Positions 1 to 64,000 of a DNA stretch of 64,000 nucleotides are shown here, piece after piece. The notes beneath the pieces were generated by a model. That model was not told the DNA's origin, did no database searches, and saw nothing but the letters and a program-made list of their open reading frames with translations. This DNA is from Streptomyces venezuelae ATCC 10712 (GTDB lineage: Bacteria > Actinomycetota > Actinomycetes > Streptomycetales > Streptomycetaceae), in the NCBI RefSeq assembly GCF_008639165.1, contig NZ_CP029197.1, positions 62,001 through 126,000 of the forward strand, written 5' to 3'. The translations under genes were made by a program, and so were the position numbers. Within the stretch, counting starts at the first letter, position 1, and each line of letters opens with the position of its first letter.

Positions 1-109
1 GGCGACCCCTGCCGACACGGCCGCCGCGCTGACCGGCGCGGCCACGCCGGACGCCATCAAGAACGCGTCCTCCGGCACCGCGAACAAGCTCCTCAAGGTC
101 ACTCCGTAA
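1..109 (+). CDS. C-terminal fragment, probable S8 (subtilisin-type) secreted protease
   Basis: The window opens inside a reading frame that ends in TAA at 107-109. The last 35 residues end in NASSGTANKLLKVTP. That pattern (a run of Ala/Thr, then TPDAIKNASSGT and a short hydrophobic end) is familiar from the C-terminus of actinomycete subtilisin-like proteases. The catalytic residues lie outside the window, so the call rests on the tail alone. A perfect hairpin follows 20 nt after the stop. Confidence 0.5.
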   Translation, partial: ATPADTAAALTGAATPDAIKNASSGTANKLLKVTP

Positions 110-129
110 CCGCAGGCGCAGTGCGAGAT

Positions 130-158
130 GTGGCCCCCCACACACCGTGGGGGGCCAC
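130..158 (+). terminator. Intrinsic-type hairpin after the protease gene
   Basis: GTGGCCCCCCAC (130-141) pairs perfectly with 147-158 around a 5-nt loop. No U-tract follows, as is common in Streptomyces. It lies between the stop at 109 and the next start at 196. Confidence 0.75.
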
Positions 159-195
159 CTCCTCGTGTCCGTACGGATTGCTGGATACTGCTGCG

Positions 196-1023
196 ATGCC
201 GCAGCCGCAGCCCGCCGTGCAGCCCGAACCGATATCGGCCGACCCGCCGCACCGCGCCGAGCGCACCCTGCTCACCCAGTCGTGGCTCGACCTCGCCTTC
301 CTGCACTGGGCCATGGACCCCGCCGAGGTGGCCCCGCTGCTGCCCGCCGGGACCGTGCCCGACACGCTCGACGGGGTCACCTACGTCGGGCTCGTGGCCT
401 TCCGGATGCATCGGGTCGGCTGGTTCCGGCTCCCCGGCATCCCCTATCTCGGCAGCTTTCCCGAGACGAACGTCCGGCTCTACTCGGTCGACGGGCACGG
501 GCGCCGCGGCGTCGTCTTCCGCTCCCTGGACGCCTCCCGGCTCATCCCCGTGGCCGTCGGCCGGTGGGCGTTCCGCATCCCGTACGTCTGGTCGAGGATG
601 AGCGTCCGCAGCGAGGGCTCCACCGTGACGTACACCAGCAGCCGGCGGTGGCCCGGCCCACGCGGGGCGCGCAGCGCGATCAGCGTGGAGGTCGGCGAGC
701 GGGTGGCGGAGCCCACCGCGCTCGAACACTTCCTGACCGCGCGCTGGGGCATGCACAGCGCGTTCCTCGGGCGGCCGCTGTACCTCCCGAACACCCATCC
801 GCGCTGGCCGCTGCACCGCGCGACGCTCCTCGACCTCGACGAGACGCTGCTCGCCGCGGCCGGTCTGGAGCGGCCGCTCGGGGCGCCCGTAAGCGTCCTG
901 TACTCGCCGGGCGTCCCGGTCCGCTTCAGCGGGCCGCCCCGGCAGCCGTCCGTCGTAGGAGTGCCGCGCCCGCGCGGGGCAGGGGTCAGCGCGGTGGGAT
1001 CGAGGTTTCGGCCGCTGCCTTGA
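196..1023 (+). CDS. DUF2071 (YqjF-type) family protein
   Basis: This 275-aa soluble protein has the DUF2071 layout: an N-terminal QSWLDLAFLHWAMDP stretch, then GTVPDTLDGVTYVGLVAF, a PETNVRLYS segment and a GRRGVVFRSLDA segment. The family is related to acetoacetate decarboxylase folds but has no established reaction. ATG 196 was chosen because the hairpin at 130-158 covers the more upstream GTG at 121. The 3' end overlaps the converging SRPBCC gene by 38 bp, and the last 25 or so residues look less family-like. I assign no substrate. Confidence 0.82.
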   Translation: MPQPQPAVQPEPISADPPHRAERTLLTQSWLDLAFLHWAMDPAEVAPLLPAGTVPDTLDGVTYVGLVAFRMHRVGWFRLPGIPYLGSFPETNVRLYSVDGHGRRGVVFRSLDASRLIPVAVGRWAFRIPYVWSRMSVRSEGSTVTYTSSRRWPGPRGARSAISVEVGERVAEPTALEHFLTARWGMHSAFLGRPLYLPNTHPRWPLHRATLLDLDETLLAAAGLERPLGAPVSVLYSPGVPVRFSGPPRQPSVVGVPRPRGAGVSAVGSRFRPLP

Positions 1024-1444
1024 TCCGGGCGCCGAAGGCGTCGGCGTCCTTGCGGGCGGCGGAGACCGCGAGGCCGGCGAGGAGCTTGCCCAGGCCGTGG
1101 CCTTCGAGCACGTTGAAGATCCGGACCCGGGTGCGGCCGCCGGGGAGCGGTTCCAGGTCGTAGCCGCCTTCGCGGGCGGTGACGAGGTTCTTGGAGTCCT
1201 CGGCCCAGCGCAGCTTCAGGGGCGGTTCGAGGGCGGTGACGCGGATCGCCCGGCCGGTGGTCATGCCGGCGTCCTTGACGGTGCTGCGGAAAACGGTGCC
1301 CACGGCGGTCGGGCCGTCGGGGACCCGTTCGATCCTGAGGACCCGCGGGCTGAACTGCGGATCGTTGCGTCCGTCGGCCAGGTAGGCGAAGACGTCCTCG
1401 ACCGGCCGGTCGACCTCGAACGTCGCTTCGAACTGTCCTGTCAT
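986..1444 (-). CDS. SRPBCC family protein (polyketide cyclase/START-like)
   Basis: This 152-aa protein starts with FEATFEVDRPVEDVFAYLAD, the usual first strand and helix of the SRPBCC (Bet v1/START-like) fold, and ends in a long helix (LLAGLAVSAARKDADAFGAR). Such proteins bind hydrophobic ligands in a deep cavity; many in Streptomyces are uncharacterised. It has no signal peptide or membrane segment. It converges on, and overlaps the 3' end of, the DUF2071 gene. No neighbour suggests a ligand. Confidence 0.82.
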   Translation of the reverse strand: MTGQFEATFEVDRPVEDVFAYLADGRNDPQFSPRVLRIERVPDGPTAVGTVFRSTVKDAGMTTGRAIRVTALEPPLKLRWAEDSKNLVTAREGGYDLEPLPGGRTRVRIFNVLEGHGLGKLLAGLAVSAARKDADAFGARIKAAAETSIPPR

Positions 1445-1545
1445 CGGGCACCTCTGATCGGTCGTGCTGCGCCCCGCCCGCGTCGTGGCCGGCGCGGCGT
1501 TCGCCCGCGCGGCACCGCCGCCACCTGCGGAGCGGCATCACGACC

Positions 1546-2442
1546 CTACGTGACAGTGGGTCGGTCCGCCCGGCGAGCGATGACCTCCCCCAGCCGGTAC
1601 GTCTCCGCCGCCGTGCCCCCGAGGACCGCTGTCCGCTCGGTGTCGCTCAGTGCCGCGAGGAGCTTCCGGGCGGTCGCCAGGGTGCGTCCGTACGAGGCCG
1701 CCAGGGTGCAGACGGGCCAGTCGGAGCCGTACATCAGGCGCCGCGGGCCGAACGCGTCGAGCAGCGTGTCGGCGTACGGCCGCAGGTCGCGGACGGTCCA
1801 GCTCCGCCAGTCGGCCTCGGTGTGCAGCCCCGAGAGCTTGCCCGTGGTGTTCGGCAGGGCGGCGAAGGCGCGCAGCCGGGTGGCCCAGGGTTCGAGCGCG
1901 CCGCTCGCGACCGGCGGTTTCGCCCCGTGGTCGAGGACGAAGGCCAGCTCCGGGAGCTCCCGGGCGGCGGTGGTCGCGGCGGGCAGCTGGTGCGGGAGGA
2001 TCACCAGGTCGTAGACGATGCCGACGTCCGCCACCGCCCTGAGGCCCCGGCGGACGTCGGGGCGGAGCAGCCAGTCGGGGTCCGGTTCCGACTGGACCTG
2101 GTGGCGGATGCCGACGAGGTGCTCGCCGCCGGGCCGGGCGCGCAGCGCGGCGAGGGCGTCGGCGACGTCGGGGGCCGTGAGGTCGGTCCAGCCGACGACC
2201 CCGGCGACGAGGTCGCTGTCGCGGGCCACGGCGAGCATCTCGGGCGTCTCGTCGGGCACGGTCACGGTCTGGACGAGCACGGTGGCCGTCACGCCCGAGG
2301 CTTCGGTCTCCGCCTTGAGGTCGCGCTCGGTGAAGGTGCGGCGCAACGGGGCGAGCGCGGCACCGGTGATCCAGTCCTGGTCGCGGACGGAGAGGTCCCA
2401 GAGGTGGTGGTGCGCGTCGACGAGCACGGGCCGCCCCGTCAC
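1546..2442 (-). CDS. Amidohydrolase; probable L-fucono-1,5-lactonase
   Basis: This 298-aa metal-dependent hydrolase of the amidohydrolase_2 family carries the metal-binding HxH motif near its start (VDAHHHLWD) and a late Asp in the YGSDWPVC segment typical of sugar lactonases. GTG 2442 was chosen because it overlaps the stop of the mutarotase gene (GTGA, 2439-2442), which indicates translational coupling. As the last gene of an operon with fuconate dehydratase, a dehydrogenase and a mutarotase, it probably opens L-fuconolactone to L-fuconate. A related aldonolactone such as L-rhamnonolactone is the main alternative. Confidence 0.85.
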   Translation of the reverse strand: MTGRPVLVDAHHHLWDLSVRDQDWITGAALAPLRRTFTERDLKAETEASGVTATVLVQTVTVPDETPEMLAVARDSDLVAGVVGWTDLTAPDVADALAALRARPGGEHLVGIRHQVQSEPDPDWLLRPDVRRGLRAVADVGIVYDLVILPHQLPAATTAARELPELAFVLDHGAKPPVASGALEPWATRLRAFAALPNTTGKLSGLHTEADWRSWTVRDLRPYADTLLDAFGPRRLMYGSDWPVCTLAASYGRTLATARKLLAALSDTERTAVLGGTAAETYRLGEVIARRADRPTVT

Positions 2443-2750
2443 AGCTGCCACACCACGGGGAGGCCGGCGTCCGCGCCCTCGTCGGAGTAGTCGTGGACGA
2501 CGTCGAGGAGTTCGGCCATGCGGGCCTGCCATGCCATGTTGACCGGCAGCTTCTCCAGTGCGGCCAGGAGGGACGCGTAGTCCTCGCACTCCAGGAGGTG
2601 GAAGAGTTCGGTGCCGCTGCGCCAGATCGTCCAGGAGGTGCAGCCGGCGGCGCGGATGGCCCGGGTGAGCTCGGCGGGGACTTCGCGGTGGGCCTGTTCG
2701 TAGGCGTCGACGCGGTCGGCACGCACGCGGGTGTGCAGGGCGATTCTCAT
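2439..2750 (-). CDS. L-rhamnose/L-fucose mutarotase family protein
   Basis: This 103-aa protein is of the RhaM type (DUF718/COG3254) and close to the usual family length of about 105 aa. It has a conserved Arg-rich N-terminus (MRIALHTRVRADRVDAYEQAHR), a WTIWRSGTELFHLLEC core and a late W-Q-A-R-M helix. The family interconverts alpha and beta anomers of 6-deoxyhexoses. It overlaps the lactonase start by 4 nt and lies 60 nt after the aldo/keto reductase. In this operon it probably supplies the fucose anomer that the dehydrogenase uses. Confidence 0.88.
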   Translation of the reverse strand: MRIALHTRVRADRVDAYEQAHREVPAELTRAIRAAGCTSWTIWRSGTELFHLLECEDYASLLAALEKLPVNMAWQARMAELLDVVHDYSDEGADAGLPVVWQL

Positions 2751-2810
2751 GAGTCGGCTCCAGGGGTGTCGCCCGGGCAGGTGACGGACAGTCCGATCCT
2801 CATCGGCGCC

Positions 2811-3863
2811 TCACCCGTGGCCCGGGTCGGGGGCCGCCGCGGGGAGGTGGCCCTCGCGCCGGAGTTCTTCCCAGAGGGCCGGCGGGATCTCGTGGGCCAG
2901 CAGGTCGGCGGCGTCCGTGGCCTCCGCGGCGCTGCGCAGGCCGATGAGGACACCGGCCACCGCGGGATGACCGAGCGGGAAGCGCGCCGCCGCCGCGCGC
3001 AGCGGGACTCCGTGGCGCTCACAGATCTCCCGCAGCCGGACGGCCCTGGCGAGGGTCTCGGGCGGCGCCGCCGCGTAGTCGTACGTGGCGCCGGGACGCG
3101 GGTCCGCGAGGAGGCCCGAGTTGAACACCCCTCCGGCGACGATCGACACGCCCCGGCGCCGCGCGGCCGGCAGCAGTTCGGCCAGGCCGCTCTGGTCGAG
3201 CAGGGTGTAGCGGCCCGCGAGGAGGACGGCGTCGATGTCCGTGTCGGTGACGAAGCGGGTGGGGACGGCGGTCTGGTTCATGCCCACGCCGACGGCCCGG
3301 ACCACGCCTTCGGCGCGCAGCCGTTCCAGGGCGGGGTAGGCCTCGTTAAGGGCCTGCTCGGCGTGGTCGTCGGGGTCGTGCAGGTACACGATGTCGACGC
3401 GGTCGAGGCCGAGGCGTTCGAGGCTCGCTTCGAGCGAGCGTCGGACGCCGTCGGCGCTGAAGTCCCACGCCCTGCGGTACGTGGCGGGGACCGCGAATCC
3501 GTCGGCGAGGTCGTCGCCGGTCGCCCCGGGGGCGGGCACGAGGAGGCGGCCGACCTTCGTCGAGACGGTGTACGCGTCCCGGGGCCGGTCGCGGAGGAAG
3601 GCGCCGAGCCGCCGTTCGGAGAGGCCGAGGCCGTAGTGGGGTGCGGTGTCGAAGGAGCGGATGCCCCGGTCCCAGGCGGTCGTGAGGGCGCGCTCGGCTT
3701 CGGCGTCGGTGACCTCGCGGTAGAGGTTGCCGATCCCGGCGGCGCCGAAGGCGATGCGGGTCGTCCAGGCGGTGGTGCCGCCGATGGGGGCGCGGGTGGG
3801 GCCGGTGGTGTCCGTGCCGTCGGCCGTGCCGCTGTCCGTGGTGCGTCCGCCGCCCGTGCTCAT
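2811..3863 (-). CDS. Aldo/keto reductase; probable L-fucose (aldose) 1-dehydrogenase
   Basis: This 350-aa protein is an NAD(P)-dependent TIM-barrel AKR. Visible residues include the catalytic Asp-Tyr region SFDTAPHYGLGLSERRLG, the Lys segment VSTKVGRLL and the His in VYLHDPDDH. It resembles D-threo-aldose/L-fucose 1-dehydrogenases, which oxidise fucose to fuconolactone. ATG 3863 overlaps the stop of the SDR gene (ATGA 3860-3863). The first 25 or so residues are Thr/Gly-rich and probably disordered. The operon context supports step one of fucose oxidation; other 6-deoxy or pentose sugars are possible. Confidence 0.85.
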   Translation of the reverse strand: MSTGGGRTTDSGTADGTDTTGPTRAPIGGTTAWTTRIAFGAAGIGNLYREVTDAEAERALTTAWDRGIRSFDTAPHYGLGLSERRLGAFLRDRPRDAYTVSTKVGRLLVPAPGATGDDLADGFAVPATYRRAWDFSADGVRRSLEASLERLGLDRVDIVYLHDPDDHAEQALNEAYPALERLRAEGVVRAVGVGMNQTAVPTRFVTDTDIDAVLLAGRYTLLDQSGLAELLPAARRRGVSIVAGGVFNSGLLADPRPGATYDYAAAPPETLARAVRLREICERHGVPLRAAAARFPLGHPAVAGVLIGLRSAAEATDAADLLAHEIPPALWEELRREGHLPAAAPDPGHG

Positions 3864-4621
3864 GTGCCCGCCGGGCGGAGTCGGAGTCCGGCCATGCCGC
3901 CGTCGACGGCGAGGGCCGTGCCGGTCACCGACGCGGCGGCCGGGGAGGCGAGGTAGGCGACGGCCGCGGCGACCTCGTCGGCGCTGACGAGCCGCCCGGT
4001 GGGCTGGCGGGCGCTGAGCGCCGCGCGTTCGGCGACCGGGTCGTCGGCCGCGTCGAGCAGCCGGCCGACCCACGGGGTGTCCACGGTGCCGGGGTTGACG
4101 CAGTTGACGCGGATGCCCTCCCGGACGTGGTCGGCGGCCATGGCGAGTGTCAGGGAGAGGACGGCGCCCTTGCTCGCCGCGTACAGGGCCCGCTGGGGCA
4201 GCCCCGCGGTGGCGGCGATGGAGCAGATGTTGACGACGGCGGCGTGCTGCGAGCGGCGCAGATGGGGCAGGGCGGCCCTGGTCGTACGGACGACGCCGAG
4301 GACGTTGACGTCGAGGACGCCGTGCCACTGGTCGTCGGGGTTGTCCTCGACCGTTCCGGCCGCGCCGATGCCGGCGTTGTTGACCAGGATGTCGATTCCG
4401 CCGAGTGCGGCGGCGGCCGCCTCGACGGCTCCGCGTACCGAGGTGTCGTCCGCGACGTCGGCGCGGTAGGCGGTGAGCGTGTCGGGCACCGCGTCGGGAT
4501 ACAGGTCCAGGACGGCGACGGTGACGCCGTGCTCGTACAGCGTCCGGGCGACGGCGAGGCCGATGCCGGACGCGCCGCCGGTGACGACGGCCCGCAGTCC
4601 GGTGAGCGGGGGTGTGGTCAT
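3860..4621 (-). CDS. SDR oxidoreductase; probable 2-keto-3-deoxy-L-fuconate dehydrogenase
   Basis: This 253-aa classical short-chain dehydrogenase has the cofactor motif TGGASGIG near residue 14, NNAG in ILVNNAGIG, a catalytic Ser in NICSIAA and YAASK. It ends in [14 protein letters not shown]. In the Xanthomonas-type fucose pathway such an enzyme oxidises 2-keto-3-deoxy-L-fuconate to the 2,4-diketo compound. It overlaps both neighbours by 4 nt (fuconate dehydratase stop upstream, AKR start downstream), so one transcript is likely. Substrate assignment rests on the operon. Confidence 0.85.
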
Positions 4622-5979
4622 GCGGTCACCTCCAGGGTGGCCTCGGCCGTGGCGGCGGGGCGCGCGAGGTCGGCGGCCCAGAAGGTGCCGTCGGGATACG
4701 CGTACGTGGTCAGTGAGTTCGGGTGCATGTCCGCCGAGAAGCCGGGGGCCAGGGGGGCGGTGTAGGCGCCCTCGCGGACGACGGCGGGGTGGGCGAAGTG
4801 CTCGTGGAGGTGGTCGACGAACTCGATGACCCGGTCCTCGGTCGTCCCGCTGAGCGCCACGTAGTCGAACATGGCGAGGTGCTGGACGAGTTCGCACAGG
4901 CCGACGCCGCCGGCGTGGGGGCAGACGGGGACGCCGAATTTGGCGGCGAGCAGGAGGATGGCGAGGTTCTCGTTGACCCCGCCGACGCGGGCGGCGTCGA
5001 GCTGGACGATGTCGACGGCGCCGGCCTGGAGGAGCTGCTTGAACACGATGCGGTTCTGCGCGTGCTCCCCCGTGGCCACCTTGACCGGTGCGACGGCGGC
5101 GCGTACGCGCGCGTGCCCCAGGATGTCGTCCGGGCTGGTGGGTTCCTCGATCCAGTAGGGGTCGAACTCGGCGAGGGCGCGGGTCCATTCGATCGCCTCG
5201 GCGACGTTCCACCGCTGGTTGGCGTCGACGGCGAGGCGGACGTCGGCGCCGACGGCGGCGCGCGCGGCGCGGCAGCGGCGTATGTCGTCGGCGAGGTCGG
5301 CGCCCACCTTCAGTTTGATCTGGGTGAAGCCGGCGGCGACGGCTTCCTTGGCGAGCCGGGTGAGCTTCTCGTCGGAGTAGCCGAGCCAGCCGGGCGAGGT
5401 CGTGTAGGCGGGGTAGCCCCGGTCGCGCAGGACGCGCTCGCGCGCGGCCCGGTCCTTCTTGCCGCGGTGGAGGAGGTCCAGGGCCTCGTCGGGGGTGATC
5501 GCGTCGGTGATGTAGCGGAAGTCGACCTGGGAGACGAGCCATTCGGGTTCGGCGTCGGCGAGCAGTTTCCACAGGGGCTTGCCGGCGCGCTTGGCGGCGA
5601 GGTCCCAGACGGCGTTCACGACGGCCCCGACGGCCATGTGCATGACGCCCTTCTCGGGTCCGAGCCAGCGGAGTTGGCTGTCGCCGATGAGCGCGCGGCT
5701 GATGAGGCCGGGGTCGGCGCAGAGGTCCTCGACGGACCGGCCCAGGACGTGCGGGCGCAGCGCTTCGATCGCCGCGACCTGGACGTCGTTGCCACGCCCG
5801 ATGGTGAAGGTGAAGCCGTGTCCCGTGGGGCCGTCGGGCTCGTCGGTGCGCAGGACGAGGTAGGCGGCGGAGTAGTCGGGGTCCGGGTTCATCGCGTCGG
5901 ACCCGTCGAGTTGGCGGGAGGTGGGGAAGCGGATGTCGTAGGTGTCCATCGCGATGACCCGCGTGATGTCAGTGGACAA
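4618..5979 (-). CDS. L-fuconate dehydratase (enolase superfamily)
   Basis: This 453-aa mandelate-racemase-type enolase-superfamily enzyme has the close signature of known fuconate dehydratases: [20 protein letters not shown] at the N-terminus. Acid-base and metal residues are in place: IKLKVG (KxK), [25 protein letters not shown] and the catalytic His in CPHAGG. The reaction is L-fuconate to 2-keto-3-deoxy-L-fuconate. I chose TTG 5979 because AAAGGAA lies about 6 nt upstream and the family N-terminus aligns; ATG 5949 is the alternative. It is the first gene of a five-gene minus-strand operon, with an operator-like palindrome 150 nt upstream. Confidence 0.93.
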
Positions 5980-6127
5980 CGGGGTTCCTTTCACACCTGG
6001 GCTGCTTGCTCGGTGTTCGGCGTCGTCTGCCCGATTCCTCCGGAGCAGCCCCAACCATCAGCACAGATCGGGTGATTGGCCTGTTGAGCGTGAACGATAC
6101 GGCGCTCGCGAGAGGTGAGGCAAGTAG

Positions 6128-6138
6128 ACATCGGATGT
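6128..6138. promoter_or_regulatory. Operator-like palindrome ACATCGGATGT, copy 1
   Basis: This is a perfect 5+1+5 palindrome about 150 nt upstream of the fuconate dehydratase start, between that operon and the GntR gene. The flanks (TAG before, TTC after) match those of the 17073 copy read on the other strand. It is probably the binding site of the adjacent GntR regulator. Confidence 0.65.
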
Positions 6139-6261
6139 TTCTCGGGCCGTGAGAAGGAGCTCGGAACGCCCTCAGCAGGGCATGCCGACGGGCGCGCGCT
6201 CCCCGGGGGAACGCGCGCCCGTGGCGCGTGACAGGCGCCGTACCTCAGTGGGGGCGCAAGC

Positions 6262-6933
6262 TCACAGCACGCTGTCGAGCCAGCGGATCACGTTGGAGAT
6301 GTGGATCGTCGCCCAGGCCTCGGCGGTGCGCGCGTCGCGCGCGGCCAGGGCGTCCAGGATCGCCCGGTGCTCCGAGAGCGTCCGCGCCACGGCCGTCTCC
6401 TCGGTGATGCCGCGCCACAGCCGGGCCCGCACGGTCGCCCCCGAGATGCTGTCGAGCAGGGAGCACAGCAGCGGGATGCCGGACGCCGCCGCGATACGCC
6501 GGTGGAACTCCAGGTCGCTGGCCACGAGTTCGTCCAGGCTCGGCGCCTCTCCCAGCCGGTCGAGGAGCTCGCGGAGCTCCCGTACCTCGTCCTCGGCGAT
6601 CCGTTCCGCCGCCAGGCCGGTCGCCGCCGGCTCCAGGATGCCGCGCACCTTCAGCGCCTGCAGGGCCTGGTCGTCCTGGTGGAAGTCCAGGACGAAGGAG
6701 ACCGCTTCGAGGAGCAGCGGCGGTTCGAGGCTGGAGACGTACGTACCGTCGCCCTGCCGTACGTCGAGGATGTTCAGCAGGGACAGCGCCTTCACCGCCT
6801 CGCGCAGCGAGTTGCGCGAGAGGCCGAGCTCGGCGGCCAGGTCGGCCTCCTTGGGCAACCGGTCCCCCGGACGCAGTGCACCGGAGACGATCATCTCCTT
6901 GATCTTCCCGATCGCCTCGTCGGTCACTGCCAA
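6262..6933 (-). CDS. FadR-subfamily GntR transcriptional regulator of the sugar locus
   Basis: This 223-aa protein has an N-terminal winged helix (MIVSGALRPGDRLPKEADLA, then LGLSRNSLREAVKAL) and a C-terminal FCD all-helical ligand domain with LEPAATGLAAERI, the DLEFHRRIA metal/ligand helix and a late SEHRAILDAL. I prefer TTG 6933: AGGAGG sits 5 nt upstream and the protein then begins (M)AVTDEAI, common in Streptomyces homologues. The ATG at 6963 lies inside the operator palindrome at 6960-6970. It is the likely repressor of the fucose genes, released by a pathway sugar acid, and probably controls itself. Confidence 0.9.
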   Translation of the reverse strand: MAVTDEAIGKIKEMIVSGALRPGDRLPKEADLAAELGLSRNSLREAVKALSLLNILDVRQGDGTYVSSLEPPLLLEAVSFVLDFHQDDQALQALKVRGILEPAATGLAAERIAEDEVRELRELLDRLGEAPSLDELVASDLEFHRRIAAASGIPLLCSLLDSISGATVRARLWRGITEETAVARTLSEHRAILDALAARDARTAEAWATIHISNVIRWLDSVL

Positions 6934-6959
6934 GGCGTCCTCCTGTCCACGGGCCACAT

Positions 6960-6970
6960 ACATCGGATGT
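6960..6970. promoter_or_regulatory. Operator-like palindrome ACATCGGATGT, copy 2 (autoregulatory)
   Basis: This is a perfect palindrome ending 27 nt upstream of the chosen GntR start. It is identical to the 6128 copy in its 11-nt core, which suggests autoregulation. It also argues against translation starting at the ATG inside it. Confidence 0.65.
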
Positions 6971-7036
6971 GTGTCTGCTGGGCGTCAGCCTACTGCAGGG
7001 GTGCCGGCCGGCTGCCGGTGGCGGCCGCTCGGGCCG

Positions 7037-8497
7037 TCAGCGGGCGTTGGGGCCCACGTCCGCCGGGGTCAGGGGCCGGCGGAGCGGCGTGGCCGTCGCG
7101 TACTCGTCGGCGCCGACGTCCCGGCGGCTGCCGCGCGGGTCGCCGTCGAGGTCGGTGGTGACCGGCGCGGGGCTGAGCGTCGCCGCGTCGATCGCCCGGC
7201 TCGTGCTCGACAGCCGGTACACGCCGTCCGATCCCCGTACCAGCCGCGGGTCGGCGCGGACGAACCCGCCGGCCGGGATGTTCCCGTCGGCCGCGGCACC
7301 GAAGAGGATGTTGCCCTGCCAGGTGAAGCGGACGGTCGTGGCCATCTCGACCAGGCTGCCGGTCTGGCCGACCAGCAGGTTGTCGGCGACGGTCACGTCC
7401 CGGGGTTCGTGCGGGCGCTGGCTCTCCCCGGAGAGGGTGCCGCCCGTGTTGTCGAGCAGGGTGTTGTGGGCGATGAGGACGCGGTCGGGGGCGTCGTTGC
7501 CGCGGCGGGCCTCGGCCGATTCGCCCGGGAGGTGGTCGCGTTCGGTGCCGCTGCCGATCACCATCGCCCGCCCGGAGAGGCCAGCCAGGTAGTTGTTGAC
7601 GATGACGTGGTCGTTGCCGTAGATCCGTATGCCCTCCTCGCCGCCGATCAGGTAGTTGCTGTCGACGCGGGTGCGGTTGCCGTGGCGGAGCACGATGCCG
7701 CCGAGGCTGTCGCGGATGGTGTTGTAGCGGATGGTGTTGTCGGAGCTCTTCACCGAGATCGCCTCGGGGTCTCCGTTGGCCCGCTCGAACAGGTTGTACT
7801 CGACGAGCGCGTGCGCGCTGGAGAGGGCGCGGGGACTGACGCCGAGGCGGATCGGCTCGCCGCCGTTGGAGCCGGCGAAGGTGTGGTCGGAGAAGTGGTT
7901 GCGGTGGATGTGCACGCCCTGGGCCATGGCCTCGGTGCCGTCGCCCTCGATGCCGAGGAAGATGCCGAGCGTGGTCTTGCCGTGGAAGTGGTTGCGGTCG
8001 ATGACGGCCTCGTCGCCGCGCACCATGACCCAGTGCAGGCCCTCGATGTCGGCGAGCTGAAAGTCGTTGCGGGTGAGCCGGATGTACGTGCAGGTCGGGG
8101 GGATCTCCAGGGTGGTGCTCTGCCGGAACGAGAAGCCGCTCACGGTCACGTTGCTGGACGCGTCGAAGACGAAGCTGCGCTCGCCGCGCAGCACGGCGCC
8201 GCCCCGGGACGCGGCGACGATGGTGATCGGCGCGCTCCGGGTGCCGTTCTTGCCGGTGATGGTGAGGGGCTTGGCGGACGGGACGGTGTAGGTGCCGTTC
8301 GCGAGGACGATGCGGGTGCCGGGGCCCGCCGCGTCGATCGCGTCCTGGAGGTCGTCGAGGGAACTGACGTCGACGGTGGGGCCGAGGGCACGCCGGGGCT
8401 TGCGCCGGGCGGTGTCCGCGAACGCCGGGACGGAGAGCGGAAGGGCGGCCGCGGCCGCGGCCAGCGCGGTGCCGGTGAGGAACGTGCGTCGTTGCAT
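7037..8497 (-). CDS. Secreted polysaccharide lyase family 6-like beta-helix protein
   Basis: This 486-aa protein starts with a Tat-type signal (QRRTFLTGTALA, hydrophobic stretch, AFADTARR). A right-handed parallel beta-helix follows, with repeated N-hydrophobic strands (VSGFSF, IRLTRNDF, VHIHRNHF, IRYNTI, VIVNNYL, VLIAHNTLLDN). The front half, including the GERSFVF and GSNGGEPIRLG segments, resembles alginate lyase/chondroitinase B (PL6) enzymes. ATG 8497 has GGAGG 7 nt upstream. It is last in a run behind the fucosidase and importer genes. It is probably an extracellular depolymerase of a uronate-containing glycan; substrate unknown. Confidence 0.78.
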   Translation of the reverse strand: MQRRTFLTGTALAAAAAALPLSVPAFADTARRKPRRALGPTVDVSSLDDLQDAIDAAGPGTRIVLANGTYTVPSAKPLTITGKNGTRSAPITIVAASRGGAVLRGERSFVFDASSNVTVSGFSFRQSTTLEIPPTCTYIRLTRNDFQLADIEGLHWVMVRGDEAVIDRNHFHGKTTLGIFLGIEGDGTEAMAQGVHIHRNHFSDHTFAGSNGGEPIRLGVSPRALSSAHALVEYNLFERANGDPEAISVKSSDNTIRYNTIRDSLGGIVLRHGNRTRVDSNYLIGGEEGIRIYGNDHVIVNNYLAGLSGRAMVIGSGTERDHLPGESAEARRGNDAPDRVLIAHNTLLDNTGGTLSGESQRPHEPRDVTVADNLLVGQTGSLVEMATTVRFTWQGNILFGAAADGNIPAGGFVRADPRLVRGSDGVYRLSSTSRAIDAATLSPAPVTTDLDGDPRGSRRDVGADEYATATPLRRPLTPADVGPNAR

Positions 8498-8613
8498 GGT
8501 GCCTCCAAGATCGGTCGGACGAGATCGGATCGGGTACGGAGCGGGTACGGAGCGGAGCTGGTAGGCGGGCAGGGCCGGAGCGACGGCGACGCCGAGCGGA
8601 TGGTGTGCGCGGG

Positions 8614-9924
8614 TCAGCGCAGGAAGAGCTCGATGACGGGTACCGGGGTGTCGGGGCACCGTACCGGCAGTCGCAGCGTGAGGGTGCCGGGCGGCTGGCC
8701 GCCCATCTGGGTGTTCATCGCGGGGCGGTCGGGGTCGAGCGGCACCCGGGCGATCTCCGAGCCGTCGTTGAGGAGCTGGGCGTACGCCACCCGGCCTTCG
8801 AGTCCCGGCAGGTGGAGGTGGCGCAGGGGCCACGCGAAGAGGTGGACGTACAGCCGGTCGCCGCGCTGGGTGTACCGGCAGTCGGCGGGCGGCGTGTACG
8901 GGGACGGTCCGCAGCCCCGTACCGACCGCTCGTGCAGATCGGTCCAGCGGCCGATTTCCGCCAGGGTGGCGGTGTCGCGCGGATCGAGCCCGCCCCGGCC
9001 GTCGGGTCCGACGTTCAGGAGCAGGTTGCCGCCCTTGGACACGCCGTCGACGAGCATCCTGATGAGGAGGTCGGGGCTCTTGTGGTCGAGGTTGTCCCGG
9101 TCGTACCCCCAGCTGCCGTTGAGCGTCTGGCAGGCCTCCCACAGCACCGGCCGGCCGTCGACGGTCATCGGGGCGGAGGGCTGGTACTGCTCGGGGGTGA
9201 CGAAGTCCCCGGGGAGGCCGGCCCGGTCGTTGACCAGGATGTGCGGCTGGAGTTCGCGGACCGTCTCCAGGAGGCGGGGGGCGTCCCAGTCGTCGGGGCC
9301 CTTGCCGCCCCACCATTCGCGGCCGGCGTAGGAGAAGTCGAAGAAGAGGTAGTCGACGCGTCCGTAGTCGGTGAGCAGCTCGCGGACCTGCCCGTGCAGG
9401 TAGCGCTGGTACGCGCGGATGTCACGGTCGGCCGCGGCGGCCTTGAACTCCTCGTCGTCGCGCTGCGGGTGGGTGCCGTCGACGGGGAACGACGGGTGGT
9501 GCCAGTCGATCAGCGAGTGGTAGAAGCCGACCTTGAGGCCTTCGGCGCGGCAGGCCTCGACGAACGGCCTGACCAGGTCGCGGCCGTGGGGCGTCCTGGT
9601 GACCTTGTAGTCGGTGAGGCGGCTGTCCCAGAGGCAGAAGCCGTCGTGGTGCTTGGTGGTGAGGACGACGTACCGCATGCCGGCGGCCTTCGCCGTCCGC
9701 ACCCAGCTGACCGGGTCGTAGCGGTCGGGGTCGAAGTGGTCGAAGTAGACCTGGTACTGCTCGTCGGTCATCCTCTCCCGGTTCTTGACCCACTCGTGGC
9801 GGGCGGCGAGCGAGTACAGGCCCCAGTGGACGAACATCCCGAAGCGGTCGTGGGTGAACCACGTCGTGTCGGGCGCGGGCGCGGGGGCGGACGCGTCAGC
9901 GGCGTCCGCGCTGGTGGTGGTCAT
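8614..9924 (-). CDS. GH29 alpha-L-fucosidase, apparently cytoplasmic
   Basis: This 436-aa protein has GH29 features: FGMFVHWGLYSL, the TTKHHDGFCLWDS motif, GFYHSLIDWHHP, and a probable nucleophile Asp in VDYLFFDFSYAG. A NLLLNVGPDGRG motif marks the end of the catalytic barrel, and a short beta domain follows. There is no signal peptide; the first 20 residues are Ala/Pro/Thr-rich. It therefore probably cleaves imported fucosyl-oligosaccharides inside the cell, releasing L-fucose for the dehydrogenase pathway. It lies 44 nt after the glucarate dehydratase gene. Confidence 0.93.
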   Translation of the reverse strand: MTTTSADAADASAPAPAPDTTWFTHDRFGMFVHWGLYSLAARHEWVKNRERMTDEQYQVYFDHFDPDRYDPVSWVRTAKAAGMRYVVLTTKHHDGFCLWDSRLTDYKVTRTPHGRDLVRPFVEACRAEGLKVGFYHSLIDWHHPSFPVDGTHPQRDDEEFKAAAADRDIRAYQRYLHGQVRELLTDYGRVDYLFFDFSYAGREWWGGKGPDDWDAPRLLETVRELQPHILVNDRAGLPGDFVTPEQYQPSAPMTVDGRPVLWEACQTLNGSWGYDRDNLDHKSPDLLIRMLVDGVSKGGNLLLNVGPDGRGGLDPRDTATLAEIGRWTDLHERSVRGCGPSPYTPPADCRYTQRGDRLYVHLFAWPLRHLHLPGLEGRVAYAQLLNDGSEIARVPLDPDRPAMNTQMGGQPPGTLTLRLPVRCPDTPVPVIELFLR

Positions 9925-9968
9925 GCGGCATCGTTCCTGTGCGGTCGGAGGAGGGCTGGCCGGGGCCG

Positions 9969-11237
9969 TCAGGCGGGTTCGTGGACGTCTTCGCGGAGGC
10001 GTACGCCGGGGGCGACGCGCGCGAGGTAGCCGCTGTCATCGCGGCGGGTGAGGCCGCAGCCGAGGTACTGCTCGTGCAGCCGGGCGAGCGCGTCGCGGTC
10101 GAGTTCCACGCCGAGGCCGGGGGTGCGCGGGACGGTGATCGCGCCGTCGGTGAAGGTCCAGGGCTGCTTCACGACGTCGTCCTCGGGGCGCTTCCACGGC
10201 CAGTGGGTGTCGAGGTCGTGGCCGATGGCGGGGGTGGCGGCGGCGAGGTGGACCATGGCGGCGAGGCTGATGCCCAGATGGGAGTTGGAGTGCATGGACA
10301 TGCCGATGCCGAACTGGTGGCAGCAGGTGGCCAGGTGCTGCGAGGCCTTCAGACCGCCCCAGAAGTGGTGGTCACCGAGCAGGACGCCGACGGCCCGGGA
10401 CGGGACGGCGCGGGGCAGGTGCTCCCAGGTCACCACGCACATGTTCGTGGCCAGGGGCATGGGGGCGAGCCGGGCGAGGTCCGCCATGGCGGGGATGCCC
10501 GCGACCGGGTCCTCCAGGTATTCGAGTACCCCGGTCAGTTCGTCGGCGACGCGCGCCGCGGTCGCCGGGTCCCAGCTCGCGTTGGGGTCGAGGCGCAGCG
10601 GGTGGCCGGGGAAGGCCTCGCGCAGTGCCCGGATCGCGGCGATCTCCTCGTCGGGCGGGAGGACGCCGCCCTTGAGTTTGAACGACCGGAAGCCGAAGCG
10701 GTCGGCCAGGAGCCGGGCCTGTGCGACGAGTCCGGCGGCGTCGAGCGCGGGGCCCCATGCGTCGGGCCGGTGGCCGGGGTGGGCGGCCCATTTGGCGAAG
10801 AGGTAGCCGCAGAAGTCGATCCGGTCCCGGGTGGCGCCGCCGAGGAGGTCGGACACGGGCCTGCCGAGGTGTTTGCCCTGGAGGTCGTGGCAGGCGACCT
10901 CGAACGGCGAGGTGACGCTCGCGACGGTCTTCGCGGCGCCGCCGTCGCCGATGAGGCCGTGCGCGTCGCGGGCGACCCGGCCGCCGACGGTCGCGCCGAC
11001 GCGCCGGGACAGTTCGTTGAGGTCGAAGGGGTCGAGGCCGGGCAGTTCGTCGGCGACGAGGCGGAGCAGTTCGAGGTGGGGCGCGTCGCCGTAGCTCTCG
11101 CCCAGCCCGTACGCGCCCGTGTCGGTCCTCACCTCCACCACGGAGCGCAGGGCGTACGGCTCGTGGACGCCGACGGCGTTGAGCAGCGGCGGGTCCGCGA
11201 AGGCGACGGGGGTGACGACGACGGAGGTGATCTTCAC
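9969..11237 (-). CDS. Glucarate dehydratase (enolase superfamily)
   Basis: This 422-aa enolase-superfamily enzyme is of the glucarate dehydratase branch: FRSFKLKGG (KxK), LRLDPNASW, EDPVAG, ATNMCVVTW and the catalytic His in MHSNSHLG. It should dehydrate D-glucarate (and perhaps L-idarate) to 5-keto-4-deoxyglucarate. GTG 11237 overlaps the stop of the KDG dehydratase gene (GTGA, 11234-11237), which carries out the next step, so the pair is translationally coupled. It belongs to the minus-strand run led by the sugar importer. Confidence 0.88.
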   Translation of the reverse strand: MKITSVVVTPVAFADPPLLNAVGVHEPYALRSVVEVRTDTGAYGLGESYGDAPHLELLRLVADELPGLDPFDLNELSRRVGATVGGRVARDAHGLIGDGGAAKTVASVTSPFEVACHDLQGKHLGRPVSDLLGGATRDRIDFCGYLFAKWAAHPGHRPDAWGPALDAAGLVAQARLLADRFGFRSFKLKGGVLPPDEEIAAIRALREAFPGHPLRLDPNASWDPATAARVADELTGVLEYLEDPVAGIPAMADLARLAPMPLATNMCVVTWEHLPRAVPSRAVGVLLGDHHFWGGLKASQHLATCCHQFGIGMSMHSNSHLGISLAAMVHLAAATPAIGHDLDTHWPWKRPEDDVVKQPWTFTDGAITVPRTPGLGVELDRDALARLHEQYLGCGLTRRDDSGYLARVAPGVRLREDVHEPA

Positions 11238-12298
11238 GAGGCCACCGCCACGGAGGCTTCGGCACCAGTGTCGACACCGGCGTCCACACCGGCCGGCGCA
11301 CCCGCGCCCGCCCCGGCACCGGCACTGGCCCTGGCGCCGGCACCCGGGGACGCGCCCGGGGACGCCTCCGCTGCCGTCGCCGCAATCTCCGCCAGTGCCC
11401 GCCGGCCCCGATCGAGCAGGTCCTTCAGCTGGTCGACGTGGTCCGGGGCCGCCTCCACCAGGGGTGCTCTGACCCGGCCGACGTCGAGTCCGCGCAGCCG
11501 CGCTCCGGCCTTGACGAGGGAGACCGCGTAGCCGGGGACCCGGTCGCGCAGCGCGGTCAGCGGGAGGTAGAAGTCGGCGAGGAGCCGGCCGGTGGTGGCG
11601 GTGTCGCCGGTCGTCAGGGCCGTGTGGAAGGCCCGGGCGATGTCGGGGGCGAAGCAGAGGACGGCGGAGGAGTAGTCGCGGATGCCGATGGCCCGGCAGG
11701 CGCCCGCGCTCACCTCCGCGGTGGGCAGCCCGTTGAGGAAGGCGAAGCTTTCGGCACGCGGGTGGCCGCTGGTGCGTACGGCGGTGACCATGCGGGCCAT
11801 CGTGTCCAGGTCGCCGTTGCCCTCCTTGATCCCGGCGACCTGCGGGACCGAGAGCAGCCGCAGCGCGGTGGACACGCCGAGCCGGGCGAGGCCGCGGCGG
11901 TACACGAGGACGGGGAGGCGGCCGGCGCCGGCGACGGACTCCACGTAGGCGAGGTAGCCGTCCTCGGTTCCGCCGACGAGGTACGGGGGCAGCAGCAGAA
12001 TCCCGTCGGCCCCGGCGTCCGATGCGGCGGCGACGGCCGCCCGGGCGTTGCCGAGACCGCCCCCGGCGCCGGCGAAGACGGGGACCCGGCCGGCGACGAC
12101 GCGTACGGCGTGCCGGACCACCTCGGCGTACTCGGTGGCGCTGAGCGAGGAGTACTCCCCCGTGCCGCAGGCGACGAAGAGGGCGGCCGGGCCGTGGGCG
12201 AGCTGGTCCTCGACGTGGTCGGCGAACACGCCGGGGGCGACGGCGTCGTCGGGGGTGAACGGCGTGAGCGGGAAGGACATCAGGCCGGACGGGATCAC
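11234..12298 (-). CDS. 5-dehydro-4-deoxyglucarate dehydratase (DHDPS/NAL family)
   Basis: This 354-aa TIM-barrel class I aldolase-like protein has the N-terminal SGLMSFPLTPF signature, the FVACGTGEYSSL loop, a catalytic Tyr in VLVYRRG and the Schiff-base Lys in VAGIKEGNGDLD. It converts 5-keto-4-deoxyglucarate to 2,5-dioxopentanoate and CO2. GTG 12298 has AAAGGA 9 nt upstream. The C-terminus carries an unusual tail of about 45 residues of Ala/Gly/Ser repeats (GAGARASAGAGAGAGAPAG) absent from typical 300-aa family members. It overlaps the glucarate dehydratase gene. Confidence 0.88.
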   Translation of the reverse strand: MIPSGLMSFPLTPFTPDDAVAPGVFADHVEDQLAHGPAALFVACGTGEYSSLSATEYAEVVRHAVRVVAGRVPVFAGAGGGLGNARAAVAAASDAGADGILLLPPYLVGGTEDGYLAYVESVAGAGRLPVLVYRRGLARLGVSTALRLLSVPQVAGIKEGNGDLDTMARMVTAVRTSGHPRAESFAFLNGLPTAEVSAGACRAIGIRDYSSAVLCFAPDIARAFHTALTTGDTATTGRLLADFYLPLTALRDRVPGYAVSLVKAGARLRGLDVGRVRAPLVEAAPDHVDQLKDLLDRGRRALAEIAATAAEASPGASPGAGARASAGAGAGAGAPAGVDAGVDTGAEASVAVAS

Positions 12299-12324
12299 GG
12301 GAGGTGGTCCTTTCGAAGGGCGGT

Positions 12325-13191
12325 TCACCCCTTGAGGGCACCGCTGGACAGGCCGTGGACGAAGGAGCGCTGGAAGAAGAGGAAGACGATGACGGACGGC
12401 AGCAGGGCGAGCAGCGAGGCGGCCATCACCACGCCGGGGGTGACGAGCGGGTCGATCCGCAGGGTGCGCAGGGCCAGCGGCAGGGTGTACGAGGAGGAGT
12501 CGGTGGCGACGAGGAGGGGCAGCAGGTACTGGTCCCAGATCATCGTGAAGCCGAAGACGCCGATGACGCCGAGGGCGGGCTTGCACATGGGCAGGATGAT
12601 CTGGGCGAAGATCCGCAGGTCTCCGGCGCCGTCGATGCGCGCGGCCTCTTCCAGTTCCCTGGGCACCTCCTTCATGAACTCGGTCATGACGAGGATGGAG
12701 AACGCCCAGGCGCCGACGGGGACGATCATGCCGGCGAGGGAGCCGATCAGGTTGACGTGGACGACGGGCAGGTCGGCGAGGACCACGGACAGCGGGATCG
12801 CCAGGATCTCCTCGGGCAGCATCAGCGTGGCCAGGATCGCGACGAAGGCCAGGGTCATCCCCCGGAACCGCTTCCTGGCCAGGGCGTAGCCGGCGAGGAC
12901 GGAGACGGCCACCTGGAGCAGCAGGCCGAAGCCGACGACGAAGAAGGAGTTGAGGAGGTACGTCAGGACGCCCTGGTCGAAGGCGACCGTGAAGTTGTCC
13001 ACGGTGGGGTCGGAGGGGATGACGCTGAGCTGGGTGGGGTCCTTGACGTGGTTGAACGCGCTGACGAGCAGGGCGAGGAGGGGGCCCGCGAAGACCACGA
13101 GGACCAGGAGGTAGGTGAGGACCTTCAGGGCGCGGCCGGTGGCGCTGCGGCTCTCGGTGAGTCCGAGGGCGGTCTCGGTCGGCGCGCTCAT
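12325..13191 (-). CDS. Carbohydrate ABC transporter permease (MalG/CUT1 type)
   Basis: This 288-aa integral membrane protein has six predicted helices, the first being VLTYLLVLVVFAGPLLALLVS. The EAA loop reads EEAARIDGAGDLRIFAQIILP, which contacts the ATPase. It starts with ATGA overlap on the upstream permease. No ATPase gene lies in the cluster, so the importer probably uses a shared ATPase encoded elsewhere (MsiK in Streptomyces CUT1 systems). It is likely an importer for the oligosaccharide handled by the fucosidase. Confidence 0.92.
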   Translation of the reverse strand: MSAPTETALGLTESRSATGRALKVLTYLLVLVVFAGPLLALLVSAFNHVKDPTQLSVIPSDPTVDNFTVAFDQGVLTYLLNSFFVVGFGLLLQVAVSVLAGYALARKRFRGMTLAFVAILATLMLPEEILAIPLSVVLADLPVVHVNLIGSLAGMIVPVGAWAFSILVMTEFMKEVPRELEEAARIDGAGDLRIFAQIILPMCKPALGVIGVFGFTMIWDQYLLPLLVATDSSSYTLPLALRTLRIDPLVTPGVVMAASLLALLPSVIVFLFFQRSFVHGLSSGALKG

Positions 13192-14195
13192 TCGTTACCC
13201 CTCCGTCGGAACAGGTGGACGCCGACCGTGAGGAGGAGCGTCGCGAGGAACAGCAGGACCGCGCCGGCGGCGCCGACGCCGAGCCTGTTCTGTTCGAGGC
13301 CCAGCTTGTAGATGACGGTCATGACGACCTCGGTCGAGCCGTCGGGTCCGCCGTTGGTGAGGAGGAAGACCTCGGTGAAGACGCGGAGGCCGCGGATGGC
13401 CGCGAGGATGAACAGGATGGTGAGGACGGCCCGGAGTCCGGGGACCGTCACGTGGCGGATGCGCTGGAGCCTCGACGCGCCGTCGACCTTGGCGGCTTCG
13501 TACAGGCCTCGGTCGACCCCGGCGAGACCGGCGAGGAAGATCATCATGTCGTAGGGCGCGCCCCGCCAGATGCCGGTGAGCATGATGGAGACCATCGAGG
13601 TGTCGGGGTCGTTGATGAACCCCGAGGGGCCGAACCCGACCAGGCCGAGGAGGGAGTTGAGCATGCCGTCCTCGGTGGGGTGGTACATGATCCGCCAGAG
13701 TTCGGCCACGACCGCGATCGGCACGACGACCGGGAGGAAGGCCGCCGAGCGGACGAAGCCGAGCTTGCGGCCCTGCCCCTCCATGAGCAGGGCGAGCGCG
13801 AGGCCGAGCAGCATCGACCCGAGGGTCTGGCCGACGGCGAGGACGACGGTGTGCCAGGCGGCCTCGCGGAAGCCGTCGGAGGAGAGCACGGTGGCGTAGT
13901 TCTCGCCGCCGACCCACCGGTTGCCGAGGTAGGGCTGGACGTCCTGGAAGGACATGGTCAGCGCGCTGGCCATGGGGATGAACTTGAAGTAGAGGAAGAG
14001 GATCAGGGCCGGGGCGAGGAACAGCCACGGGGTCCACCAGCGGCCGCCGCGGCGGTTCCGTACGCGTCGGGAGACGGGCCGGCCGCTTCCTGTCGTCGCG
14101 GGCTCGACGGGGGACGCGGCCTCCGGCCGGGCCTCCTTCCGGGAGGTGGAGCCGGCCGCCGCGGCGGCCGTCTTCACCTGGTCGACGCTCGTCAT
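13188..14195 (-). CDS. Sugar ABC transporter permease (MalF/CUT1 type)
   Basis: This 335-aa membrane protein has a long cytoplasmic N-terminus of about 60 charged residues before the first helix (WLFLAPALILFLYFKFIPMA). Five more helices follow, with an EAA motif in LYEAAKVDGASRLQRIRHV. It overlaps the substrate-binding protein gene upstream (4 nt) and the second permease downstream (4 nt), so the three-gene importer is a tight operon. Confidence 0.92.
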   Translation of the reverse strand: MTSVDQVKTAAAAAGSTSRKEARPEAASPVEPATTGSGRPVSRRVRNRRGGRWWTPWLFLAPALILFLYFKFIPMASALTMSFQDVQPYLGNRWVGGENYATVLSSDGFREAAWHTVVLAVGQTLGSMLLGLALALLMEGQGRKLGFVRSAAFLPVVVPIAVVAELWRIMYHPTEDGMLNSLLGLVGFGPSGFINDPDTSMVSIMLTGIWRGAPYDMMIFLAGLAGVDRGLYEAAKVDGASRLQRIRHVTVPGLRAVLTILFILAAIRGLRVFTEVFLLTNGGPDGSTEVVMTVIYKLGLEQNRLGVGAAGAVLLFLATLLLTVGVHLFRRRGNE

Positions 14196-15517
14196 CCGGC
14201 GATTCCCTGTTCCTGGAGGATGCCCGCGAGCTTCTTGTCGAGCTCACGAAGCTTCTCGTCCGCGTCGAGGGAGCAGTCGGCCATCAGGGCGTTCACGGTC
14301 TCGGCGGTGGTCTGGCGGACCGGCGTCCAGTTGGGGACCGACGGGGCGTAGCGCCCGGAGGTGCGGTAGACCTCGGCGTACGTCTTCCAGCGCGGGTCGG
14401 GGCGTACCTCGGTGACGTCGACGTTCTTGTTGACGGGGAGCTGGACGGTGGAGCCGTCCACGCCCTCCATGCCGAGCTTCTGGCCCGCGGGGGAGATGGC
14501 GTACCCGGCGAAGGCGTCCTGTCCGGCGCGGTTCTCCGAGCCGGCCATCAGGTAGAGGGAGCCGCCCTCGGCGAGCACGGTGGCGTCCTTGGGTCCCTTG
14601 GGCATCGGGACGACCTCGTACTTGTCCTTGCCCAGGGACTTGTCGAAGCGGGACATCAGGTAGGGGCCGACGATGTACATGCCGGTCCTGCCCGCCTCGA
14701 AGGTCTCGTTCGTGGGCGGGGTGTCCATGGTGACGGCGCCGGGCTGGATCACCTTCTTCTCGCAGCCGAGGGCGCGGAACCACCGCACGGCCTCCGTCGA
14801 CTCCTTGCTCGTCATCGACGGCTTGTACTTCCCCTGGCCCGCCTCGGTGATGAAGTCTCCCCCGGCGGCCCAGAGGAGGTTGGAGAAGTACCAGGAGGCG
14901 TAGCCGCGCTTGGTCGACAGCGGGGCGGCGAGGCCGTACGTGTCCTGCTTGCCGTTGCCGTCGGGGTCCCTGGTGGTGAAGGCCTCAGCCATCGCGGCGA
15001 GGTCGTCCCAGCTCTGCGGGGCCGTCAGCTTGAGCTTCTCGCGCCAGTCCTTGCGGATGAGCAGGGCGCCGGCCTGAGCGGAGTACGGGATGCCGTACTG
15101 CTTGCCGTCGACGCCCCGGCCGGAGTTCCGGCCCTGCTCGACGAGGTCCTGGCTGCTCTTGATCTTGCTGAGGTCGATCTCCCTGAGCAGGCCCTGGCTG
15201 TGCATCGCGCCGAGCTGGGTGACGTCGTTCATGACGATGTCGGGCAGGTTCCGCTGGGCGGCGCGCTGCTGGAGCTTCGTCTCGAAGTCGTCGAAGATCG
15301 CCGTGACCTTCACCTTGTGGCCGGTGGCCTTCTCGAATCCGGCGACGAGCCGCAGGGTCGCCTTCTCGCCGGGGCCACCGGGTGTGGTCCTGGTCCAGAG
15401 TTCCAGCTCCGCCTTGGCGTCCTGCTTGGCGTCCACCCCCGCGGGGCTGGACGTACAGCTGGTCAGGGCCAACGCCGAGGCGAGAAGACCCGCGCCGATC
15501 CACCGCGTTCTCTGCAT
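14192..15517 (-). CDS. Extracellular sugar-binding lipoprotein (ABC importer)
   Basis: This 441-aa type-1 solute-binding protein has a lipoprotein signal (RTRWIGAGLLASALALTSC) with Cys at about residue 21. The mature protein has the usual MalE-like layout: WTRTTPGGPGEKATLRLVAGF, IVMNDVTQL, GIPYSAQAGALLIRKDW. It is the first gene of the importer operon, 35 nt downstream of a LacI-type operator-like sequence. Ligand unknown; the neighbours suggest a fucose- or uronate-containing oligosaccharide. Confidence 0.92.
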   Translation of the reverse strand: MQRTRWIGAGLLASALALTSCTSSPAGVDAKQDAKAELELWTRTTPGGPGEKATLRLVAGFEKATGHKVKVTAIFDDFETKLQQRAAQRNLPDIVMNDVTQLGAMHSQGLLREIDLSKIKSSQDLVEQGRNSGRGVDGKQYGIPYSAQAGALLIRKDWREKLKLTAPQSWDDLAAMAEAFTTRDPDGNGKQDTYGLAAPLSTKRGYASWYFSNLLWAAGGDFITEAGQGKYKPSMTSKESTEAVRWFRALGCEKKVIQPGAVTMDTPPTNETFEAGRTGMYIVGPYLMSRFDKSLGKDKYEVVPMPKGPKDATVLAEGGSLYLMAGSENRAGQDAFAGYAISPAGQKLGMEGVDGSTVQLPVNKNVDVTEVRPDPRWKTYAEVYRTSGRYAPSVPNWTPVRQTTAETVNALMADCSLDADEKLRELDKKLAGILQEQGIAG

Positions 15518-15551
15518 GACAACTCCTGTTCGCCGCCCTCGGCAGCTGGCC

Positions 15552-15565
15552 TGTAAGCGCTTGCC
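15552..15565. promoter_or_regulatory. LacI-type operator-like sequence TGTAAGCGCTTGCC
   Basis: The site has an AAGCGCTT core (15555-15562) with partly symmetric flanks, about 35 nt upstream of the binding-protein start. Such CG-centred palindromes are typical LacI-family operators. No LacI regulator gene is in the window. Confidence 0.5.
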
Positions 15566-15723
15566 GGGACGCTAACGCGCGGCCGAACGGGGGTCAATAG
15601 TCCGATGACTTAAAGAAGTTGGGGTTCGGAGACGGCGACGGCGGCGGGCTCTCCGCAGTCCGCTCATCACCTGCCTGAGCAGCCAGGAAGCCGGGTTCCA
15701 GGTGAAGCGCTTCGCCTCGACGG

Positions 15724-15737
15724 CGGGAGCGCTCCCG
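15724..15737. promoter_or_regulatory. CebR-like palindrome CGGGAGCGCTCCCG
   Basis: This perfect 14-bp palindrome differs from the CebR/LacI-family operator TGGGAGCGCTCCCA of Streptomyces only in the outermost pair. It lies about 200 nt upstream of the importer operon and downstream of the dehydrogenase gene. GC-rich DNA gives such palindromes by chance, so this is tentative. Confidence 0.35.
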
Positions 15738-15764
15738 CAGACAGGCGGCTCGACGGGAGTTCAA

Positions 15765-15775
15765 AGATCCGATGT
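15765..15775. promoter_or_regulatory. Operator-like palindrome, copy 3 (AGATCCGATGT, one mismatch)
   Basis: The core matches ACATC(C/G)GATGT in 10 of 11 positions, about 250 nt upstream of the importer operon. The region 15518-15881 otherwise holds the two LacI-like palindromes and no gene. The last coding region before it on this strand is the dehydrogenase, ending at 15882. Confidence 0.45.
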
Positions 15776-15881
15776 CTCAGGGAAGGCGAGTGGGCGAAGC
15801 ATGGAAAACAAGCCACACCCCGCCCACTCGGTCTGCCTGGGCCTGTTCTTCTCGGATCAGATCCGATCGGAAAGGCAGGCC

Positions 15882-16904
15882 CTACGCCCGGGTCGCGGCC
15901 CTGGACGGCTCGATGGCGTGCAGCAGGGGCTCGCCCCGTACGAACCGGCGCAGTTCGTCACGGACGAGTTCGCCCAGCCGGGCACGCTCGCCGCCCAGCG
16001 CGCCGGCGAGGTGCGGGGTGAGCAGGACGTTCGGCAGGGTGAAGAGCGGGGATCCGGGGTCGGGGGGCTCGGGCCAGGTCACATCGAGCACGGCAGTGAG
16101 ATCGGGCCGGTCGCGGAGCACCGCGATGACCTCCGGCTCATCCAGCACGGCTCCCCTGGCCGTGTTGATCAGGGTCGCGCCCTCGGGAAGCAGCGCCATC
16201 AGCCGCCGCCCCACGAGGCGTTCGGTCTCGGGGAGCAAGGGGGCGTGGACGCTCACGACGTGACAGGCCTCGAACAGCTCCTCGATGCCGGTCAGTCGCA
16301 CGCCGAGACCGGCGGCGGTGACCGGGTCCACGACGGGATCGCAGGCCAGCACCTCGACGTCGAAGTGCCGCAGGTGCTCCGCGACGAGCCGGCCGATCTC
16401 ACCGAGTCCGAACAGCCCCACCCGCGAGCCGTAGCCGCCGGGCACCCGGGGGTCGTGCGGGAATCGACGGCCGGCCGTCACCTCGCGGCCGAGACGGTGG
16501 ACCTGCTTCAGACCGAGGAGGATCTGCGCCAGGCTGAACTCGGCGACGGGGACGGCGTTGGCTCGCGCGGCGGACACGATGGGGATGTCACGAGCCCAGA
16601 ACTCGGGCGTCGTCAGGTGCCGTACCGACCCGGCCGCCACCATCACCGCGCGCAGCCGTGGCGCGTGGGCGAGCAGGGCCGCGTCGAGCACCGGGGCTCC
16701 CCAGCCGGTGAGCAGCACGTCGACCCCGTCCAGTACGCCGCGGTCGGCACGGAGCGCGTCCCGGAGGGCGTCACGGGTGAGGGCCGGGCCGTGCCAGTGG
16801 ACGAGCCGCCCGATGTCGTCCAGGACGTGCGCCGGGTAGACATCGGCGCGTCGCTCTTCTTCCATGACCAGTAGGACGGTGGGCGTTCTCGTCGCAGCTG
16901 CCAT
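15882..16904 (-). CDS. D-isomer-specific 2-hydroxyacid dehydrogenase
   Basis: This 340-aa NAD-dependent enzyme has the Rossmann motif GLFGLGEIGRLV, the catalytic Arg in LINTARGAVLDE, a Glu in the following segment and the catalytic His in VLLTPHLAGA. ATG 16904 has AGGAGG 10 nt upstream. The gene is transcribed away from the FAH hydrolase gene, and the shared region holds two operator-like palindromes, which ties it to the sugar locus. Substrate unknown; a lactate- or glyoxylate-type acid formed in the pathway is possible. Confidence 0.87.
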   Translation of the reverse strand: MAAATRTPTVLLVMEEERRADVYPAHVLDDIGRLVHWHGPALTRDALRDALRADRGVLDGVDVLLTGWGAPVLDAALLAHAPRLRAVMVAAGSVRHLTTPEFWARDIPIVSAARANAVPVAEFSLAQILLGLKQVHRLGREVTAGRRFPHDPRVPGGYGSRVGLFGLGEIGRLVAEHLRHFDVEVLACDPVVDPVTAAGLGVRLTGIEELFEACHVVSVHAPLLPETERLVGRRLMALLPEGATLINTARGAVLDEPEVIAVLRDRPDLTAVLDVTWPEPPDPGSPLFTLPNVLLTPHLAGALGGERARLGELVRDELRRFVRGEPLLHAIEPSRAATRA

Positions 16905-16997
16905 CGGCTTCGGCCTCCTGGGGGCGTGGCGGTGTCGGTGCCGGCCGGCCGCGGATGCCGCGAAGGAGCGTGAGCTCGGTCGGCGGGCCCACACGAT

Positions 16998-17008
16998 ACA
17001 TCGGATGA
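16998..17008. promoter_or_regulatory. Operator-like palindrome, copy 4 (ACATCGGATGA)
   Basis: It matches the 11-nt core in 10 positions, with ATA immediately before it. It lies about 95 nt upstream of the dehydrogenase start, in the divergent promoter region shared with the FAH hydrolase. Confidence 0.5.
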
Positions 17009-17072
17009 CCCATCAGGGCGCGTGGAACGTCTGGACAAAACTTCGCCTGATTGATTGCATTCCCGCGTCGAT

Positions 17073-17083
17073 ACATCCGATGT
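17073..17083. promoter_or_regulatory. Operator-like palindrome ACATCCGATGT, copy 5
   Basis: This perfect palindrome ends 21 nt upstream of the FAH hydrolase start. A repressor bound here would block the ribosome-proximal promoter region. Its flanks (GATA before, TCTATC after) are themselves nearly symmetric. Confidence 0.65.
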
Positions 17084-17104
17084 CTATCGTGAGGGATGGC
17101 GGGC

Positions 17105-17965
17105 ATGCGCGTGCTGAGGGTCGGTGAAGCCGGGGCGGAGCGCCTCGCGGTCCTGGACGAAGGAGGTCGCCTCCTCGACGCGTCCGGGGTCGCCGAAGCC
17201 ATCGACCACCACTCCCTCTCCGGGGGCGTCCTCGACCGGCTGGCCACCGCGAAGGCCGAAGGGGCACTGCCCGCCCTGGACGTCCGGGCCGACCGCGTGC
17301 GGGTCGGAGCGCCGGTGGCCCGACCCGGAAAGGTCGTCTGCATCGGCCTCAACTACCGTGACCACGCGGAGGAGACCGGAGCGGAACTCCCCGCCGAGCC
17401 GGTCGTGTTCATGAAGGACCCGTGGACGGTCTCGGGGCCGTACGAGGACGTGCTGATCCCCCGGGGCAGCGTGAAGACCGACTACGAGGTCGAGCTGGCC
17501 GTGGTGATCGGCAGGACCGCCCGGTACCTGGACAGCGACGAGGACGCGCTGGCGTGCGTCGCCGGGTACGCCGTCTCGCACGACGTCTCCGAACGGGAGT
17601 TCCAGCTGGAGCGCGGCGGTCAGTGGGACAAGGGGAAGAGCTGCGAGACCTTCAACCCGCTGGGCCCGTGGCTCGTCACCGCGGACGAGGTCCCCGATCC
17701 GCAGAAGCTCACGCTGCGCCTCTCCGTGAACGGGGTCGAGCGCCAGCACGGCTCGACCGCGGACATGGTGTTCCCGGTGGCCGGGATCATCCGCTACCTG
17801 AGCCAGTTCATGGTGCTGCACCCCGGCGACGTCATCAACACCGGTACGCCGGCCGGCGTCGCGCTCGGGCGACCCGATCCCAAGCCGTACCTGAGGGACG
17901 GAGACGTGGTCGAATGCGGGATCGACGGTCTCGGCACCATGCGCCAGACCTTCCGCCAGGCCTGA
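17105..17965 (+). CDS. FAH-family hydrolase; probable 2,4-diketo-3-deoxy-L-fuconate hydrolase
   Basis: This 286-aa fumarylacetoacetase-type protein has the core motifs VVCIGLNYRDHAEE, VFMKDPWTV, the metal-binding KTDYEVELAVVIG (Glu/Glu), SHDVSEREFQ and VINTGTPAGVALG. In non-phosphorylative fucose breakdown such an enzyme splits 2,4-diketo-3-deoxy-L-fuconate to pyruvate and L-lactate, the one step missing from the minus-strand operon. I prefer ATG 17105 because GAGGG lies 9 nt before it; ATG 17096 abuts the SD. A GntR-site palindrome lies just upstream. Confidence 0.87.
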   Translation: MRVLRVGEAGAERLAVLDEGGRLLDASGVAEAIDHHSLSGGVLDRLATAKAEGALPALDVRADRVRVGAPVARPGKVVCIGLNYRDHAEETGAELPAEPVVFMKDPWTVSGPYEDVLIPRGSVKTDYEVELAVVIGRTARYLDSDEDALACVAGYAVSHDVSEREFQLERGGQWDKGKSCETFNPLGPWLVTADEVPDPQKLTLRLSVNGVERQHGSTADMVFPVAGIIRYLSQFMVLHPGDVINTGTPAGVALGRPDPKPYLRDGDVVECGIDGLGTMRQTFRQA

Positions 17966-17978
17966 GAGGACATCCCCC

Positions 17979-18596
17979 GTGCAGTTCACCCAGGACGACC
18001 GCCTCGTCTTCATCGGCGATTCCGTCACCGACACCGGCCGCGACCGCGAGGACCCGGCCTCGCTCGGCGCCGGCTACGTCCGGCTGATCGCCGAGGCGCT
18101 GCCGGCCTCCGCGACCGTCGTCAACAAGGGCGTCAACGGCCATCGGGTCCAGGACCTGGAGGCGCGCTGGGCACGTGATGTGCTCGGCCTCGCCCCGACG
18201 GTCGTGACGGTGCTGATCGGGATCAACGACACGTGGCGCCGCTACGACCAGGGTCTGCACAGCCCGGTACCGGAGTTCGAGGCGTCCCTCGACCGCGTGC
18301 TCGCCGTGACGGAGAAGCGGTGCGCGCTGTTCGTCATGACGCCGTTCCTGCTGCCGACCGGACCTGAACAGGAGGCCTGGCTGGAGGACCTCGGGCCGCG
18401 GATCGAAGCGGTCCTGCGCGCCGCGACCGCCCACGGCGCGACCATCGTCCGCACCGACCTGGCGATGCTCCGTGCCGCCGAGGCGCACGGCGCGGCCGCC
18501 CTCGCACCCGACGGCGTCCACCCGAGCGCCCTGGGCCACCGCGTCCTCGCGGATGCCTGGCTGACGGCGGCGGGGGTGCGGGTGCCGTCGCCGTGA
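17979..18596 (+). CDS. SGNH/GDSL-type esterase, cytoplasmic
   Basis: This 205-aa protein has the SGNH blocks in order: block I VFIGDSVTDTGRD (Ser), block II Gly in VNKGVNGHRVQDL, block III GINDTW (Asn) and block V DGVHPSALGHR (Asp-x-x-His). It has no signal peptide, so it should act inside the cell. GTG 17979 has GAGAGGA 8 nt upstream. It lies 13 nt after the hydrolase gene, so they are cotranscribed. A role in removing acetyl groups from imported sugars fits the context but is unproven. Confidence 0.85.
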   Translation: MQFTQDDRLVFIGDSVTDTGRDREDPASLGAGYVRLIAEALPASATVVNKGVNGHRVQDLEARWARDVLGLAPTVVTVLIGINDTWRRYDQGLHSPVPEFEASLDRVLAVTEKRCALFVMTPFLLPTGPEQEAWLEDLGPRIEAVLRAATAHGATIVRTDLAMLRAAEAHGAAALAPDGVHPSALGHRVLADAWLTAAGVRVPSP

Positions 18597-18701
18597 GGAC
18601 GGCGACGGCACTCGGACGGGTTTGGTACGGATCGGATCGGGGGGCCTGATCAGGTCCGGATCAGGATCGGATGTGGTCCTGGTCCGATCCTGGAGGGCTG
18701 G

Positions 18702-20789
18702 TCAGGGGCAGCTGATGCGGATGTCGCCCGGGTCGGTGGTGCAGGTGTCCGTGCCCAGGCCGCCGTTGGCGGTGTCGTTGCCGTTGACACCGTCGGTGGT
18801 GGTGAGCCTGTCGTTGCCGTAGTAGCCGGTCAGGGTGTCGTTGCCCGGGCCGCCGTTCAGGGTGTCGTCGCCGAACCCGCCGTCGATGTTGTCGTTCCCG
18901 AAGCCGCCGTGGACGGTGTCGTTCCCGTAGCTGGCGCGGATGGTGTCGTTGCCGCCGAGGCCGCAGATCACGTCGTTGCCGAAGCCGCCGTTGAGGGTGT
19001 CCGGACCGCTGGTGCCGATGATCGTGCACGCGCGCGCGTTGTTCACCGAAGTGGTCGCGACGGCCGTGTTGTTGGAGGTCATCGGGTCCTGGGGCGTACC
19101 GCTGACGCCGACCGTGTCGGTCAGCGTGCCGACCGCCCGGGGCTCGGCCGTCACCGTGACGGTCGTGCTCGCGCCCGGGGCCAGGGAGCCGAGGGCGCAG
19201 GTGGCGCCGGTCGCCGTGGTCGTACAGGTGCCCTGCAAGGGAACGGCCGAGACGATCGTCCCGCCGGCTCCGGAGAGGGTGTCCGTGAGGGTGACGCCGG
19301 TCGCGGTCGCCGTGGACGCGACGGAGTTGGCGACCACCACGGTGTACGTGGCGCGGTCGCCGATGCTCACCGTGGTCGTCCCCGTCTTCGTCACCGACAG
19401 GTCCGCCCTCGGCTGGGGCGGCGGGGTACCGTCGCCGCCCTGGTAGCGGGCGAGCGCGAAGGCGAAGCCCGCACCGTATCCGGCCGCGACGATCTTGCCG
19501 TCGGGCTGGACGAGTACTCCGCGGGCCTCGTCGAAGTCGTTGAAGCCGGTCACGACGAAGCCGTCGCCGCCGAAGCCGGTGTCCACCGTGCCGTTGACGT
19601 TGAGGCGGGCGAGGCCGAAGTCGTTGGCCTCGGAGCTGTTCGGGTCGTCGGCGCGTCCGGCGAGGACGATCTTGCCGTTCTGCTGGAGCGCCAGGCCGTA
19701 CGCGATGCCGCCGTCGCCCGGAGCGTTGACCGAGGTGCGGCCGCCCGTGCCGAAGCCCGCGTCGGGGCTGCCGTCGGCGTTGTAGCGCAGGACGGCGAAG
19801 CCGGCTCCGCCGGAGCCCGCGGCGACGATCTTGCCGTCCGGCTGGACGGCCACGGCGTTGCCGAACTCGGTGCCGCCGAAGTCGGCGGTCACCATGCCGT
19901 CCCCGCTGAAGGTGGTGTCCAGGGTGCCGTTGGAGTTGTAGCGGGCCACGCCGATGTCGAAGGCGGTGTTGCCCACGTAGCCGACCGACACGATCTTGCC
20001 GTCCGGCTGGAGCGCCATGCCGCGGGCGGTGCCGCCGGCGTCCTGGGGTGAGGTGGGGGTGAAGCCCGCGACGACCGCCCCGTCGCCGCCGAGGGTGGGG
20101 TCGAGGCCGCCGTCGGTGCCGAGGCGGACGAGCGCGAAGCCACCGCCACCGCCCTTGCCCGCGGCGACGATCCGGCCGTCGGGCTGGACGGCCACGTCCG
20201 CGCCGTCGGCCGATCCGCCGAACTCGTCGACGCGTACGAGTCCGCCGTCGCCGAAGCCCGTGTCCAGGCTCCCGTCGGTGTTGTAGCGGGCCACGGAGAA
20301 GAAGCAGCAGCCCCCGCCCTCCTCCGCGATCACCTCGGTGGTGCCGGCCACGACGATCTTGCCGTCCGACGGCTGGATCGCGACGGCGTTGGCCGAGTGG
20401 CTGCCGCCGCCGAAGTCGCTGGTCACGATGCCGTCGCCGCCGAAGCCGGGGTCGAGGCTGCCGTTGGCGTCGTACCGGGCGAGCGCGAAGCCGGCCTCGC
20501 TCACCCCGACCACGACCAGCTTGCCGTCGGTCTGCCGGGCGATGTCGTGGCCTTCCGCGTAGCCGGTGATCGGCGTCGTCACCCGGCCATCGGGACCGAA
20601 CGTCGGGTCGAGGTCACCCGGGGCGGCGAGAGCGGTGCCGGGGACCGCGAGCACGAGGGCCATACCGAGCGCGACCGGCACTCCGGCCCATCCGCCGGGC
20701 CGTCCGCCGGGCCGTCCGCCAGGCCTGCGACGCCGCTCCTCTGCTCTCGGTTGGGCGTGGCTCGCGGGTCTCGGCTGTGCGTGGGTCAT
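18702..20789 (-). CDS. Secreted delta-60 repeat/DUF11/RTX calcium-binding protein
   Basis: This 695-aa protein has a signal segment (VALGMALVLAVPGTALA) after an Arg/Gly-rich N-terminus. About seven delta-60 repeats follow (units such as ALQPDGKIVAAGY, FALARYNADGSLD, FGGDG), forming a propeller. Next come a DUF11 domain (ADLSVTKTGTTTVSIGDRATY to NNTAVATTSV) and about six RTX-type nonapeptides (GGFGNDVI, GGPGNDTL). It is probably exported and stabilised by Ca2+. The order propeller, DUF11, RTX is a domain mosaic; function unknown. It converges on the esterase gene. Confidence 0.85.
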   Translation of the reverse strand: MTHAQPRPASHAQPRAEERRRRPGGRPGGRPGGWAGVPVALGMALVLAVPGTALAAPGDLDPTFGPDGRVTTPITGYAEGHDIARQTDGKLVVVGVSEAGFALARYDANGSLDPGFGGDGIVTSDFGGGSHSANAVAIQPSDGKIVVAGTTEVIAEEGGGCCFFSVARYNTDGSLDTGFGDGGLVRVDEFGGSADGADVAVQPDGRIVAAGKGGGGGFALVRLGTDGGLDPTLGGDGAVVAGFTPTSPQDAGGTARGMALQPDGKIVSVGYVGNTAFDIGVARYNSNGTLDTTFSGDGMVTADFGGTEFGNAVAVQPDGKIVAAGSGGAGFAVLRYNADGSPDAGFGTGGRTSVNAPGDGGIAYGLALQQNGKIVLAGRADDPNSSEANDFGLARLNVNGTVDTGFGGDGFVVTGFNDFDEARGVLVQPDGKIVAAGYGAGFAFALARYQGGDGTPPPQPRADLSVTKTGTTTVSIGDRATYTVVVANSVASTATATGVTLTDTLSGAGGTIVSAVPLQGTCTTTATGATCALGSLAPGASTTVTVTAEPRAVGTLTDTVGVSGTPQDPMTSNNTAVATTSVNNARACTIIGTSGPDTLNGGFGNDVICGLGGNDTIRASYGNDTVHGGFGNDNIDGGFGDDTLNGGPGNDTLTGYYGNDRLTTTDGVNGNDTANGGLGTDTCTTDPGDIRISCP

Positions 20790-21116
20790 GAGCGTACGAA
20801 CCTCCGTCTTCGTGGTGTACGGGGAGCAGCGCACAGCTTCGTGCCGGAGCGGGCGCCGCTCCGGCGGGCCGTGCCGAACTACGCTCACCGGACCCACGGG
20901 AACCACCCCCGCGAGGGAGCGCGAGGGGCGCGATCCGCATGCGATGTCGGCTCGCGGAACAGGGGGTGCGGTGGCGTGAAGTGATCCCCTGATGCGGTGT
21001 CAGGGGCGATTCAGGGTTGGGCTGGGGTGATCCCCGTCGTGCCGGGCGGGGCGGGCGGACAGACTCGAAGGGACTTGATCACCGGATCGCCGACCGACCT
21101 GCGAATGGAGTTCCTC
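20790..21116. other. Divergent intergenic region with hairpins
   Basis: This 327-bp gap lies between two divergent secreted-protein genes. It contains a 9-bp stem CCGGAGCGG (20844-20852 with 20856-20864) in the leader of the RTX gene and a 7-bp stem CCCCTGA (20986-20992 with 21000-21006). I see no gene and no clear -35/-10 pair. Confidence 0.4.
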
Positions 21117-22430
21117 ATGAAGCGTTCCTCGACTCCGCCCAAGTACCTGCCGCTGGCTACGGCGTCCTGTCTGGCCGTGGCCGTGGCCCTCGCCTCTCTC
21201 GTGACGCCGGCCGCCGCGGCCCCCGCGTTCGCCGCCGCCGGGGCAGGGGGCGGAGGACCCGCGCCGGGGGTGGGCAGGGGCGCCCCTGCTCCCGCTCCGG
21301 CTCCGGCTCCCGCTACGGACGTCGGTGGTCTCGACCGTGACGCGCTGCGCGCGGCGGTCGCCGTGCGTCCCGGGGACGGGGCAGCGGGTGTGGTGGCCGA
21401 GGTGCACAAGGGCGGGGAGAGCTGGCGGGGCGCGTCGGGGGACGCCGTCACCGGACGGGCCGTCAGTCCTCGTGCCCACTTCCGGATCGGCAGCATCAGC
21501 AAGCCCATGGAGGCCGTGATCCTGCTGCAGCTGGCCGCCGAGGGCCGCGTCGACCTCGACCGGAGCGTGCAGGACTATCTGCCCGGGCTGCTTCCCGAGG
21601 ACCGGTTCCAGGAGCCGGTCAGCGTACGGCAGCTGCTGGACCACACCAGCGGGCTGCCCCAGGACTTCGAGGGCGACCCGGCCGTCCCCTCCCCCGACGA
21701 GGAGGTCGATCGGCGCTTCGACCACCTCACCTTCGACGAGGTGATCCAGGGGACGCTCCGTCCCGAGGGAAGGCCCGCGCCCGGCCCCCGCTTCAGCCCC
21801 GGCACCCGCCAGGAGTACAACTCCTTCGGGTACCGCGTCGCGGGCAAGCTCATCGAGGAGATCACCGGGCACCCGTTCCGTGCAGAGGTGACGGCCCGCA
21901 TCCTGAAACCGCTGAAGATGCGGGACACGAGGGCCGCCGTGCCGGACCGGAGCACTCCCGTGCCCCGGCCCTACCTGCCGGGCTACCTCCCGAGGGCGGA
22001 CGGCGAACTGGTCGACGTGAACGTGCAGGGCGGGATGCCCACGAGCATGACCTCCACGACGGCGGACCTGGACCGCTTCGTCAGAGGTCTGTTCGACGGC
22101 AGCCTGCTGGGTCCGGCCGAGACCGCGGAGCTGTTCGCGATACCGAAGGGCGTCGACGGGAAGCCGCTGCCGTACGCCGACGCCTCGCAGTGCACAACGG
22201 GTCCCGCCAAGGGGACGGCCTGTTTCAGCGTGGGCCTGATGTCCTCACCGATGCCCGACGGCACGGTCGTGTGGGGGAAGACCGGGTCCGACCCCGGGTA
22301 CCGGAGCGGTGTCTTCGCCTCCCGTGACCTCGGCGTGCGGGCGGTCTACGCGGTGGGGACCACGGCCCCGCCCGCGAGCGGACCTCCGCCGGTGGCCCAG
22401 CGGCTAGCCCTCGCCGTGTTCGCCCGCTGA
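21117..22430 (+). CDS. Secreted serine hydrolase (beta-lactamase/DD-peptidase fold)
   Basis: This 437-aa protein has a signal peptide (LATASCLAVAVALASLVTPAAAAPAFA) and then a Gly/Pro/Ala linker. The class C-like catalytic set follows: SxxK in GSISKPM, a LLDHTSGLP segment, YxN in QEYNSFGY and a KTG equivalent in WGKTGSDPGY. ATG 21117 has GGAG 6 nt upstream; ATG 21105 is the in-frame alternative. The family covers D-alanyl-D-alanine carboxypeptidases, D-aminopeptidases and esterases, and the substrate cannot be fixed from sequence. Confidence 0.87.
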   Translation: MKRSSTPPKYLPLATASCLAVAVALASLVTPAAAAPAFAAAGAGGGGPAPGVGRGAPAPAPAPAPATDVGGLDRDALRAAVAVRPGDGAAGVVAEVHKGGESWRGASGDAVTGRAVSPRAHFRIGSISKPMEAVILLQLAAEGRVDLDRSVQDYLPGLLPEDRFQEPVSVRQLLDHTSGLPQDFEGDPAVPSPDEEVDRRFDHLTFDEVIQGTLRPEGRPAPGPRFSPGTRQEYNSFGYRVAGKLIEEITGHPFRAEVTARILKPLKMRDTRAAVPDRSTPVPRPYLPGYLPRADGELVDVNVQGGMPTSMTSTTADLDRFVRGLFDGSLLGPAETAELFAIPKGVDGKPLPYADASQCTTGPAKGTACFSVGLMSSPMPDGTVVWGKTGSDPGYRSGVFASRDLGVRAVYAVGTTAPPASGPPPVAQRLALAVFAR

Positions 22431-22515
22431 GGGGCCGTCCTGTGAGCCGTCCTCTGAAGCTGTCCTGGAGCTGTCCTGTGAACCCGTCCTCTGAAGCCGT
22501 CCTGCGAAGCCGTCC
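22431..22515. repeat. Degenerate direct repeats (GTCCTSTGAAGC units)
   Basis: Five or six imperfect units of the form CCGTCCTCTGAAGC or CTGTCCTGGAGC follow the serine hydrolase stop. No hairpin or gene is seen. They look like slippage-generated repeats. Confidence 0.5.
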
Positions 22516-22621
22516 GGTGGAGGGCTGCCCATGAAGGGGCTGCTCATCAGCGCGTACCCTCACATCGGACACGGCCGCGGGGAGCCGGTGGGTCGGGTGT
22601 ACGGCGAGCAGGGAACGGATC

Positions 22622-23239
22622 ATGACGCAGGTGGACGGGCAGGGGACGGGGCCCGACGGGGGCGAGCGGGACCGGGCGGCGACGGTTCGCGTCTTCATCG
22701 CCCTCGCCCCGCCCGACGAGGCGAAGGACGAGCTGGCGGCGGTGCTGCGCCCCGCGTACGAGACGTACCCGCATATGCGGTGGAACCGCATCGAGGACTG
22801 GCACATCACCCTCGCGTTCCTCGGAGAGCTGCCGGTCGCGACGGTCCCGCCGCTGCGCCGGCCACTCGCCGAGCTGGCGGCGTCGCGCGGGCCGGTGGAG
22901 CTGGCGCTGCGGGGCGGCGGGCACTTCGACGAGCGGGTGCTCTGGAGCGGCATCGACGGGGACCTCGACGGGCTGCACCGGCTCGCCACCGACGTCCGTG
23001 CCGTGGTCAAGGAGTACGGCATCCCCTTCGAGGACCGGCCGCTGCGTCCCCATCTGACGCTGGCCCGCGCCCGCCGTGACGACCGGTCGAGCGTGACGGA
23101 CGTCGCCGCCTCCCTGGCCGGCTTCACCGGCCGCGCGTGGCGGGCCGCTCGGCTGCACCTGGTCGGCAGCGATTTCGGCCGCGGGCCGGGACCGATCCGC
23201 TACCGCGACATCGAGTCATGGGAGTTCGTCGGGCCCTGA
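22622..23239 (+). CDS. thpR: RNA 2',3'-cyclic phosphodiesterase (LigT/2H family)
   Basis: This 205-aa protein is of the 2H phosphoesterase superfamily. The two catalytic motifs are H-I-T-L (DWHITLAFLGEL) and H-L-T-L (LRPHLTLARARRD), about 90 residues apart as expected. FIALAPPDEAKDEL is the typical first strand. It is slightly longer than the usual 180-190 aa because of an N-terminal extension rich in Gly and Asp. It hydrolyses 2',3'-cyclic nucleotides or RNA ends in vitro; the physiological role is open. It is a single gene, not in an operon. Confidence 0.92.
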   Translation: MTQVDGQGTGPDGGERDRAATVRVFIALAPPDEAKDELAAVLRPAYETYPHMRWNRIEDWHITLAFLGELPVATVPPLRRPLAELAASRGPVELALRGGGHFDERVLWSGIDGDLDGLHRLATDVRAVVKEYGIPFEDRPLRPHLTLARARRDDRSSVTDVAASLAGFTGRAWRAARLHLVGSDFGRGPGPIRYRDIESWEFVGP

Positions 23240-23336
23240 AAGCCCCTGAAGTCCTGCAGCCCTGACAGCCCTGACAGCTCTGGCATTCACCTGATGGAGC
23301 CTCACCCGGGGTTTTTCGGCTGCGAGGATGATCGGC

Positions 23337-24029
23337 ATGGAGACGACATTGACCGGCTCGCGTGCCTCTGCCGCGATCGCTGATCTGGGTTGGCGTTATC
23401 TGCTGGGCGGGATCCGGACGACGGTCCCGGTGGGGCCGCTGGCGCGGGCCGCCGAGGTCGCGGCGCTCGCCGTGGCGGCGTGCGATGCCGACGCCGACGG
23501 GCATCTGGCCCTCGACATCAGGCCAGGGCGGGTGCTGCTCACCCTGCAGTCCTCCGAGCACGCCGCCGTCACGGACCGGGACGTGGAGCTCGCGCGCCGG
23601 ATCACCACCGCGGTCGAGGAGGTCGGGCTGCGCACCGAGCCCGAGATCGCGACGGGAGCGCCGCGCTCGCTCCAGCTTCTGGAGATCGCGATCGACGCGC
23701 TCGACATCCCCTCGATCCGGCCGTTCTGGAAGGCGGTGCTCGGGTACGCCGACGAGCCGGGAGCCGACGGCCCCGGTGACCCGCTCGTCGACCCCCTCAG
23801 GCAGGGGCCGGCTGTCTGGTTCCAGCAGATGGACGTGGCGCGCCCGCAGCGCAATCGGATCCACCTGGATCTCTGTGTGCCGCACGACGAGGCGCTGCGG
23901 AGGATGGACGCGGCTCTGGCGGCGGGCGGGCGGCTCCTGTCCGAGGCAGCGGCACCGGCCTTCTGGGTCCTCGCCGACGGCGAGGGCAACGAGGTGTGTG
24001 TCACGACGTGGCAGGGGCGGGACACCTGA
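23337..24029 (+). CDS. Pterin-4a-carbinolamine dehydratase-like domain fused to a VOC domain
   Basis: This is a 230-aa two-domain protein. Residues 1-100 or so follow the 4a-hydroxytetrahydrobiopterin dehydratase pattern (GWRYLLGGIRTTVPVG, AAEVAALAVAACDADADGHL, RVLLTLQS). The rest is a glyoxalase/bleomycin-resistance-like VOC domain (FWKAVLGYADEPG, VWFQQMDV, IHLDLCVPHDEA, VLADGEGNEVCVT). ATG 23337 is favoured by GAGG 9 nt upstream. The canonical HH pair of the dehydratase active site is not evident, so the N-terminal domain may be non-catalytic. Substrate unknown. Confidence 0.82.
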   Translation: METTLTGSRASAAIADLGWRYLLGGIRTTVPVGPLARAAEVAALAVAACDADADGHLALDIRPGRVLLTLQSSEHAAVTDRDVELARRITTAVEEVGLRTEPEIATGAPRSLQLLEIAIDALDIPSIRPFWKAVLGYADEPGADGPGDPLVDPLRQGPAVWFQQMDVARPQRNRIHLDLCVPHDEALRRMDAALAAGGRLLSEAAAPAFWVLADGEGNEVCVTTWQGRDT

Positions 24030-24159
24030 CCTCGGCGAGGCTGACCGGCGGCTTTCGCCCGGCGCCGGCGTCCGGGCCGGGTGCGGGCTGGTGGAAACCG
24101 GTCGGGGGTTCGTTCGCGTGTTTCCCCGTGGAGTGATCGTTTCAGGAAAGGGAACCGCC

Positions 24160-25086
24160 TTGTCCATCTCAGCAGTCAGCCCGTCCCGTCGCACCGCTCT
24201 GGGGCTCGGCGCCGGTGCCGCGCTCGCCGTCGCCTTACCTCTCGGCGGGTCCGCGTACGCCTCCGCGCCCGGCGGGGACGAGCTCGTCGCACGGCTCCGG
24301 GAGCTGGAGGCGCGCCACGACGCACGGCTCGGCGTGTTCGCCCACGACGTGCGGACCGGGCGATCGGTGGCGTACCGCGCCGACGAGCGCTTCCCGATGT
24401 GCTCGGTCTTCAAGACGCTCGCGGTCGCGGCCGTGCTGCGCGATCTCGACCACGACGGCACGTTCCTGGCGCGGCGCATCCGGTACACGGCGGCGGACGT
24501 CAAGCGATCGGGCTGGTCCCCCAGGACGGAGCTGCCGGAGAACCTGGCGCGGGGAATGACCGTCGCGGAGCTGTGCGACGCGACGCTCCGCTTCAGCGAC
24601 AACACGGCCGCGAACCTGCTGCTCCGCGAGCTCGGCGGGCCAACCGCGGTCACGCGGTTCGTCCGGTCGACCGGTGACCGCACGACCCGGCTCGACCGCT
24701 GGGAGCCGGAACTCAATTCGGCCGAGCCCTGGCGGGAGTCCGACACCTCCACGCCCCGCGCCATCGGCCGGACGTACGGGCGCCTCCTCCTCGGCGACGC
24801 CCTGCCGCACCGTGACCGGGAGCGGCTCACCCGTTGGATGCTGGCCAACACGACCAGCGGCGAGCGATTCCGCAAGGGTCTGCCGGCCGACTGGCTGCTC
24901 GCCGACAAGACCGGCGGCGGACGGTACGGCACCAACAACGACGCGGGGGTCACCTGGCCGCCCGGCGGGGGCCCGATCGTGCTCGCGGTGATGACCACGC
25001 GGTCCCTGGAGGACGCCCCCGTGGTCGATCCGCTGGTGGCCGAAGCGGCCGCTCTGGTGGCCGCGGAACTCGGCCCGAATAAATAG
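24160..25086 (+). CDS. Class A beta-lactamase, Tat-exported, with a TTA codon
   Basis: This 308-aa protein has a Tat signal (SPSRRTALGLGAG to GGSAYA) and the full class A active-site set: SVFK (Ser70-x-x-Lys73), SDN (Ser130 loop), E-x-x-LN in RWEPELNS (Glu166) and KTG in LADKTGGG. It should hydrolyse penicillins in the cell envelope. TTG 24160 is preceded by AAGGGAA. A TTA leucine codon at 24235-24237, in the signal peptide, makes translation dependent on the bldA tRNA. It lies next to the MurF paralogue with its structured leader. Confidence 0.93.
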   Translation: MSISAVSPSRRTALGLGAGAALAVALPLGGSAYASAPGGDELVARLRELEARHDARLGVFAHDVRTGRSVAYRADERFPMCSVFKTLAVAAVLRDLDHDGTFLARRIRYTAADVKRSGWSPRTELPENLARGMTVAELCDATLRFSDNTAANLLLRELGGPTAVTRFVRSTGDRTTRLDRWEPELNSAEPWRESDTSTPRAIGRTYGRLLLGDALPHRDRERLTRWMLANTTSGERFRKGLPADWLLADKTGGGRYGTNNDAGVTWPPGGGPIVLAVMTTRSLEDAPVVDPLVAEAAALVAAELGPNK

Positions 25087-25087
25087 C

Positions 25088-25116
25088 TTGAGCGTCGCCG
25101 CGGGGTTTCCTAGGCT
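25088..25116 (+). promoter_or_regulatory. Promoter: TTGAGC-17 nt-TAGGCT
   Basis: The -35-like TTGAGC (25088-25093) and -10-like TAGGCT (25111-25116) are separated by 17 bp, a good housekeeping-sigma match. The predicted start near 25123 gives a leader whose extended SD begins almost at once. The promoter overlaps the end of the beta-lactamase gene. Confidence 0.65.
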
Positions 25117-25122
25117 GTGGTC

Positions 25123-25352
25123 ACACGCTGAAAGGAGGTGATCCGAGAACATGGTTTCTTTTCGGATTCGTGAGGTGACTGCGGGCTAACGGCCTGCCGT
25201 CGCACTCTGTGCACCTCGGCAGTTCGTCTGCCGAAAACCACGCAGTCACCCGACCCGTGGGCCGCCGGTAGATCCGGCCGGCTCCCGTCCGAACTCGAGC
25301 GGACGGGACCAGGCCCACGGGTCGTCTGCGTTTCCGGGCCCACCGCGCCCGG
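25123..25352 (+). promoter_or_regulatory. Structured leader RNA with uORF and alternative hairpins
   Basis: Perfect stems read directly from the sequence are: GGTGACTGCG 25174-25183 with 25241-25250; TCGGCAG 25216-25222 with 25228-25234; GACCCGTGGGCC 25252-25263 with 25312-25323, enclosing GCCGG 25264-25268/25274-25278 and TCCCGTCCG 25283-25291/25300-25308, so a three-way junction; and CCGGGC 25334-25339/25347-25352. CTGCCG at 25194-25199 competes with 25228-25233 for CGGCAG, giving mutually exclusive hairpins. The left arm of the first stem lies inside the uORF, so translation should decide the fold. This looks like an attenuator; target gene uncertain. Confidence 0.7.
25151..25189 (+). CDS. 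12-codon leader peptide (MVSFRIREVTAG) with extended SD
   Basis: ATG 25151 to TAA 25187-25189. Upstream, GAAAGGAGGTGATCC (25130-25144) is complementary to the 3' end of 16S rRNA over 15 nt, far more than a normal SD. The GGAGG-to-ATG gap is 12 nt. Codons 8-11 form one arm of a 10-bp stem with 25241-25250. The peptide is probably a ribosome-placement device rather than a functional product. Confidence 0.65.
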   Translation: MVSFRIREVTAG

Positions 25353-25477
25353 GCGCAGGGCGGCTACGGAGCGTCGCGACCACCGTGACCTGGTGGTCCG
25401 GCCGCCGGCCGACGAACAAGGGCCCGCCGTCCCGACGCGATCGTCGAGGCAAGGGCGCACACGGAGCCCGCGGCTCG

Positions 25478-25526
25478 CCCGTTCAAGATCGACCCCCGTT
25501 CAAGATCGAGCCCCGTTCAAGATCGA
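25478..25526 (+). repeat. Three 17-bp direct repeats (GTTCAAGATCGA core)
   Basis: GTTCAAGATCGA starts at 25481, 25498 and 25515, a 17-bp period with CCC/CCCC joins. The repeats sit at the edge of the dehydratase remnant and may mark slippage or a deletion scar. Confidence 0.75.
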
Positions 25527-25529
25527 CCG

Positions 25530-25734
25530 GAGAACTTTCTCGCCGGTGCCGAAGCCGTGCCGGAACGCCGGATCGCCGACGCGATGGCGTATCTCTGGCA
25601 GTACGGCCGCGCTGTCACCGAGCCGTCCAGCGCCGTGGCGTTCGCCGGGCTTCTCCAGGCGACCGGACCGGCTGCCGGCCGGCCCGGTCGGCGCGGTGCT
25701 GCCCAGCGACACCATCGACCGGAAAGACACCTCC
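25530..25734 (+). pseudogene. C-terminal remnant of a threonine dehydratase-like PLP enzyme
   Basis: In frame with 25557 the DNA reads ...ADAMAYLWQYGRAVTEPSSA, then VAFAGLLQATG. This is the pattern of the C-terminal part of the threonine/serine dehydratase catalytic domain (a helix, then xVEPSGAVxxAALL). After a one-base shift the next frame gives PVGAVLPSDTID, matching the following conserved strand (VxVVLSGGN). The PLP-lysine region is absent. A gene has been reduced to its 3' end and frameshifted. The leader RNA may once have served this gene. Confidence 0.5.
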
Positions 25735-27144
25735 ATGCAGCCCATGCTCCTGTCGACCATCGCCGAGGTCGTCGGCGGCACCCTCGCCGACGCCCCCGAC
25801 CCCGAAGCCCTCGTGACCGCGCCGGCCGTGTTCGACTCCCGCAAGGCCGAGCCCGGCGCCCTCTTCGTGGCCCTGCCCGGCGAGCAGGCCGACGGCCACG
25901 ACTACGCCCTCTCCGCCGTGAAGGCGGGCGCCGCCGCGGTGCTCGCCACGCGGCCGGTCGGAGTCCCCGCGATTCTCGTCGACGACGTCCTCGCCGCCTT
26001 CGGCCGCCTCGGCCGGCACCTCGTCGCGCACACCCTGGTGGACACCAAGATCGTCGCGATCACCGGGTCCGCCGGGAAGACGTCGACCAAGGACCTCATC
26101 GCCCAGCTGCTTCCGGCCGCCGGCCGAGTGGTGGCCACGCCGGAGTCCTTCAACAACGAGATCGGCCTGCCCCTCACCATCTCCATGGCCGACCCGTCCA
26201 CGGACTACCTCGTCCTGGAAATGGGCGCCCGCGGCATCGGCCACATCCGCGACCTCACCCGTATCGCTCCCCCGCACATCTCCGTCGTCACCAACGTCGG
26301 CACAGCCCACATCGGCGAGTTCGGCGGCCGGGACAAGATCGCCGTGGCCAAGGGCGAGATCGTCGAAGCCCTGCCGGCCTCCGGCCTTGCGGTCCTCAAC
26401 GCCGACGATCCGCTCGTGCTGGCCATGGCCGCACGCACCACCGCCCGCGTCTCCTCCTTCGGCCTCTCCGACGAGGCCACCGTCCGCGCCACCGACGTCA
26501 CCGTCGACGCCTTCGGCCGCGCCACCTACACCCTCACCACACCGGAGGGCAGCGCCCCCGTCTCCCTCCAGCTGGTCGGCGCCCCGCAGGTCTCCAACTC
26601 CCTGGCCGCCGCGGCCGTCGCCCGCGAGGCGGGCCTGAGCGTCGCCGACATCGCGGACCTGCTGTCCGCGGCGACCGCGCGGTCCCGTTGGCGTATGGAG
26701 GTCTCCGCCCGGGCGGACGGCGTCACCGTCGTCAACGACGCCTACAACGCGAATCCCGACTCCATGCGCTCCTCCCTGGAGGCCCTGGCCACGATGGCCC
26801 GCGGCCCTGAGCAGCGGGCCATCGCCGTCCTCGGCAAGATGAACGAGCTCGGCTCCGAGTCCCGGGCCGCACACGAGGGGATCGGGCGGATCGCCGCCGC
26901 GCTCGACCTGGACCGGATCGTCTTCGTGGGTGGGGAAGAGGCCGGGTGGATGCGGCAGGCCGCGGCCGCGGCCGGGGCCGGCGGGCGCGCCGTACACGTG
27001 CCCGACCAGGACGCCGCCCTCCAGCACCTGAGCGACACTCTGAGGGCCGGGGACGTCGTCCTGGTGAAGGCGTCCCGAGGGATCCAGCTCCAACGGCTCG
27101 CCGAGCGGCTGCTGCAGCCCGACCCCGGGCCCACCGCCGACTAG
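25735..27144 (+). CDS. murF: MurF-type UDP-MurNAc-tripeptide:D-Ala-D-Ala ligase (probable paralogue)
   Basis: This 469-aa Mur ligase has all three domains: the N-terminal UDP-binding domain with VFDSRKAEPGALFVAL, the ATP-binding GSAGKTSTKD P-loop with VLEMGARGIGHI and the NVGTAHIGEFGG motif, and the C-terminal domain with NDAYNANPDSM. It adds a D-alanyl dipeptide to the peptidoglycan precursor in the cytoplasm. It is not in a dcw cell-division cluster here, so it is probably a second copy. ATG 25735 has only a weak SD (GGAAAG, 8-9 nt). Its neighbours are a class A beta-lactamase and a structured leader, suggesting a cell-wall-stress or D-Ala-D-X variant role, not proven. Confidence 0.9.
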   Translation: MQPMLLSTIAEVVGGTLADAPDPEALVTAPAVFDSRKAEPGALFVALPGEQADGHDYALSAVKAGAAAVLATRPVGVPAILVDDVLAAFGRLGRHLVAHTLVDTKIVAITGSAGKTSTKDLIAQLLPAAGRVVATPESFNNEIGLPLTISMADPSTDYLVLEMGARGIGHIRDLTRIAPPHISVVTNVGTAHIGEFGGRDKIAVAKGEIVEALPASGLAVLNADDPLVLAMAARTTARVSSFGLSDEATVRATDVTVDAFGRATYTLTTPEGSAPVSLQLVGAPQVSNSLAAAAVAREAGLSVADIADLLSAATARSRWRMEVSARADGVTVVNDAYNANPDSMRSSLEALATMARGPEQRAIAVLGKMNELGSESRAAHEGIGRIAAALDLDRIVFVGGEEAGWMRQAAAAAGAGGRAVHVPDQDAALQHLSDTLRAGDVVLVKASRGIQLQRLAERLLQPDPGPTAD

Positions 27145-27184
27145 AGCCGGGGCACTCCCTTCGGTGGCACCCCGCCCTAGAGGG

Positions 27185-27700
27185 CTAGTAGTAGCCCTTC
27201 GCTCCGTCGAGCAGTTCTCTCACGATGTCCGCGTGCCCGGCGTGCCGTCCGGTTTCCTCGACGAGGTGGATGAGCATCCAGCGCAGATTGGCCTGGCCGG
27301 AGCGGAAGTCGGGGTGGCGGCCGACGTCGTCCAGGGAGGCCGCGGCCACGATCTCGTTGCTTCGGGCGCACTGGGCCTCGTACTCGGTGAGCAGCTGCTT
27401 CAGTGAGGTGCCGTCGGTGCGCCAGGTGGCGTCCTCGTCGGTCTCGTCGAAGGACGGGTTCTGTGTCTTGTCGCCGCCCAGGAACAGCACCTCCAGCCAG
27501 GTGTGCTCGACCCAGCGCATGTGGCTGATGAGTCCGGCCATCGTCATCACTGGCGAGGTCGGGAGGACGGAGCGGTGTGCGTCGGCCTCGCTGAGGCCGT
27601 CGCACTTCCACCGCAGGATCTGCCGTTGCAGATCCAACCAGCCTATGAGCGCGGTGCGTTCGTCCGCCTGAAAGGGGGGACGCTCAAGAGAGGGTGCCAT
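27185..27700 (-). CDS. DinB-superfamily protein (DUF664 type)
   Basis: This 171-aa four-helix-bundle protein has the metal-site histidines in place: H in LISHMRWVEHTW and HAGHADIVREL near the end. DUF664/DinB proteins include mycothiol- and bacillithiol-dependent S-transferases in actinomycetes. No signal peptide. It converges on murF with a 40-bp gap and has no operon partner. Substrate unknown. Confidence 0.88.
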   Translation of the reverse strand: MAPSLERPPFQADERTALIGWLDLQRQILRWKCDGLSEADAHRSVLPTSPVMTMAGLISHMRWVEHTWLEVLFLGGDKTQNPSFDETDEDATWRTDGTSLKQLLTEYEAQCARSNEIVAAASLDDVGRHPDFRSGQANLRWMLIHLVEETGRHAGHADIVRELLDGAKGYY

Positions 27701-27752
27701 GCCTGCACCTTAGGCCGTGTTCTGAAAATCGTCTCTGTGCTTTCGGCAGGGG

Positions 27753-30017
27753 TCAGGCGGAGAGGTTGAACTCACGGCTGTCCTGGACGAGTTCCACTCG
27801 TTCTCCGGGGCCGAACGGCCCCTGCCACGCGCCTGTGCCCCGGTAGAGGAACGGTGCCGGGATGGCGTCGTTGATGTCGGCCGCGTACAGGTCGGGCTTG
27901 CCGTCGCGGTCGGTGTCGCCGGGGCCGATCAGGTCGTCGTAGTTCTGCCAGCCGCCGCCGAGGCGGGTCCGGGCGGCGAAGGTGCCGTCGCCCTTGCCGA
28001 GGTACAGCCAGAGGACGCCGGCGCGGTCGCAGGCGACCAGGTCGCCGGCGGCGGCGCCGGCGAGGTTGCCGGTCGCGACGATCCGGTCGTACGTCTGCCA
28101 GCCGCCGCTCCCGATCAGCCGGCGGGCGGCGAAGGGAGCGGTCGCGGAGCCCGTGCTCCGGTACAGCCAGAGGCGGCCGGACCCGTCGGTGGCGACGAGG
28201 TCGGGGCGGCCATCGCCGGTGAGGTCGCTGCCGCCCGTCAGGAGGGTGTACGCCTGCCAGCCGCCGCCGATCCGGGTGCGCGTGGTGAACGGGGCCTTGC
28301 CGTTGCCGGTGCCCTGGTACAGCCAGAGCACCCCACTCCGGTCGCGGGCGACGAGCTCGGGGGCGGCGGCCCCGGCGATGTTGCCGGTGGCCTCGATCCG
28401 GTCGTACGCCTGCCAGCCGCCGCCGACGAGCGAGTCCGGGTTCTGGTAGGCCTCGCGCCACCCCTCCCTGTAGTGGACGTCCTGGAGCCACAGGTTGCCG
28501 GATTGGTCGCGGGCCAGGATGTCCGGGGAGCCGTCGCTGTCGTAGTCGTGCGCGCCGGTCTTGCGGGTGACCGTGAAGGAGCCGGACGCCTTCAGTGTGG
28601 GCCCGACGCGGTTGAGCGGGCTCGCGCTGATCTCCCAGGTGTACGGGCCGGCCGAGGCGGAGGTCCAGAAGTTGGGGTTTCCCTGCCAGTTGAGCGTGCC
28701 GTTCCAGTCGAACCGGGTCGGCTGCGGATCCGCGCCCCGCTCCGGCTGGGCGACGTACTCCGTGATCGACTCGCCCGTGCGGGTGTTGCGGAAAGTGACC
28801 CACATGGTGACGTTCGTCCGGCTGAGCACCCAGGACATGGGGAGCTTGCCGCCGGTGAGGTCCAGGTCCACCGTCGTCGGGACGGCCTGGCCGAGCAGCG
28901 TGACCTGCGTCGGCTTGCCCGTCGCGGCGAGCCGGGTGGCGACCGGGACTCCGTCCGTGCCGGGCGCGACCCGGTAGAGGCCCTCGCCACCGGCCACGGT
29001 GCCGCCGAGAAAGCCGAGGGTGTCCCCGGCGGTCTCGAAACCGGACACCGTGTGGTCGAGGACTTTGCGTGTGGTGGTGCCGGTGAGGCTGCGGGCGGTC
29101 AGCGGGATGAGCGTGCTCGCTTCCTCCGCCAGCAGCCCTCCGGGCCGGGAGTAGGTGACCCAGTCCCCGGCAAGGCCGAGGAGCAGTCTCCCCGGTGTGG
29201 GCATCGGGAAGCGCTGGACCTTCTGGGTGGAGCGGTCGAGGACGACGACGCTCGTACCCCCACCCGAGTCGTACTCGGTCCAGGCGACGTACCCGGAGGA
29301 GAAAGCGTAGGCGGACCACTCCATCGGGCCTCCGGCCGGGATCGGGCGGGAGGAGGTCACGGTGGCGGAGTCGAGGTCCACGATCGCCAGGTGCTCGGCG
29401 GCCGCTGTCGTCCCCTCACCGGTGAAGTACCTCACCAGCGCCTCGCCGTCGGCGCCCGCCACCACGTGCAGCTCGAACGCGCCCTCGGGCAGCCCGGTCA
29501 CCGTCCGACGCACCGGTCCGTCCGGGCCGGGAGAGTAGACGTCCAGGGGGCCGTGGCCGGAGAGATCGGCTCGGAAGAAGAGGTGGGAGCCGACGGCTCC
29601 CGCGTACCGGTCCCAGTTCAGCGGCACCGAGAAGAGGTCCGTGCCCGTGGCCAAGTCCTGCAAGGTGGTGGTGGCACGGGTGTGGAGGACCGCGATGTCC
29701 GAGTCGCGGGAGAGGTGGAGACGGGACGTGTACGGGAAGGTGGTCACCGCCCCGTCGGCCAGGCGGGTCCAGCGGACGAGGGTGTAGTCGTCCGCGTCCT
29801 GGCTCAGGAACCCGGTCCGGCCCATGCCCAGGACCTTGTCGCCGGGCTTGAGGACGGGCGCTGTGGCGTCCGCCGTCGCCGCGGGCGCGGCGCCGGGCAG
29901 GGAGCCGGTCCCGGTGGCGGCGCCGGCGGGGAGGACGGCGGGGCCGGCGGTGGCCATCAGGACGACGGCGACGAACGCGCCGAGACGGCGGACGGCGGTG
30001 GATCTGGGGCGGCTCAC
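27753..30017 (-). CDS. Secreted FG-GAP/VCBS-repeat beta-propeller protein
   Basis: This 754-aa protein has a signal peptide (LGAFVAVVLMATAGPAVLPAGAAT). Residues 50-460 or so look like an N-terminal seven-blade-like region. A short Ig-like segment and about five FG-GAP repeats follow (GDTDRDGKPDLYA, DSDGSPDILARD, LTGDGRPDLVATD), each with a GGGWQ-Y motif. The Asp-rich loops suggest Ca2+ binding. GTG 30017 has GAGG 9 nt upstream. Such proteins are abundant and uncharacterised in Streptomyces; a carbohydrate- or surface-binding role is a guess. Confidence 0.85.
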   Translation of the reverse strand: MSRPRSTAVRRLGAFVAVVLMATAGPAVLPAGAATGTGSLPGAAPAATADATAPVLKPGDKVLGMGRTGFLSQDADDYTLVRWTRLADGAVTTFPYTSRLHLSRDSDIAVLHTRATTTLQDLATGTDLFSVPLNWDRYAGAVGSHLFFRADLSGHGPLDVYSPGPDGPVRRTVTGLPEGAFELHVVAGADGEALVRYFTGEGTTAAAEHLAIVDLDSATVTSSRPIPAGGPMEWSAYAFSSGYVAWTEYDSGGGTSVVVLDRSTQKVQRFPMPTPGRLLLGLAGDWVTYSRPGGLLAEEASTLIPLTARSLTGTTTRKVLDHTVSGFETAGDTLGFLGGTVAGGEGLYRVAPGTDGVPVATRLAATGKPTQVTLLGQAVPTTVDLDLTGGKLPMSWVLSRTNVTMWVTFRNTRTGESITEYVAQPERGADPQPTRFDWNGTLNWQGNPNFWTSASAGPYTWEISASPLNRVGPTLKASGSFTVTRKTGAHDYDSDGSPDILARDQSGNLWLQDVHYREGWREAYQNPDSLVGGGWQAYDRIEATGNIAGAAAPELVARDRSGVLWLYQGTGNGKAPFTTRTRIGGGWQAYTLLTGGSDLTGDGRPDLVATDGSGRLWLYRSTGSATAPFAARRLIGSGGWQTYDRIVATGNLAGAAAGDLVACDRAGVLWLYLGKGDGTFAARTRLGGGWQNYDDLIGPGDTDRDGKPDLYAADINDAIPAPFLYRGTGAWQGPFGPGERVELVQDSREFNLSA

Positions 30018-30201
30018 GGAGTGGTGCCTCTCAGGAGTGCGGAGGGGTCCGGTCAGGACATGAGGTCGTGCTCGTACTGGCGCGCCCGAGGCGTTGCAGC
30101 CCTTCCTCCCCAGGAGCGCGCGGCGGCACGACACGCCACGCCCGCATGACCCACGAGGCGCCCCGAGGGTTGTGCGTCGGACCGAAGAACCCTGTAATCC
30201 G

Positions 30202-30939
30202 TCAGGTCCGGCGAGCTCTACCGTTCTCCCTCCCAAGGGCCGTGTCCGCCGCGGCGGCGGCCTGAGTCAGGAGCGCCGTGGGTGAGGGCATGACGGCGTA
30301 CCAGGTGTTCGCGCTCTCGTCGGCGGCCGGGGCCCAGGCCGCCACCACGGGGAGTTCACAGTGGTCGCCGGCTTCCAGTGGGGGCAGCGTCCAGGACATG
30401 CCGTGGTAGTCGCCGTAGTCCACGCCCCACGTGCTGAACGAATGATCGTGTACCTCGTCGATCAGGGCTGTCCACCGCCGGGGTACCTCGCCCGCGTCGG
30501 CGGCCTGGCAGATCGCCTCCTCGTCGCTGCCTCCGACGGTGAGCCGGGTCGTCTCGTCCTCCACCGTGATCGCAGCCAGCGCCTGCCCCCCGTCGTACCC
30601 TCCGCCGGTGCCCTCCGGCAGTCCGGCCGAGAACCGCACCCGCTCCAGCGGGGTGAGGGCGTCGATCCGCCAGACCACCGCGCGGCAGCCGGTCAGCGGC
30701 CCCCAGTGCTCGGGGTCGAGTGCGGGATCGTGCGGGGTCAGCAGCAGTTCGACGCGGGCACCGGGTGTCACCCAACGGGAGACCGTGCGGTCACCCGGCA
30801 GCTGGAACTGCTCGTCGGGCCGCAGCGGAAGGGTGGTGTTCCCGATGGTCGTGACGAAGGCCAGCGGGCCGAAGGGCGTGTGGATGGTCGGCTGTTCGGA
30901 GGAACGCAGCGGGGTACGCGGGAGGCTGGGAAGCAGCAT
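30202..30939 (-). CDS. Conserved hypothetical protein
   Basis: This 245-aa soluble protein has no family that I recognise. It has many aromatic and acidic residues (FSTWGVDYGDYHGMSW, LPPLEAGDHCELPVVAAWAP), no signal peptide or membrane segment, and an Ala-rich C-terminal helix. The codon bias is normal for the host, and ATG 30939 is the first good start. It is divergent from the nicotinate phosphoribosyltransferase gene, 115 bp away. No function assigned. Confidence 0.75.
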   Translation of the reverse strand: MLLPSLPRTPLRSSEQPTIHTPFGPLAFVTTIGNTTLPLRPDEQFQLPGDRTVSRWVTPGARVELLLTPHDPALDPEHWGPLTGCRAVVWRIDALTPLERVRFSAGLPEGTGGGYDGGQALAAITVEDETTRLTVGGSDEEAICQAADAGEVPRRWTALIDEVHDHSFSTWGVDYGDYHGMSWTLPPLEAGDHCELPVVAAWAPAADESANTWYAVMPSPTALLTQAAAAADTALGRENGRARRT

Positions 30940-31054
30940 CGGGGCAGCGTAGCCTCGGTGTCCAGGCGGAGAGCAGCCCGTTTCGTCGAACGTTCGTTCC
31001 CTTTCTTGTGGTCGTCCCCGTGCGGGGTGGCGCGGGGCCGCGCATGCTCGAAGC

Positions 31055-32413
31055 ATGTCCCTGGTGACCACCACCGACCTGTACGAGGTCACGATGGCGC
31101 TCTCGTACCTGCGGGAGGACATGCGGGCGCCGGCCACCTTCAGTCTGTTCGTGCGTGATCTTCCGCCGGAGCGTGGGTTCCTCGTCGCCGCCGGTCTCGA
31201 ACCGGCCCTCGACTACCTGTCCCGCTTCCGCGTGGGCCGCTCCGACGTGCAGGAGTTCGCCGAGGTGCTGAAGCGGCCGGTGGAGGACTTCGCGCCGCTG
31301 CACGGTCTGAGCTTCGACGGGGAGGTCCGCGCGGTGCCCGAGGGACGGCTCGTCCTCTCCGGTGAGCCGCTCCTGGAGGTCACCGCTCCCCTGCCGCAGG
31401 CGCAGCTGGTGGAGCCGTATCTGCTGTCCCTCCTCTGCCATCAGACGGCGGTCGCCTCCAAGGCGGCCCGGTGTGTGCTCGCCGCCGCCGGCCGGCCGCT
31501 GGTGGACTTCTCGCTGCGCCGGGCGCACGGGCCCGAGGCCGGGATGCAGGCGGCGCGGCTCTGCGCGCTGGTCGGGTTCGCCGGCACCAGCAACGTGGCC
31601 GCCGCACGTCGGTACGGCATCCCCGCCGCGGGCACGATGGCCCACTCGTACGTCGAGGCCTTCGACTGGGAGGAGCGGGCGTTCCGGGCGTTCGCCCGGA
31701 CCCATCCGGGGCCGGTGACCTTCCTGGTCGACACCTACGACACGGAGCGGGGCGTCGCGACCGCCGCGCGGGTCCTCAGGGACCTCCGCCTGGGTCCCGG
31801 CTGTGCGATCCGTCTGGACAGCGGCGACCTGGGCGCGCTGGCCCGCCGGGCCCGTGCCGCGCTGGACGAGGCGGGGCTGCGGGACGTGCGGATCATCGCG
31901 AGCGGAGGTCTGGACGAGTACGCCGTCGCCGCTCTCGTACGGGAGGGCGCGCCGATCGACGCGTACGCCGTGGGGACGAAGGTCGGCACGGCCGCCGACG
32001 CCCCGTATCTGGACGCGGTGTACAAGCTCGTCGAGTACGACGGCCGGCCCGTCATGAAGCTCTCCTCGGCCAAGGCGACGGCGCCGGGCCCCAAGCAGGT
32101 CTTCCGCGGCCCCGGCCTGCGGGACGTCATCGGCCTGGCGAACGAAGAGCCGCCCGAGGGCACCGAACCACTGCTGCGGACCGTGATGCGCGGCGGACTG
32201 CGCACCGAACCGCCCGACCCCCCGGCCGCCGCCCGCGCCCGCTTCGAAACCGATCTCGCCGCGCTGCCGGAGGAAGCCCGGCGCATCGACGCCCCGGTGG
32301 CACCACGGCCCACCGTGTCCACCCGTCTCACGGTCCTGACGACCGTCGTACGGCACCGGCTCGAAGCGCGCACCGGCGCCGGGCGACGCCCCGGGGAGAA
32401 GGCGCCGGAATGA
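31055..32413 (+). CDS. pncB: Nicotinate phosphoribosyltransferase
   Basis: This 452-aa protein follows the NaPRTase family: TTDLYEVTMALSYL at the start, the FSLFVRDLPPERGFLVAAGL segment, a catalytic His region in DFSLRRAHGPEAGMQAAR, DTYDTERG and the PRPP-binding RLDSGDLGALAR with IIASGGLDEY. It converts nicotinate and PRPP to nicotinate mononucleotide in NAD salvage. Its stop overlaps the start of the ion-channel gene (ATGA, 32410-32413). The C-terminal 60 or so residues are poorly conserved. Confidence 0.92.
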   Translation: MSLVTTTDLYEVTMALSYLREDMRAPATFSLFVRDLPPERGFLVAAGLEPALDYLSRFRVGRSDVQEFAEVLKRPVEDFAPLHGLSFDGEVRAVPEGRLVLSGEPLLEVTAPLPQAQLVEPYLLSLLCHQTAVASKAARCVLAAAGRPLVDFSLRRAHGPEAGMQAARLCALVGFAGTSNVAAARRYGIPAAGTMAHSYVEAFDWEERAFRAFARTHPGPVTFLVDTYDTERGVATAARVLRDLRLGPGCAIRLDSGDLGALARRARAALDEAGLRDVRIIASGGLDEYAVAALVREGAPIDAYAVGTKVGTAADAPYLDAVYKLVEYDGRPVMKLSSAKATAPGPKQVFRGPGLRDVIGLANEEPPEGTEPLLRTVMRGGLRTEPPDPPAAARARFETDLAALPEEARRIDAPVAPRPTVSTRLTVLTTVVRHRLEARTGAGRRPGEKAPE

Positions 32414-33333
32414 CGTGGCTTCCCGTCCTGGCGGGTGCCGCCCTGATCCTGTTCGTCCTGCGGGACATCTTCCACACGCTCTGGCACCCGACCCGCCACG
32501 GCGGGCTGAGCAGGCTGGTCATGCGCCAGGTGTGGCGCTTGTCGACCCACCACGGCGACCGGTGGCGGCCGGCCGGGCTCTCGGGACCACTGGGCATGCT
32601 CGTGGTCGTCGCCGTCTGGGCCCTCACCGTGGCCGTCGGCTGGGCGCTGGTCTACTGGCCGTACATGCCGGACGGCTTCTCGTACGCGAGCGGTCTCACC
32701 CCCGCCGAACACGCGGGCCCGATCGACGCCCTGTACATCTCCCTGGTCACCCTGGCCACTCTGGGGCTCGGAGACATCGCTCCCACCGCGGGCTGGCTGC
32801 GCGTCCTCGCGCCGATCGAGGCCCTGGTGGGCTTCGTGCTGCTGTCGGCGACCGTCGCCTGGCTCCTCGGCATCTACCCGGCGCTCGCCCGCCGCAGGGC
32901 GCTCGCGCTGCGGCTCTCCCACGTGCGCCGCAGCCGCGTCACCGCCGAGGCGCTCGACTCCGCCGGCGGAGCCGCCCTCCTCGACGGGCTCTCCTCCGAG
33001 CTGTCGACCGTCACGGTCGACTTCCTGCAGTACGCCGAGTCGTACTACTTCTACGACGGCGACGAGAACACCTCCCTGCCCGGCCAGCTCGGTTACGCGG
33101 CCGGTCTGGCGGACGAAGCGGCGCGGGCCCGACACCCCGACGTCAGGCTCTCCGCCTCGGTGCTGCACACGGCGCTGCGCGATCTGGCCACCGTGCTCGA
33201 CGAGCGCTTCCTGCGCACGGGCGGGCCCCCTGAGCGGGTCTTCGCGGCGTACGCCGCCGACCACGGACGCTCCGGGGCGGGGACCGGCCCGGGTCGTGGC
33301 GACGGGGGCGGAGCGGGATCTGGGCGACCCTGA
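32410..33333 (+). CDS. Two-helix ion channel (potassium-channel-like)
   Basis: This 307-aa membrane protein has an N-terminal helix (WLPVLAGAALILFVLRDIFHTLWHP), then LGMLVVVAVWALTVAVGWALVYWPY, a pore loop with the filter-like TLATLGLGDIAP, and an inner helix LIEALVGFVLLSATVAWLLGI. The filter reads TLGLGD rather than the K+ consensus TVGYGD. A soluble C-terminal part of about 140 residues follows. It is translationally coupled to the NaPRTase gene, an unexplained pairing. Ion selectivity is uncertain because of the filter. Confidence 0.8.
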   Translation: MTWLPVLAGAALILFVLRDIFHTLWHPTRHGGLSRLVMRQVWRLSTHHGDRWRPAGLSGPLGMLVVVAVWALTVAVGWALVYWPYMPDGFSYASGLTPAEHAGPIDALYISLVTLATLGLGDIAPTAGWLRVLAPIEALVGFVLLSATVAWLLGIYPALARRRALALRLSHVRRSRVTAEALDSAGGAALLDGLSSELSTVTVDFLQYAESYYFYDGDENTSLPGQLGYAAGLADEAARARHPDVRLSASVLHTALRDLATVLDERFLRTGGPPERVFAAYAADHGRSGAGTGPGRGDGGGAGSGRP

Positions 33334-33453
33334 ATCGTCCATGACGGCACCGCCGGTGGGGGTCACTCCGGACCCGGACGGCGCGGTGTCCCGGGGGCCG
33401 GTCCGGTGACGCGCGCGGTCCGCGTCGTCTCAGCGCCCCGGGCACCGCTTCCG

Positions 33454-34284
33454 TCATGCCAGGCTCAGCGCGCCCGTCCGCCGGGCGCGGGCCTCCCCCA
33501 CCCGCAGGATCAGTGAGGCGGCGGCGAGGAGGAGGGCGCTCAGGGCTCCGAGGCCGAGCAGGGTGGGGGCCAGGTCGGACACGGTGCGGTGTTCGAGCAG
33601 TGCCCCGCGGACGGCGAGCAGGCTTCCGGTCAGCGGGAAGACCGCGCCGACGACCTGGACGGCGGCGGGGAGCGCGAAGTGCGGCAGCCGGACGCCCGAG
33701 ACGAACCACAGCGGCTCGTCGAGGATCGTGTACAGGAACGCCGAGTCCCTGGAGAACACCAGCAGGCTGTTGAGGAACGCGCCCCACGCCACCGCCGGGA
33801 CCAGCAGCGCCAGGAGGACGATGCCGTACATCCACCAGGCGGCCACCGACAGCGTGCCGAAGCCGGTCAGTGCGGCGACGGTGAAGCAGGTGAGCAGCCA
33901 GGCGTTCTGGAGGAGCGCGCCCGCGCCGTTGGCGATCATCAGGGTGAGTCGGCCGGCCGGCGAGAGGAAGAGCAGTTCCAGGGTGCCCGTGGCCCGCTCG
34001 AAGGAGAGGTGCCAGGCGCTCTGGACGAGGGAGAAGAAGAAGGCGTACGCGAGGGTGCCGGTGGCCAGGAAGGCGAGGAGGCGTTCGGGGTCGGCGGCGA
34101 GCGGCCAGTTCTCGGCCGCCCGGGAGGCCGTGGCGACGGGGCGCAGGGTGTAGTAGGTGGTGGCCAGTTGGAGCACCGGCCAGACGAGCATCGAGAAGAC
34201 GACGAGCGGCTGGCCGAAGAGCCGGCGGTGCTGCTTGAGCGTCTCCGCGGCGAAGACGCGCAGGGCGTGGCGGAGGTGGTTCAC
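33454..34284 (-). CDS. ABC-2 type transporter permease
   Basis: This 276-aa membrane protein has about six helices. An amphipathic start (LRHALRVFAAETLKQHRRLFG) precedes the first helix, and the family GTLELLFLSPAGRLTLMI segment follows the second. It overlaps the ATPase gene by 4 nt. With that ATPase and the second permease it forms an exporter of unknown substrate. Confidence 0.88.
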   Translation of the reverse strand: MNHLRHALRVFAAETLKQHRRLFGQPLVVFSMLVWPVLQLATTYYTLRPVATASRAAENWPLAADPERLLAFLATGTLAYAFFFSLVQSAWHLSFERATGTLELLFLSPAGRLTLMIANGAGALLQNAWLLTCFTVAALTGFGTLSVAAWWMYGIVLLALLVPAVAWGAFLNSLLVFSRDSAFLYTILDEPLWFVSGVRLPHFALPAAVQVVGAVFPLTGSLLAVRGALLEHRTVSDLAPTLLGLGALSALLLAAASLILRVGEARARRTGALSLA

Positions 34285-35441
34285 CGGCCGCCGCCGTGGG
34301 CTCCGGCGGTGTCGGCGGCGTCGACGACGGTCTGTACGGTCCCGGCGGTCCCCTCAGTCCCCGCAGTCCCGGCAGTCGTCCTGTCGGGACTGCGGGCCTC
34401 GGTGCGGGAGCCGGTCGTGGCAGAGGTCGTGTCGGCCGAGCCGCCGCGGGCTGGTCCGTGGGTCGTGAGGCCTGCCTCACCGCGCTCGGCCAGGGTCAGG
34501 ATGGCGTCCTCCAGGCTCGCCTCGGCGATCTCCAGTCCGCCGATGGAGCCGCCCGCCTCGACCACGGCCGCCGTCAGGGGGCCCGCCATGTCGTCGGGGT
34601 GCCGCAGTGTGATGAGTTCGCCGCCGTCGGGGAGGTTTTCGCGGGTGGCTCCGAAGGCGTCCGCGGCGGCCCGGGTGCGTTCGGTCGGGTCGGTGACGGT
34701 CAGCCGGACGGTGCGGTGGCTGCCGGTGGCCGCCTTCAGTGCGGCCGGGCTGCCCTGGGCGAGGTGCCGGCCTGCGGAGATCACGTACACGTGTCCGCAG
34801 AGTTCCTCGACCTCGGCGAGGTAGTGGGAGGTCAGCAGCACGCCGGTGCCGTCGTGGGCGGCGAGGTCGGCGACGACGCGGCGCAGGTCGCGGGCGATCG
34901 GCGCGTCGAGGCCGAGGGTCGGTTCGTCGAGCAGGAGGTAGTCGGGGCGGTTGATGAGGCCGCGGGCGATGGCGAGCCGCTGGGTCATGCCCCGCGAGTA
35001 CCGCTCGACCATGGTGTCGGCGGCGTCGGACAGTCCGACGAGGTCGAGGAGTTCGCCGGTCCTGCGGCGCAGTTCGGCCTTCGGGACGTCGTAGAGCTGG
35101 CCGAAGTACCAGAGGTTCTCGCGGCCGGTCATACGGGTGTAGACCATGCGCTCGCCGCCCGCGATGAGGTTGATGCGGCGGCGTACGGCGCGGGCGTCGC
35201 CGACGGCGTCGAGGCCGTCGACGCGGACGGTCCCGGCGCTGGGACGCAGGAGGGTGGCGAGGATCTTGATGGTGGTGGTCTTCCCGGCGCCGTTGAGGCC
35301 GAGGAGGCCGGTGACGCGGCCGCGCGGGATGTCGAGGTCGAGGCCGTCGACGGCGCGCTTGAGGGTGCGGGGCGCGAAGAGGCCCTTGTCGCGTACGGGG
35401 AAGTCCTTGCGCAGGCCGCGGACTTCGATCGCCGTGGTCAT
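34281..35441 (-). CDS. ABC transporter ATP-binding protein (drug-efflux type)
   Basis: This 386-aa protein has Walker A GLNGAGKTTT, signature YSRGMTQRLAIARGL, Walker B YLLLDEPT and the switch His in LLTSHYLAEVEEL. It resembles the NodI/DrrA-type ATPases of ABC-2 exporters. After residue 310 a Thr/Gly/Ala-rich tail follows (TTAGTAGTEGTAGT) that is not part of the domain. It is the middle gene: its ATG overlaps the upstream permease stop (35441) and its stop overlaps the downstream permease start (34284). Confidence 0.92.
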   Translation of the reverse strand: MTTAIEVRGLRKDFPVRDKGLFAPRTLKRAVDGLDLDIPRGRVTGLLGLNGAGKTTTIKILATLLRPSAGTVRVDGLDAVGDARAVRRRINLIAGGERMVYTRMTGRENLWYFGQLYDVPKAELRRRTGELLDLVGLSDAADTMVERYSRGMTQRLAIARGLINRPDYLLLDEPTLGLDAPIARDLRRVVADLAAHDGTGVLLTSHYLAEVEELCGHVYVISAGRHLAQGSPAALKAATGSHRTVRLTVTDPTERTRAAADAFGATRENLPDGGELITLRHPDDMAGPLTAAVVEAGGSIGGLEIAEASLEDAILTLAERGEAGLTTHGPARGGSADTTSATTGSRTEARSPDRTTAGTAGTEGTAGTVQTVVDAADTAGAHGGGR

Positions 35442-36244
35442 CAGTACGTCCTTTCGGCGGCGCGGGCCTCGGCCCGCGGGAGCCAGGTCAGCCCTATGAA
35501 GAGGTAGGCGCCGGTGAGGAGGGCGCAGACGGCCAGCCTCGGGAGGAGTTCGGGGAGGGACTGGCCGCCGGTGAAGCTGCCGTGCAGGACGTCCATCGCC
35601 GAGGTGGTGGGGAGCAGTTCGGCGAACCACCGCGCCGGCTCCGGGAGGTAGTCGCGCGGGAAGGTGAAGCCGCTGACGAGGCCGAGCACGATGAAGACGG
35701 TGTTCTGCGAGATGTGGGCCTCGCCCGCCGCGATCATGAGCCCGCCGAGGCCGACCGAGAGGGCGAAGACGGCCGCGATCAGCGCGAGTGCGCCGAGCAG
35801 GGCGCCCGGAACGGAGGAGACGGGCACGGTGATGCCGAGCGCGGCGACGACCAGGCCGAGGGTGAAGAACTCGACGATGCTGCTGAGCACGGCGAAGCCA
35901 GTGAAGCCGAGCAGGTACGGGAGCCGGGCGGCGGGTGCGATGAGGAGTGCGCCGAGCGTGCCCTGGCGCTGTTCGGTGATGAGGGCCTTGGCGGACCAGA
36001 GGATCAGCCGGACGGTGAACTGGAAGGCGGTCGCGCCGACGACGATGTAGGCGAGGTAGGCGGTGGTGCCGCTGTCGGCGGCGAAGTCGTCGCCCACTTC
36101 GCCGCCGCCGATGGCGTGGAAGCCGAGGTAGGCGAGCGCGATGGTGAGGGCGGCGGGCAGGACGGTGCCGACCGCGTACGTCCATGGGTAGGCGCGGCGG
36201 GTCATCTGCCAGGTGCGCCAGGCGGTGGCCCGGGCTGTGGGCAT
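35441..36244 (-). CDS. ABC-2 type transporter permease
   Basis: This 267-aa membrane protein has about six helices (AVGTVLPAALTIALAYLGF, VVGATAFQFTVRLILW, and later segments). It contains the family segment EQRQGTLGALLIAPAARLPYLLG after the second helix and FPRDYLPEPARWFAELLPTT before the last helices. It is the first gene of the exporter operon. The upstream region, shared with the divergent HxlR-redoxin gene, holds two tandem palindromes. Confidence 0.88.
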   Translation of the reverse strand: MPTARATAWRTWQMTRRAYPWTYAVGTVLPAALTIALAYLGFHAIGGGEVGDDFAADSGTTAYLAYIVVGATAFQFTVRLILWSAKALITEQRQGTLGALLIAPAARLPYLLGFTGFAVLSSIVEFFTLGLVVAALGITVPVSSVPGALLGALALIAAVFALSVGLGGLMIAAGEAHISQNTVFIVLGLVSGFTFPRDYLPEPARWFAELLPTTSAMDVLHGSFTGGQSLPELLPRLAVCALLTGAYLFIGLTWLPRAEARAAERTY

Positions 36245-36289
36245 GGAAAGAGTTCCTCCCCCGAGGTGTGTGAACCGTGGAAACGAGCG

Positions 36290-36330
36290 AGTTCCGATTG
36301 GGAACTTACAATGAGTTTCTATCGGGAACT
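36290..36330. promoter_or_regulatory. Tandem operator-like palindromes (AGTTCC-N5-GGAACT)
   Basis: AGTTCC-gattg-GGAACT (36290-36306) and AGTTTC-tatcg-GGAACT (36314-36330) are two 17-bp palindromes whose starts are 24 bp apart. They lie between the exporter operon (start 36244) and the HxlR-redoxin gene (start 36380). They are likely binding sites of that regulator for both promoters. Confidence 0.65.
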
Positions 36331-36379
36331 CACTCGATGGCGCAAGATGGATCCGAACAGGACCGGAGGAGGACACGTC

Positions 36380-37261
36380 ATGGCACGAGCCGTGCCCGAC
36401 CGCGACGCAGCCTGCGCCATCGCCCAGGCCGCAGCCGTCGTCGGCGACTGGTGGAGCCTGCTCCTCGTCCGAGAGACGGCGCGCGGGCAGCACCGCTTCG
36501 ACGAGCTCCAGCGCGAGCTCGAGATCTCCCGCAAGGTCCTCACCGAGCGGTTGAACCACCTCGTCGACAGCGGCGTCCTCGACAAGGTCCCGTACCAGGA
36601 GGGCCCGGTGCGCTTCGAGTACCGGCTCAGCGACGCGGGCCGCGCGCTGCTCCCCGTCCTGGTGTCGATGCAGGACTGGGCCGACCGCTGGCTGCTCGGC
36701 GACGGCTCCCTCACCGCCTCCGCCGACGAGCGCAGCGCCGAGGCGCACCGGGTGCACGACCTGCCCGGCGCCCGCCTGCCCCGCCTCACGCTCCCCGCGC
36801 ACACGGGGACCGGGCTCGACCCGGTCGACGCCGACGCCGGGGCCACCGTCCTGTTCTGCTATCCGGCGACCGGCCGCCCGGGCCCCCTGCCGGACGACTG
36901 GCTCGACATCCCCGGCACGGCGGGCTGCACCCTGGAGAACCGGCTGTTCCGCGAGGCGTACGAGCGGTTCACGGCGGCGGGCGTCGCGGTGCGCGGTGTC
37001 AGCACCCAACGCCCGGACGAGCAGCGGGCGTTCGCGGCGGCGGAGGAGATCCCCTTCCCGCTGCTCTCCGACATGGACAACGCGCTCTCGGCGGCCCTCC
37101 GGCTGCCCACCTTCCGCGCGGGCCAGGCCCTCCGGCTGAAGCGGGCGGTGCTCGTGGTCGACCGCGAACGGACCGTGCGGCACGTCCAGTTCCCCGTCAC
37201 GGACATCCCGGCCGCCGTGGAGACGGCGTGGCGGGAGGGATCGGCCGTCGCCTCGGAGTGA
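36380..37261 (+). CDS. HxlR-family regulator fused to a peroxiredoxin-like domain
   Basis: This is a 293-aa fusion. Residues 5-105 form an HxlR winged helix (CAIAQAAAVVGDWWSLLLVR, LEISRKVLTERLNHLVDSGVL, YRLSDAGRALLPVL). Residues 140-290 form a thioredoxin-fold AhpC/TSA-like domain (GATVLFCYPATG, GTAGCTLENRLFREAYERF, RAFAAAEEIPFPLLSDMD) with a Cys in the peroxidatic position (AGCT). ATG 36380 follows GGAGGAGG. It probably senses peroxide or thiol state through the attached domain and controls the divergent ABC exporter. The resolving Cys is not obvious. Confidence 0.87.
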   Translation: MARAVPDRDAACAIAQAAAVVGDWWSLLLVRETARGQHRFDELQRELEISRKVLTERLNHLVDSGVLDKVPYQEGPVRFEYRLSDAGRALLPVLVSMQDWADRWLLGDGSLTASADERSAEAHRVHDLPGARLPRLTLPAHTGTGLDPVDADAGATVLFCYPATGRPGPLPDDWLDIPGTAGCTLENRLFREAYERFTAAGVAVRGVSTQRPDEQRAFAAAEEIPFPLLSDMDNALSAALRLPTFRAGQALRLKRAVLVVDRERTVRHVQFPVTDIPAAVETAWREGSAVASE

Positions 37262-37267
37262 CGGACG

Positions 37268-37499
37268 GCCGGCCGGCTACGCAAACCGCCCCGGCGCGTG
37301 GCGCGTCCTCGCCCTCGACGCCGCCGGCCGGGCGAGCCCGAGGGCCTTGCCGCCGAGGAGCCGGCCGGCTGCTCTGGGACCTCCATCCGGGTACGTGCTC
37401 CACCCCGGCGACCGGGTCGTGGTCGCCGCCACCCGGGCGGGGCTCGCCGAGCTGCTCGGCGAGGCGGCGCCGAGTCGGCGGACGGAGCGGCGGGTCTGA
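37268..37499 (+). pseudogene. C-terminal remnant of an NAD-binding (RCK/TrkA-like) ion-channel protein
   Basis: Successive frames give NRPGAWRVLALDAAGR, then LLWDLHPG, then (after a shift) YVLHPGDRVVVAATRAGLAE and LLGE before TGA 37497-37499. In order these match the last segment of Streptomyces two-RCK NAD-binding proteins (xxPGAWRVLALD...WDLHPGYVLRPxDRVVxAATRxGLAELL). The first 90% of the gene is missing and at least one frameshift remains. It follows the HxlR-redoxin gene directly, so it is probably a deletion scar. Confidence 0.6.
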
Positions 37500-37608
37500 G
37501 ATGCCCCCCACGCATGTGAGGTTCCCCCACGGGAATCGATCTTGCGTTCCGGCCCCGGTCGTGTTCGTATGTCATGTCTTTCTCATGATCATTACTTTGG
37601 GGGCAGAA

Positions 37609-38931
37609 ATGACCAGAGGCATGGACCGCAGATCCGTCATCCGCGGCATGGCGACGGCCGGGGCCGGCGCCGCCGCCGGCGCGCTGGCGATGGGGAGCGG
37701 CCCGGCCTACGCGGCGGGTTCGGGGGACGACCCGTACAGCGTGGACGTCATCGCCAAGGGGGCCGACCCGACCGGTGCGACCCCCAGCGACGCCGCCTTC
37801 CGCGCCGCCGCCGCCGAGGTACTCGCCTCGTTCCAGCCCGACCCGATCTCGGGGGCCGTCCCGAAGAAGGTCCTGGTGATCCCGCCGGGCACGTACCTCC
37901 TGACGCAGCCGGACTCGCTGCTGCCGAACGTCAACGGCGAGGGCGGCGGCGGCATCGTCGACGGCCTGTCGATCACGGGTTACGGCAAGCGGCTCTCCCG
38001 CATCGTGTACTCGCCGGCGGCGAACGACACCACCCTGTGGACGAACTACCAGCGCTACAAGAACATCCGGATCTCCGGGCTCACGTTCACCAGCACCAAC
38101 GCCACGTCGAGCTTCAACTACGCCTACTCGTCGGCGACCTACGGCGTCCAGGACACCTGGTACACCGACGTCGAGTGGCGCGGCAGCTGGAAGCGCGGCA
38201 TCGGCCTGGACGGCCCGGCCACCACCTCGAACCTGAACAGCGAGATGGGCTGGGACCACTGCCAGGTCGGCGGCTCGTACTCCGACGCGTTCCTCGTCAT
38301 GGGGATGACGCCGGCCGCGACGCAGCAGGACCAGTTCCTCAACTACTGGTTCCGCGACTGCAAGGTGGAGTACCAGTCCGGGGTGTTCGTGAAGAACAAC
38401 CGGGGCGGTTCGATGAACTTCATCGGCGGCTCCTACATCCTCACGGACGCGGCGTCGACCGGCACGTTCTTCCAGCTCACGGCCGACGCCACCACGCGGG
38501 CCGACTCCGTCAACCGGCTGTACGCGCAGGGCATCCGCTTCGAGCTGCGCGGTGTCGGCCACAAGGTGATCGACTCCCGGTGGTACAAGGGCAACATCAC
38601 CTTCGAGTCGTGCGACGACACCGCGCTGAGCTTCAAGTCCTGGGCTCCGGACGCGGTGACGCACGTGTACGACTTCAACGCCAACGGCTCCCGCGGCCCG
38701 ATGGTGCGGTACGTGGACTGCGGGCTCATGGGCTCGCACCAGGTGACGACCGGGGCGACGCCGACCACCAACGGCAAGGTGCTGTACGACGGTTGCCGGT
38801 TCATCGACATGTCGACCGCGACCGGGACGACCGGGTTCCTCCGCTGGACCGGATCCGCCGCGCCCCGCCACGAGATGCGTGACTGCCTCATCGGCGCGAA
38901 CTACCTGGCGGACGTGAAGTACCCCGCCTGA
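37609..38931 (+). CDS. Secreted pectate-lyase-superfamily beta-helix protein
   Basis: This 440-aa protein has a Tat signal (DRRSVIRGMATAGAGAAAG to GPAYAA). A Pectate_lyase_3-type start follows (VDVIAKGADPTGATPSDAAF), a PPGTYLLT segment and many beta-helix rungs (IRISGLTFT, HCQVGGSYSDAF, FRDCKVEYQSG, FIGGSYIL, VDCGLMG). It probably degrades or binds an extracellular polysaccharide. ATG 37609 has a GGGGG sequence 6-7 nt upstream; ATG 37621 is possible. No catalytic residues can be named with confidence. A strong hairpin terminator follows. Confidence 0.82.
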   Translation: MTRGMDRRSVIRGMATAGAGAAAGALAMGSGPAYAAGSGDDPYSVDVIAKGADPTGATPSDAAFRAAAAEVLASFQPDPISGAVPKKVLVIPPGTYLLTQPDSLLPNVNGEGGGGIVDGLSITGYGKRLSRIVYSPAANDTTLWTNYQRYKNIRISGLTFTSTNATSSFNYAYSSATYGVQDTWYTDVEWRGSWKRGIGLDGPATTSNLNSEMGWDHCQVGGSYSDAFLVMGMTPAATQQDQFLNYWFRDCKVEYQSGVFVKNNRGGSMNFIGGSYILTDAASTGTFFQLTADATTRADSVNRLYAQGIRFELRGVGHKVIDSRWYKGNITFESCDDTALSFKSWAPDAVTHVYDFNANGSRGPMVRYVDCGLMGSHQVTTGATPTTNGKVLYDGCRFIDMSTATGTTGFLRWTGSAAPRHEMRDCLIGANYLADVKYPA

Positions 38932-38949
38932 TCGCCGGCACCGGATCGG

Positions 38950-38987
38950 ACGGTGGGGGCCGCGACGGTCGTCGCGGCCCCCACCGT
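38950..38987. terminator. Strong hairpin terminator, 17-bp perfect stem
   Basis: ACGGTGGGGGCCGCGAC (38950-38966) pairs without mismatch with 38971-38987 around GGTC. It follows the beta-helix gene stop by 19 nt and insulates the PHO-controlled phytase promoter downstream. Confidence 0.85.
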
Positions 38988-39001
38988 CGTCCAGGCCCCT
39001 G

Positions 39002-39023
39002 GTTCACCAGGCGTACACCTGGA
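39002..39023 (+). promoter_or_regulatory. PHO box upstream of the phytase gene
   Basis: GTTCACCAGGC (39002-39012) and GTACACCTGGA (39013-39023) are adjacent 11-nt direct repeats matching the PhoP consensus G(G/T)TCAYYYR(G/C)G in the first unit and most of the second. They lie about 95 nt upstream of the phytase start, as expected for phosphate-starvation control. Confidence 0.65.
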
Positions 39024-39118
39024 CTTCGGATCTCCGGCCGTACGGTGGCCGCCGGGCCGACACGGAGGGGCAGCACGCTCACGCAGGACGTACAAGCCCC
39101 CCTCCCGAGGAGACTTGC

Positions 39119-40429
39119 GTGACTCGCCCCACCACCGCCCGGTCGCTCGTGCTGGTCGTGACCACCGCGCTCGCGGCCGCGGCCCTGGCCGTACCGGCCC
39201 AGGCCCACCACCGTGGTTCCGCCGGTTCGCCGCCGGTCGTCACCCCCCGCGCGGAGACGCCGGTCCTGCACGACGACGACGCGGGCGGCAACGCCGACGC
39301 GGACGACCCCGCGATCTGGCGCAACGCCGCGGCCCCCGGCCGCAGCCTCGTCATCGCGACCGCCAAGGAGGGCGGCCTGCGCGTCTACGACCTGGACGCG
39401 CGACCGGTGCAGTCGATAGCCGCGCCGCCGGCCGCCGGGCCGGACGACGCCCCCGGCCGGTTCAACAACGTCGACCTCGTGCAGGGCCTGCGCCTCTCCA
39501 CCGGGCGCGCCGACCTGGCCGTGACCAGCGACCGCGGCCACGACCGGCTGCGGTTCTACCGCATCGACCGCGACCGTCCGGGCGGCCCGCTCACCGACGT
39601 CACCGACCCCGCCGCACCGGCCGTCTTCTCGCGGGACCAGGCCGAGGTCAACGACCAGCGGACCGCGTACGGCCTGGCCACCTGGACCGACCCTGCGTCC
39701 GGCACATCCTTCGCCCTGGTCAGCCGGCGCGAGCGGACCAGCATCACCCTGCTCGAACTGCTTCCGGCGGCGGGCGGCAAGGTCACGTACCGCACGGTCC
39801 GCACCCTGGACCTGCCCGCCACCTTCCGGCTCCCCGACGGCACCTCGTGGGCCCCGTGCGGCGAGCCCGGCGAACTGCCGCAGGTCGAGGGCATGGTCGT
39901 CGACCCGGCCAACGGCACGCTGTACGCCGGGCAGGAGGACATCGGCATCTGGCGGCTGCGCGCCGACCTCACCGGCACGCCGCGGCTGGTCGACAAGGTC
40001 CGCGAGTACGGCGTCCCCGGCGTCTACGACGAGGAGACGGAGGAGTGCACGCCGGGCGCCGACCCCGGCTTCGGCGGGACGCGGATCTCCTCGGACGTCG
40101 AAGGCCTGACGCTGCTCACCGAGTCCGACGGTGACGGCTACCTCCTCGCCTCCAGCCAGGGCGACAACACCTTCGCCGCCTACGACCGCGAGCTCGCCGA
40201 CCACAACGAGTACGAGGGCGGCTTCCGGGTCGCTCCCGCGAGCGCCGCGCTGGACGGCTCCGAGGAGTGCGACGGCGCCGCCGCCCTGAACGCTCCCCTC
40301 GGCGCGAAGTACCCTCACGGACTGCTCGTCGTGCAGGACGGTCACGACGCCCCCGGCGACGGCGACCGGCCGGCGACGAACTTCAAGTTCGTCGACCTGG
40401 GCCTCGTCCTGACCGCCCTCGACGACTGA
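39119..40429 (+). CDS. Secreted beta-propeller phytase
   Basis: This 436-aa protein has a signal peptide (LVLVVTTALAAAALAVPAQAHH). It follows the beta-propeller phytase family: DADDPAIWRNAAAPGRSLVI, VIATAKEGGLRVYDLD, FNNVDLV, TSDRGHDRLRFYRID, VEGMVVDP, LYAGQEDIGIW, SSDVEGLTLL and a C-terminal TNFKFVDLG. Asp/Glu residues around the channel bind Ca2+. It releases phosphate from phytate outside the cell. GTG 39119 follows GAGGAGA. The PHO box upstream fits phosphate-limited expression. Confidence 0.92.
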   Translation: MTRPTTARSLVLVVTTALAAAALAVPAQAHHRGSAGSPPVVTPRAETPVLHDDDAGGNADADDPAIWRNAAAPGRSLVIATAKEGGLRVYDLDARPVQSIAAPPAAGPDDAPGRFNNVDLVQGLRLSTGRADLAVTSDRGHDRLRFYRIDRDRPGGPLTDVTDPAAPAVFSRDQAEVNDQRTAYGLATWTDPASGTSFALVSRRERTSITLLELLPAAGGKVTYRTVRTLDLPATFRLPDGTSWAPCGEPGELPQVEGMVVDPANGTLYAGQEDIGIWRLRADLTGTPRLVDKVREYGVPGVYDEETEECTPGADPGFGGTRISSDVEGLTLLTESDGDGYLLASSQGDNTFAAYDRELADHNEYEGGFRVAPASAALDGSEECDGAAALNAPLGAKYPHGLLVVQDGHDAPGDGDRPATNFKFVDLGLVLTALDD

Positions 40430-40520
40430 CCCCCGCCCCCCTCACTCGCCGCACCGGCCGCCGGGTTCACCGCCCCGGCGGCCGCTGCCGTGTCACACGG
40501 TCGGGAGCGGGGCCGCCGGG

Positions 40521-41654
40521 CTAGTACGGCTTGGCCAGGGCGTGGGCGGCGCCGGGGATGCCGACCTTCAGGAGGGCGTCCTCGTCGGGGGTCGTCGGCG
40601 CGCCCATCTCCTGCTTCAGGACGGCTCGCGACAGGGCCTGGACCCACATCGCGCGGGGCCTGCGGCGGAGTTCCCAGGCTTCGAGGGCCGCGGGCACCGT
40701 CGGGGCGGAGTCCAGGGACTCGGCGAGGACCAGGGCGTCCTCGACGGCCATCGCCGCGCCCTGGGCGAGGTGCGGGGTGGAGGCGTGGGCCGCGTCGCCG
40801 GCCAGGGCCACCCGGCCGACGTGCCAGGGCTCTTCGACGGTCACCTGCGAGATGCGGGAGTAGACCACGGCGGTGGGGTCGGTGACGGCGGAGAGCGCTT
40901 CGGCGACCGGGCCGGAGAACGCCGCGAGGCGCTGCGCGAGCTGCTCGTGCGCCTGCTCCGGGTCGGGGCGGAAGTCCTCGGCCTCGGCGAACACGGAGCC
41001 CAGGTACATGAGTTCGTCCGTGATCGGGGTGAGGAGGGCCTTCGCCTCCTTGCCCGCCGTGGCCATGACGACGCCCTGCACGTAGGGGTGCCGGGGCAGG
41101 GTGACCCGCCAGTTCGCGAAGCCGGTGTACTCGGGGACGTACCGGTCGCCGTAGAGGCGGGTGCGCAGCGGGGAACCGATGCCGTCGAAGCCGACGACCA
41201 GGTCCCAGCGGTCCGTGGCGCCGTCGGAGAGCGTCACGGTGACGCCCGTACCGTCGTCGTCGAGTTCGGTCACGGTGACGCCGAAGCGGACCTTCGCGCC
41301 GGCGGCGACGGCGGCGTCGCCGAGCACCTTGGCGAGCGCGGGCCGCGGTATGCCGTTTGCCGCCGGGACGTCGCCCATGCGCGGCTGCGGGATGCGGGCG
41401 AGCGTGTTCCCCGCGGGGTCGGCGATCGTCAGGATCTCCCACTCGAACCCGGCGTCGAGGCAGGCGTCGAGCACGCCGAGCTCCCGCATGACGTGCAGGG
41501 CGTTCGTCGGCTGGATGATGCCGACGCCGAGCGCGTCGAGCTCGTCGCGGATCTCCGCGATCTCCACGGTGTGGCCGCGCCGGGCGAGGGCGGTGGCGAG
41601 CGCGAGGCCGCCGATGCCTCCGCCGTGGATGAGGACGCGCAGGGATGCTGCCAT
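40521..41654 (-). CDS. FAD-dependent aromatic monooxygenase (PHBH/UbiH type)
   Basis: This 377-aa flavoprotein has the ADP-binding GGGIGGLALA near the start, the DG motif region in VVGFDGIGSPLR and the GD motif VALAGDAAHASTPHLAQGAA. Together these mark class A hydroxylases using FAD and NAD(P)H. Substrate unknown; salicylate- or kynurenine-like aromatics are the family norm. It lies 66 nt after the conservon GTPase on the same strand, so it may be cotranscribed as an accessory enzyme. Confidence 0.9.
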   Translation of the reverse strand: MAASLRVLIHGGGIGGLALATALARRGHTVEIAEIRDELDALGVGIIQPTNALHVMRELGVLDACLDAGFEWEILTIADPAGNTLARIPQPRMGDVPAANGIPRPALAKVLGDAAVAAGAKVRFGVTVTELDDDGTGVTVTLSDGATDRWDLVVGFDGIGSPLRTRLYGDRYVPEYTGFANWRVTLPRHPYVQGVVMATAGKEAKALLTPITDELMYLGSVFAEAEDFRPDPEQAHEQLAQRLAAFSGPVAEALSAVTDPTAVVYSRISQVTVEEPWHVGRVALAGDAAHASTPHLAQGAAMAVEDALVLAESLDSAPTVPAALEAWELRRRPRAMWVQALSRAVLKQEMGAPTTPDEDALLKVGIPGAAHALAKPY

Positions 41655-41720
41655 TTCGGATGTCTCCAGAACGTGACGGGATGGGGGCGGAGGTGGAGGC
41701 AGGGCGGGCGGCCTTGTTCG

Positions 41721-42287
41721 TCAGACCGGGGCCGGGAGCCTCATCAGGTGGTCGACGAGGGCCAGCAGGACGTCCTTGTCGAAGCCGCGCTGCCGGACGT
41801 CTCCGATGAGGAGGGGGACGTGCGGGTCGAGGTCGAGCGCGGAGCGGATCTCCTCCGCCGTACGGGTGTTGTGCCCGTCGAAGCAGTTGATGGCGACCAC
41901 GAACGGGATCCCGCGGCTCTCGAAGAAGTCGATCGAGGCGAAGCTGGTGTCGAGCCGCCGCGTGTCGGCGATGACGACCCCGCCGAGCGCGCCGTTGACC
42001 AGGTCGTTCCACATGAACCAGAAACGTTCCTGGCCGGGCGTGCCGAAGAGGTACACGACGAGCTCGTCGCTGACCGTGATGCGCCCGAAGTCCAGGGCGA
42101 CGGTCGTCGTCTCCTTCGCCCCGACGCCGGCCAGGTCGTCGACGCCGACGCTGGCCTTGGTGAGGTACTCCTCGGTGCGCAGCGGCGTGACCTCGCTGAC
42201 CGCGCCCACCATGGTCGTCTTGCCGACGCCGAAGCCGCCGGCGATGAGGATCTTGACGGCGGCAGGGGCCGCCTGAGTGCTGGTCAT
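41721..42287 (-). CDS. cvnD: Conservon GTPase (CvnD-type)
   Basis: This 188-aa small GTP-binding protein of the MglA/CvnD type has a P-loop GGFGVGKTTMVGA, G2 Thr region KASVGVDD, G3 FGTPGQERF and G4 NCFD. It is a prokaryotic Ras-like switch thought to cycle with CvnB and the CvnA sensor at the membrane. The gene lies 5 nt after the DUF742 gene. Conservons in Streptomyces affect differentiation and antibiotic production, and which of the paralogous sets this is cannot be told here. Confidence 0.93.
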   Translation of the reverse strand: MTSTQAAPAAVKILIAGGFGVGKTTMVGAVSEVTPLRTEEYLTKASVGVDDLAGVGAKETTTVALDFGRITVSDELVVYLFGTPGQERFWFMWNDLVNGALGGVVIADTRRLDTSFASIDFFESRGIPFVVAINCFDGHNTRTAEEIRSALDLDPHVPLLIGDVRQRGFDKDVLLALVDHLMRLPAPV

Positions 42288-42292
42288 GGGGT

Positions 42293-42712
42293 TCAGAGTC
42301 TCCGGAGTCCGTCACGGACGGCGGCCAGCAGGCTGCCGTCGGCGCCTCCCGACGCCCGCGCCACGAGGAGTGGCGCCCGGGCGGTGAGGAGGCCCTGGCC
42401 GACGAGGTCGGCCAGCAGGATCTTGGTCACCGACACGGGGAGGTCGAGACCGGCCGCGACCTCGGCGACGGCGGCGGGCCGGCGGCAGAGTTCGAGGATC
42501 AGCCGGTGCTCGGGCTGGAGGCGGCCGGCGCGCAGCGGCCGCCCCCGCTCGTCCAGCGGCTCCTCCACCGTCGTGAGCACCGTGATGAGGGTGAAGTCGT
42601 CCCGGTCGGGGGCGGTGCGGCCACGGGTGATCGTGTACGGGCGGACCATGGTGCCCGAGCCGTCCTCGCCGGCCTCGTCGTCGCCGTCCGCGTGGTCCCA
42701 GCCGGTGCTCAC
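42293..42712 (-). CDS. cvnC: Conservon DUF742 protein (CvnC-type)
   Basis: This 139-aa protein of the DUF742 family has MVRPYTITRGRT, the DFTLITVLTT segment and a winged-helix-like region (LQPEHRLILELCRRPAAVAE to VSVTKILLADL). GTG 42712 overlaps the CvnB stop (GTGA 42709-42712). It probably links the sensor CvnA to the GTPase pair; its biochemical action is unknown. Confidence 0.92.
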   Translation of the reverse strand: MSTGWDHADGDDEAGEDGSGTMVRPYTITRGRTAPDRDDFTLITVLTTVEEPLDERGRPLRAGRLQPEHRLILELCRRPAAVAEVAAGLDLPVSVTKILLADLVGQGLLTARAPLLVARASGGADGSLLAAVRDGLRRL

Positions 42713-43146
42713 GCGCCCTGCCCGGCCCCGGTGCCGAAGGCGTCGAACTCGGCGCGCGCGGGGGTGCCGAGCTTCTGGCCGACCTGCTGGACGAGGTTGT
42801 GCATCGCGAGCGACATGACCTCGGCGTCCACCTCCTGCGAGGCGACGACGGCCAGGTGGGTGCCCTGGCCGGCCGAGATGATGAAGAGCCAGAGGTCGGC
42901 CAACTCCACGATCACCTGGTGGACCACGCCGCCGTCGAAGAGCTGTCCCACTCCGCGGGCCAGGCTCTGCTGGCCCGTGCAGATCGCGGCGAGCCGCTCG
43001 GCGTCGGCGCGCTCGATGGTCCGCGAGTGGCTGACGACGAGGCCGTCGTCGGAGAGCAGCAGGGCGTTGCGGGTCTCGGCCACGGAGTCCACCAGGCCGT
43101 CGAGCAGCCAGTCCAGATCCTGGTGGGTGGCGGTTGTGCGGGTCAT
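42709..43146 (-). CDS. cvnB: Conservon roadblock/LC7 protein (CvnB-type)
   Basis: This 145-aa roadblock-fold protein has LDWLLDGLVDSVAETRNALL, LLSDDGLVVS, ICTGQQSLARG and the final QQVGQKLGTPA. Such proteins act as GTPase-activating partners of MglA/CvnD switches. ATG 43146 overlaps the CvnA stop (ATGA) and its own stop overlaps CvnC. The four-gene order A-B-C-D is standard. Confidence 0.93.
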   Translation of the reverse strand: MTRTTATHQDLDWLLDGLVDSVAETRNALLLSDDGLVVSHSRTIERADAERLAAICTGQQSLARGVGQLFDGGVVHQVIVELADLWLFIISAGQGTHLAVVASQEVDAEVMSLAMHNLVQQVGQKLGTPARAEFDAFGTGAGQGA

Positions 43147-45803
43147 GACCGGTCTTCTTCCGTGGGGTGGGCGGGTGCGGTGGGCTCGGATGGCGCGGGC
43201 TGTTCCGCGGAGGTGCGGGCGGCGCGGGAGCGGCGCTGGAAGGCGCCGATCGTCGCGCCGGCCCGGCGCGGGACGGGCCGGAGCAGGGGGGCGTCCTGCC
43301 AGTTCGGCGGCGCGGTGGGGGTGGCGGCGGGGCCGGGGGTGACCTTGAGCTCGTCCACCAGGCTGGCCTGCCGCACACGGCGCGGCAGCGGGGGGTCGAC
43401 CTCGTGCGGCGGTGCCTGCTCGGGCCGCCCGTAGGGGTGGGGGCGAGGGTCCGGGTGCCGGCCGGGGTGGTTCCCGGCTTGGCCGGGGGGTGTGGAGGGC
43501 GTGTACGGGACCGGCGGGGCGTACGGGGTGTTCAGGGCCGTCACGTCGGCCAGTGCGCGGCCCTGTACGCGGGTGGGCAGGGCGTCTGACTCGGCTCCGG
43601 CCGGGGGCGGGGGCAGGAGCGGCCGGATGACGGGCGTCGGGGCCGAGGGCGGGGCCGAGGTCGGAGCAGAGGCCGCGCCCGAGGCCGGTGCCGTTGCCCG
43701 GGCCGGGTCCTGCCGCGGGTCGAGATCCGGGTGCGGGTGCGGGTGCGGCTGGGCGTGCGCGTACGGCGGGGTGCCCGGCGCGTGCGCGGAGCCGTGGCCC
43801 GTCCCGTGTCCGGGTTCGTGTCCTGTCACCGCCTGCGGCCCGGGGCCCGGCTCGGGGCCCTCGACGACGAACTCCTGGGGTACGAGGACGACGACGCGGG
43901 TTCCCCCGTACGCCGAGGTCCGGAACTCGACGCGGAGCCCGTACTGGTTGGCGAGGCGGGCGACGACCTGGAGGCCGAGCCGGATGTCCTCGCTGTGGGC
44001 GAGGAGGTCCATCCGGGGCGGACGGGCCATCAGGTCGTTGACCTCGGCGAGCTGTTCCGGCTCCATGCCGAGGCCGCGGTCCTCGATCTCGACGGCGAGG
44101 CCGTGGCTCACCCGTGCCGCCCGGATCTCCACCGGGCTGGGCGGACGGGAGAAGACCAGCGCGTTCTCCATCAGTTCGGCGAGGACGTGCGCGACCGGGC
44201 CGACGGCGCGGGCCGCGATCCAGGGCGCGCCGTCGAGGTCGAGCAGGACGCGCCGGTAGTCCTGCACCTCGCCCTGTGCGGAGCGCATGACGTCGAGCAG
44301 CGGGACGGGCTTGCGCCAGCGCCGGTGCGGGGCGCCGCCCGCGAGGATGACGAGGTTCTCCTCGTACCGGCGCAGTCGCGCGGTCAGGTGGTCGAGGTCG
44401 AAGAGGCCGTCGAGGATCTCGGGGTCCTCGTGGCGGCGCTCCAGCTCGTCCAGCTTCTTGAGCTGCTGGCCGATGAGCTGCTGGGTGCGGCGGGCGATGC
44501 GCTGGAGCAGCCGTTCGAAGCCGCGGTGCTGGTCGGCCTGGCGGACGGCGGCTTCCAGTGCGCTGGTGCGGGCCAGGTTGAACGCCTCGCCGAGGCGGGT
44601 GAGTTCGTCGGAGGCGCGGTCGTTCTCGTCCTGCCGGATCGCCCGGGCCTCGGTCTCGACGTCGATGCGTTCGCCCTGGCCGAGGCGTTCGACGACGTCG
44701 GGCAGGGCCTTCTCCAGGGCTTCGGCCTGCTCCTGGAGCCGTCCGATGCGCAGGCGGAGGGTGCGGGTGAGGCGCCAGGTGGTCCAGATGACGGCGAGGA
44801 CGGCGAGGAGGCCGACGACGGTGGTGATCGCCATCCGGGTGAGGAGGGAGAGGACGCTGCCCTTGCCCTCCTCGACGACGAGGGCGGTGCGGTGCTGGAG
44901 CAGGTTCTCGAGCTCGGGGGTGAGGGTGTCCATGGCGTGGCGCCACTTGGCCTCCCCCGCCGGCAGGGACACCGAGCCGCCCGCGACCGGGGCGGCGGGT
45001 CGCAGGGCCGCGTTCTCGACGTCCGTCTTCGTCTTCCACGCCGGGCTCGCGACGATGGCGCCCCACATGGCCTTCTCCTCCGCCGGGAGGAGCGGGACGA
45101 TGTGGGAGGAGGCCAGGAAGGACTGGCTGGACACGGCCTGCCGGAACGCCTTGAGCTCCTCGGGGCCGAGTTCGCGGTCGTGCCAGGCGCGGGCGAGGAG
45201 GGCGTCGGAGCGGGAGACCATCTCCTTGACCCAGAAGAGGTCGACGAGCGGCTGGGAGAGCGTGGTGATGCGGCCGTTGTCGACGCGGCTGAGGGCTGCG
45301 AAGAGTTCGAGGTCGACGGAGATCAGGTCGGTGTAGTAGTCGTACACGGCCTGCTGCTGGTCGTCGTCGCCGCCGTCCACGAGGGAGCGCTGCGCCGGGA
45401 GCCGGCCGATCGCGTCGCGGGCCGTGGAGACGGCGTCGAGGACCTCGGCCGGGGCGTCGTCCTCGCCGACGTCGGAGAGCTCCCTGAACCGCTCGACCGC
45501 CTCGTCGGTCCTGACCCGCTGCCGGGCGAGCGCGTCGGCGGCGCCGGGGCGCCGGGCGAGGACCTCCGCGCTGAGCCGCCGTTCCTCCTGGAGGCTGAAG
45601 TACACGAGGTTCGACGGCTGTCCGGCCTTCTCGGCCAACAGTCCTTGGCCGGCCTGCCGTTGGAAGTCGAGGAAGGTCTGGCCGCTGGTGACGCCCCAGA
45701 GGGCGACGAGGGCGACGCCGGGGACGAAGGCGAGGATGAGCAGGGCTGTCCCCAGCGACATCGACGATGTCGTACGGGTCCGCCGTGACGCGCGCGTGCG
45801 CAG
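43143..45803 (-). CDS. cvnA: Conservon sensor histidine-kinase-like protein (CvnA-type)
   Basis: This protein of about 886 aa has a first membrane helix (LGTALLILAFVPGVALVALWG), a periplasmic nitrate/ligand-sensor-like region, a second helix (ITTVVGLLAVLAVIWTTW), a HAMP-like coiled segment, a HATPase_c domain (VAHVLAELMENALVFSRPPS, EDRGLGM, LGLQVVARLANQYGL) and a Pro/Ala/Gly-rich tail of 200 or so residues. No ATG, GTG or TTG follows the good SD (AAGGAG); the frame has CTG at 45803, 6 nt after it. Canonical alternatives are GTG 45914 (no SD) and ATG 45761 (no SD, trims the basic N-terminus). The start is uncertain. Confidence 0.9.
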   Translation of the reverse strand: MRTRASRRTRTTSSMSLGTALLILAFVPGVALVALWGVTSGQTFLDFQRQAGQGLLAEKAGQPSNLVYFSLQEERRLSAEVLARRPGAADALARQRVRTDEAVERFRELSDVGEDDAPAEVLDAVSTARDAIGRLPAQRSLVDGGDDDQQQAVYDYYTDLISVDLELFAALSRVDNGRITTLSQPLVDLFWVKEMVSRSDALLARAWHDRELGPEELKAFRQAVSSQSFLASSHIVPLLPAEEKAMWGAIVASPAWKTKTDVENAALRPAAPVAGGSVSLPAGEAKWRHAMDTLTPELENLLQHRTALVVEEGKGSVLSLLTRMAITTVVGLLAVLAVIWTTWRLTRTLRLRIGRLQEQAEALEKALPDVVERLGQGERIDVETEARAIRQDENDRASDELTRLGEAFNLARTSALEAAVRQADQHRGFERLLQRIARRTQQLIGQQLKKLDELERRHEDPEILDGLFDLDHLTARLRRYEENLVILAGGAPHRRWRKPVPLLDVMRSAQGEVQDYRRVLLDLDGAPWIAARAVGPVAHVLAELMENALVFSRPPSPVEIRAARVSHGLAVEIEDRGLGMEPEQLAEVNDLMARPPRMDLLAHSEDIRLGLQVVARLANQYGLRVEFRTSAYGGTRVVVLVPQEFVVEGPEPGPGPQAVTGHEPGHGTGHGSAHAPGTPPYAHAQPHPHPHPDLDPRQDPARATAPASGAASAPTSAPPSAPTPVIRPLLPPPPAGAESDALPTRVQGRALADVTALNTPYAPPVPYTPSTPPGQAGNHPGRHPDPRPHPYGRPEQAPPHEVDPPLPRRVRQASLVDELKVTPGPAATPTAPPNWQDAPLLRPVPRRAGATIGAFQRRSRAARTSAEQPAPSEPTAPAHPTEEDRS

Positions 45804-46008
45804 GGCATGCTCCTTGGGGAGAAGCAGTCTGACGACTACTCGGATGCTCGGACGCTTGGTGCTCGGGTGGTGGTACGGGGTGTCTGGTGCCTGGTGCTCG
45901 GACGCTGCGTGCACGCCAACGCGTGCATATTAATCACGTCGTGATCACATGTGTTCGCGGGGTCCACACAAGCGATCACAACTGAGCGCGGTCCGGCGCC
46001 GGCGGTCG
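45804..46008. other. Upstream region of the conservon, with a palindrome at 45933-45945
   Basis: The 205-bp region before the conservon contains ATCAC-gtc-GTGAT (45933-45945), followed by TGATCACATGTG. It also has repeated GGTGCTCGGACGCT/ATGCTCGGACGCT units (about 45846-45906). It probably holds the conservon promoter; no clear -10 was identified. Confidence 0.4.
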
Positions 46009-47784
46009 TCAGAGGGCGAGAGTGCGCCAGCCCCGGGTGATCTCCTCGCGGACGTCGTCCACCAGGGTCGGCTCGTGGTGCCCGGTCCCCCGCGTGGTGA
46101 GCAGCTCCACCAGCCCCGCGCCGTCCGCCGGCCGGCCCGCCGGGTCGACCGTCAGCGCCCGATCGACGGCGGCCGCCAGCTCCGGATCGAGGGCCCGCAC
46201 CGCGGCCAGGGCGGTCGGCTCGGGGCCCGTGTCCACGATGCGGCGGATCACCGCGCCCGTGCTGGTCGCCGCGAACGGGCTGGTGCCGTGCGCCGCGCAG
46301 ACCACGCAGCAGGCCCACGCCCACACGTCGGCGGCGGGACCGACGCGCTCCTCGCCGAACTGCTCCGGAGCCATGTACGTCAGGGTTCCCGGTCCGGCGC
46401 CGGTACGGGTCAGCCTCGTGCCGTCGACCAGGTCGGCGATGCCGAAGTCGAGCAGCCGCGGGCCGGCCGTGGTCAGCATGATGTTGGCGGGCTTGAGGTC
46501 ACGGTGGACCAGACCGAGACGGTGGACCCCGGACAGCGCCACGGCGAGGGCGAGCGCCAGGGCCCGCAGCGCCTCGGGGGTGCGGATCGGCCCCTGCTCC
46601 CCCAGGTGGACGTCGAGGGGGCGGCCGTCCAGCAGCTCCATCGCGAGGTACGGCCGTCCGGCGGCGACACCCGAGTCGAGGACGCGGGCGGTGTACGCCC
46701 CGGAGACCAGGGACAGCACCTCGGACTCCCGCTGGAAGCGGCGCAACAGATCTACGTTGTCCATGAGTTCGGGGTTGATGGTCTTGAGCGCGACCTGGGT
46801 CGCGGCGCCTTCTCGCCGGGCGAGGTAGACCGTGCCCATCCCGCCGGCGCCGATCCGGCCGAGCAGCTGGTACTCGCCGATCCGGGGCGGCTCGCCGGGG
46901 AGCAGGGGCCGGTGCGGGACGCTCGCCAGGGCGCCGGCGGCGGGGGTGGCCTGCGTGGGCACGTAGGTGGCGGGGTGGGCGGGCGCAGGGCCCACGGTCG
47001 GCGCGTCCGGCGGGACGGCACCGAGGGGATTGCGCGCACCGGGGGCCTGGACGGCGGGGCTCTCGCCACCGGAGCGCCGGTCCGCGGGTGCCTGGCCGCC
47101 CGATCGCCGGTCCGCCGGGGACTGGCCGCCGGATCGCCCGCCCGCCGGTGTCCGGCCGACCGGGACCCGAGCACCGGCGCCCGGGACCTCGGCCCCGTGC
47201 CGGTACCGGCGGCTCACCCCGTACGCCACGGCCTGGCACGCCAAGGCCGCCAGGGCGAGACCCGTCGGGAGGAGGAGTCCCAGCACGACGCGCACGGCCA
47301 CGAGGCCGCCCACCCTGCGGCGTCCCGCGGGGGTCGCCGTCCACGACTCCCCCGGCACTCCGGTGGCCACCAGGGTGCGGTGCGTCCGGAACCACAGCAC
47401 CGGCCACATCACCGCCGCCAGGACGACCATGAGGACGTAGAGGATCCACGAGACCGCGAGGGAGTACCCGTACTGGCCCGACAGCAGAACCCCGTTGTGC
47501 AGGAGGACGGGACGCCCCAGCACGTTGTAGTCGGCAAGTGCCCCGAGTACCCCGTACCGGGGCAGGAGCCACAGGACGACCCCGCCGGCCACGGCCAGGA
47601 CCAGCTCCCCGACCACCGCGCCGGGAAGCCTCCGCGGCGGCGTGCCCGGTTCCGCGAGCGCCTGCCGTCGTACGGCCTGCTGGGCCCTGACCAGCAGGGG
47701 CGACGTCGCCGCCCTCAGCAGCAGTGCCGGTGCGACCACCGTCACCACGTCCAGCGCCAGTCCCGTGTCGGCAACCTCCGCCAT
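46009..47784 (-). CDS. Ser/Thr protein kinase with an N-terminal membrane domain
   Basis: This 591-aa protein has about four hydrophobic segments between residues 8 and 190 (for example LAVSWILYVLMVVLAAVMW). A linker with three 11-residue repeats (RSGGQSPADR type) leads to a Hanks kinase domain near 305-570: GRIGAGGMG, VALKTIN, HRDLKPANIM, DFGIAD, GTLTYMAPEQF. In the usual actinomycete PknB layout the kinase is N-terminal, so this order is reversed. It is upstream of the conservon on the same strand and could phosphorylate a conservon protein; that link is inference. Confidence 0.9.
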   Translation of the reverse strand: MAEVADTGLALDVVTVVAPALLLRAATSPLLVRAQQAVRRQALAEPGTPPRRLPGAVVGELVLAVAGGVVLWLLPRYGVLGALADYNVLGRPVLLHNGVLLSGQYGYSLAVSWILYVLMVVLAAVMWPVLWFRTHRTLVATGVPGESWTATPAGRRRVGGLVAVRVVLGLLLPTGLALAALACQAVAYGVSRRYRHGAEVPGAGARVPVGRTPAGGRSGGQSPADRRSGGQAPADRRSGGESPAVQAPGARNPLGAVPPDAPTVGPAPAHPATYVPTQATPAAGALASVPHRPLLPGEPPRIGEYQLLGRIGAGGMGTVYLARREGAATQVALKTINPELMDNVDLLRRFQRESEVLSLVSGAYTARVLDSGVAAGRPYLAMELLDGRPLDVHLGEQGPIRTPEALRALALALAVALSGVHRLGLVHRDLKPANIMLTTAGPRLLDFGIADLVDGTRLTRTGAGPGTLTYMAPEQFGEERVGPAADVWAWACCVVCAAHGTSPFAATSTGAVIRRIVDTGPEPTALAAVRALDPELAAAVDRALTVDPAGRPADGAGLVELLTTRGTGHHEPTLVDDVREEITRGWRTLAL

Positions 47785-47925
47785 GCTTCCCCCGTCTCTC
47801 CCCGCCCGGTCTCCCGGCCGGGCACAGGGAGTATAGGGCGGCGACACCCGGCGCCTTGGGGCGAACAGGCCCGCTCGCCGGGGATGATGGGGGTGGAACG
47901 ACGGAACACGAGGTCAGGAGCTTCG

Positions 47926-48264
47926 ATGGCGAAGCGGGTTCACCAGCCGCGGGAAGACGCGGAGTTCGACTTCATCCTGCGGATGAGCGGGGTACCGGTG
48001 CTCGCGTACTTCATCGGGACCTGGCCCAAGGCCGTCGAGCCGTGCCGGGCGATGGACCTCGTCGTGGGCGGCATCGCCGACGAGTACGCGGGGCGTCTGA
48101 CCGTGGTCAGGACCGACATCACGCGCTGTCCGGCCGCCACCCAGCGGTACGGGATCACCGGAGCCCCCTCCTGCGTCCTGCTGGAGCACGGTGAGGCGGT
48201 GGCCCACGGCGCGGGCCCCCTGACCACGGCCGAGATCCACGAGCTCCTGGACGGCCGCCTCTAG
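47926..48264 (+). CDS. Thioredoxin-like protein lacking the first active-site Cys
   Basis: This 112-aa thioredoxin-fold protein has the core VPVLAYFIGTWP, the AGRLTVVRTDITRCPAATQRYG strand-helix and GAPSCVLLEHGE with the conserved cis-Pro region (G-A-P-S). The usual WCGPC is replaced by WPKAVEPC: one Cys is missing and extra residues are inserted. A Cys in ITRCPAA could form an alternative pair. ATG 47926 has AGGAG 5 nt upstream. Probably not a classical reductase; conserved in Streptomyces to my knowledge, function unknown. Confidence 0.82.
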   Translation: MAKRVHQPREDAEFDFILRMSGVPVLAYFIGTWPKAVEPCRAMDLVVGGIADEYAGRLTVVRTDITRCPAATQRYGITGAPSCVLLEHGEAVAHGAGPLTTAEIHELLDGRL

Positions 48265-48378
48265 GACCTGCTCCCCTTCGGCCGAGCCGCCGGGGCTGAT
48301 CCAGAACGGAGGCCCTCGGGCCGATCTCGCGGATAGCATCCGTGGATCATCGTCTCCTCAGCCCTGGAGGGCCTGGTC

Positions 48379-49761
48379 ATGCGCAGGCGTACGTTCATCA
48401 CCGGCCTCGGTGCCGCCGTCGCGGGCGCGGGGCTGCCGGGGCTCGTCGCGGGGAGCGCGGTCGCCGCGCCCCTCATCGCGCCCACCCTGACCGGCCGGGA
48501 CCCGGCCGCCTCGCTCAACGCCCGCGCCGTGTACGCCCAGTTGGTGAAGCTGGAGAACAACGCGCGCTCCGGGAACCGGCCGATGACGGTGATCGGTCAG
48601 CACATCGAGGGCCAGCAGGAGCTGTACAACGCCTCGTACGGCGACGCGGGCGGCACCACGCACGTCGGCTACTACTACAAGAAGGCCCGGGACATCACCG
48701 GCAAGCTCCCCGGCTTCCTGGAGATCGATCTCGGGCCGGGGTACGGGGCGGCCGACGGCTGGGGCGCGTACGGGGACCGCTCGTACAACCGGCCGCTCGG
48801 GCTGCCGACGGGCCGGCGCCAGTGGCAGTACGTGGACGACGTCGTCGACGTCGCGACGGGCGTGTGGAAGGGGCTGCCGCGCGCGGCGGACGGCACGTAC
48901 AACCCGTCGGGGGTCATGGTCCGCGCGGACGGCGGCAGCGCGGCCCTCGCGAACGGCGGGGCGGCGGCCGGCATCGTCGGGATGAGCTTCCACCAGCCGT
49001 ACCCCGGCTCGCCGTTGAAGGACTGGAGCCGGGTGCTGACCCAGGTCGAGGGACAGCACCCGGGCGGCAGCGCGGGCAATCCGGTCGCGACCCTCACGAC
49101 CGACCAGGCCTGGTTCGACCGGGTGGTCGACTGGGAGTCGAACACGCCCGAGTACCGGGCCCTCCTCGCCGACCTCGGCTTCCTCGCCACCTCGCTGTCG
49201 TACTTCGCCGCGTACGACGTCCCCGTCCTGCTCCGGCCGTACCACGAGATGAACGGCGGCTGGTTCTGGTGGGGAGGCCGGACCCCGGCCAGCTACAAGA
49301 AGCTGTGGCGGATCACGTACGACTACCTCGTGAAGACGAAGGGCCTGCACAACCTGATCTTCGTCTGGTCGCCCAACGCCTGGCACCCGCTCGGCGACGA
49401 CGTGCCGTGGAACTACTACCCGGGGGCGGACGTGGTCGACGTCGTCGGCGTCGACGACTACGACCCCCACTCCACCGCCTCGGACCTCACGCACACCTAC
49501 TACACCGGGCTCGTCGACTACGCGAAGCCCCGGATACTCGCGGAGACCTGGAACATGCCGATCACGGCCTCGGGCAGCAACGCGCTGACCCGCAGCCCGT
49601 GGGTGATCTGGAACATCTGGGGCTCCGGCATGACCAGGACGGACATCAACAGCAACGCCGACGTCAAGGCGACGTACTACGCCTCCGGCCAGGTGTACAC
49701 GGGCGGTTCGGGGACGGGCCTCGGCCAGAACTTCGACTGGGGCTCCGTCCACGCCCATTGA
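48379..49761 (+). CDS. Secreted GH26 beta-mannanase-like glycosidase
   Basis: This 460-aa protein has a Tat signal (RRRTFITGLGAAVAGAG to AVAAP). The GH26 catalytic barrel shows the acid/base Glu in LLRPYHEMNGGWFWWGG, NLIFVWSPN, and the nucleophile Glu in ILAETWNMP near the end. It should act outside the cell on beta-mannan or a related beta-1,4 glycan. ATG 48379 follows GGAGGG by 7 nt. No binding module is present. A terminator hairpin follows. Confidence 0.9.
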   Translation: MRRRTFITGLGAAVAGAGLPGLVAGSAVAAPLIAPTLTGRDPAASLNARAVYAQLVKLENNARSGNRPMTVIGQHIEGQQELYNASYGDAGGTTHVGYYYKKARDITGKLPGFLEIDLGPGYGAADGWGAYGDRSYNRPLGLPTGRRQWQYVDDVVDVATGVWKGLPRAADGTYNPSGVMVRADGGSAALANGGAAAGIVGMSFHQPYPGSPLKDWSRVLTQVEGQHPGGSAGNPVATLTTDQAWFDRVVDWESNTPEYRALLADLGFLATSLSYFAAYDVPVLLRPYHEMNGGWFWWGGRTPASYKKLWRITYDYLVKTKGLHNLIFVWSPNAWHPLGDDVPWNYYPGADVVDVVGVDDYDPHSTASDLTHTYYTGLVDYAKPRILAETWNMPITASGSNALTRSPWVIWNIWGSGMTRTDINSNADVKATYYASGQVYTGGSGTGLGQNFDWGSVHAH

Positions 49762-49775
49762 GCGACGTCACGGCG

Positions 49776-49805
49776 GTGGGGCCCTCGCGTCCGCGAGGGC
49801 CCCAC
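49776..49805. terminator. Bidirectional hairpin terminator
   Basis: GTGGGGCCCTCGCG (49776-49789) pairs perfectly with 49792-49805 across a tiny loop. It lies between the GH26 and S33 peptidase genes, which converge on it. Confidence 0.8.
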
Positions 49806-49844
49806 GTCACCGGCGGCGCGCCGGGTCGATCGGAAGCGGTCCCG

Positions 49845-51443
49845 TCAGAACCGGTCCTGCGGCACCGGCAGGCCCCGGGGCGCCGGCACCGGCAGGTCGA
49901 GCCGGTTCTGCGCCTGGGCCGGGGTGGCCGTGCAGGTCACGTCCGAGGCCGGCAGCCTGCCCGTCGTCAGATAGGCGGTGGCCGTCTTGTCGGCGCAGGA
50001 CTTGGAACCGTAGATGCCGTGGCCCTGGCCGCCGAGGACGGTGACCATCCTGGCCCCCTTCATCGCCCGGCGCAGCCCCTGCCCGCTGGGCAGCGGCGTC
50101 TGGGAGTCCCACTCGTTCTGGAGGATGAGCGCTCCGACGGAGTTGTTCACCTTGGTGGCCGGCTCGGCACCGTTCTTCCAGAACGCGCACGGCATGATGT
50201 TCGACGCGAAGTCGCCGTACAGCGGGTACCTCGCCTTGTCGCGGATCGCGTCGCGGCGGTACTGCTCCGGGTCGCGCGGCCATGCGCGGGTGTCCGCGCA
50301 CACCACGGACCAGAAGGCCGCGTCGGAGTTGTCCGAGGGGACGGCGCGGGCGAACGACGTAGGGACGGGGCGGGTCTGCGTGCTCTGCCTGGACGGCGCC
50401 GGGACCGTGGTCCCCTCGGCGGCCTTCTTGAGCTCGGCGATCGCCTCGGCGGCGCCCTTCACGTCGAAGAACATGGCCCGGCCGGCTCGGATGTCGTCGC
50501 CGGTGAGGGGCGTGCCCTGGAAGTCGATCGGGTCGCGGTCCGCCCGGGCGACCAGGTCCCAGTAGGTCTTGCCGACCTTCGCGGGGGTGTCGCCGAGTCC
50601 GTACGTGGTGTGCCGCTCGGCGGTCCACTCGGTCCAGCGCTTGAACGCGGGCTCCGCGCCCTCCGCCCACATCTGGATCATGCCGCGCCAGATCCGCTGC
50701 GGGTCGACCGCGCTGTCCAGCACGAAGCGGTCGGCCCGCTTCGGGAACATCTGCGTGTAGACGGCGCCCAGATACGTGCCGTAGGAGTACCCCAGGTAGG
50801 AGATCTTCTTCTCGCCGAGCGCGGCACGGACGACGTCCATGTCGCGGGCGGTGTTGCGGGTGGTGAGGTGGCGCAGCACGTCGCCGTTCCTCGTCCGGCA
50901 CTTGTCGGCCACGGTCCGGGCCCAGCGGACGTCCTTCTCGAACGTCGCGGCCTTGTACGGGCGCTGCCAGTTCCGCTCGTCGTCGTTGAGGCCGCAGCTC
51001 ACGGGCGAGCTCTGGCCGATGCCCCGGGGGTCGAAGCCGATGAGGTCGTACCGCTCCTTCACCTCGGCCGGCAGTTCGGAGGTCATGTAGAGGGGCATGT
51101 CGAGGCCCGGGCCGCCGGGTCCGCCGGGGTTGAGCAGCAGGACTCCGCGCCGCTTCTCGGGGTCGGTCGCCTTGATCCGGGAGACGGCGACGTCGAGGGT
51201 CCTGCCGCCCGGCTTGCTGTAGTCGAGCGGCACCTTGAGGGTCGCGCACTGGAAGTCGGCCGGTGCCTCGGCGTCGCAGCGCTGCCACCGGGGTGTCTGC
51301 TGGGTGTACCGCTTCAGGGGGTCGGCGGCGACCGTCCGTAAGGGGGTCGGGGCGGCGGCGGACGCTACGGCGGGCGTGAGGGCGGGCACGAGGGCCGCGA
51401 CCGCGCTGAAGGCCACGAGGGGCGCTATGCGTGTGCTTCGCAC
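49845..51443 (-). CDS. Secreted S33 tripeptidyl aminopeptidase-like alpha/beta hydrolase
   Basis: This 532-aa protein has a signal peptide (IAPLVAFSAVAALVPALTPAVASA). The fold and triad match Streptomyces Tap/SlpD-type peptidases: oxyanion LLLNPGGPGGPG, nucleophile Ser in YLGYSYGTYLG, Asp in LQNEWDSQTP and His in LGGQGHGIYG. It cleaves N-terminal peptides outside the cell. A TTA leucine codon lies at 51339-51341 just after the signal peptide, so translation is expected to need the bldA tRNA. Confidence 0.92.
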   Translation of the reverse strand: MRSTRIAPLVAFSAVAALVPALTPAVASAAAPTPLRTVAADPLKRYTQQTPRWQRCDAEAPADFQCATLKVPLDYSKPGGRTLDVAVSRIKATDPEKRRGVLLLNPGGPGGPGLDMPLYMTSELPAEVKERYDLIGFDPRGIGQSSPVSCGLNDDERNWQRPYKAATFEKDVRWARTVADKCRTRNGDVLRHLTTRNTARDMDVVRAALGEKKISYLGYSYGTYLGAVYTQMFPKRADRFVLDSAVDPQRIWRGMIQMWAEGAEPAFKRWTEWTAERHTTYGLGDTPAKVGKTYWDLVARADRDPIDFQGTPLTGDDIRAGRAMFFDVKGAAEAIAELKKAAEGTTVPAPSRQSTQTRPVPTSFARAVPSDNSDAAFWSVVCADTRAWPRDPEQYRRDAIRDKARYPLYGDFASNIMPCAFWKNGAEPATKVNNSVGALILQNEWDSQTPLPSGQGLRRAMKGARMVTVLGGQGHGIYGSKSCADKTATAYLTTGRLPASDVTCTATPAQAQNRLDLPVPAPRGLPVPQDRF

Positions 51444-51619
51444 AGGGTCAGATCCTTGCGGGAGGTGGATGCTGTCTCATGCACCCTTGCGCAACGGTCA
51501 GTTGTGCGAATCCATCCGCAGGTCACGGCCGCGTACGACCACAGGAGGACCGCGCCCCGGGGAATGGTTCCCGAGGCGGAGAACGCGGTGCGCCGTTTTC
51601 ACGTCCGGCCGCCGTACCG

Positions 51620-52630
51620 TCAGGCCGTGGACTGCGCCTCGGCCTCCGCGCGGTACAGCCGGCGGAGCCGTACCACTCCCAGGTCGTGCTGGTAGAGGTT
51701 CTCCCGCTGGTCGGCGTCGGCGGGCATGGCCTCCAGCATCACCCGGTCCTGCTCCAGGACCTCCCAGTGGCGCTTCTCGATCAGCGTCTTGTACAGGAAG
51801 CGCCAGGAGGCCCGCTGCCAGTCCTCGACCCGGCGGTAGCGCCAGAAGAAGACGCCGGAGCGCTGCTCGTCGACGGGACGGACCATGCCCACGATCCCGA
51901 ACGGCCCGCCGGGGCCGGCGGACGGCGGGTACGGGATGGACAGGTCGACCCAGTCGACGCCGGTGCGGCACAGCTCGACCCAGTCGAAGTTGACGCCGCG
52001 CTGGTCGGTCTTCTCGAAGAAGTAGCCGCGGTCGGTCTCCCGGATGCGGAACTTGGCGGTCGTGTCGCCGGCGAACATGGTGTGGGACTCGTGGTGGAGG
52101 AAGGCTCCGTGCATGGGGTCGAGCAGGTTCTCGACGGCGTACCGCCAGGGGACGTCCCACTCGGCGTAGCAGAGGAACGCGTCGACCGCGGGGTCCGTCA
52201 GCGGCTCGGGGAGGGTCAGTTCGGCGGGTTCGGGATGTTCCTCGTCGCCGAACCAGGCGAGGATCGCGCCGCCGACCTCGCGTACGGGCAGCGAGGTGAC
52301 CAGCTTCTTTCCCTCCAGGTTGCAGCCGGGCAGACCGGGCACCGAGGTCACGGTGCCGTCGGCGCCGACCTCGACGCCGTGGTACCAGCAGGCCACCCGG
52401 TCGCCGAGGTGCTTGCCCAGGGACAGGGGCGCGCCGCGGTGGGGGCAGCGGTCGGCGAGCATGGCGAGGGCTCCGTCGGCGCGGCGGAAGAGCAGCCACT
52501 GCTCGCCGAGGGCGGTCACCTTGCGCAGGGCGCCGGGGGCGACGAAGCGCGAGGGGACGACGGGGTGCCACTGGTTGCGCAGCCCGGTGGCGTAGATGCG
52601 GTCCGCGGTGGCGGTGGACGACAGCGTCAT
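51620..52630 (-). CDS. Rieske non-heme iron aromatic ring-hydroxylating oxygenase
   Basis: This 336-aa protein has the Rieske [2Fe-2S] site CPHRGAPL (Cys-x-His) and CWYHG (Cys-x2-His) around residues 60-85. The mononuclear iron site follows in ENLLDPMHGAFLHHESH (Asp/His/His). The reductase gene nearby supplies electrons, so this is a two-component oxygenase. Similar proteins demethylate or hydroxylate aromatic acids; substrate unknown. It lies 1 nt after the 78-aa protein gene in one operon. Confidence 0.92.
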   Translation of the reverse strand: MTLSSTATADRIYATGLRNQWHPVVPSRFVAPGALRKVTALGEQWLLFRRADGALAMLADRCPHRGAPLSLGKHLGDRVACWYHGVEVGADGTVTSVPGLPGCNLEGKKLVTSLPVREVGGAILAWFGDEEHPEPAELTLPEPLTDPAVDAFLCYAEWDVPWRYAVENLLDPMHGAFLHHESHTMFAGDTTAKFRIRETDRGYFFEKTDQRGVNFDWVELCRTGVDWVDLSIPYPPSAGPGGPFGIVGMVRPVDEQRSGVFFWRYRRVEDWQRASWRFLYKTLIEKRHWEVLEQDRVMLEAMPADADQRENLYQHDLGVVRLRRLYRAEAEAQSTA

Positions 52631-52631
52631 G

Positions 52632-52868
52632 TCAGGCTCCCAGGCGGTTCATCTCGGCGCGGAAGGACTCCTCGGTCCAGGGCGCGCCGTCGGGGGTGTG
52701 CACCTTGCGGGCGTTGAGTCCGCGGACCACGTCGGTGAGTTCGTGGCCCTCGTGGGTGAAGACCTCTTCGAGGGTGGCGGCGAGCTTGTACTCGTACGGC
52801 GTGGGCTCGTGGGAACGGGACTGGTGGACGTCCAGGTACGGCCAGCCGTGGGTCGGGGGGTGGGTCAC
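52632..52868 (-). CDS. Small recombinase-like helix-turn-helix protein
   Basis: This 78-aa protein has a C-terminal half (ELTDVVRGLNARKVHTPDGA, then PWTEESFRAEM) that resembles the recombinase DNA-binding helix-turn-helix, though no recombinase is nearby. GTG 52868 is the only start in frame. It sits between the Rieske oxygenase and reductase genes in the same operon, so it is probably an accessory of that oxygenase rather than a mobile-element protein. Function unknown. Confidence 0.7.
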   Translation of the reverse strand: MTHPPTHGWPYLDVHQSRSHEPTPYEYKLAATLEEVFTHEGHELTDVVRGLNARKVHTPDGAPWTEESFRAEMNRLGA

Positions 52869-52899
52869 GGTGTCTCCTGAGAGGGCGGAGGGGGAAGGG

Positions 52900-53835
52900 T
52901 CACAGGTCGAGGACGAGCCGGCCGGAGGCGCACCGCGAGACGCAGATCATCATGGTGGCGCCGGCGGCCTGTTCCGCCTCGCTGAGGAGGAAGTCGCGGT
53001 GGTCCGGGGTGCCTTCGAGGACGCGGGTCTCGCAGGAGCCGCAGATGCCGTCGCGGCAGGAGCTGTCGACGGCGATCCCGGCGTTCTCGGCGGCGTCGAG
53101 GATCGAGGAGTGTGCGTCGACCCGGAGCGTCAGGCCCGAGGTGCGGCACTCGACCTCGAACTCTCCGTCGTCTTCTGCGCGTTCGACGGTGGGGGCGGTG
53201 AACCGTTCGGTGCGCAGCTGTCCTTGCGGACAGCGTTCCTCGACGGCCGCGAGGAGGGGTTCCGGGCCGCAGGCGTAGACGAGGGCGCCGTCGGGCAGCC
53301 GGGACAGCTCGGCGTCCAGGTCGATGTGGCCGCGTTCGTCCTGCGGGACGAGGGTCACCTCGCCGCCGAGCAGGGCCAGTTCGGCGGTGAAGGCCATCGA
53401 CGCCCGGCTCCGGCCGCCGTAGACCAGGCGCCACTCGGCGCCCCGGCGGGCCGCCTCGCGGGCCATGGCGAGCAGGGGCGTGATGCCGATGCCGCCGGCG
53501 ACGAGGACGTACGCGGCGGCGTCCTCGAGGGCGAAGTGGTTGCGGGGTGCGGAGACCGTGAGGGTCTGGCCGGGGCGCAGTGCGGTGTGCACGAAGCGCG
53601 AACCGCCGCGTGAGGCGGGTTCGTCGAGGACGCCGATCCGGTACGCGCCCTGGTCGTGCGGGTCGCCGCACAGGCTGTACTGGCGGACGTGGCCCCCGAC
53701 GTGGACGTCGATGTGGGCGCCCGGCGTCCAGGCGGGCAGCGGCTTGCCGTCGGGGTGGGCGAGTTCGACGGACAGTACGCCCTCGGCCTCCCGTGTCATG
53801 CGGTGGACGATCAGTTGCAGCGGGTTCTCGCTCAT
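52900..53835 (-). CDS. PDR/VanB-type oxidoreductase (FMN, NAD and 2Fe-2S domains)
   Basis: This 311-aa reductase has three domains in order: FMN-binding (GAHIDVHVGGHVRQYSLCGDP), NAD-binding (VLVAGGIGITPLLAM, VYACGPEPLL) and a C-terminal plant-type ferredoxin (CRDGICGSCETRVLEG, with the fourth ligand in CVSRC). It passes electrons from NAD(P)H to the Rieske oxygenase. It is the first gene of the three-gene operon, 31 nt before the small protein. Confidence 0.93.
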   Translation of the reverse strand: MSENPLQLIVHRMTREAEGVLSVELAHPDGKPLPAWTPGAHIDVHVGGHVRQYSLCGDPHDQGAYRIGVLDEPASRGGSRFVHTALRPGQTLTVSAPRNHFALEDAAAYVLVAGGIGITPLLAMAREAARRGAEWRLVYGGRSRASMAFTAELALLGGEVTLVPQDERGHIDLDAELSRLPDGALVYACGPEPLLAAVEERCPQGQLRTERFTAPTVERAEDDGEFEVECRTSGLTLRVDAHSSILDAAENAGIAVDSSCRDGICGSCETRVLEGTPDHRDFLLSEAEQAAGATMMICVSRCASGRLVLDL

Positions 53836-53884
53836 GGCCTGGTGCCTCCTTACCGGCGATCGGGCAGTGCGGGTGCGGGACGGG

Positions 53885-54109
53885 TCAGCGGCCCGGGATC
53901 CGTACGGGTGGGGTGAAGGGGTTCTTCATGGGGCCCAGGGCCGCCAGGTCGACCTCGACGAGCGTCGGCCCGTCCGAGGCGACGGCCTCGCCGATGACGG
54001 GCGCCGCGTGTTTCTCGGCGGTGATCCGCAGGTACGGCAGGCCGCAGGCGCGGGCGAGGAGTTCGAAGTCGGGGGTGACGAGGCCAAGACCTTCGGCCTG
54101 GATCTGACC
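53885..54109 (-). pseudogene. C-terminal remnant of a TPP-dependent (acetolactate-synthase-like) enzyme
   Basis: Read on the minus strand, the frame gives IQAEGLGLVTPDFELLARAC, then GLPYLRITAEKHAAPVIGEA, DGPTLVEVDLAALGP and TPPVRIPGR before TGA (53885-53887). This matches the C-terminal end of TPP-dependent decarboxylase/ALS-like proteins (TPDFVxLARACGL...DGPTLVEVD). The cofactor domain is missing, and the frame breaks near 54110 where unrelated sequence begins. It lies just upstream of the reductase operon. Confidence 0.65.
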
Positions 54110-54116
54110 ACCGCCA

Positions 54117-54170
54117 ATCGGGCCTCTCCCGCGCCCAGTCCTCGATCACGCGCGCGACGGCGTCACGGTC
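54117..54170 (-). pseudogene. Inverted 5' fragment of a MarR gene
   Basis: The minus strand reads DRDAVARVIEDWARERPD, the typical N-terminal helix of Streptomyces MarR proteins (xxVARVIEDWARERPDLDxSPLEVL). The rest of a MarR gene lies on the plus strand from 54182. The fragment therefore appears inverted relative to its own gene, at the edge of the TPP-enzyme scar. Confidence 0.6.
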
Positions 54171-54181
54171 CGACGGCCTCG

Positions 54182-54649
54182 ATGCTGGACACCGGCCCGC
54201 TGGAGGTACTCGCCCGCCTCCACCGCTCCTACCTGCGCTACAACACCCGGCTCACCGCTTCGATCGAGCCCCACGGCCTCTCCGTGGCCGGCTTCGACGT
54301 CCTCACCGCGCTGCGCCGGGCGGGCCGGCCCCACCGGCTCACCGCCGGGCAGCTCGCCGACTCGAGCCTGGTGTCGTCGGCGGGGGTGACCCTGCGGATC
54401 GACCGCCTGGAGAAGGACGGCCTCATCGTCCGCGAACGGGACGACGACGACCGCCGCGTCGTCTACTCCCGGCTCACCGAGAAGGGCCTCGCGACGGTGG
54501 ACACGGTGTTCGCCGAGCACCTCGACAACGAGCGCCGCATGCTCGCCGGCCTCTCCCCCTCCGAACGCCGCCAGCTCGCCCGCCTGCTGCGGAAGCTGGA
54601 GGTCTCGATCGTCACCTCGGACGAGGAACCGCCGGGCACCACGCCGTAG
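54182..54649 (+). CDS. MarR-family regulator, N-terminally truncated
   Basis: This 155-aa winged-helix protein has PLEVLARLHRSYLRYN, the recognition helix region LADSSLVSSAGVTLRIDRLE, the wing RERDDDDRRVVYSRLTE and a C-terminal dimer helix. Normal family members begin about 20-25 residues earlier, and that part is on the opposite strand at 54117-54170. ATG 54182 is internal to the original gene and has no clear SD. It may still bind DNA or may be dead. It would originally have controlled nearby catabolic genes. Confidence 0.7.
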   Translation: MLDTGPLEVLARLHRSYLRYNTRLTASIEPHGLSVAGFDVLTALRRAGRPHRLTAGQLADSSLVSSAGVTLRIDRLEKDGLIVRERDDDDRRVVYSRLTEKGLATVDTVFAEHLDNERRMLAGLSPSERRQLARLLRKLEVSIVTSDEEPPGTTP

Positions 54650-54681
54650 CCGGCCCCGCGGCGGGCCTTCGGCGGCGGGAT

Positions 54682-54707
54682 GTTTACGGGGCGGGGATAC
54701 CGGCTAG
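54682..54707 (+). promoter_or_regulatory. SigB-type stress promoter-like sequence (GTTTAC-14-GGCTAG)
   Basis: GTTTAC (54682-54687), 14 nt, then GGCTAG (54702-54707) resembles the GTTT-N14-16-GGGTA pattern of Streptomyces SigB-family promoters, with one change in the -10 (C for G). It lies upstream of the short reading frame at 54750 and the phosphatase gene. Confidence 0.35.
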
Positions 54708-54749
54708 CTGCGACACTGCAGGCGAAGACGTGGGAGAGGAGCAGCGACC

Positions 54750-54779
54750 GTGTCGGGTGAGCGGAAGATCAAGGACTAG
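54750..54779 (+). CDS. 9-codon reading frame, possible truncated CsbD-like start
   Basis: GTG 54750 follows AGGAG by 8 nt and reads VSGERKIKD, then TAG 54777-54779. The start looks like the beginning of CsbD-type stress proteins, which are often SigB-controlled, but the frame stops at once. It is either a leader peptide or a nonsense/deletion remnant. Confidence 0.3.
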   Translation: MSGERKIKD

Positions 54780-54881
54780 CACCGCCCCTTTCCTCGGTGC
54801 AGGGCCGAACGGCCGGTCGAGAAGGGCGACGCGTCGCCGGTCCTCGGGGAACGGCGCGTCCTGTGGCTCGCGGAGGCGAGA

Positions 54882-56600
54882 ATGAACTTTCCCCTGCCCG
54901 ACACCGCCGAGGCCCTCAAGGGCATGATCGGCCGCGAGATCTCCTCCTTGCGCGCCGCGGTGCGCCGCACCTCGGAGCGTCCACCCGGAGGCCCGGGGGG
55001 CACGGCCCTGGCGTCGCCGTTGCAGTCCCTGTCCGTCCTGCCGCCCAAGGCGGAGACGGACGGGGTCTCGCCGTGTCTGTGCAGCACGCACGACCCGGAC
55101 GGCAGCGGAGTGTGCTCGGTGCTCCCGGCGATCCCGGCCTCCGCCGTGCTCCTGGAGCCGGTGAAGGACGAGGCGGGGGTCGTCCTGGACTTCCGGATCG
55201 TGGCCGGCAATCGCGTGCGGTCGGCGGACTGGCTCGAGGCCCCGGACCGGCAGGTCGGCCAGCGGTTCCTGGAGGCGCGGCCGGGCGCCGTGCACTCGGG
55301 GCTGCTGGGAGCCCTGACCGAGGTGGCGGACTCCGGCAGGCCCCTGGACGGGCGCGTGGTCGACTACACGGAGCAGCGCCTCGGGCGGATCCACCGCGCC
55401 CCCCTGCTGTACTCCGCGGCCCGGTGCGGTGAGCAGGTCCTGGCGACCTGGCGGCCCGTGGGGAGCCCGGCGGACGTGCTCACCATCGACGCGCAGTACC
55501 TGGCGTCCATGGGGTGGGGGAACTGGGACCTGCTGTCGGGGACGGTGACCTGGTCGGAGGGGCTCACCAGGATCTTCCACGCGGACGTGCGCATGCCGTG
55601 GTCGCTGGAGCAGCTGTGCGACGCGCTGCTCGCGGACGATCTGACGGCGTTCTCCGAGTTCCTCTCCTCGGTCCTCGCGGGCGAGGAGCCCGCCTGGACC
55701 CGCATCCGTTTCCTCGTGCTCGGCGAGGTCCGCACGCTCGACCTGCTGGGACGGCCGGTGGCGGGCACGGACGGCAGGCCGTGGGCGATCAACCTGGTGG
55801 CCCGCGACCTCACGCCGCAGATCCGCAGCCGTCGGAGGCTGGCCGAGACGGAGCGGGAGTCGGACCGGCTGCGCCGGCAGACCGAGGCCGAACGTCATGT
55901 CGCGGACGCCCTGCGCGAGGCGCTCCTTCCCACGTACTCGGAGGCGCTCGCGGCCGTCGGCCTGACGGTGGCGGCGTCCTACCGGCCCGCCGAACCGGAC
56001 TCGGCGGTGGGCGGCGACTGGTACAAGTGCCGCCTGCTGCCGGACGGCCGGGTGCTGGTGGCGATCGGCGACGCGTCGGGGCACGGCCTGGACGCCGTCG
56101 CCCGGATGGCCCAGCAGCGGCACGCCCTGGCCGGTCTTGCGCAGACGGGGGCGTCCGCCGGCGAGATCACCACCTGGCTGAACGAGCTGGTGTGCAGCGA
56201 TCCGGCGGGGCAGACGGCCACCGTCGTGGCCGGGCACATCGACCGGGACAAGACCCTGCACTGGGCCTGCGCCGGCCACCCCGCCCCGCTGCTGCTGCGG
56301 GACGGCGGCGCGGAGCCGCTCGGTGCCGAGGTCCGCGGCCCGCTGCTCGGCGCCCTGCCGGGATACGCGTACGAGACGACGTCGACCCCGCTCCACCCGG
56401 GCGATCTGCTGGTGCTGTACACCGACGGCATGGTCGAGCGCCGGGGCGAGGACCTGACCGTGGGCATCGACCGGCTGAGGGAAGCGGTGACGTCCTCGTC
56501 CACCCGCGAACCGCAGGAGCTGATCGACGCGCTGGTCGCCGACTCCGAGCTCGCGGGTCACGGGGACGACGCGTGCGTACTGGCGATCCGGGTGGACTGA
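54882..56600 (+). CDS. SpoIIE/RsbU-type PP2C phosphatase with a PAS-like domain
   Basis: This 572-aa soluble protein has an N-terminal region with a Cys cluster (CLCSTHDPDGSGVCS), a PAS-like domain near 215-310 (WGNWDLLSGTVTWSEGLTRI), a coiled coil of about 30 residues and a C-terminal PP2C-type SpoIIE domain (VGGDWYKCRLLPDGRVLVAI, GDASGHGLDAV, TVVAGHIDRD, VLYTDGMVERR). Such proteins dephosphorylate anti-anti-sigma factors to release stress sigma factors. No partner genes are in the window. ATG 54882 has GGCGAGA upstream. Confidence 0.9.
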   Translation: MNFPLPDTAEALKGMIGREISSLRAAVRRTSERPPGGPGGTALASPLQSLSVLPPKAETDGVSPCLCSTHDPDGSGVCSVLPAIPASAVLLEPVKDEAGVVLDFRIVAGNRVRSADWLEAPDRQVGQRFLEARPGAVHSGLLGALTEVADSGRPLDGRVVDYTEQRLGRIHRAPLLYSAARCGEQVLATWRPVGSPADVLTIDAQYLASMGWGNWDLLSGTVTWSEGLTRIFHADVRMPWSLEQLCDALLADDLTAFSEFLSSVLAGEEPAWTRIRFLVLGEVRTLDLLGRPVAGTDGRPWAINLVARDLTPQIRSRRRLAETERESDRLRRQTEAERHVADALREALLPTYSEALAAVGLTVAASYRPAEPDSAVGGDWYKCRLLPDGRVLVAIGDASGHGLDAVARMAQQRHALAGLAQTGASAGEITTWLNELVCSDPAGQTATVVAGHIDRDKTLHWACAGHPAPLLLRDGGAEPLGAEVRGPLLGALPGYAYETTSTPLHPGDLLVLYTDGMVERRGEDLTVGIDRLREAVTSSSTREPQELIDALVADSELAGHGDDACVLAIRVD

Positions 56601-56647
56601 GACGGGCGCGGCGGAGCGCCCGTGCCGGCGCGGACACGCAAGTGACC

Positions 56648-56720
56648 GCGTGCCGGCGTGGACACGGCGGTGAGCGCACGCCGGCCGGATACGACGGTGA
56701 GCGCGCGCCGGCCGGATACG
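56648..56720. repeat. Tandem imperfect 27-28 bp repeats
   Basis: Three copies of a CGCCGGCCGGATACGACGGT-type unit lie between the phosphatase stop and the terminator hairpin. They are not in a gene. Confidence 0.6.
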
Positions 56721-56764
56721 CCGCTGAGGGCACACGGTCCGTTCGGACCCTGTGCCCTCAGCGG
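56721..56764. terminator. Bidirectional hairpin terminator, 20-bp stem with one mismatch
   Basis: CCGCTGAGGGCACACGGTCC (56721-56740) pairs with 56745-56764 across GTTC with a single mismatch. It separates the converging phosphatase and hemerythrin genes. Confidence 0.85.
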
Positions 56765-56779
56765 TCTTCCGCCCTCACA

Positions 56780-57286
56780 TCAGGAGCGGTTCACGATCGC
56801 GCGCACGTTCTCCACGCGGCCGCAGTCCGCCGCCAGCTGCTTCGCGCGCTCCTCCAGGAACGCCCTGCCCAGCTCGGCCCGGCGCTCGTCGGGGACGCTC
56901 TCCCTGGCGCCGTTGAGGATCGTCCGCTCCTCCTCGTCCAGGTGGTGGGTGACCGCCTCCACCAGCTCCTCCAGGCGCGTGTCCCACTTGTCGGAGCCGA
57001 CGTCCTCCACCTCGAGCAGCTTCAGCAGCGCCGCGTTGCCCTCGTCGTGCTCCTCGGAGCCGTGCTCCACTTCTTCGTCGTCGACGCCCTTGAAGCGCTT
57101 GAGGGCTCCGTAGACCTCGGCCTCCTCCGCCTCGCCGTGGGCGATGAGCAGCGCCGCGAACTCCTTCAGGGCGGCGGCGCGGTCGGCCTCGACGCTGCGC
57201 ATGCGCCGGAAGAGGTCCTCCATGGTGCGGTGATCCTCGAGGATGACCGCCACGACGTCTTCCTCGCCTGCCGTACGGGTGTTCAC
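56780..57286 (-). CDS. Hemerythrin-domain protein
   Basis: This 168-aa helical protein carries the hemerythrin HHE motifs: EDHRTMEDLF, HGEAEEAEVY, HGSEEHDEGNAAL and VTHHLDEEE. These should bind a diiron site that reacts with O2, NO or peroxide. GTG 57286 follows GGGAGGA by 5-6 nt; ATG 57313 has no SD. It is a single gene, facing the phosphatase gene across the terminator. Confidence 0.88.
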   Translation of the reverse strand: MNTRTAGEEDVVAVILEDHRTMEDLFRRMRSVEADRAAALKEFAALLIAHGEAEEAEVYGALKRFKGVDDEEVEHGSEEHDEGNAALLKLLEVEDVGSDKWDTRLEELVEAVTHHLDEEERTILNGARESVPDERRAELGRAFLEERAKQLAADCGRVENVRAIVNRS

Positions 57287-57373
57287 CGTCGTCCTCCCAT
57301 TTCTCGCGAACACGGTCGAAACGCGTCTGAACCCCCGGCTACCCCCTCCTTGAGCGGCACAATCACCCCGGGG

Positions 57374-58141
57374 TCAGCTCCGCAGGTGAGATGCCCCGTT
57401 CAGGTCAAGGATCGTTCCCGAGGACCACTCCGCCGCGGGGGAGGCGAGCCAGAGGACGGCCGCCGCGATCTCGGCGGGCTCGGCCACCCGGTCGAACGGG
57501 CTCTGGGCCCGGATCGCGGCCCCTTCGGCCCCTTCGAGGCGGGACGAGACCCGCTCGGTGGCGAAGAACCCGGGCGCGACCGAGGCGACGGCGATCCCGT
57601 ACGGCGCGAGCGAGACCGCGAGGGACTGGCCGAGCGCGTGGACGGCGGCCTTGGTCGCGCCGTAGGCCGGGTGGTCGGGTTCGCCGCGGAAGGCGCCCCG
57701 GGAGCCGATGTTCACGATGCGGCCGCCGGACCCCTGGTCGATCATCCGCCGGGCCGCGAGGTGGCTCAGGTTGGCGGTGGCCAGCAGGTTCACGGACACG
57801 TGCTGCTGCCAGACCGCCACCCACTCCTCGTACGGGGTGTCGGGGAGGGGGTGGCGGAGGTTCACCGCCGCGTTGTTGACCAGGACGTCGATCCCGCCGA
57901 GCGCCTCGGCCGCCGTGTCGACCACGGTCACGGCGCCCGCCGGGTCCGCGAGGTCGCCTCCGACCAGGGTGTGGCCCGTTCCGGCGAGGGACGCGAGGGT
58001 GGTGCGGGCCTCCTCGGCGCGCGAGCCGAAGTGGACGGCGACGCGGTCGCCGTTGGCCGCGAAGGCCTGGGCGACCGCCCGGCCCAGCCCCCGGGAGGCC
58101 CCACTGACGAGAACGCGGCGGCCAGAAGCGGGCAGATTCAT
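57374..58141 (-). CDS. SDR family oxidoreductase (3-oxoacyl-ACP reductase-like)
   Basis: This 255-aa classical SDR has VLVSGASRGLGRAV, the DVLVNNAAVN segment, Ser in IVNIGSRGAF, YGATKAA (Tyr-x-x-x-Lys) and a C-terminal SSGTILDLNGASH. It reads NNAAVN rather than NNAG, which is common in the family. Substrate unknown. It lies 87 nt after the hemerythrin gene start on the same strand. ATG 58141 has AAGG 9 nt upstream. Confidence 0.88.
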   Translation of the reverse strand: MNLPASGRRVLVSGASRGLGRAVAQAFAANGDRVAVHFGSRAEEARTTLASLAGTGHTLVGGDLADPAGAVTVVDTAAEALGGIDVLVNNAAVNLRHPLPDTPYEEWVAVWQQHVSVNLLATANLSHLAARRMIDQGSGGRIVNIGSRGAFRGEPDHPAYGATKAAVHALGQSLAVSLAPYGIAVASVAPGFFATERVSSRLEGAEGAAIRAQSPFDRVAEPAEIAAAVLWLASPAAEWSSGTILDLNGASHLRS

Positions 58142-58322
58142 CCAGGTGCCTTCCAAGTGGGGACGTACCGGCGGCCATTCTGCCCGGCCGTCCCCGCGCG
58201 GCGGGCGGCGGCCAGGCAGGTCCGGAGCGGCCCCGAGGCCGGACCCGCGCTCGGTGAGGAACCGTGCTCGGCGAGGATCCGCGCTCGTCGAGGGGCGCCG
58301 AGGCCCGCCCGCAGCCCCTCGT

Positions 58323-59246
58323 TCAGGCGACCGTGAGGACGATCTTGCCCGTGGTACGGCCCTGCTCGCCGATCTCGTGGGCCTTCGCCGCCTCCGCGAG
58401 CGGCACGGCCACCTCGACGACCGGTCGCAGCTTCCCCTGCTCCACGAGGGCCGCGATCTCGCGCAGGCCGAGGTGGTCGGGCTCCACGAGGACCCAGACG
58501 GCGCGGACCTCGTCCGGCGCGGCGGGGACGTCGTCCGGTCCCGGCAGGGTGATCAGCCGGCCGCCGTCGCGGAGGACCTTCAGGGAGCGTGCGGCGGTCT
58601 CGCCGCCGATGCCGTCCAGGACGACGTCCACGTCGGAGACGACGTCCTCGAAGCGGGTCTCGCGGTAGTCGACGACCTCGTCCGCACCCAGCTCCCGCAC
58701 CAGCTGGTGCTTGCCCGCGCTCGCGGTGCCGATGACGTACGCGCCACGGGCCTTGGCGATCTGCACGGCGAGGTGGCCCACTCCCCCGGCCGCCGCGTGC
58801 ACCAGCACCCGCTCCCCGGGGCGGACGTCGGCCGTGTCGACGAGGGCCTGCCAGGCGGTGAGCGCCGCCAGCGGCAGCGCCGCGGCCTCCACGTGGGTCA
58901 GGGAGGCGGGCTTGGGGGCGAGGTGCCGCGCGGGGGCCACCACGTACTCGGCGTATCCGCCCGCCTGCTTGGGGAAGAGCGGCATGCCGAAGACCTCGTC
59001 GCCGGGGCGGAAGATGCCCACGCCCGGCCCCACGGCCTCCACGGTGCCGGACACGTCCCATCCGACGGCGGGGACCGTGCCCCACTCGATGAGGGCCCCG
59101 CCGGCCCGGGTCTTCCAGTCCACGGGGTTCACTCCGGCCGCGTGGACCCGCACCAGGACCTCGCCCAGGCCCGGCACGGGGCGCTCCATCTCGCGCTCGA
59201 CCAGGTTCTCGGGTCCGCCCCACTGTTCCACGACCACCGCACGCAT
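58323..59246 (-). CDS. NADP-dependent oxidoreductase (quinone oxidoreductase-like MDR)
   Basis: This 307-aa medium-chain dehydrogenase has no structural-zinc Cys set. It has an N-terminal GroES-like domain (MRAVVVEQWGGPENLVEREM, VHAAGVNPVDWKTRAG) and a Rossmann domain with VLVHAAAGGVGHLAVQIAKA. It probably reduces quinones or alpha,beta-unsaturated carbonyls. It is divergent from the GlxA/AraC regulator gene 128 bp away, the usual arrangement for a regulator and its target. Confidence 0.92.
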   Translation of the reverse strand: MRAVVVEQWGGPENLVEREMERPVPGLGEVLVRVHAAGVNPVDWKTRAGGALIEWGTVPAVGWDVSGTVEAVGPGVGIFRPGDEVFGMPLFPKQAGGYAEYVVAPARHLAPKPASLTHVEAAALPLAALTAWQALVDTADVRPGERVLVHAAAGGVGHLAVQIAKARGAYVIGTASAGKHQLVRELGADEVVDYRETRFEDVVSDVDVVLDGIGGETAARSLKVLRDGGRLITLPGPDDVPAAPDEVRAVWVLVEPDHLGLREIAALVEQGKLRPVVEVAVPLAEAAKAHEIGEQGRTTGKIVLTVA

Positions 59247-59373
59247 GCTGTCCGCCTCGTTTCCGTCTCGTTCGGCTCGCCGCCGGACGGTTCCGGCGGC
59301 GACGTGTCCACGATGCGGTACGCCGGTCCCAGTCGGTATTGGCCGTCAAGCCAGCATGTGACAGGATCTGGCC

Positions 59374-60393
59374 ATGAGGGAAACAGCTGTCGGAACCGCA
59401 CCGGACCAGCGGGCACCTGCGCCGCCGCGACCGCACCGGATCGCCGTGCTCGCGCTGCCCGGGGTGCCTCCGTTCGAGCTCGGCATCCCCTCCCGGGTCT
59501 TCGGCAGTGCCTGGGACGCGCAGGGCCGTCCGCTGTACGAGGTCACGGTCTGCACGGCCGACGGCGCCCCGGTGCTCAGCGATGCCGGGTTCACCGTGCA
59601 GCCCGCGGCGGGCCCGGAGGCGCTGGCCGCCGCCGACACCGTGATCGTCCCGCCCACGCACGCCATGCCCGAGCTGGGCCGCGGCGGCCCGCTGCCGCCC
59701 GAGGTCGCCGCGGCGATCGGGGCCATCCGGCCCGGGACCCGGCTGGTGTCGATCTGCACCGGGTCCTACGTCCTGGCCGCCGCCGGGCTCCTCGACGGCC
59801 GGCCGGCCACCACCCACTGGAACCTCGCCCCGGAGTTCCGCCGCGTCTATCCCATGGTCAAGGTCGACGAGGAGGTGCTCTTCGTCGACGACGGCGACGT
59901 GCTGACCTCCGCGGGCGTGGCCGCGGGGGTCGACCTGTGCCTGCACATGATCCGCCGCGACCACGGCGCCTCGGTCGCCAACCGGGCCGCCCGCATGTGC
60001 GTCGTACCTCCCTGGCGGGACGGCGGGCAGGCCCAGTTCATCGAACGGCCCGTGCCGGAGCCCACCTCGGCCAGCACCACCGCCACCCGCGCCTGGGCCC
60101 TGGAGCACCTCGCCGAGCCGCTCACCCTCGCCCGGCTCGCCGAGCACGCGCGGATGAGTCTGCGGTCGTTCACCCGGCGCTTCCGCGACGAGGTGGGGAC
60201 GCCCCCGGGGCAGTGGCTCACGGCCCAACGCCTGGAGCTGGCGAAGCAGCTGCTGGAGACGACGGACCTTCCGATCGACCTCGTCGCCCACCGCGCCGGG
60301 CTCGGCTCCGGGAACTCCCTGCGCGCCCACATGCGTACGGCCTTCGGCGTCTCACCGGCCGCCTACCGCCGCACGTTCGGCGCCGGCACATAG
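59374..60393 (+). CDS. GlxA-type AraC regulator with a DJ-1/PfpI domain
   Basis: This 339-aa protein has an N-terminal DJ-1/PfpI-like domain (IAVLALPGVPPFELGIPSRV, TVIVPPTHAMPEL, LVSICTGSYVLAAAGLLDGR, ATTHW) and two AraC helix-turn-helix motifs at the C-terminus (LTLARLAEHARMSLRSFTRR, IDLVAHRAGLGSGNSLRAHM). The DJ-1 Cys is present (SICTGS). It is the probable regulator of the divergent quinone-oxidoreductase-like gene. The intergenic TTGGC-cgtcaa-GCCAG (59339-59354) is a candidate site. Confidence 0.92.
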   Translation: MRETAVGTAPDQRAPAPPRPHRIAVLALPGVPPFELGIPSRVFGSAWDAQGRPLYEVTVCTADGAPVLSDAGFTVQPAAGPEALAAADTVIVPPTHAMPELGRGGPLPPEVAAAIGAIRPGTRLVSICTGSYVLAAAGLLDGRPATTHWNLAPEFRRVYPMVKVDEEVLFVDDGDVLTSAGVAAGVDLCLHMIRRDHGASVANRAARMCVVPPWRDGGQAQFIERPVPEPTSASTTATRAWALEHLAEPLTLARLAEHARMSLRSFTRRFRDEVGTPPGQWLTAQRLELAKQLLETTDLPIDLVAHRAGLGSGNSLRAHMRTAFGVSPAAYRRTFGAGT

Positions 60394-60403
60394 CCGCACG
60401 CGG

Positions 60404-60985
60404 TCAGCGGCGCACCCGATAGCGCAGGTGCAGCACCCGGTCGCCCCGAACCACCACGTCAGGGTCCTCCAGCAGGTGCTGCGCGTGGACCGACCCGAAG
60501 TAGCGCTTGCCGGACCCGAGCACGACGGGCACGACGTCCATGCGCACCTCGTCGACCAGGCCCGCGGCGAGCACCTGTCCCCCGACGTCGCCGGCGGCGA
60601 CCTCGACGATGCGGTCCCCCGCGAGCTCCTGCGCCGTGGCGACGGCCGCCTCGACGCCGGCGACGAAGTGGAACGGCGCCCCGGGGTCCCAGCCCTCGGG
60701 CGCCGGCCGGTGTGTCACGACGACCATGTGGTCCATGCCGCCCGGCGGCTTCCCGTCCCAGCCGTCCGTCATGTCGAAGACGTGGCGGCCGACGATCGTC
60801 ACCCCGATCTGGTCCCAGTACGGCCGGATGTAGTCGTAGGACGTCCGCGACACCTTCAACTGGCCGCTCTCGTCCAGCGGCACGTCACCGCCGGTCAACC
60901 AGTCGAACAGCGGTCCGGGCTGGTCGTTGTCGTCCGCGACGAAGCCGTCCACCGACACCGAGCTGTACATCACCACGTCGCCCAC
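60404..60985 (-). CDS. Dihydrofolate reductase/RibD C-terminal-family protein
   Basis: This 193-aa protein follows the RibD_C family: VVMYSSVSVDGFVADDNDQP at the start, YWDQIGVTIVGRHVFDMTDG, VVVTHRP, the DRIVEVAAGDVGGQVLAAGL segment and DEVRMDVVPVVLGSGKRYFG. It uses NADPH and is likely a stand-alone reductase. It is not expected to replace DHFR. The gene converges on the AraC regulator, 10 bp away, and is single. Confidence 0.9.
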   Translation of the reverse strand: MGDVVMYSSVSVDGFVADDNDQPGPLFDWLTGGDVPLDESGQLKVSRTSYDYIRPYWDQIGVTIVGRHVFDMTDGWDGKPPGGMDHMVVVTHRPAPEGWDPGAPFHFVAGVEAAVATAQELAGDRIVEVAAGDVGGQVLAAGLVDEVRMDVVPVVLGSGKRYFGSVHAQHLLEDPDVVVRGDRVLHLRYRVRR

Positions 60986-61115
60986 GGGGCCTCCACTGCT
61001 TCGGGGAGCCCCAAGTTAACGCGGTCCCCGGCCTGCGTCGGCGTGCTCGCACGAGTCGGCGCGGCATTCGTCCTACGCTGCGTCTTCCCGGGCCCCCTTC
61101 GAAAGCGCGGACGTC

Positions 61116-62345
61116 TTGCTTGCCGTCACTGTCATCGCGGGCATCCTGTTCACCTGGTGCGTCCTGTCGCGCCGGCTCGCGCTGTGGAGCATCACCGCAC
61201 CGATCGCGATGATGGGCGCGGGTGTCGCCCTCACGCGCGGCTCCGACCCGCCGCTGGTCTTCGATCTCGGCGACATGGCCGGTTTCGAGCGGGCGGTGGA
61301 GGTGGTCCTCGCCCTGCTGCTCTTCGTCGACGCGACCGAGGTGCCGGCCGGAGCGATCCGCCGGGAGCGGGGCGTGGTCGCCCGACTCCTGGGCGGCGCA
61401 CTGCCGTTGACCCTGGGCGTCGCCTTCCTGGCCGCGCTCGCCTTCTTCCCCGACCAGCCCGGGTGGGTTCTGGCGGCCCTGGCGACGGTCGTGGTCCCGC
61501 TCGATCTGGCGCCCGCCGCGGCCGTCGTGCGGGACGGGCGCATCCCGGCGCGCCTCCGGGAGGTGCTCACCGTCGAGGGCGGGCTGAGCGACGGGATCGT
61601 CTCGCCGGTGTTCCTGATCTGCGTCGCGGCCGCCGCCGAGTACCACACGGCCGGCGAGGACTTCGCGGCGGCCCTCCTCTCCGCCGTCGGGGCGGCGGGG
61701 GTGGCCGTCGGGACCGGTTCGCTCGTCGGCTACCTGGGCGGGTGGCTGCTCCGCCGGTCCTGGGCGAGGGGCTGGACCCTGCCCACGGCGGCGAGGCTCG
61801 CGGTGCTGAGCGTGCCGATCGCCGCGTACTCCCTGTCCGTGGCCCTGGGCGGCAACGGCTTCGTCGCCTCGTTCCTGGCCGGCGTCTGCGTCTCACCGGC
61901 GATGCGGCACCTTCCGGAGGGCACCGTGCGGATGACGGACGATCTGGTCACCCTGTCGACGCTCGCGCTGTGGTTCCTCTTCGGCCAGATGGTCAACGAC
62001 GAGTTCTGGGACGGCTTCCACCTCTCCGTCGTCCTGTACGCCGTGCTGGCCTGCACCCTCATCCGTCTGGTGCCGGTGGTGCTCGTCCTCGCCGGTACGG
62101 GCCTGTCCCTGTCCGACCGGCTGTTCCTAGGGTGGATGGGGCCCCGAGGAGTGGCGTCGGTGGTCTTCGGCCTCCTCGCCGCGATCGAGCTGCCCGCCGC
62201 GGGGGGCGGTGACTTCATCTCCCGGGTGATGGTGATCACCGTCATGGTCAGCATCGTGCTGCACGGGCTGAGCGCCGAGCCCCTCGGCCGGCGTTACGCC
62301 CGGGGCCGGCGCGGCGCGCCGGAACCCCGGGCAGGACGTTCGTGA
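61116..62345 (+). CDS. Cation/proton antiporter (NhaP/CPA1-type)
   Basis: This 409-aa protein has about 11-12 hydrophobic segments (for example TVIAGILFTWCVLSRRLALW, LALLLFVDATEV). Conserved acidic residues in the membrane include the Asp-rich VEGGLSDGIVSPVF segment, typical of CPA1 sodium/proton exchangers. It exports Na+ or K+ in exchange for H+. TTG 61116 is the chosen start, with a weak SD. It converges on the betaine ABC genes with a 5-nt gap. Confidence 0.88.
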   Translation: MLAVTVIAGILFTWCVLSRRLALWSITAPIAMMGAGVALTRGSDPPLVFDLGDMAGFERAVEVVLALLLFVDATEVPAGAIRRERGVVARLLGGALPLTLGVAFLAALAFFPDQPGWVLAALATVVVPLDLAPAAAVVRDGRIPARLREVLTVEGGLSDGIVSPVFLICVAAAAEYHTAGEDFAAALLSAVGAAGVAVGTGSLVGYLGGWLLRRSWARGWTLPTAARLAVLSVPIAAYSLSVALGGNGFVASFLAGVCVSPAMRHLPEGTVRMTDDLVTLSTLALWFLFGQMVNDEFWDGFHLSVVLYAVLACTLIRLVPVVLVLAGTGLSLSDRLFLGWMGPRGVASVVFGLLAAIELPAAGGGDFISRVMVITVMVSIVLHGLSAEPLGRRYARGRRGAPEPRAGRS

Positions 62346-62350
62346 CCCGG

Positions 62351-63325
62351 TCAGGAGGGGAGCCACGTCCGCCAGGTGGACTCGTTCTCCTTCACCCAGC
62401 GGCCGGCCGCCTCCTGCGGCGACAGCTTCTGGTCCGCGATCATCAGGGCGACGTCGTTCTGCATGTCGGTCGTCCAGCGGAACTTCTTCAGGAAGGCGGC
62501 CGCGTCGCCCCCGCCGTCCGCGAAGCGGGCGTTGAGGAACTTCTGCAGGGGCGTGTGCGGGTACGCGCAGGCCACCTTCGCCGGGTCGGCGTCGCAGCCG
62601 TCCTGGTACGCCGGCAGCTTCACCTCCGTCATCGGGACCTTCTCGAACAGCCACTGGGGCTTGTACCAGTAGCTCAGGAACGGCTTCCGCTCCTTGGCGA
62701 ACTGCTTGATCTGGGTGATCTGCGCCGCCTCGGAGCCCGCGAACACCACCTGGTAGTCCAGGTCCAGGTTCTTCACCAGCGCCTTGTCGTTCGTCACGTA
62801 CGACGGGGAGCCGTCGAGGAGCTGGCCCTTACCGCCGCTCTCCGCGGTGCGGAACCGGTCGGCGTACTTGTTCAGGTTCTTCCAGTCGGTGACGTCCGGG
62901 TGCTGCTCGGCGAAGTACGTCGGCACGAACCAGCCGATGTGCCCGGTCACTCCGAGCTCGCCGCCGCGCTTGATCGTCTTCTTGTCGTCGATGTACCGCT
63001 TCTCCTGGTCCGGGTGGCCCCAGTCCTCCAGGATGGCGTCGACCCGGCCCTGGCTGAGCGCGTCCCAGGCGGGTACCTCGTCGATCTGCACGGTGTCCAC
63101 CCGGTAGCCGAGCTCGTGTTCGAGCAGGTACTGGGCGACGGCGACGTTGGCCTGCGCGCCCACCCACGACTGCACGGAGAGCGTCACCGTACGGGAGCCC
63201 TTCGCGTCGGCGTACGGGGAGGACTGGCGGGTCATGTCGGCGGCGCCGCAGCCGGTGAGGCCGGCCGCCAGGGCGGCGGCGGTCACCAGGGCGGAGCCGC
63301 CGAGTGCGATGCGGGTGCGAGCCAT
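62351..63325 (-). CDS. Glycine betaine-type ABC substrate-binding lipoprotein
   Basis: This 324-aa binding protein has a lipoprotein signal (GGSALVTAAALAAGLTGCG). It follows the OpuAC/ProX family: LSVQSWVGAQANVAVAQYLL, VDAILEDWGHPDQEKRYID, GHIGWFVPTYFAEQHPDV, FLSYWYKPQWLF and LSPQEAAGRWVKENESTW at the end. It captures a quaternary amine outside the membrane. It is 1 nt downstream of the permease gene in the same operon. The exact ligand is not fixed. Confidence 0.9.
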   Translation of the reverse strand: MARTRIALGGSALVTAAALAAGLTGCGAADMTRQSSPYADAKGSRTVTLSVQSWVGAQANVAVAQYLLEHELGYRVDTVQIDEVPAWDALSQGRVDAILEDWGHPDQEKRYIDDKKTIKRGGELGVTGHIGWFVPTYFAEQHPDVTDWKNLNKYADRFRTAESGGKGQLLDGSPSYVTNDKALVKNLDLDYQVVFAGSEAAQITQIKQFAKERKPFLSYWYKPQWLFEKVPMTEVKLPAYQDGCDADPAKVACAYPHTPLQKFLNARFADGGGDAAAFLKKFRWTTDMQNDVALMIADQKLSPQEAAGRWVKENESTWRTWLPS

Positions 63326-63326
63326 C

Positions 63327-64000
63327 TCAGGCCCCCTTTCCGGCGAGGTGACGGCGGCGCGTCGGCTGGGTGACCCGGTCGAGCGTCAGGCCGAGGCAGA
63401 CGATCGCCGCACCGGCCACCAGTCCGGTCGCCAGGTCGCCCTGGGCGAGGCCGAAGACCGCGTCGTACCCGAGCGCGCCGCCGCCCACGAGGCCGCCGAT
63501 GACGACGACGGCGAGGACGAGCACCACACCCTGGTTGACGGCCAGCAGCAAAGCGGGGCGCGCCAGCGGCAGTTGCACCTGGAACAGCTGCTGTCGTCCG
63601 GTCGCGCCGAGCGAGCGCGAGGACTCCATGGCGGCCGGGTCCACGCCGCGGACGCCCTGGGCGGTGATCCGTACCACCGCGGGCAGCGCGTAGACCACGG
63701 CGGCGGCGACCGCCGGGGCGCGGCCCACGCCGAAGAGGGCGACCACGGGGATCAGGTACACGAACTGCGGCATCGTCTGGAAGACGTCGAGCACCGGGCG
63801 CAGGGCGCGTCCGAGGCGGGTGCTGCGGGCCGCGGCGATGCCGAGCGCGACGCCGAGCAGCAGCGTCACGGCGACGGCGGCCAGGACCTGGGACAGGGTG
63901 TCGAGCGCCGGGTCCCAGACGCCGAGCACGCCGATCGCGGCCATCGCGAGGACGGCGGTGACGGCCGTGCGCCAGGTGCCGATGAGCAGGGCGAGGGCGC
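63327..64000 (-). CDS. ABC transporter permease, glycine betaine/proline type (partial)
   Basis: This membrane permease is cut by the right edge; 224 residues are visible. It has the family core FQTMPQFVYLIPVVALFGVG and the EAA-like MESSRSLGATGRQQLFQVQLP, plus hydrophobic segments LLLAVNQGVVLVLAVVVIGGL. It pairs with the betaine-binding lipoprotein 1 nt downstream. The 5' end and any ATPase gene lie outside the window. Confidence 0.9.
   Translation of the reverse strand, partial: ALALLIGTWRTAVTAVLAMAAIGVLGVWDPALDTLSQVLAAVAVTLLLGVALGIAAARSTRLGRALRPVLDVFQTMPQFVYLIPVVALFGVGRAPAVAAAVVYALPAVVRITAQGVRGVDPAAMESSRSLGATGRQQLFQVQLPLARPALLLAVNQGVVLVLAVVVIGGLVGGGALGYDAVFGLAQGDLATGLVAGAAIVCLGLTLDRVTQPTRRRHLAGKGA

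What the first reader, a model, noticed from the sequence alone, without database searches (positions are those of the whole stretch)
25088..25352. uORF-controlled structured leader with 15-nt complementarity to the 16S rRNA 3' end
Seen directly: a promoter (TTGAGC-17-TAGGCT), an SD GAAAGGAGGTGATCC that matches the anti-SD over 15 nt, a 12-codon ORF, and five perfect stems. One arm of the first stem lies in uORF codons 8-11. CTGCCG occurs twice and competes for one CGGCAG, giving exclusive hairpins; a 12-bp stem then closes a three-way junction. This is the logic of an attenuator or ribosome-stalling switch. No such element is known to me under this description. It precedes a broken dehydratase gene and a MurF paralogue and follows a beta-lactamase. 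It may sense translation-targeting or cell-wall stress.
Basis: partly seen in the sequence, partly recalled or inferred. Interest (0 to 1): 0.85.

Follow-up and report, generated by a model that had tools for sequence, protein, structure and literature searches.

The report
Translated pseudoknot RNA pairing with 16S
This is a known small RNA family (Ms_IGR-5) that most Actinobacteria sampled here carry; comparison of about 200 relatives shows a knotted RNA that matches the whole free tail of the ribosome's 16S rRNA and carries a tiny reading frame that is always kept although the peptide is not, so its job is probably to engage ribosomes rather than to control the gene next door.

Summary
The promoter, the 15-nt complement to the 16S 3' tail, the 12-codon ORF and the main stems are all there; the 15-mer occurs nowhere else in the genome except antisense to its six 16S genes. 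The element is not unknown: 25123-25330 is Rfam RF02471 (Ms_IGR-5, 80.6 bits), found in 196 of 199 Streptomyces genomes, RNA-seq-supported in S. lividans and ribosome-protected in two mycobacteria. It is not a leader or attenuator: the next gene downstream is on the opposite strand more often than not (104 vs 44), and co-directional ones are mostly unrelated. Comparative analysis gives a structure that Rfam lacks. The 5' end pairs with ORF codon 7 (P0), codons 8-11 pair downstream (P2), and codons 5-6 form a pseudoknot with the loop of the 3' hairpin; all three show compensatory changes. The full 16S pairing holds in 121 of 128 dereplicated homologues (the rest pair at 14). The ORF start and stop stay in frame in every homologue examined. 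In deep lineages the frame shifts across the invariant GAGGTG and the peptide changes completely. The likely role is a stand-alone RNA that loads ribosomes and whose translation, not its peptide, matters. What it does to the cell is inferred.

The parts
25088..25116 (+). sigma-70-type promoter TTGAGC-17-TAGGCT; predicted transcript start near 25123
   Evidence: Sequence; promoter-like boxes conserved in 120/155 homologues, 0/775 controls. Start site not measured.
25123..25330 (+). Ms_IGR-5 (RF02471) RNA
   Evidence: 80.6 bits, gathering score 45, model 1-184 complete; the only copy in the genome
25124..25127 (+). P0 5' strand (CACG), pairs with 25169-25172 (codon 7 and first base of codon 8)
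   Evidence: Top-ranked covariation among 19,701 column pairs; 96.6% of cells paired, 3 of 4 pairs with changes on both sides
25130..25144 (+). Shine-Dalgarno extended to 15 nt, complement of the whole single-stranded 16S rRNA tail
   Evidence: Exact match to own 16S; all 15 positions pair (Watson-Crick or G-U) in 121/128 dereplicated homologues, 14 in the other 7
25151..25189 (+). short ORF MVSFRIREVTAG*, start codon to stop codon
   Evidence: NTG at this place in 95% and an in-frame stop at the same place in 100% of 114 homologues; in frame in 35/35 deep loci
25163..25168 (+). pseudoknot 5' strand (CGGATT, codons 5-6), pairs with 25271-25276
   Evidence: 87.5% paired, 77 cells changed on both sides against 32.8 in shuffles; the window itself carries a compensated C-G to U-A change
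25169..25172 (+). P0 3' strand (CGTG)
25172..25177 (+). near-invariant GAGGTG, SD-like, 6 nt before the last sense codon
   Evidence: Present in all 261 unique elements of the main set; a few deep loci read GAGGTA or TAGGTG
25174..25183 (+). P2 5' strand, in codons 8-11
   Evidence: 97.8% paired, 5 of 9 pairs with compensatory changes
25184..25233 (+). P3 and variable hairpin region; stop codon at its base
   Evidence: 82.8% paired for the two basal pairs; otherwise variable
25241..25250 (+). P2 3' strand
25251..25263 (+). P4 5' strand, pairs with 25312-25324; terminator-like hairpin holding a three-way junction
   Evidence: 12 of 13 pairs with changes on both sides, 88-93% paired; fold z -7.2
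25264..25282 (+). P4a hairpin (25264-25268 with 25278-25282); its 9-nt loop presents GATCCG (25271-25276) to the pseudoknot
   Evidence: Covarying pairs 25264-25282 and 25268-25278 support the long-loop register
25312..25324 (+). P4 3' strand

Best explanation
Window 25123-25330 encodes a stand-alone, structured, translated small RNA: the local copy of the actinobacterial Ms_IGR-5 family. Shown by comparison: (a) complementarity to the entire free 3' tail of 16S rRNA is under selection, because variation is almost only of the G-U-compatible kind; (b) the RNA folds into P0, P2, P4 and a pseudoknot between ORF codons 5-6 and the P4a loop; (c) a 10-18 codon ORF runs through P0, P2 and the pseudoknot, with start and stop kept in frame even where the frame, and so the peptide, changed. 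Inferred: a 30S subunit loads on the 15-nt duplex while the pseudoknot, which begins about 13 nt after the start codon's first base, gates entry. Translation melts the pseudoknot, P0 and P2. At the stop codon the internal GAGGUG lies 6 nt from the P-site codon, the usual SD distance, so the terminating ribosome is held there. The RNA thus toggles between a free pseudoknotted fold and a ribosome-occupied, unfolded one. It acts as a ribosome-loaded or translation-gated RNA whose folding, lifetime or exposed sequence reports or uses ribosome availability, not as a peptide gene and not as a switch for the next gene.
For: 16S pairing kept at 15/15 in 121 of 128 homologues; unique in the genome outside 16S genes. 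P0+P2+P3+P4+pseudoknot: 92.2% of cells paired, 426 cells changed on both sides against 131 in shuffles, covariation 0.351 against 0.148 shuffled and at most 0.065 when slid; pseudoknot alone 77 vs 32.8 cells, covariation 0.248 vs 0.080. ORF: start 95%, stop 100% at fixed places, no other in-frame stop; 35/35 deep loci in frame, out-of-frame NTG in only 0/35 and 5/35; about ten of them with the stop 14 instead of 15 nt after GAGGTG and the start moved to match. Stand-alone: downstream gene opposite 104, same strand 44, largest related group 8. Ribosome footprints on the homologues in M. abscessus and M. smegmatis (PMC4974804); own transcript in S. lividans (PMC8079986), S. avermitilis (PMC8780764) and M. 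smegmatis (PMC10454040).
Against: No experiment here: transcript ends, ribosome occupancy and function in this strain are unmeasured. The loading, gating and holding steps are inferred from geometry. The two outer pseudoknot pairs form in only 61-76% of homologues, and its inner four hardly vary. Column shuffles do not keep phylogeny; the slid control does, but favours a structure read from the same alignment. Loci were found with models that contain start and stop columns, so some ascertainment is possible (the out-of-frame control speaks against it). An Hfq-pulldown origin of the name (own recollection) would leave a base-pairing role open.
Confidence: 0.5

Rival explanations
1. A trans-acting base-pairing sRNA in which the ORF is a secondary, dual-function feature; the P3 region, the J3/2 AAUCC or loops pair with mRNAs.
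For: Filed by Rfam as an sRNA; stand-alone transcript in several species; dual-function sRNAs are a known kind.
Against: The conserved parts are the 16S match, the ORF frame and the paired helices; the loops free for mRNA pairing are the variable ones. mRNA targets were not tested.
Confidence: 0.2
2. A gene for a conserved micropeptide of 12-15 residues.
For: ORF, start and stop conserved; ribosome footprints on homologues.
Against: 143 different peptides in 261 elements; in deep lineages the ORF is read in another frame across the same RNA motif, giving ..SGGGSS* instead of ..REVAAG*; the constant E-V is invariant at synonymous positions too, as expected of an RNA motif.
Confidence: 0.1
3. 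A leader: ribosome-mediated attenuator or stalling switch for the downstream gene.
For: ORF codons lie in stems; terminator-like P4 hairpin; in Streptomyces CTGCG (25326-25330) could pair with the P2 3' strand (25241-25245) when a ribosome blocks P2.
Against: Downstream gene on the other strand in 104 of 148 loci; co-directional ones fall into unrelated families; sRNA transcript with its own end in S. avermitilis; deep lineages carry a further terminator-like hairpin after P4 (by eye).
Confidence: 0.07
4. A pure 16S-tail decoy or 30S-sequestering RNA; the ORF is only a way to clear it.
For: The full 16S tail is covered in nearly all homologues; near-cognate starts in some lineages suggest slow initiation.
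Against: ORF length and stop position are kept more strictly than a simple decoy needs; abundance unknown.
Confidence: 0.13

Closest known systems
Rfam RF02471 Ms_IGR-5 (actinobacterial sRNA)
   Same: Full-length match, 80.6 bits; same gene family.
   Different: Rfam's 5' helix (SD with codons 9-11) has no compensatory change at all; Rfam lacks P0, the P2 pairing and the pseudoknot, does not mark an ORF, and its model finds 70 of 396 phylum genomes where the 5'-domain model built here finds 180.
E. coli rpsO (S15) pseudoknot entrapment of 30S (own knowledge)
   Same: A pseudoknot close to the start codon of an mRNA that binds 30S through its SD.
   Different: No ribosomal protein gene follows; the ORF is 10-18 codons; protein binding untested.
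Ribosome-mediated attenuators and arrest-peptide leaders (trp, erm, whiB7 type; own knowledge)
   Same: Short ORF whose codons lie in stems, terminator-like hairpin.
   Different: No conserved regulated gene, no conserved peptide or codon run.
Dual-function sRNAs (SgrS, RNAIII type; own knowledge)
   Same: Small regulatory-type RNA with a translated short ORF.
   Different: Here the peptide is not conserved and the ORF runs through the core fold.
Ms1 / 6S-type and 6C RNAs of Actinobacteria
   Same: Widespread actinobacterial small RNAs.
   Different: Other Rfam families; no match of this window to them.

Membership tests
Rfam RF02471 Ms_IGR-5 | covariance-model score above the gathering cut-off | tested here: met
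   80.6 bits against 45, complete model
Rfam RF02471 Ms_IGR-5 | stand-alone transcription as an sRNA | not testable with these tools
   Reported for homologues (PMC8079986, PMC8780764, PMC10454040); promoter conserved; no data for this strain
Rfam RF02471 Ms_IGR-5 | Rfam consensus structure, 5' helix | tested here: not met
   0 cells changed on both sides, shuffles equal; this speaks against the model's helix, not against membership by sequence
Rfam RF02471 Ms_IGR-5 | Rfam consensus structure, large 3' hairpin | tested here: met
   12 of 13 P4 pairs with compensatory changes
Ribosome-mediated attenuator / leader | conserved co-directional regulated gene downstream | tested here: not met
   44 co-directional against 104 opposite; unrelated families
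Ribosome-mediated attenuator / leader | conserved regulatory codons or arrest peptide | tested here: not met
   Peptide changes frame in deep lineages
Ribosome-mediated attenuator / leader | mutually exclusive terminator and antiterminator | tested here: inconclusive
   Only a pairing seen in most Streptomyces loci (CGCAG with CTGCG) that is not kept in other lineages; CTGCCG/CGGCAG not conserved
Micropeptide gene | start and stop conserved in frame | tested here: met
Micropeptide gene | amino-acid sequence conserved beyond RNA constraints | tested here: not met
   143 peptides; frame change
30S entrapment / ribosome-holding RNA | binds 30S and delays initiation or termination | not testable with these tools
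   Geometry only; needs toeprinting

The most novel reading that the evidence does not exclude
Many lineages of the phylum Actinomycetota carry an ancient pseudoknotted RNA that pairs with the complete 16S tail and parks ribosomes by loading them on one SD and holding them at a stop codon by a second one, so that ribosome supply controls its fold: an RNA whose act of translation, not its peptide and not a neighbouring gene, is the function.
Probability: 0.3. Interest if true: 0.87.

Novelty: new variant of a known kind. Interest (0 to 1): 0.63.

Why it matters
Ms_IGR-5 has been a name in lists of sRNAs for over a decade, and none of the papers found in the library assigns it a function. The comparison here gives it a supported secondary structure with a pseudoknot, shows that pairing with the whole 16S tail is under selection, and shows a reading frame that is conserved while its peptide is not. 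That makes a clear experimental question out of an anonymous RNA, in model species (S. coelicolor, M. smegmatis) where it can be deleted and rebuilt, and it suggests a kind of ribosome-coupled RNA that searches for peptides or for regulated genes would miss.

Tried and rejected
Two scripts that located the pseudoknot loop by pattern or by folding short windows gave noisy anchors and were replaced by whole alignments. The start-codon hairpin P1 (25140-25145 with 25163-25168) forms in the window but shows almost no covariation beyond shuffles, so it is at most a local or alternative state. The Rfam 5' helix was tested and has no support. The first ORF count missed the usual start because 21 nt was left out of the offsets, corrected. 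The original Ms_IGR-5 and S. coelicolor sRNA papers are not held. No paper held contains the peptide strings searched. One stringent pattern found no copy in viral contigs. Cell-wall sensing was rejected because the neighbours are not conserved.

Full report
What is there. The finding's letters are correct. A TTGAGC-17-TAGGCT promoter (25088-25116) leads to a transcript start near 25123. GAAAGGAGGTGATCC (25130-25144) is the exact complement of this genome's own 16S tail. The ORF ATG 25151 to TAA 25187-25189 encodes MVSFRIREVTAG. The 15-mer occurs seven times in the 8.2-Mb genome: once here and six times antisense to 16S genes. Nothing else in the window exceeds 12 of 15 matches on either strand. 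The 265-nt region folds at z = -4.9 and the 3' hairpin at z = -7.2.

It is a known family. Positions 25123-25330 match Rfam RF02471, Ms_IGR-5, over the complete model at 80.6 bits against a cut-off of 45; it is the only copy in the genome. The Rfam model finds it in 196 of 199 Streptomyces genomes, 58 of 61 in the family, 250 of 395 in the class and 70 of 396 in the phylum. Published data on homologues: an RNA-seq-validated sRNA in S. lividans (PMC8079986), a stand-alone sRNA transcription unit in S. avermitilis (PMC8780764), significant ribosomal reads in M. abscessus and M. smegmatis (PMC4974804), and an overlap with a detected M. smegmatis sRNA (PMC10454040). From its position it is probably the S. 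coelicolor sRNA scr4389; that equation rests on my own knowledge of gene order and was not verified.

It is not a leader. In mycobacteria it lies between an aminotransferase-class-IV gene (PabC-like, own naming) and, commonly, a convergent THAP4/nitrobindin-type gene; in many Streptomyces the next gene is a convergent pyridoxamine phosphate oxidase. In the window the neighbours are a beta-lactamase-family gene and a Mur ligase. In the Rfam-derived set the next gene downstream is on the opposite strand in 104 loci and on the same strand in 44; the 44 fall into many unrelated groups, the largest of 8. The upstream promoter box is present in 120 of 155 homologues and in none of 775 control windows.

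The 16S match is selected. In 128 dereplicated homologues all 15 positions can pair with the 16S tail (Watson-Crick or G-U) in 121 and 14 positions in the other seven, although only 10 have the perfect Watson-Crick match. The tolerated changes are almost only A to G and C to T, which keep pairing. In the deep loci fetched later, the first SD pairs at 15 of 15 in nearly all.

The structure. A G-test with average-product correction over 19,701 column pairs of a sequence-only MAFFT alignment of 128 homologues put an unexpected helix at the top: the transcript's 5' end, CACG (25124-25127), with CGTG (25169-25172), codon 7 and the first base of codon 8. Other top pairs give P2 (25174-25183 with 25241-25250), P4 (25251-25263 with 25312-25324), P4a in the register with a 9-nt loop, and a pseudoknot between codons 5-6 (25163-25168) and the P4a loop (25271-25276). 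On an independent tool alignment of 106 homologues the 34 pairs of P0, P2, P3, P4 and the pseudoknot are 92.2% paired, with 426 cells changed on both sides (shuffles 131) and a covariation score of 0.351 (shuffles 0.148, slid versions at most 0.065). The pseudoknot alone gives 87.5%, 77 against 32.8 cells, and 0.248 against 0.080. The window's own copy carries one of its rare compensated pairs (C-G to U-A at 25167/25272). The hairpin around the start codon (P1) shows almost no covariation beyond shuffles, and the 5' helix of the Rfam consensus shows none.

The ORF. In 261 unique elements the third codon after GAG-GTG is always followed by a stop (TAG 222, TGA 29, TAA 10). Counting only the Rfam-derived loci, whose selection did not require it, the stops are TAG 120, TGA 28, TAA 7 and never TGG. 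In 114 dereplicated actinomycete homologues an ATG, GTG or TTG stands 21 nt before GAGGTG in 95%; the only other offsets above 6% are -17 (30%) and -10 (21%), both out of frame with the stop; the stop is at +15 in 100%. Where there is no NTG, a near-cognate codon (CTG, ATT, ATC, ACG) is found there.

A test on loci not used before. A model of the 5' domain alone (R1) finds 180 of 396 phylum genomes and 112 of 236 genera, far more than Rfam's model, about 140 of them at E below 1e-9; the weak group near 1e-4 was not examined. I fetched further stretches; 35 could be scored (one of them, L349, re-fetches a genome used earlier, and a few others come from genomes searched before, so not all are strictly new). 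All 35 have an ORF of 10-18 codons running in frame to the conserved stop (31 NTG, 4 near-cognate starts); NTG out of frame with the stop at the same spacing occurred in 0 and 5 of 35. In about ten of them the stop lies 14 rather than 15 nt after GAGGTG and the start has moved to match, so the same RNA motif is read as Gly-Gly instead of Glu-Val and the peptide is, for example, MHSTSGGGSS* instead of MVSFRIREVTAG*. The frame is conserved; the peptide is not.

How it most likely works. Shown: a stand-alone gene family, selected pairing with the whole 16S tail, a pseudoknotted fold that includes the ORF, and conservation of the reading frame without conservation of the peptide. Inferred: the 30S subunit is captured by the long duplex; the pseudoknot, about 13 nt after the start, gates loading; translation melts the pseudoknot, P0 and P2; and a terminating ribosome is held because GAGGTG lies 6 nt upstream of the P-site codon, the usual SD distance. 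The output, whether a change of RNA lifetime, exposure of a partner site or sequestration of ribosomes, is open. I put 0.5 on this broad reading, with base-pairing sRNA (0.2), simple 16S decoy (0.13), micropeptide (0.1) and leader (0.07) as rivals.

Limits. No expression or binding data exist for this strain. Shuffled controls ignore phylogeny, and slid controls favour a structure read from the same alignment; a phylogeny-aware test is still needed. The models that found the loci contain start and stop columns. The original Ms_IGR-5 and S. coelicolor sRNA papers are not in the held library, so an earlier description of the ORF cannot be excluded; no held paper contains the peptide strings.

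Noticed in passing
window 25241-25245 with 25326-25330: In most Streptomyces loci TCTGCGT follows the P4 hairpin and could pair with the P2 3' strand, lengthening the terminator-like hairpin when P2 is blocked; not kept in other lineages.
   Followed up: partly
window 25542-25718: Fragment of a pyridoxal-phosphate enzyme (PALP, serine/threonine-dehydratase type), E = 7e-5, below the Pfam cut-off: a gene remnant between the RNA and the Mur ligase gene.
   Followed up: partly
window 25480-25530: Three near-identical tandem copies of about 17 nt (CCCGTTCAAGATCGA..) between the RNA and the gene remnant.
   Followed up: no
L328-L332, L343, L344 (deep lineages): Very short versions (10-11 codons) in which the distance between SD and GAGGTG is reduced and the ORF runs in another frame.
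   Followed up: partly
G654, G243, G254, G281, G415: Some genomes have two matches to the family or to the 5'-domain model; paralogues or assembly duplicates.
   Followed up: no
family f18 and similar, E about 1e-4: A group of genomes with weak, uniform matches to the 5'-domain model; remote members or matches antisense to 16S genes.
   Followed up: no
L264-L276, about 60 nt after the P4 position: In deep lineages a further terminator-like hairpin, in some followed by a T-run (for example GGGCGCC..GGCGCCCTTCGTCATTTTT), follows the P4 position, so the transcript there probably ends after the pseudoknotted part.
   Followed up: no

Follow-up and report, generated by a model that had tools for sequence, protein, structure and literature searches.

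An HxlR-peroxiredoxin fusion regulator with two candidate operators facing a divergent ABC-2 exporter operon in Streptomyces venezuelae

The window considered here, the whole stretch of 64,000 nucleotides analyzed from Streptomyces venezuelae ATCC 10712, contains a gene whose product is a single protein with an HxlR winged helix followed by a complete PrxQ/BCP-type peroxiredoxin domain. Across two candidate operators this gene faces a divergent operon for an ABC-2 exporter (Table 1). The existing public record that was checked for the protein names it merely a winged helix-turn-helix regulator. The fusion had been proposed in an earlier reading of the letters alone (the original prediction) and is borne out by Pfam for both domains, by an AlphaFold2 model and by a structural match to a solved peroxiredoxin. 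The N-terminal half belongs to the HxlR family (PF01638; 86.2 bits, cut-off 20.8), and the C-terminal half matches AhpC-TSA (PF00578) at residues 180-268 (E 1.3e-16; 61.1 bits, cut-off 26) and, above the gathering score, Redoxin (PF08534) over residues 130-273. The model (pLDDT 84.9, pTM 0.85; input alignment of 45 homologues) falls below pLDDT 50 at residues 1-8 and at residues 165-181, the loop before Cys183. Its residues 124-293 align with BcpB of M. tuberculosis (5epf) with Z 19.0 and an rmsd of 2.3 A over 153 residues, and PrxQ of X. campestris reaches Z 17.7; PrxQ, AhpE and AhpC structures score slightly below 5epf against this half. The HxlR half was assigned from sequence and not from fold, the Foldseek and VIA-align lists being filled by the peroxiredoxin half, and its solved relatives by sequence are 2f2e, 4gcv, YodB (5hs7) and HxlR (7bze). 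Each half lies in a known family by domain score, the second also by fold, and two features of PrxQ proteins, the resolving cysteine and the Pro/Thr motif, are absent from the second half.

Table 1. Features of the fusion-regulator locus, in window positions.
Feature	Position	Strand	Basis or conservation
Second ABC-2 permease	33454..34284	-	PF12698 E 2.3e-4, below Pfam cut-off
DrrA-like ABC ATPase	34281..35441	-	PF00005 E 7.3e-28; TIGR01188 below cut-off
ABC-2 permease, first gene of divergent operon	35441..36244	-	PF01061 E 7.4e-12
Operator 1 (candidate), AGTTCC-GATTG-GGAACT, exact palindrome	36290..36306		Conserved upstream of homologues
Operator 2 (candidate), AGTTTC-TATCG-GGAACT, one mismatch	36314..36330		Conserved upstream of homologues
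HxlR-peroxiredoxin fusion regulator, 293 aa	36380..37261	+	ORF list, translation, Pfam
Codon of Cys12, conserved helix-1 Cys of HxlR/DUF24 regulators	36413..36415	+	118/118 complete homologues
HxlR winged helix-turn-helix domain (residues 20-105)	36437..36694	+	PF01638 E 1.4e-24; solved relatives
PrxQ/BCP-like peroxiredoxin domain (about residues 124-287)	36749..37240	+	PF00578, PF08534, 5epf match
Codon of Cys160, variable	36857..36859	+	Cys in 80/119 homologues
Codon of Cys183, peroxidatic position (A-G-C-T-L-E)	36926..36928	+	Cys in 119/119 homologues
Codon of Arg188, at PrxQ resolving Cys place (Cp+5)	36941..36943	+	Cys in 39/119 fusions

The anticipated divergent ABC-2 exporter is likewise present, as a minus-strand operon that comprises a permease, an ATPase and a second permease, three genes with overlapping ends. 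The operon is of ABC-2 type by Pfam; scores for the DrrAB-type NCBIfam models stay below their cut-offs (245 bits against 312 for TIGR01188, 30 bits against 223 for TIGR01247). A scan of positions 36200-36420 for sigma-70 promoters and terminators, which says little for Streptomyces, found none. On the other side of the fusion gene, positions 37609-38931 encode a protein of 440 residues whose N-terminus resembles a leader and for which Pfam gives no match at 1e-5, and neighbouring genes encode a phytase (39119-40429; PF02333) and an FAD-binding monooxygenase-like protein (40521-41654; PF01494).

Intact full-length homologues of the fusion occur in 44 of 150 Streptomyces genomes, the window's own included, one of which (G073) has two; the homologues from the other Streptomyces are 55-96% identical to the window protein. 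In one further genome a match that covers the latter half of the fusion (L085, G029:C54:53027-53560) contains two in-frame TGA codons; it is probably a decaying fusion copy and was removed before the counts. A scan of bacteria and archaea with one genome per species gave 429 relatives, and the best 80 of these include members of Streptomyces, Kitasatospora, Kribbella, Micromonospora, Phytohabitans, Hamadaea, Nonomuraea, Sphaerisporangium and Microtetraspora, and two labelled just Actinobacteria. In a phylum sample of 396 genomes, full-length matches were found, among the matches listed, in three, all Streptomyces, so that within those listed matches the family appears rare outside its home lineages. 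No fusion was found in 11 genomes of another family by a search run without a positive control. Matches on Agrobacterium plasmids that seemingly extended across both domains were discarded, the one record opened being a solo peroxiredoxin of 184 aa. Judged from these sequences, the HxlR-peroxiredoxin architecture is an established actinomycete family, present in at least four actinomycete families.

For comparison between loci, two overlapping sets of 45 and 80 loci were pooled and identical proteins merged, leaving 119 distinct loci. In 95 of them the gene that diverges from the fusion encodes an exporter (MFS_1 in 43, MFS_3 in 28 and ABC in 24, by Pfam naming), and other divergent partners are enolase (8), O-methyltransferase (5) and DapD (5), with none found in 6. 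ABC-type partners occur in Streptomyces, Kitasatospora, Micromonospora, Phytohabitans and Sphaerisporangium, and 23 of the 24 ABC-type loci include the second permease, the contig of the remaining one being too short. In one clade (L071, L073-L076, L078-L080) a full enolase gene diverges from the fusion (TIGR01060, 649 bits for L079), which is unexpected beside a regulator of the exporter type.

The operators show a comparable degree of conservation. Two 17-bp AGTTCC-N5-GGAACT palindromes 24 bp apart had been proposed; both sites lie where expected, at 24 bp from start to start, the second, however, being imperfect by one mismatch. The exact palindrome occurs once in the whole 8.22-Mb genome, and the broader pattern AGTTYC-N5-GRAACT matches solely operators 1 and 2, the reversed-pattern control giving 1 match; a search that allowed one mismatch in an extended form of the pattern revealed no further site in this genome beyond the fusion locus. 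Across the family, NGTTYC-N5-GRAACN is found within 220 bp upstream of the gene in 106 of the 119 loci (125 sites). Three control stretches of the 119 loci (the gene's initial 220 bp, mid-gene, and -620 to -400) have none, nor do 116 downstream regions; the rest of the flanking DNA has 3 sites in 908 kb, and shuffled upstream regions of the fusion loci yield a mean of 0.065 loci with an operator. Base counts extend the family operator to a longer palindrome, AGTGAGTTCC-N5-GGAACTGACT. Most of the 13 loci that lack the strict operator hold, by eye, a degenerate copy, such as AGTCTCCATTGGAGACT at the Nonomuraea dietziae locus. Tandem operators are present in 19 loci at a spacing of 21-33 bp, which is 24 bp in most close relatives of the window locus, and they occur in 12 of 24 ABC-type loci compared with none of 43 MFS_1-type loci. 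Among solo HxlR genes, most of the 16 upstream regions examined are without an AGTTYC-type palindrome, and one fetched later (L216) has AGTTCC-CTCGG-GGAACT, which shows that fusions are not alone in having this class of operator. The comparison of operators and partners across loci makes it very likely that regulator, operator and exporter form a unit, and the anatomy supports the one-component regulator of the original prediction, its tandem operators lying between its own gene and an exporter operon.

An additional target is suggested by operator sites elsewhere in the genomes of relatives. A pattern search found AGTTYC-N5-GGAACT in 55 of the 150 Streptomyces genomes, and seven sites unlinked to the fusion, picked by eye from fusion-bearing genomes, all lie just upstream of one class I O-methyltransferase gene. 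Its product matches PF01596 (E 7.7e-37), and the nearest solved structure is 8c9s, with catechol O-methyltransferases (COMT) lower in the list. A less biased protein search returned matches at E 1e-40 or better in 91 of the 150 genomes. The 12 closest (at least 73% identity, a cut chosen once the gap from 73% to 68% was apparent) all come from fusion-bearing genomes, for which the hypergeometric probability, ignoring kinship and with 44 of 150 genomes bearing the fusion, is 1.2e-7. The upstream regions examined belong to 51 (31 + 20) of the 96 methyltransferase matches. The strict operator stands 40-58 bp upstream in 11 of the 12 close homologues, the twelfth adjoining its fusion with a degenerate operator, and it is present in 2 of the 39 more distant homologues examined, one of the two in a fusion-bearing genome. 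The COMT-like loci with a fusion-type operator are L209-L215 and L217-L228. This O-methyltransferase is thus a probable second target in relatives and a clue to the substrate: because it shares the operator, the compound defended against may be of catechol or hydroquinone type, and an inducer of that type is a guess drawn from the same gene. The window genome has more distant homologues only, the best at 63% identity and without a site, so that in this strain the action of the fusion regulator seems confined to its own locus.

An important aspect of the family is its cysteine pattern. The cysteine of the AGCT motif to which the original prediction had pointed is Cys183, and it shares with Cys12 the distinction of being the only invariant cysteines among the 119 fusions (Cys12 in the 118 complete ones). 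The resolving cysteine at Cp+5 is lost in 80 of the 119, the window protein included, whereas all 18 solo domain records and all 12 MerR-fused ones, some of them duplicates, retain it. Neither this cysteine nor Cys160 is present in 34 fusions, and 26 contain no cysteines except Cys12 and Cys183. Homologues with just two cysteines include those of Micromonospora phaseoli (L139) and Kribbella steppae (L144). In 117 of the 119 the HTH half is without a second cysteine, which makes a two-cysteine switch inside that half impossible in those proteins. Because of this pattern, a disulfide that links two different positions can only be Cys12-Cys183 in the 26 homologues; disulfides that join the same position in both subunits, and mixed ones formed with small thiols, are possible there. 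Lys254, Arg255 and Glu186 are invariant as well (119/119). PrxQ/BCP proteins carry the motif Pro-x3-Thr/Ser-x2-Cys, with Thr or Ser canonical at Cp-3. At this position, three residues ahead of Cys183, 75 fusions have Ala, 42 have Thr and 2 have Ser, and the window protein has Thr180 there and no Pro at Cp-7, departing from the motif. Peroxidase activity is uncertain because of the frequent Ala at Cp-3 and the lack of this Pro in the window protein. Taken together, the cysteines suggest a switch in which the peroxiredoxin acts on the regulator in cis.

We infer DNA binding, repression, oxidant sensing and the nature of the substrate as follows. On balance, the window protein is probably a local, dedicated redox-responsive repressor of the divergent ABC exporter and of its own gene, with Cys183 as the sensor. 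A dimer formed through the HxlR halves would bind the two operators between its own start and the ABC operon and, judging from their conservation and position, would repress both promoters, the direction of control being assumed. The peroxiredoxin half would supply a fast-reacting thiol, Cys183, that may be oxidized by peroxide or by oxidants arising from redox-cycling phenolics. This oxidation would alter the winged-helix half, most simply through a disulfide with or near Cys12, leading to release of the DNA and switching export on. A more specific form of this mechanism, possible and on the whole doubtful, is that Cys183 reacts with peroxide and then forms a disulfide with Cys12 in the DNA-binding half of the same dimer, Cys12 taking the place of the lost resolving cysteine. 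The protein would then be a true sensor enzyme with a regulator joined to it, and the family would serve in defence against phenolics of catechol or hydroquinone type by export and O-methylation.

The same features can be read without a sensing role for Cys183. The winged helix alone might sense through Cys12, by thiolation or by alkylation with electrophiles or quinones, with the role of the peroxiredoxin half, a mere peroxidase or dimer-stabilizing extension, limited to resetting or buffering the switch. Cys12 is indeed the counterpart of the sensing cysteine described for HypR and CatR (PMC6943732), its equivalent is kept in 17 of 17 solo HxlR proteins compared by eye, and the absence of a second cysteine from nearly all HTH halves fits one-cysteine thiolation. 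As the helix-1 cysteine is a general trait of the HxlR family, the invariance of Cys12 alone is no proof of a relay. However, a passive extension has no need of Cys183 and several other peroxiredoxin residues that are strict in 119 proteins, and it is the fusions that preferentially lose the resolving cysteine, so that we regard sensing by Cys12 alone as unlikely. It is also conceivable, and in our view quite improbable, that the peroxiredoxin fold has been repurposed to bind the aromatic substrate of the exporter, giving a non-covalent switch independent of redox state. Drug-type exporters and a COMT-like methyltransferase as partners, the deviating active-site residues, chiefly Ala at Cp-3, and the low-confidence loop before Cys183 in the model would suit such a role, whereas the invariance of Cys183, Arg255, Lys254 and Glu186 speaks against it, as do solo peroxiredoxin relatives, which share a similar loop and yet keep both peroxiredoxin cysteines. 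Formaldehyde sensing of the kind seen in HxlR of B. subtilis, where a methylene bridge links Cys11 and Lys13, has in its favour the same fold family and the match of Cys12 to the helix-1 cysteine (PMC7835342). According to the same source Lys13 is essential, however, and the residue two after Cys12 is Ile in 115 of the 118 complete fusions (Ile14 in the window protein), Val in 3 and never Lys. With no Cys-x-Lys on helix 1 in any of the 118, this switch was rejected as scarcely credible.

Known thiol-based bacterial regulators usually sense through a cysteine in the DNA-binding fold or use a separate peroxidase. With a whole peroxiredoxin built into the regulator, the transfer of oxidation from a peroxidase to a transcription factor becomes testable in one purified protein. 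The family moreover offers a clear operator, adjoining exporters and natural cysteine variants, and the operator shared with the O-methyltransferase of relatives provides a handle on what these uncharacterized exporters export. Overall, the adjoining transporter genes and the shared operators suggest that these regulators may sense oxidation and control export.

A search of the open-access literature, with most subscription journals outside its scope, found no description of an HxlR-peroxiredoxin fusion, and in the main text of a peroxiredoxin atlas the words fusion, DNA-binding, transcription and HTH are absent (PMC5302317). The HxlR regulators named in Streptomyces gene clusters in two reports are solo proteins of 118 and 128 aa (PMC4943663, PMC4763440). 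The DNA-binding half has the same winged helix and helix-1 cysteine as the HxlR/DUF24 regulators of the MarR superfamily HypR, YodB, CatR and QsrR, of which the first three are described as sensing oxidants or quinones through their N-terminal cysteine (PMC6943732); this cysteine is reported to be conserved and reactive across the family (PMC7835342). In contrast to those four regulators, the HTH half of nearly all fusions is without a second cysteine, and a peroxiredoxin stands behind it, whereas solved HxlR relatives, at 107-168 aa, are too short for such a second domain. With PrxQ/BCP proteins such as BcpB (5epf) and PrxQ of X. campestris, the other half shares the fold and the cysteine at the peroxidatic position, followed by Thr and Glu. 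It differs from them in being joined to a DNA-binding domain, in the missing resolving cysteine of the window protein, in a longer loop before Cys183 and in the residue at Cp-3, often Ala in fusions.

The window genome also encodes a MerR-peroxiredoxin fusion (G000:C1:7159870-7160316; L033, L095) that combines PF13411 with PF00578 and has relatives in L086-L094. Like the HxlR fusion, these Streptomyces proteins carry a related peroxiredoxin domain behind a DNA-binding domain, but the latter is of another family, the resolving cysteine is kept, and the peroxiredoxin domains form a separate clade among solo ones. In a tree of 63 peroxiredoxin domains, one branch (100/95) sets apart all 36 HxlR-fused domains and another (100/99) all 10 of the MerR-fused kind, the latter lying among solo domains, so that the two kinds of fusion look separate. 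A functional parallel is found in yeasts, where the thiol peroxidases of the Gpx3/Orp1-Yap1 and Tpx1-Pap1 relays detect peroxide on behalf of a transcription factor. Those relays work in trans between two proteins, whereas the HxlR-peroxiredoxin fusion has both halves in one chain.
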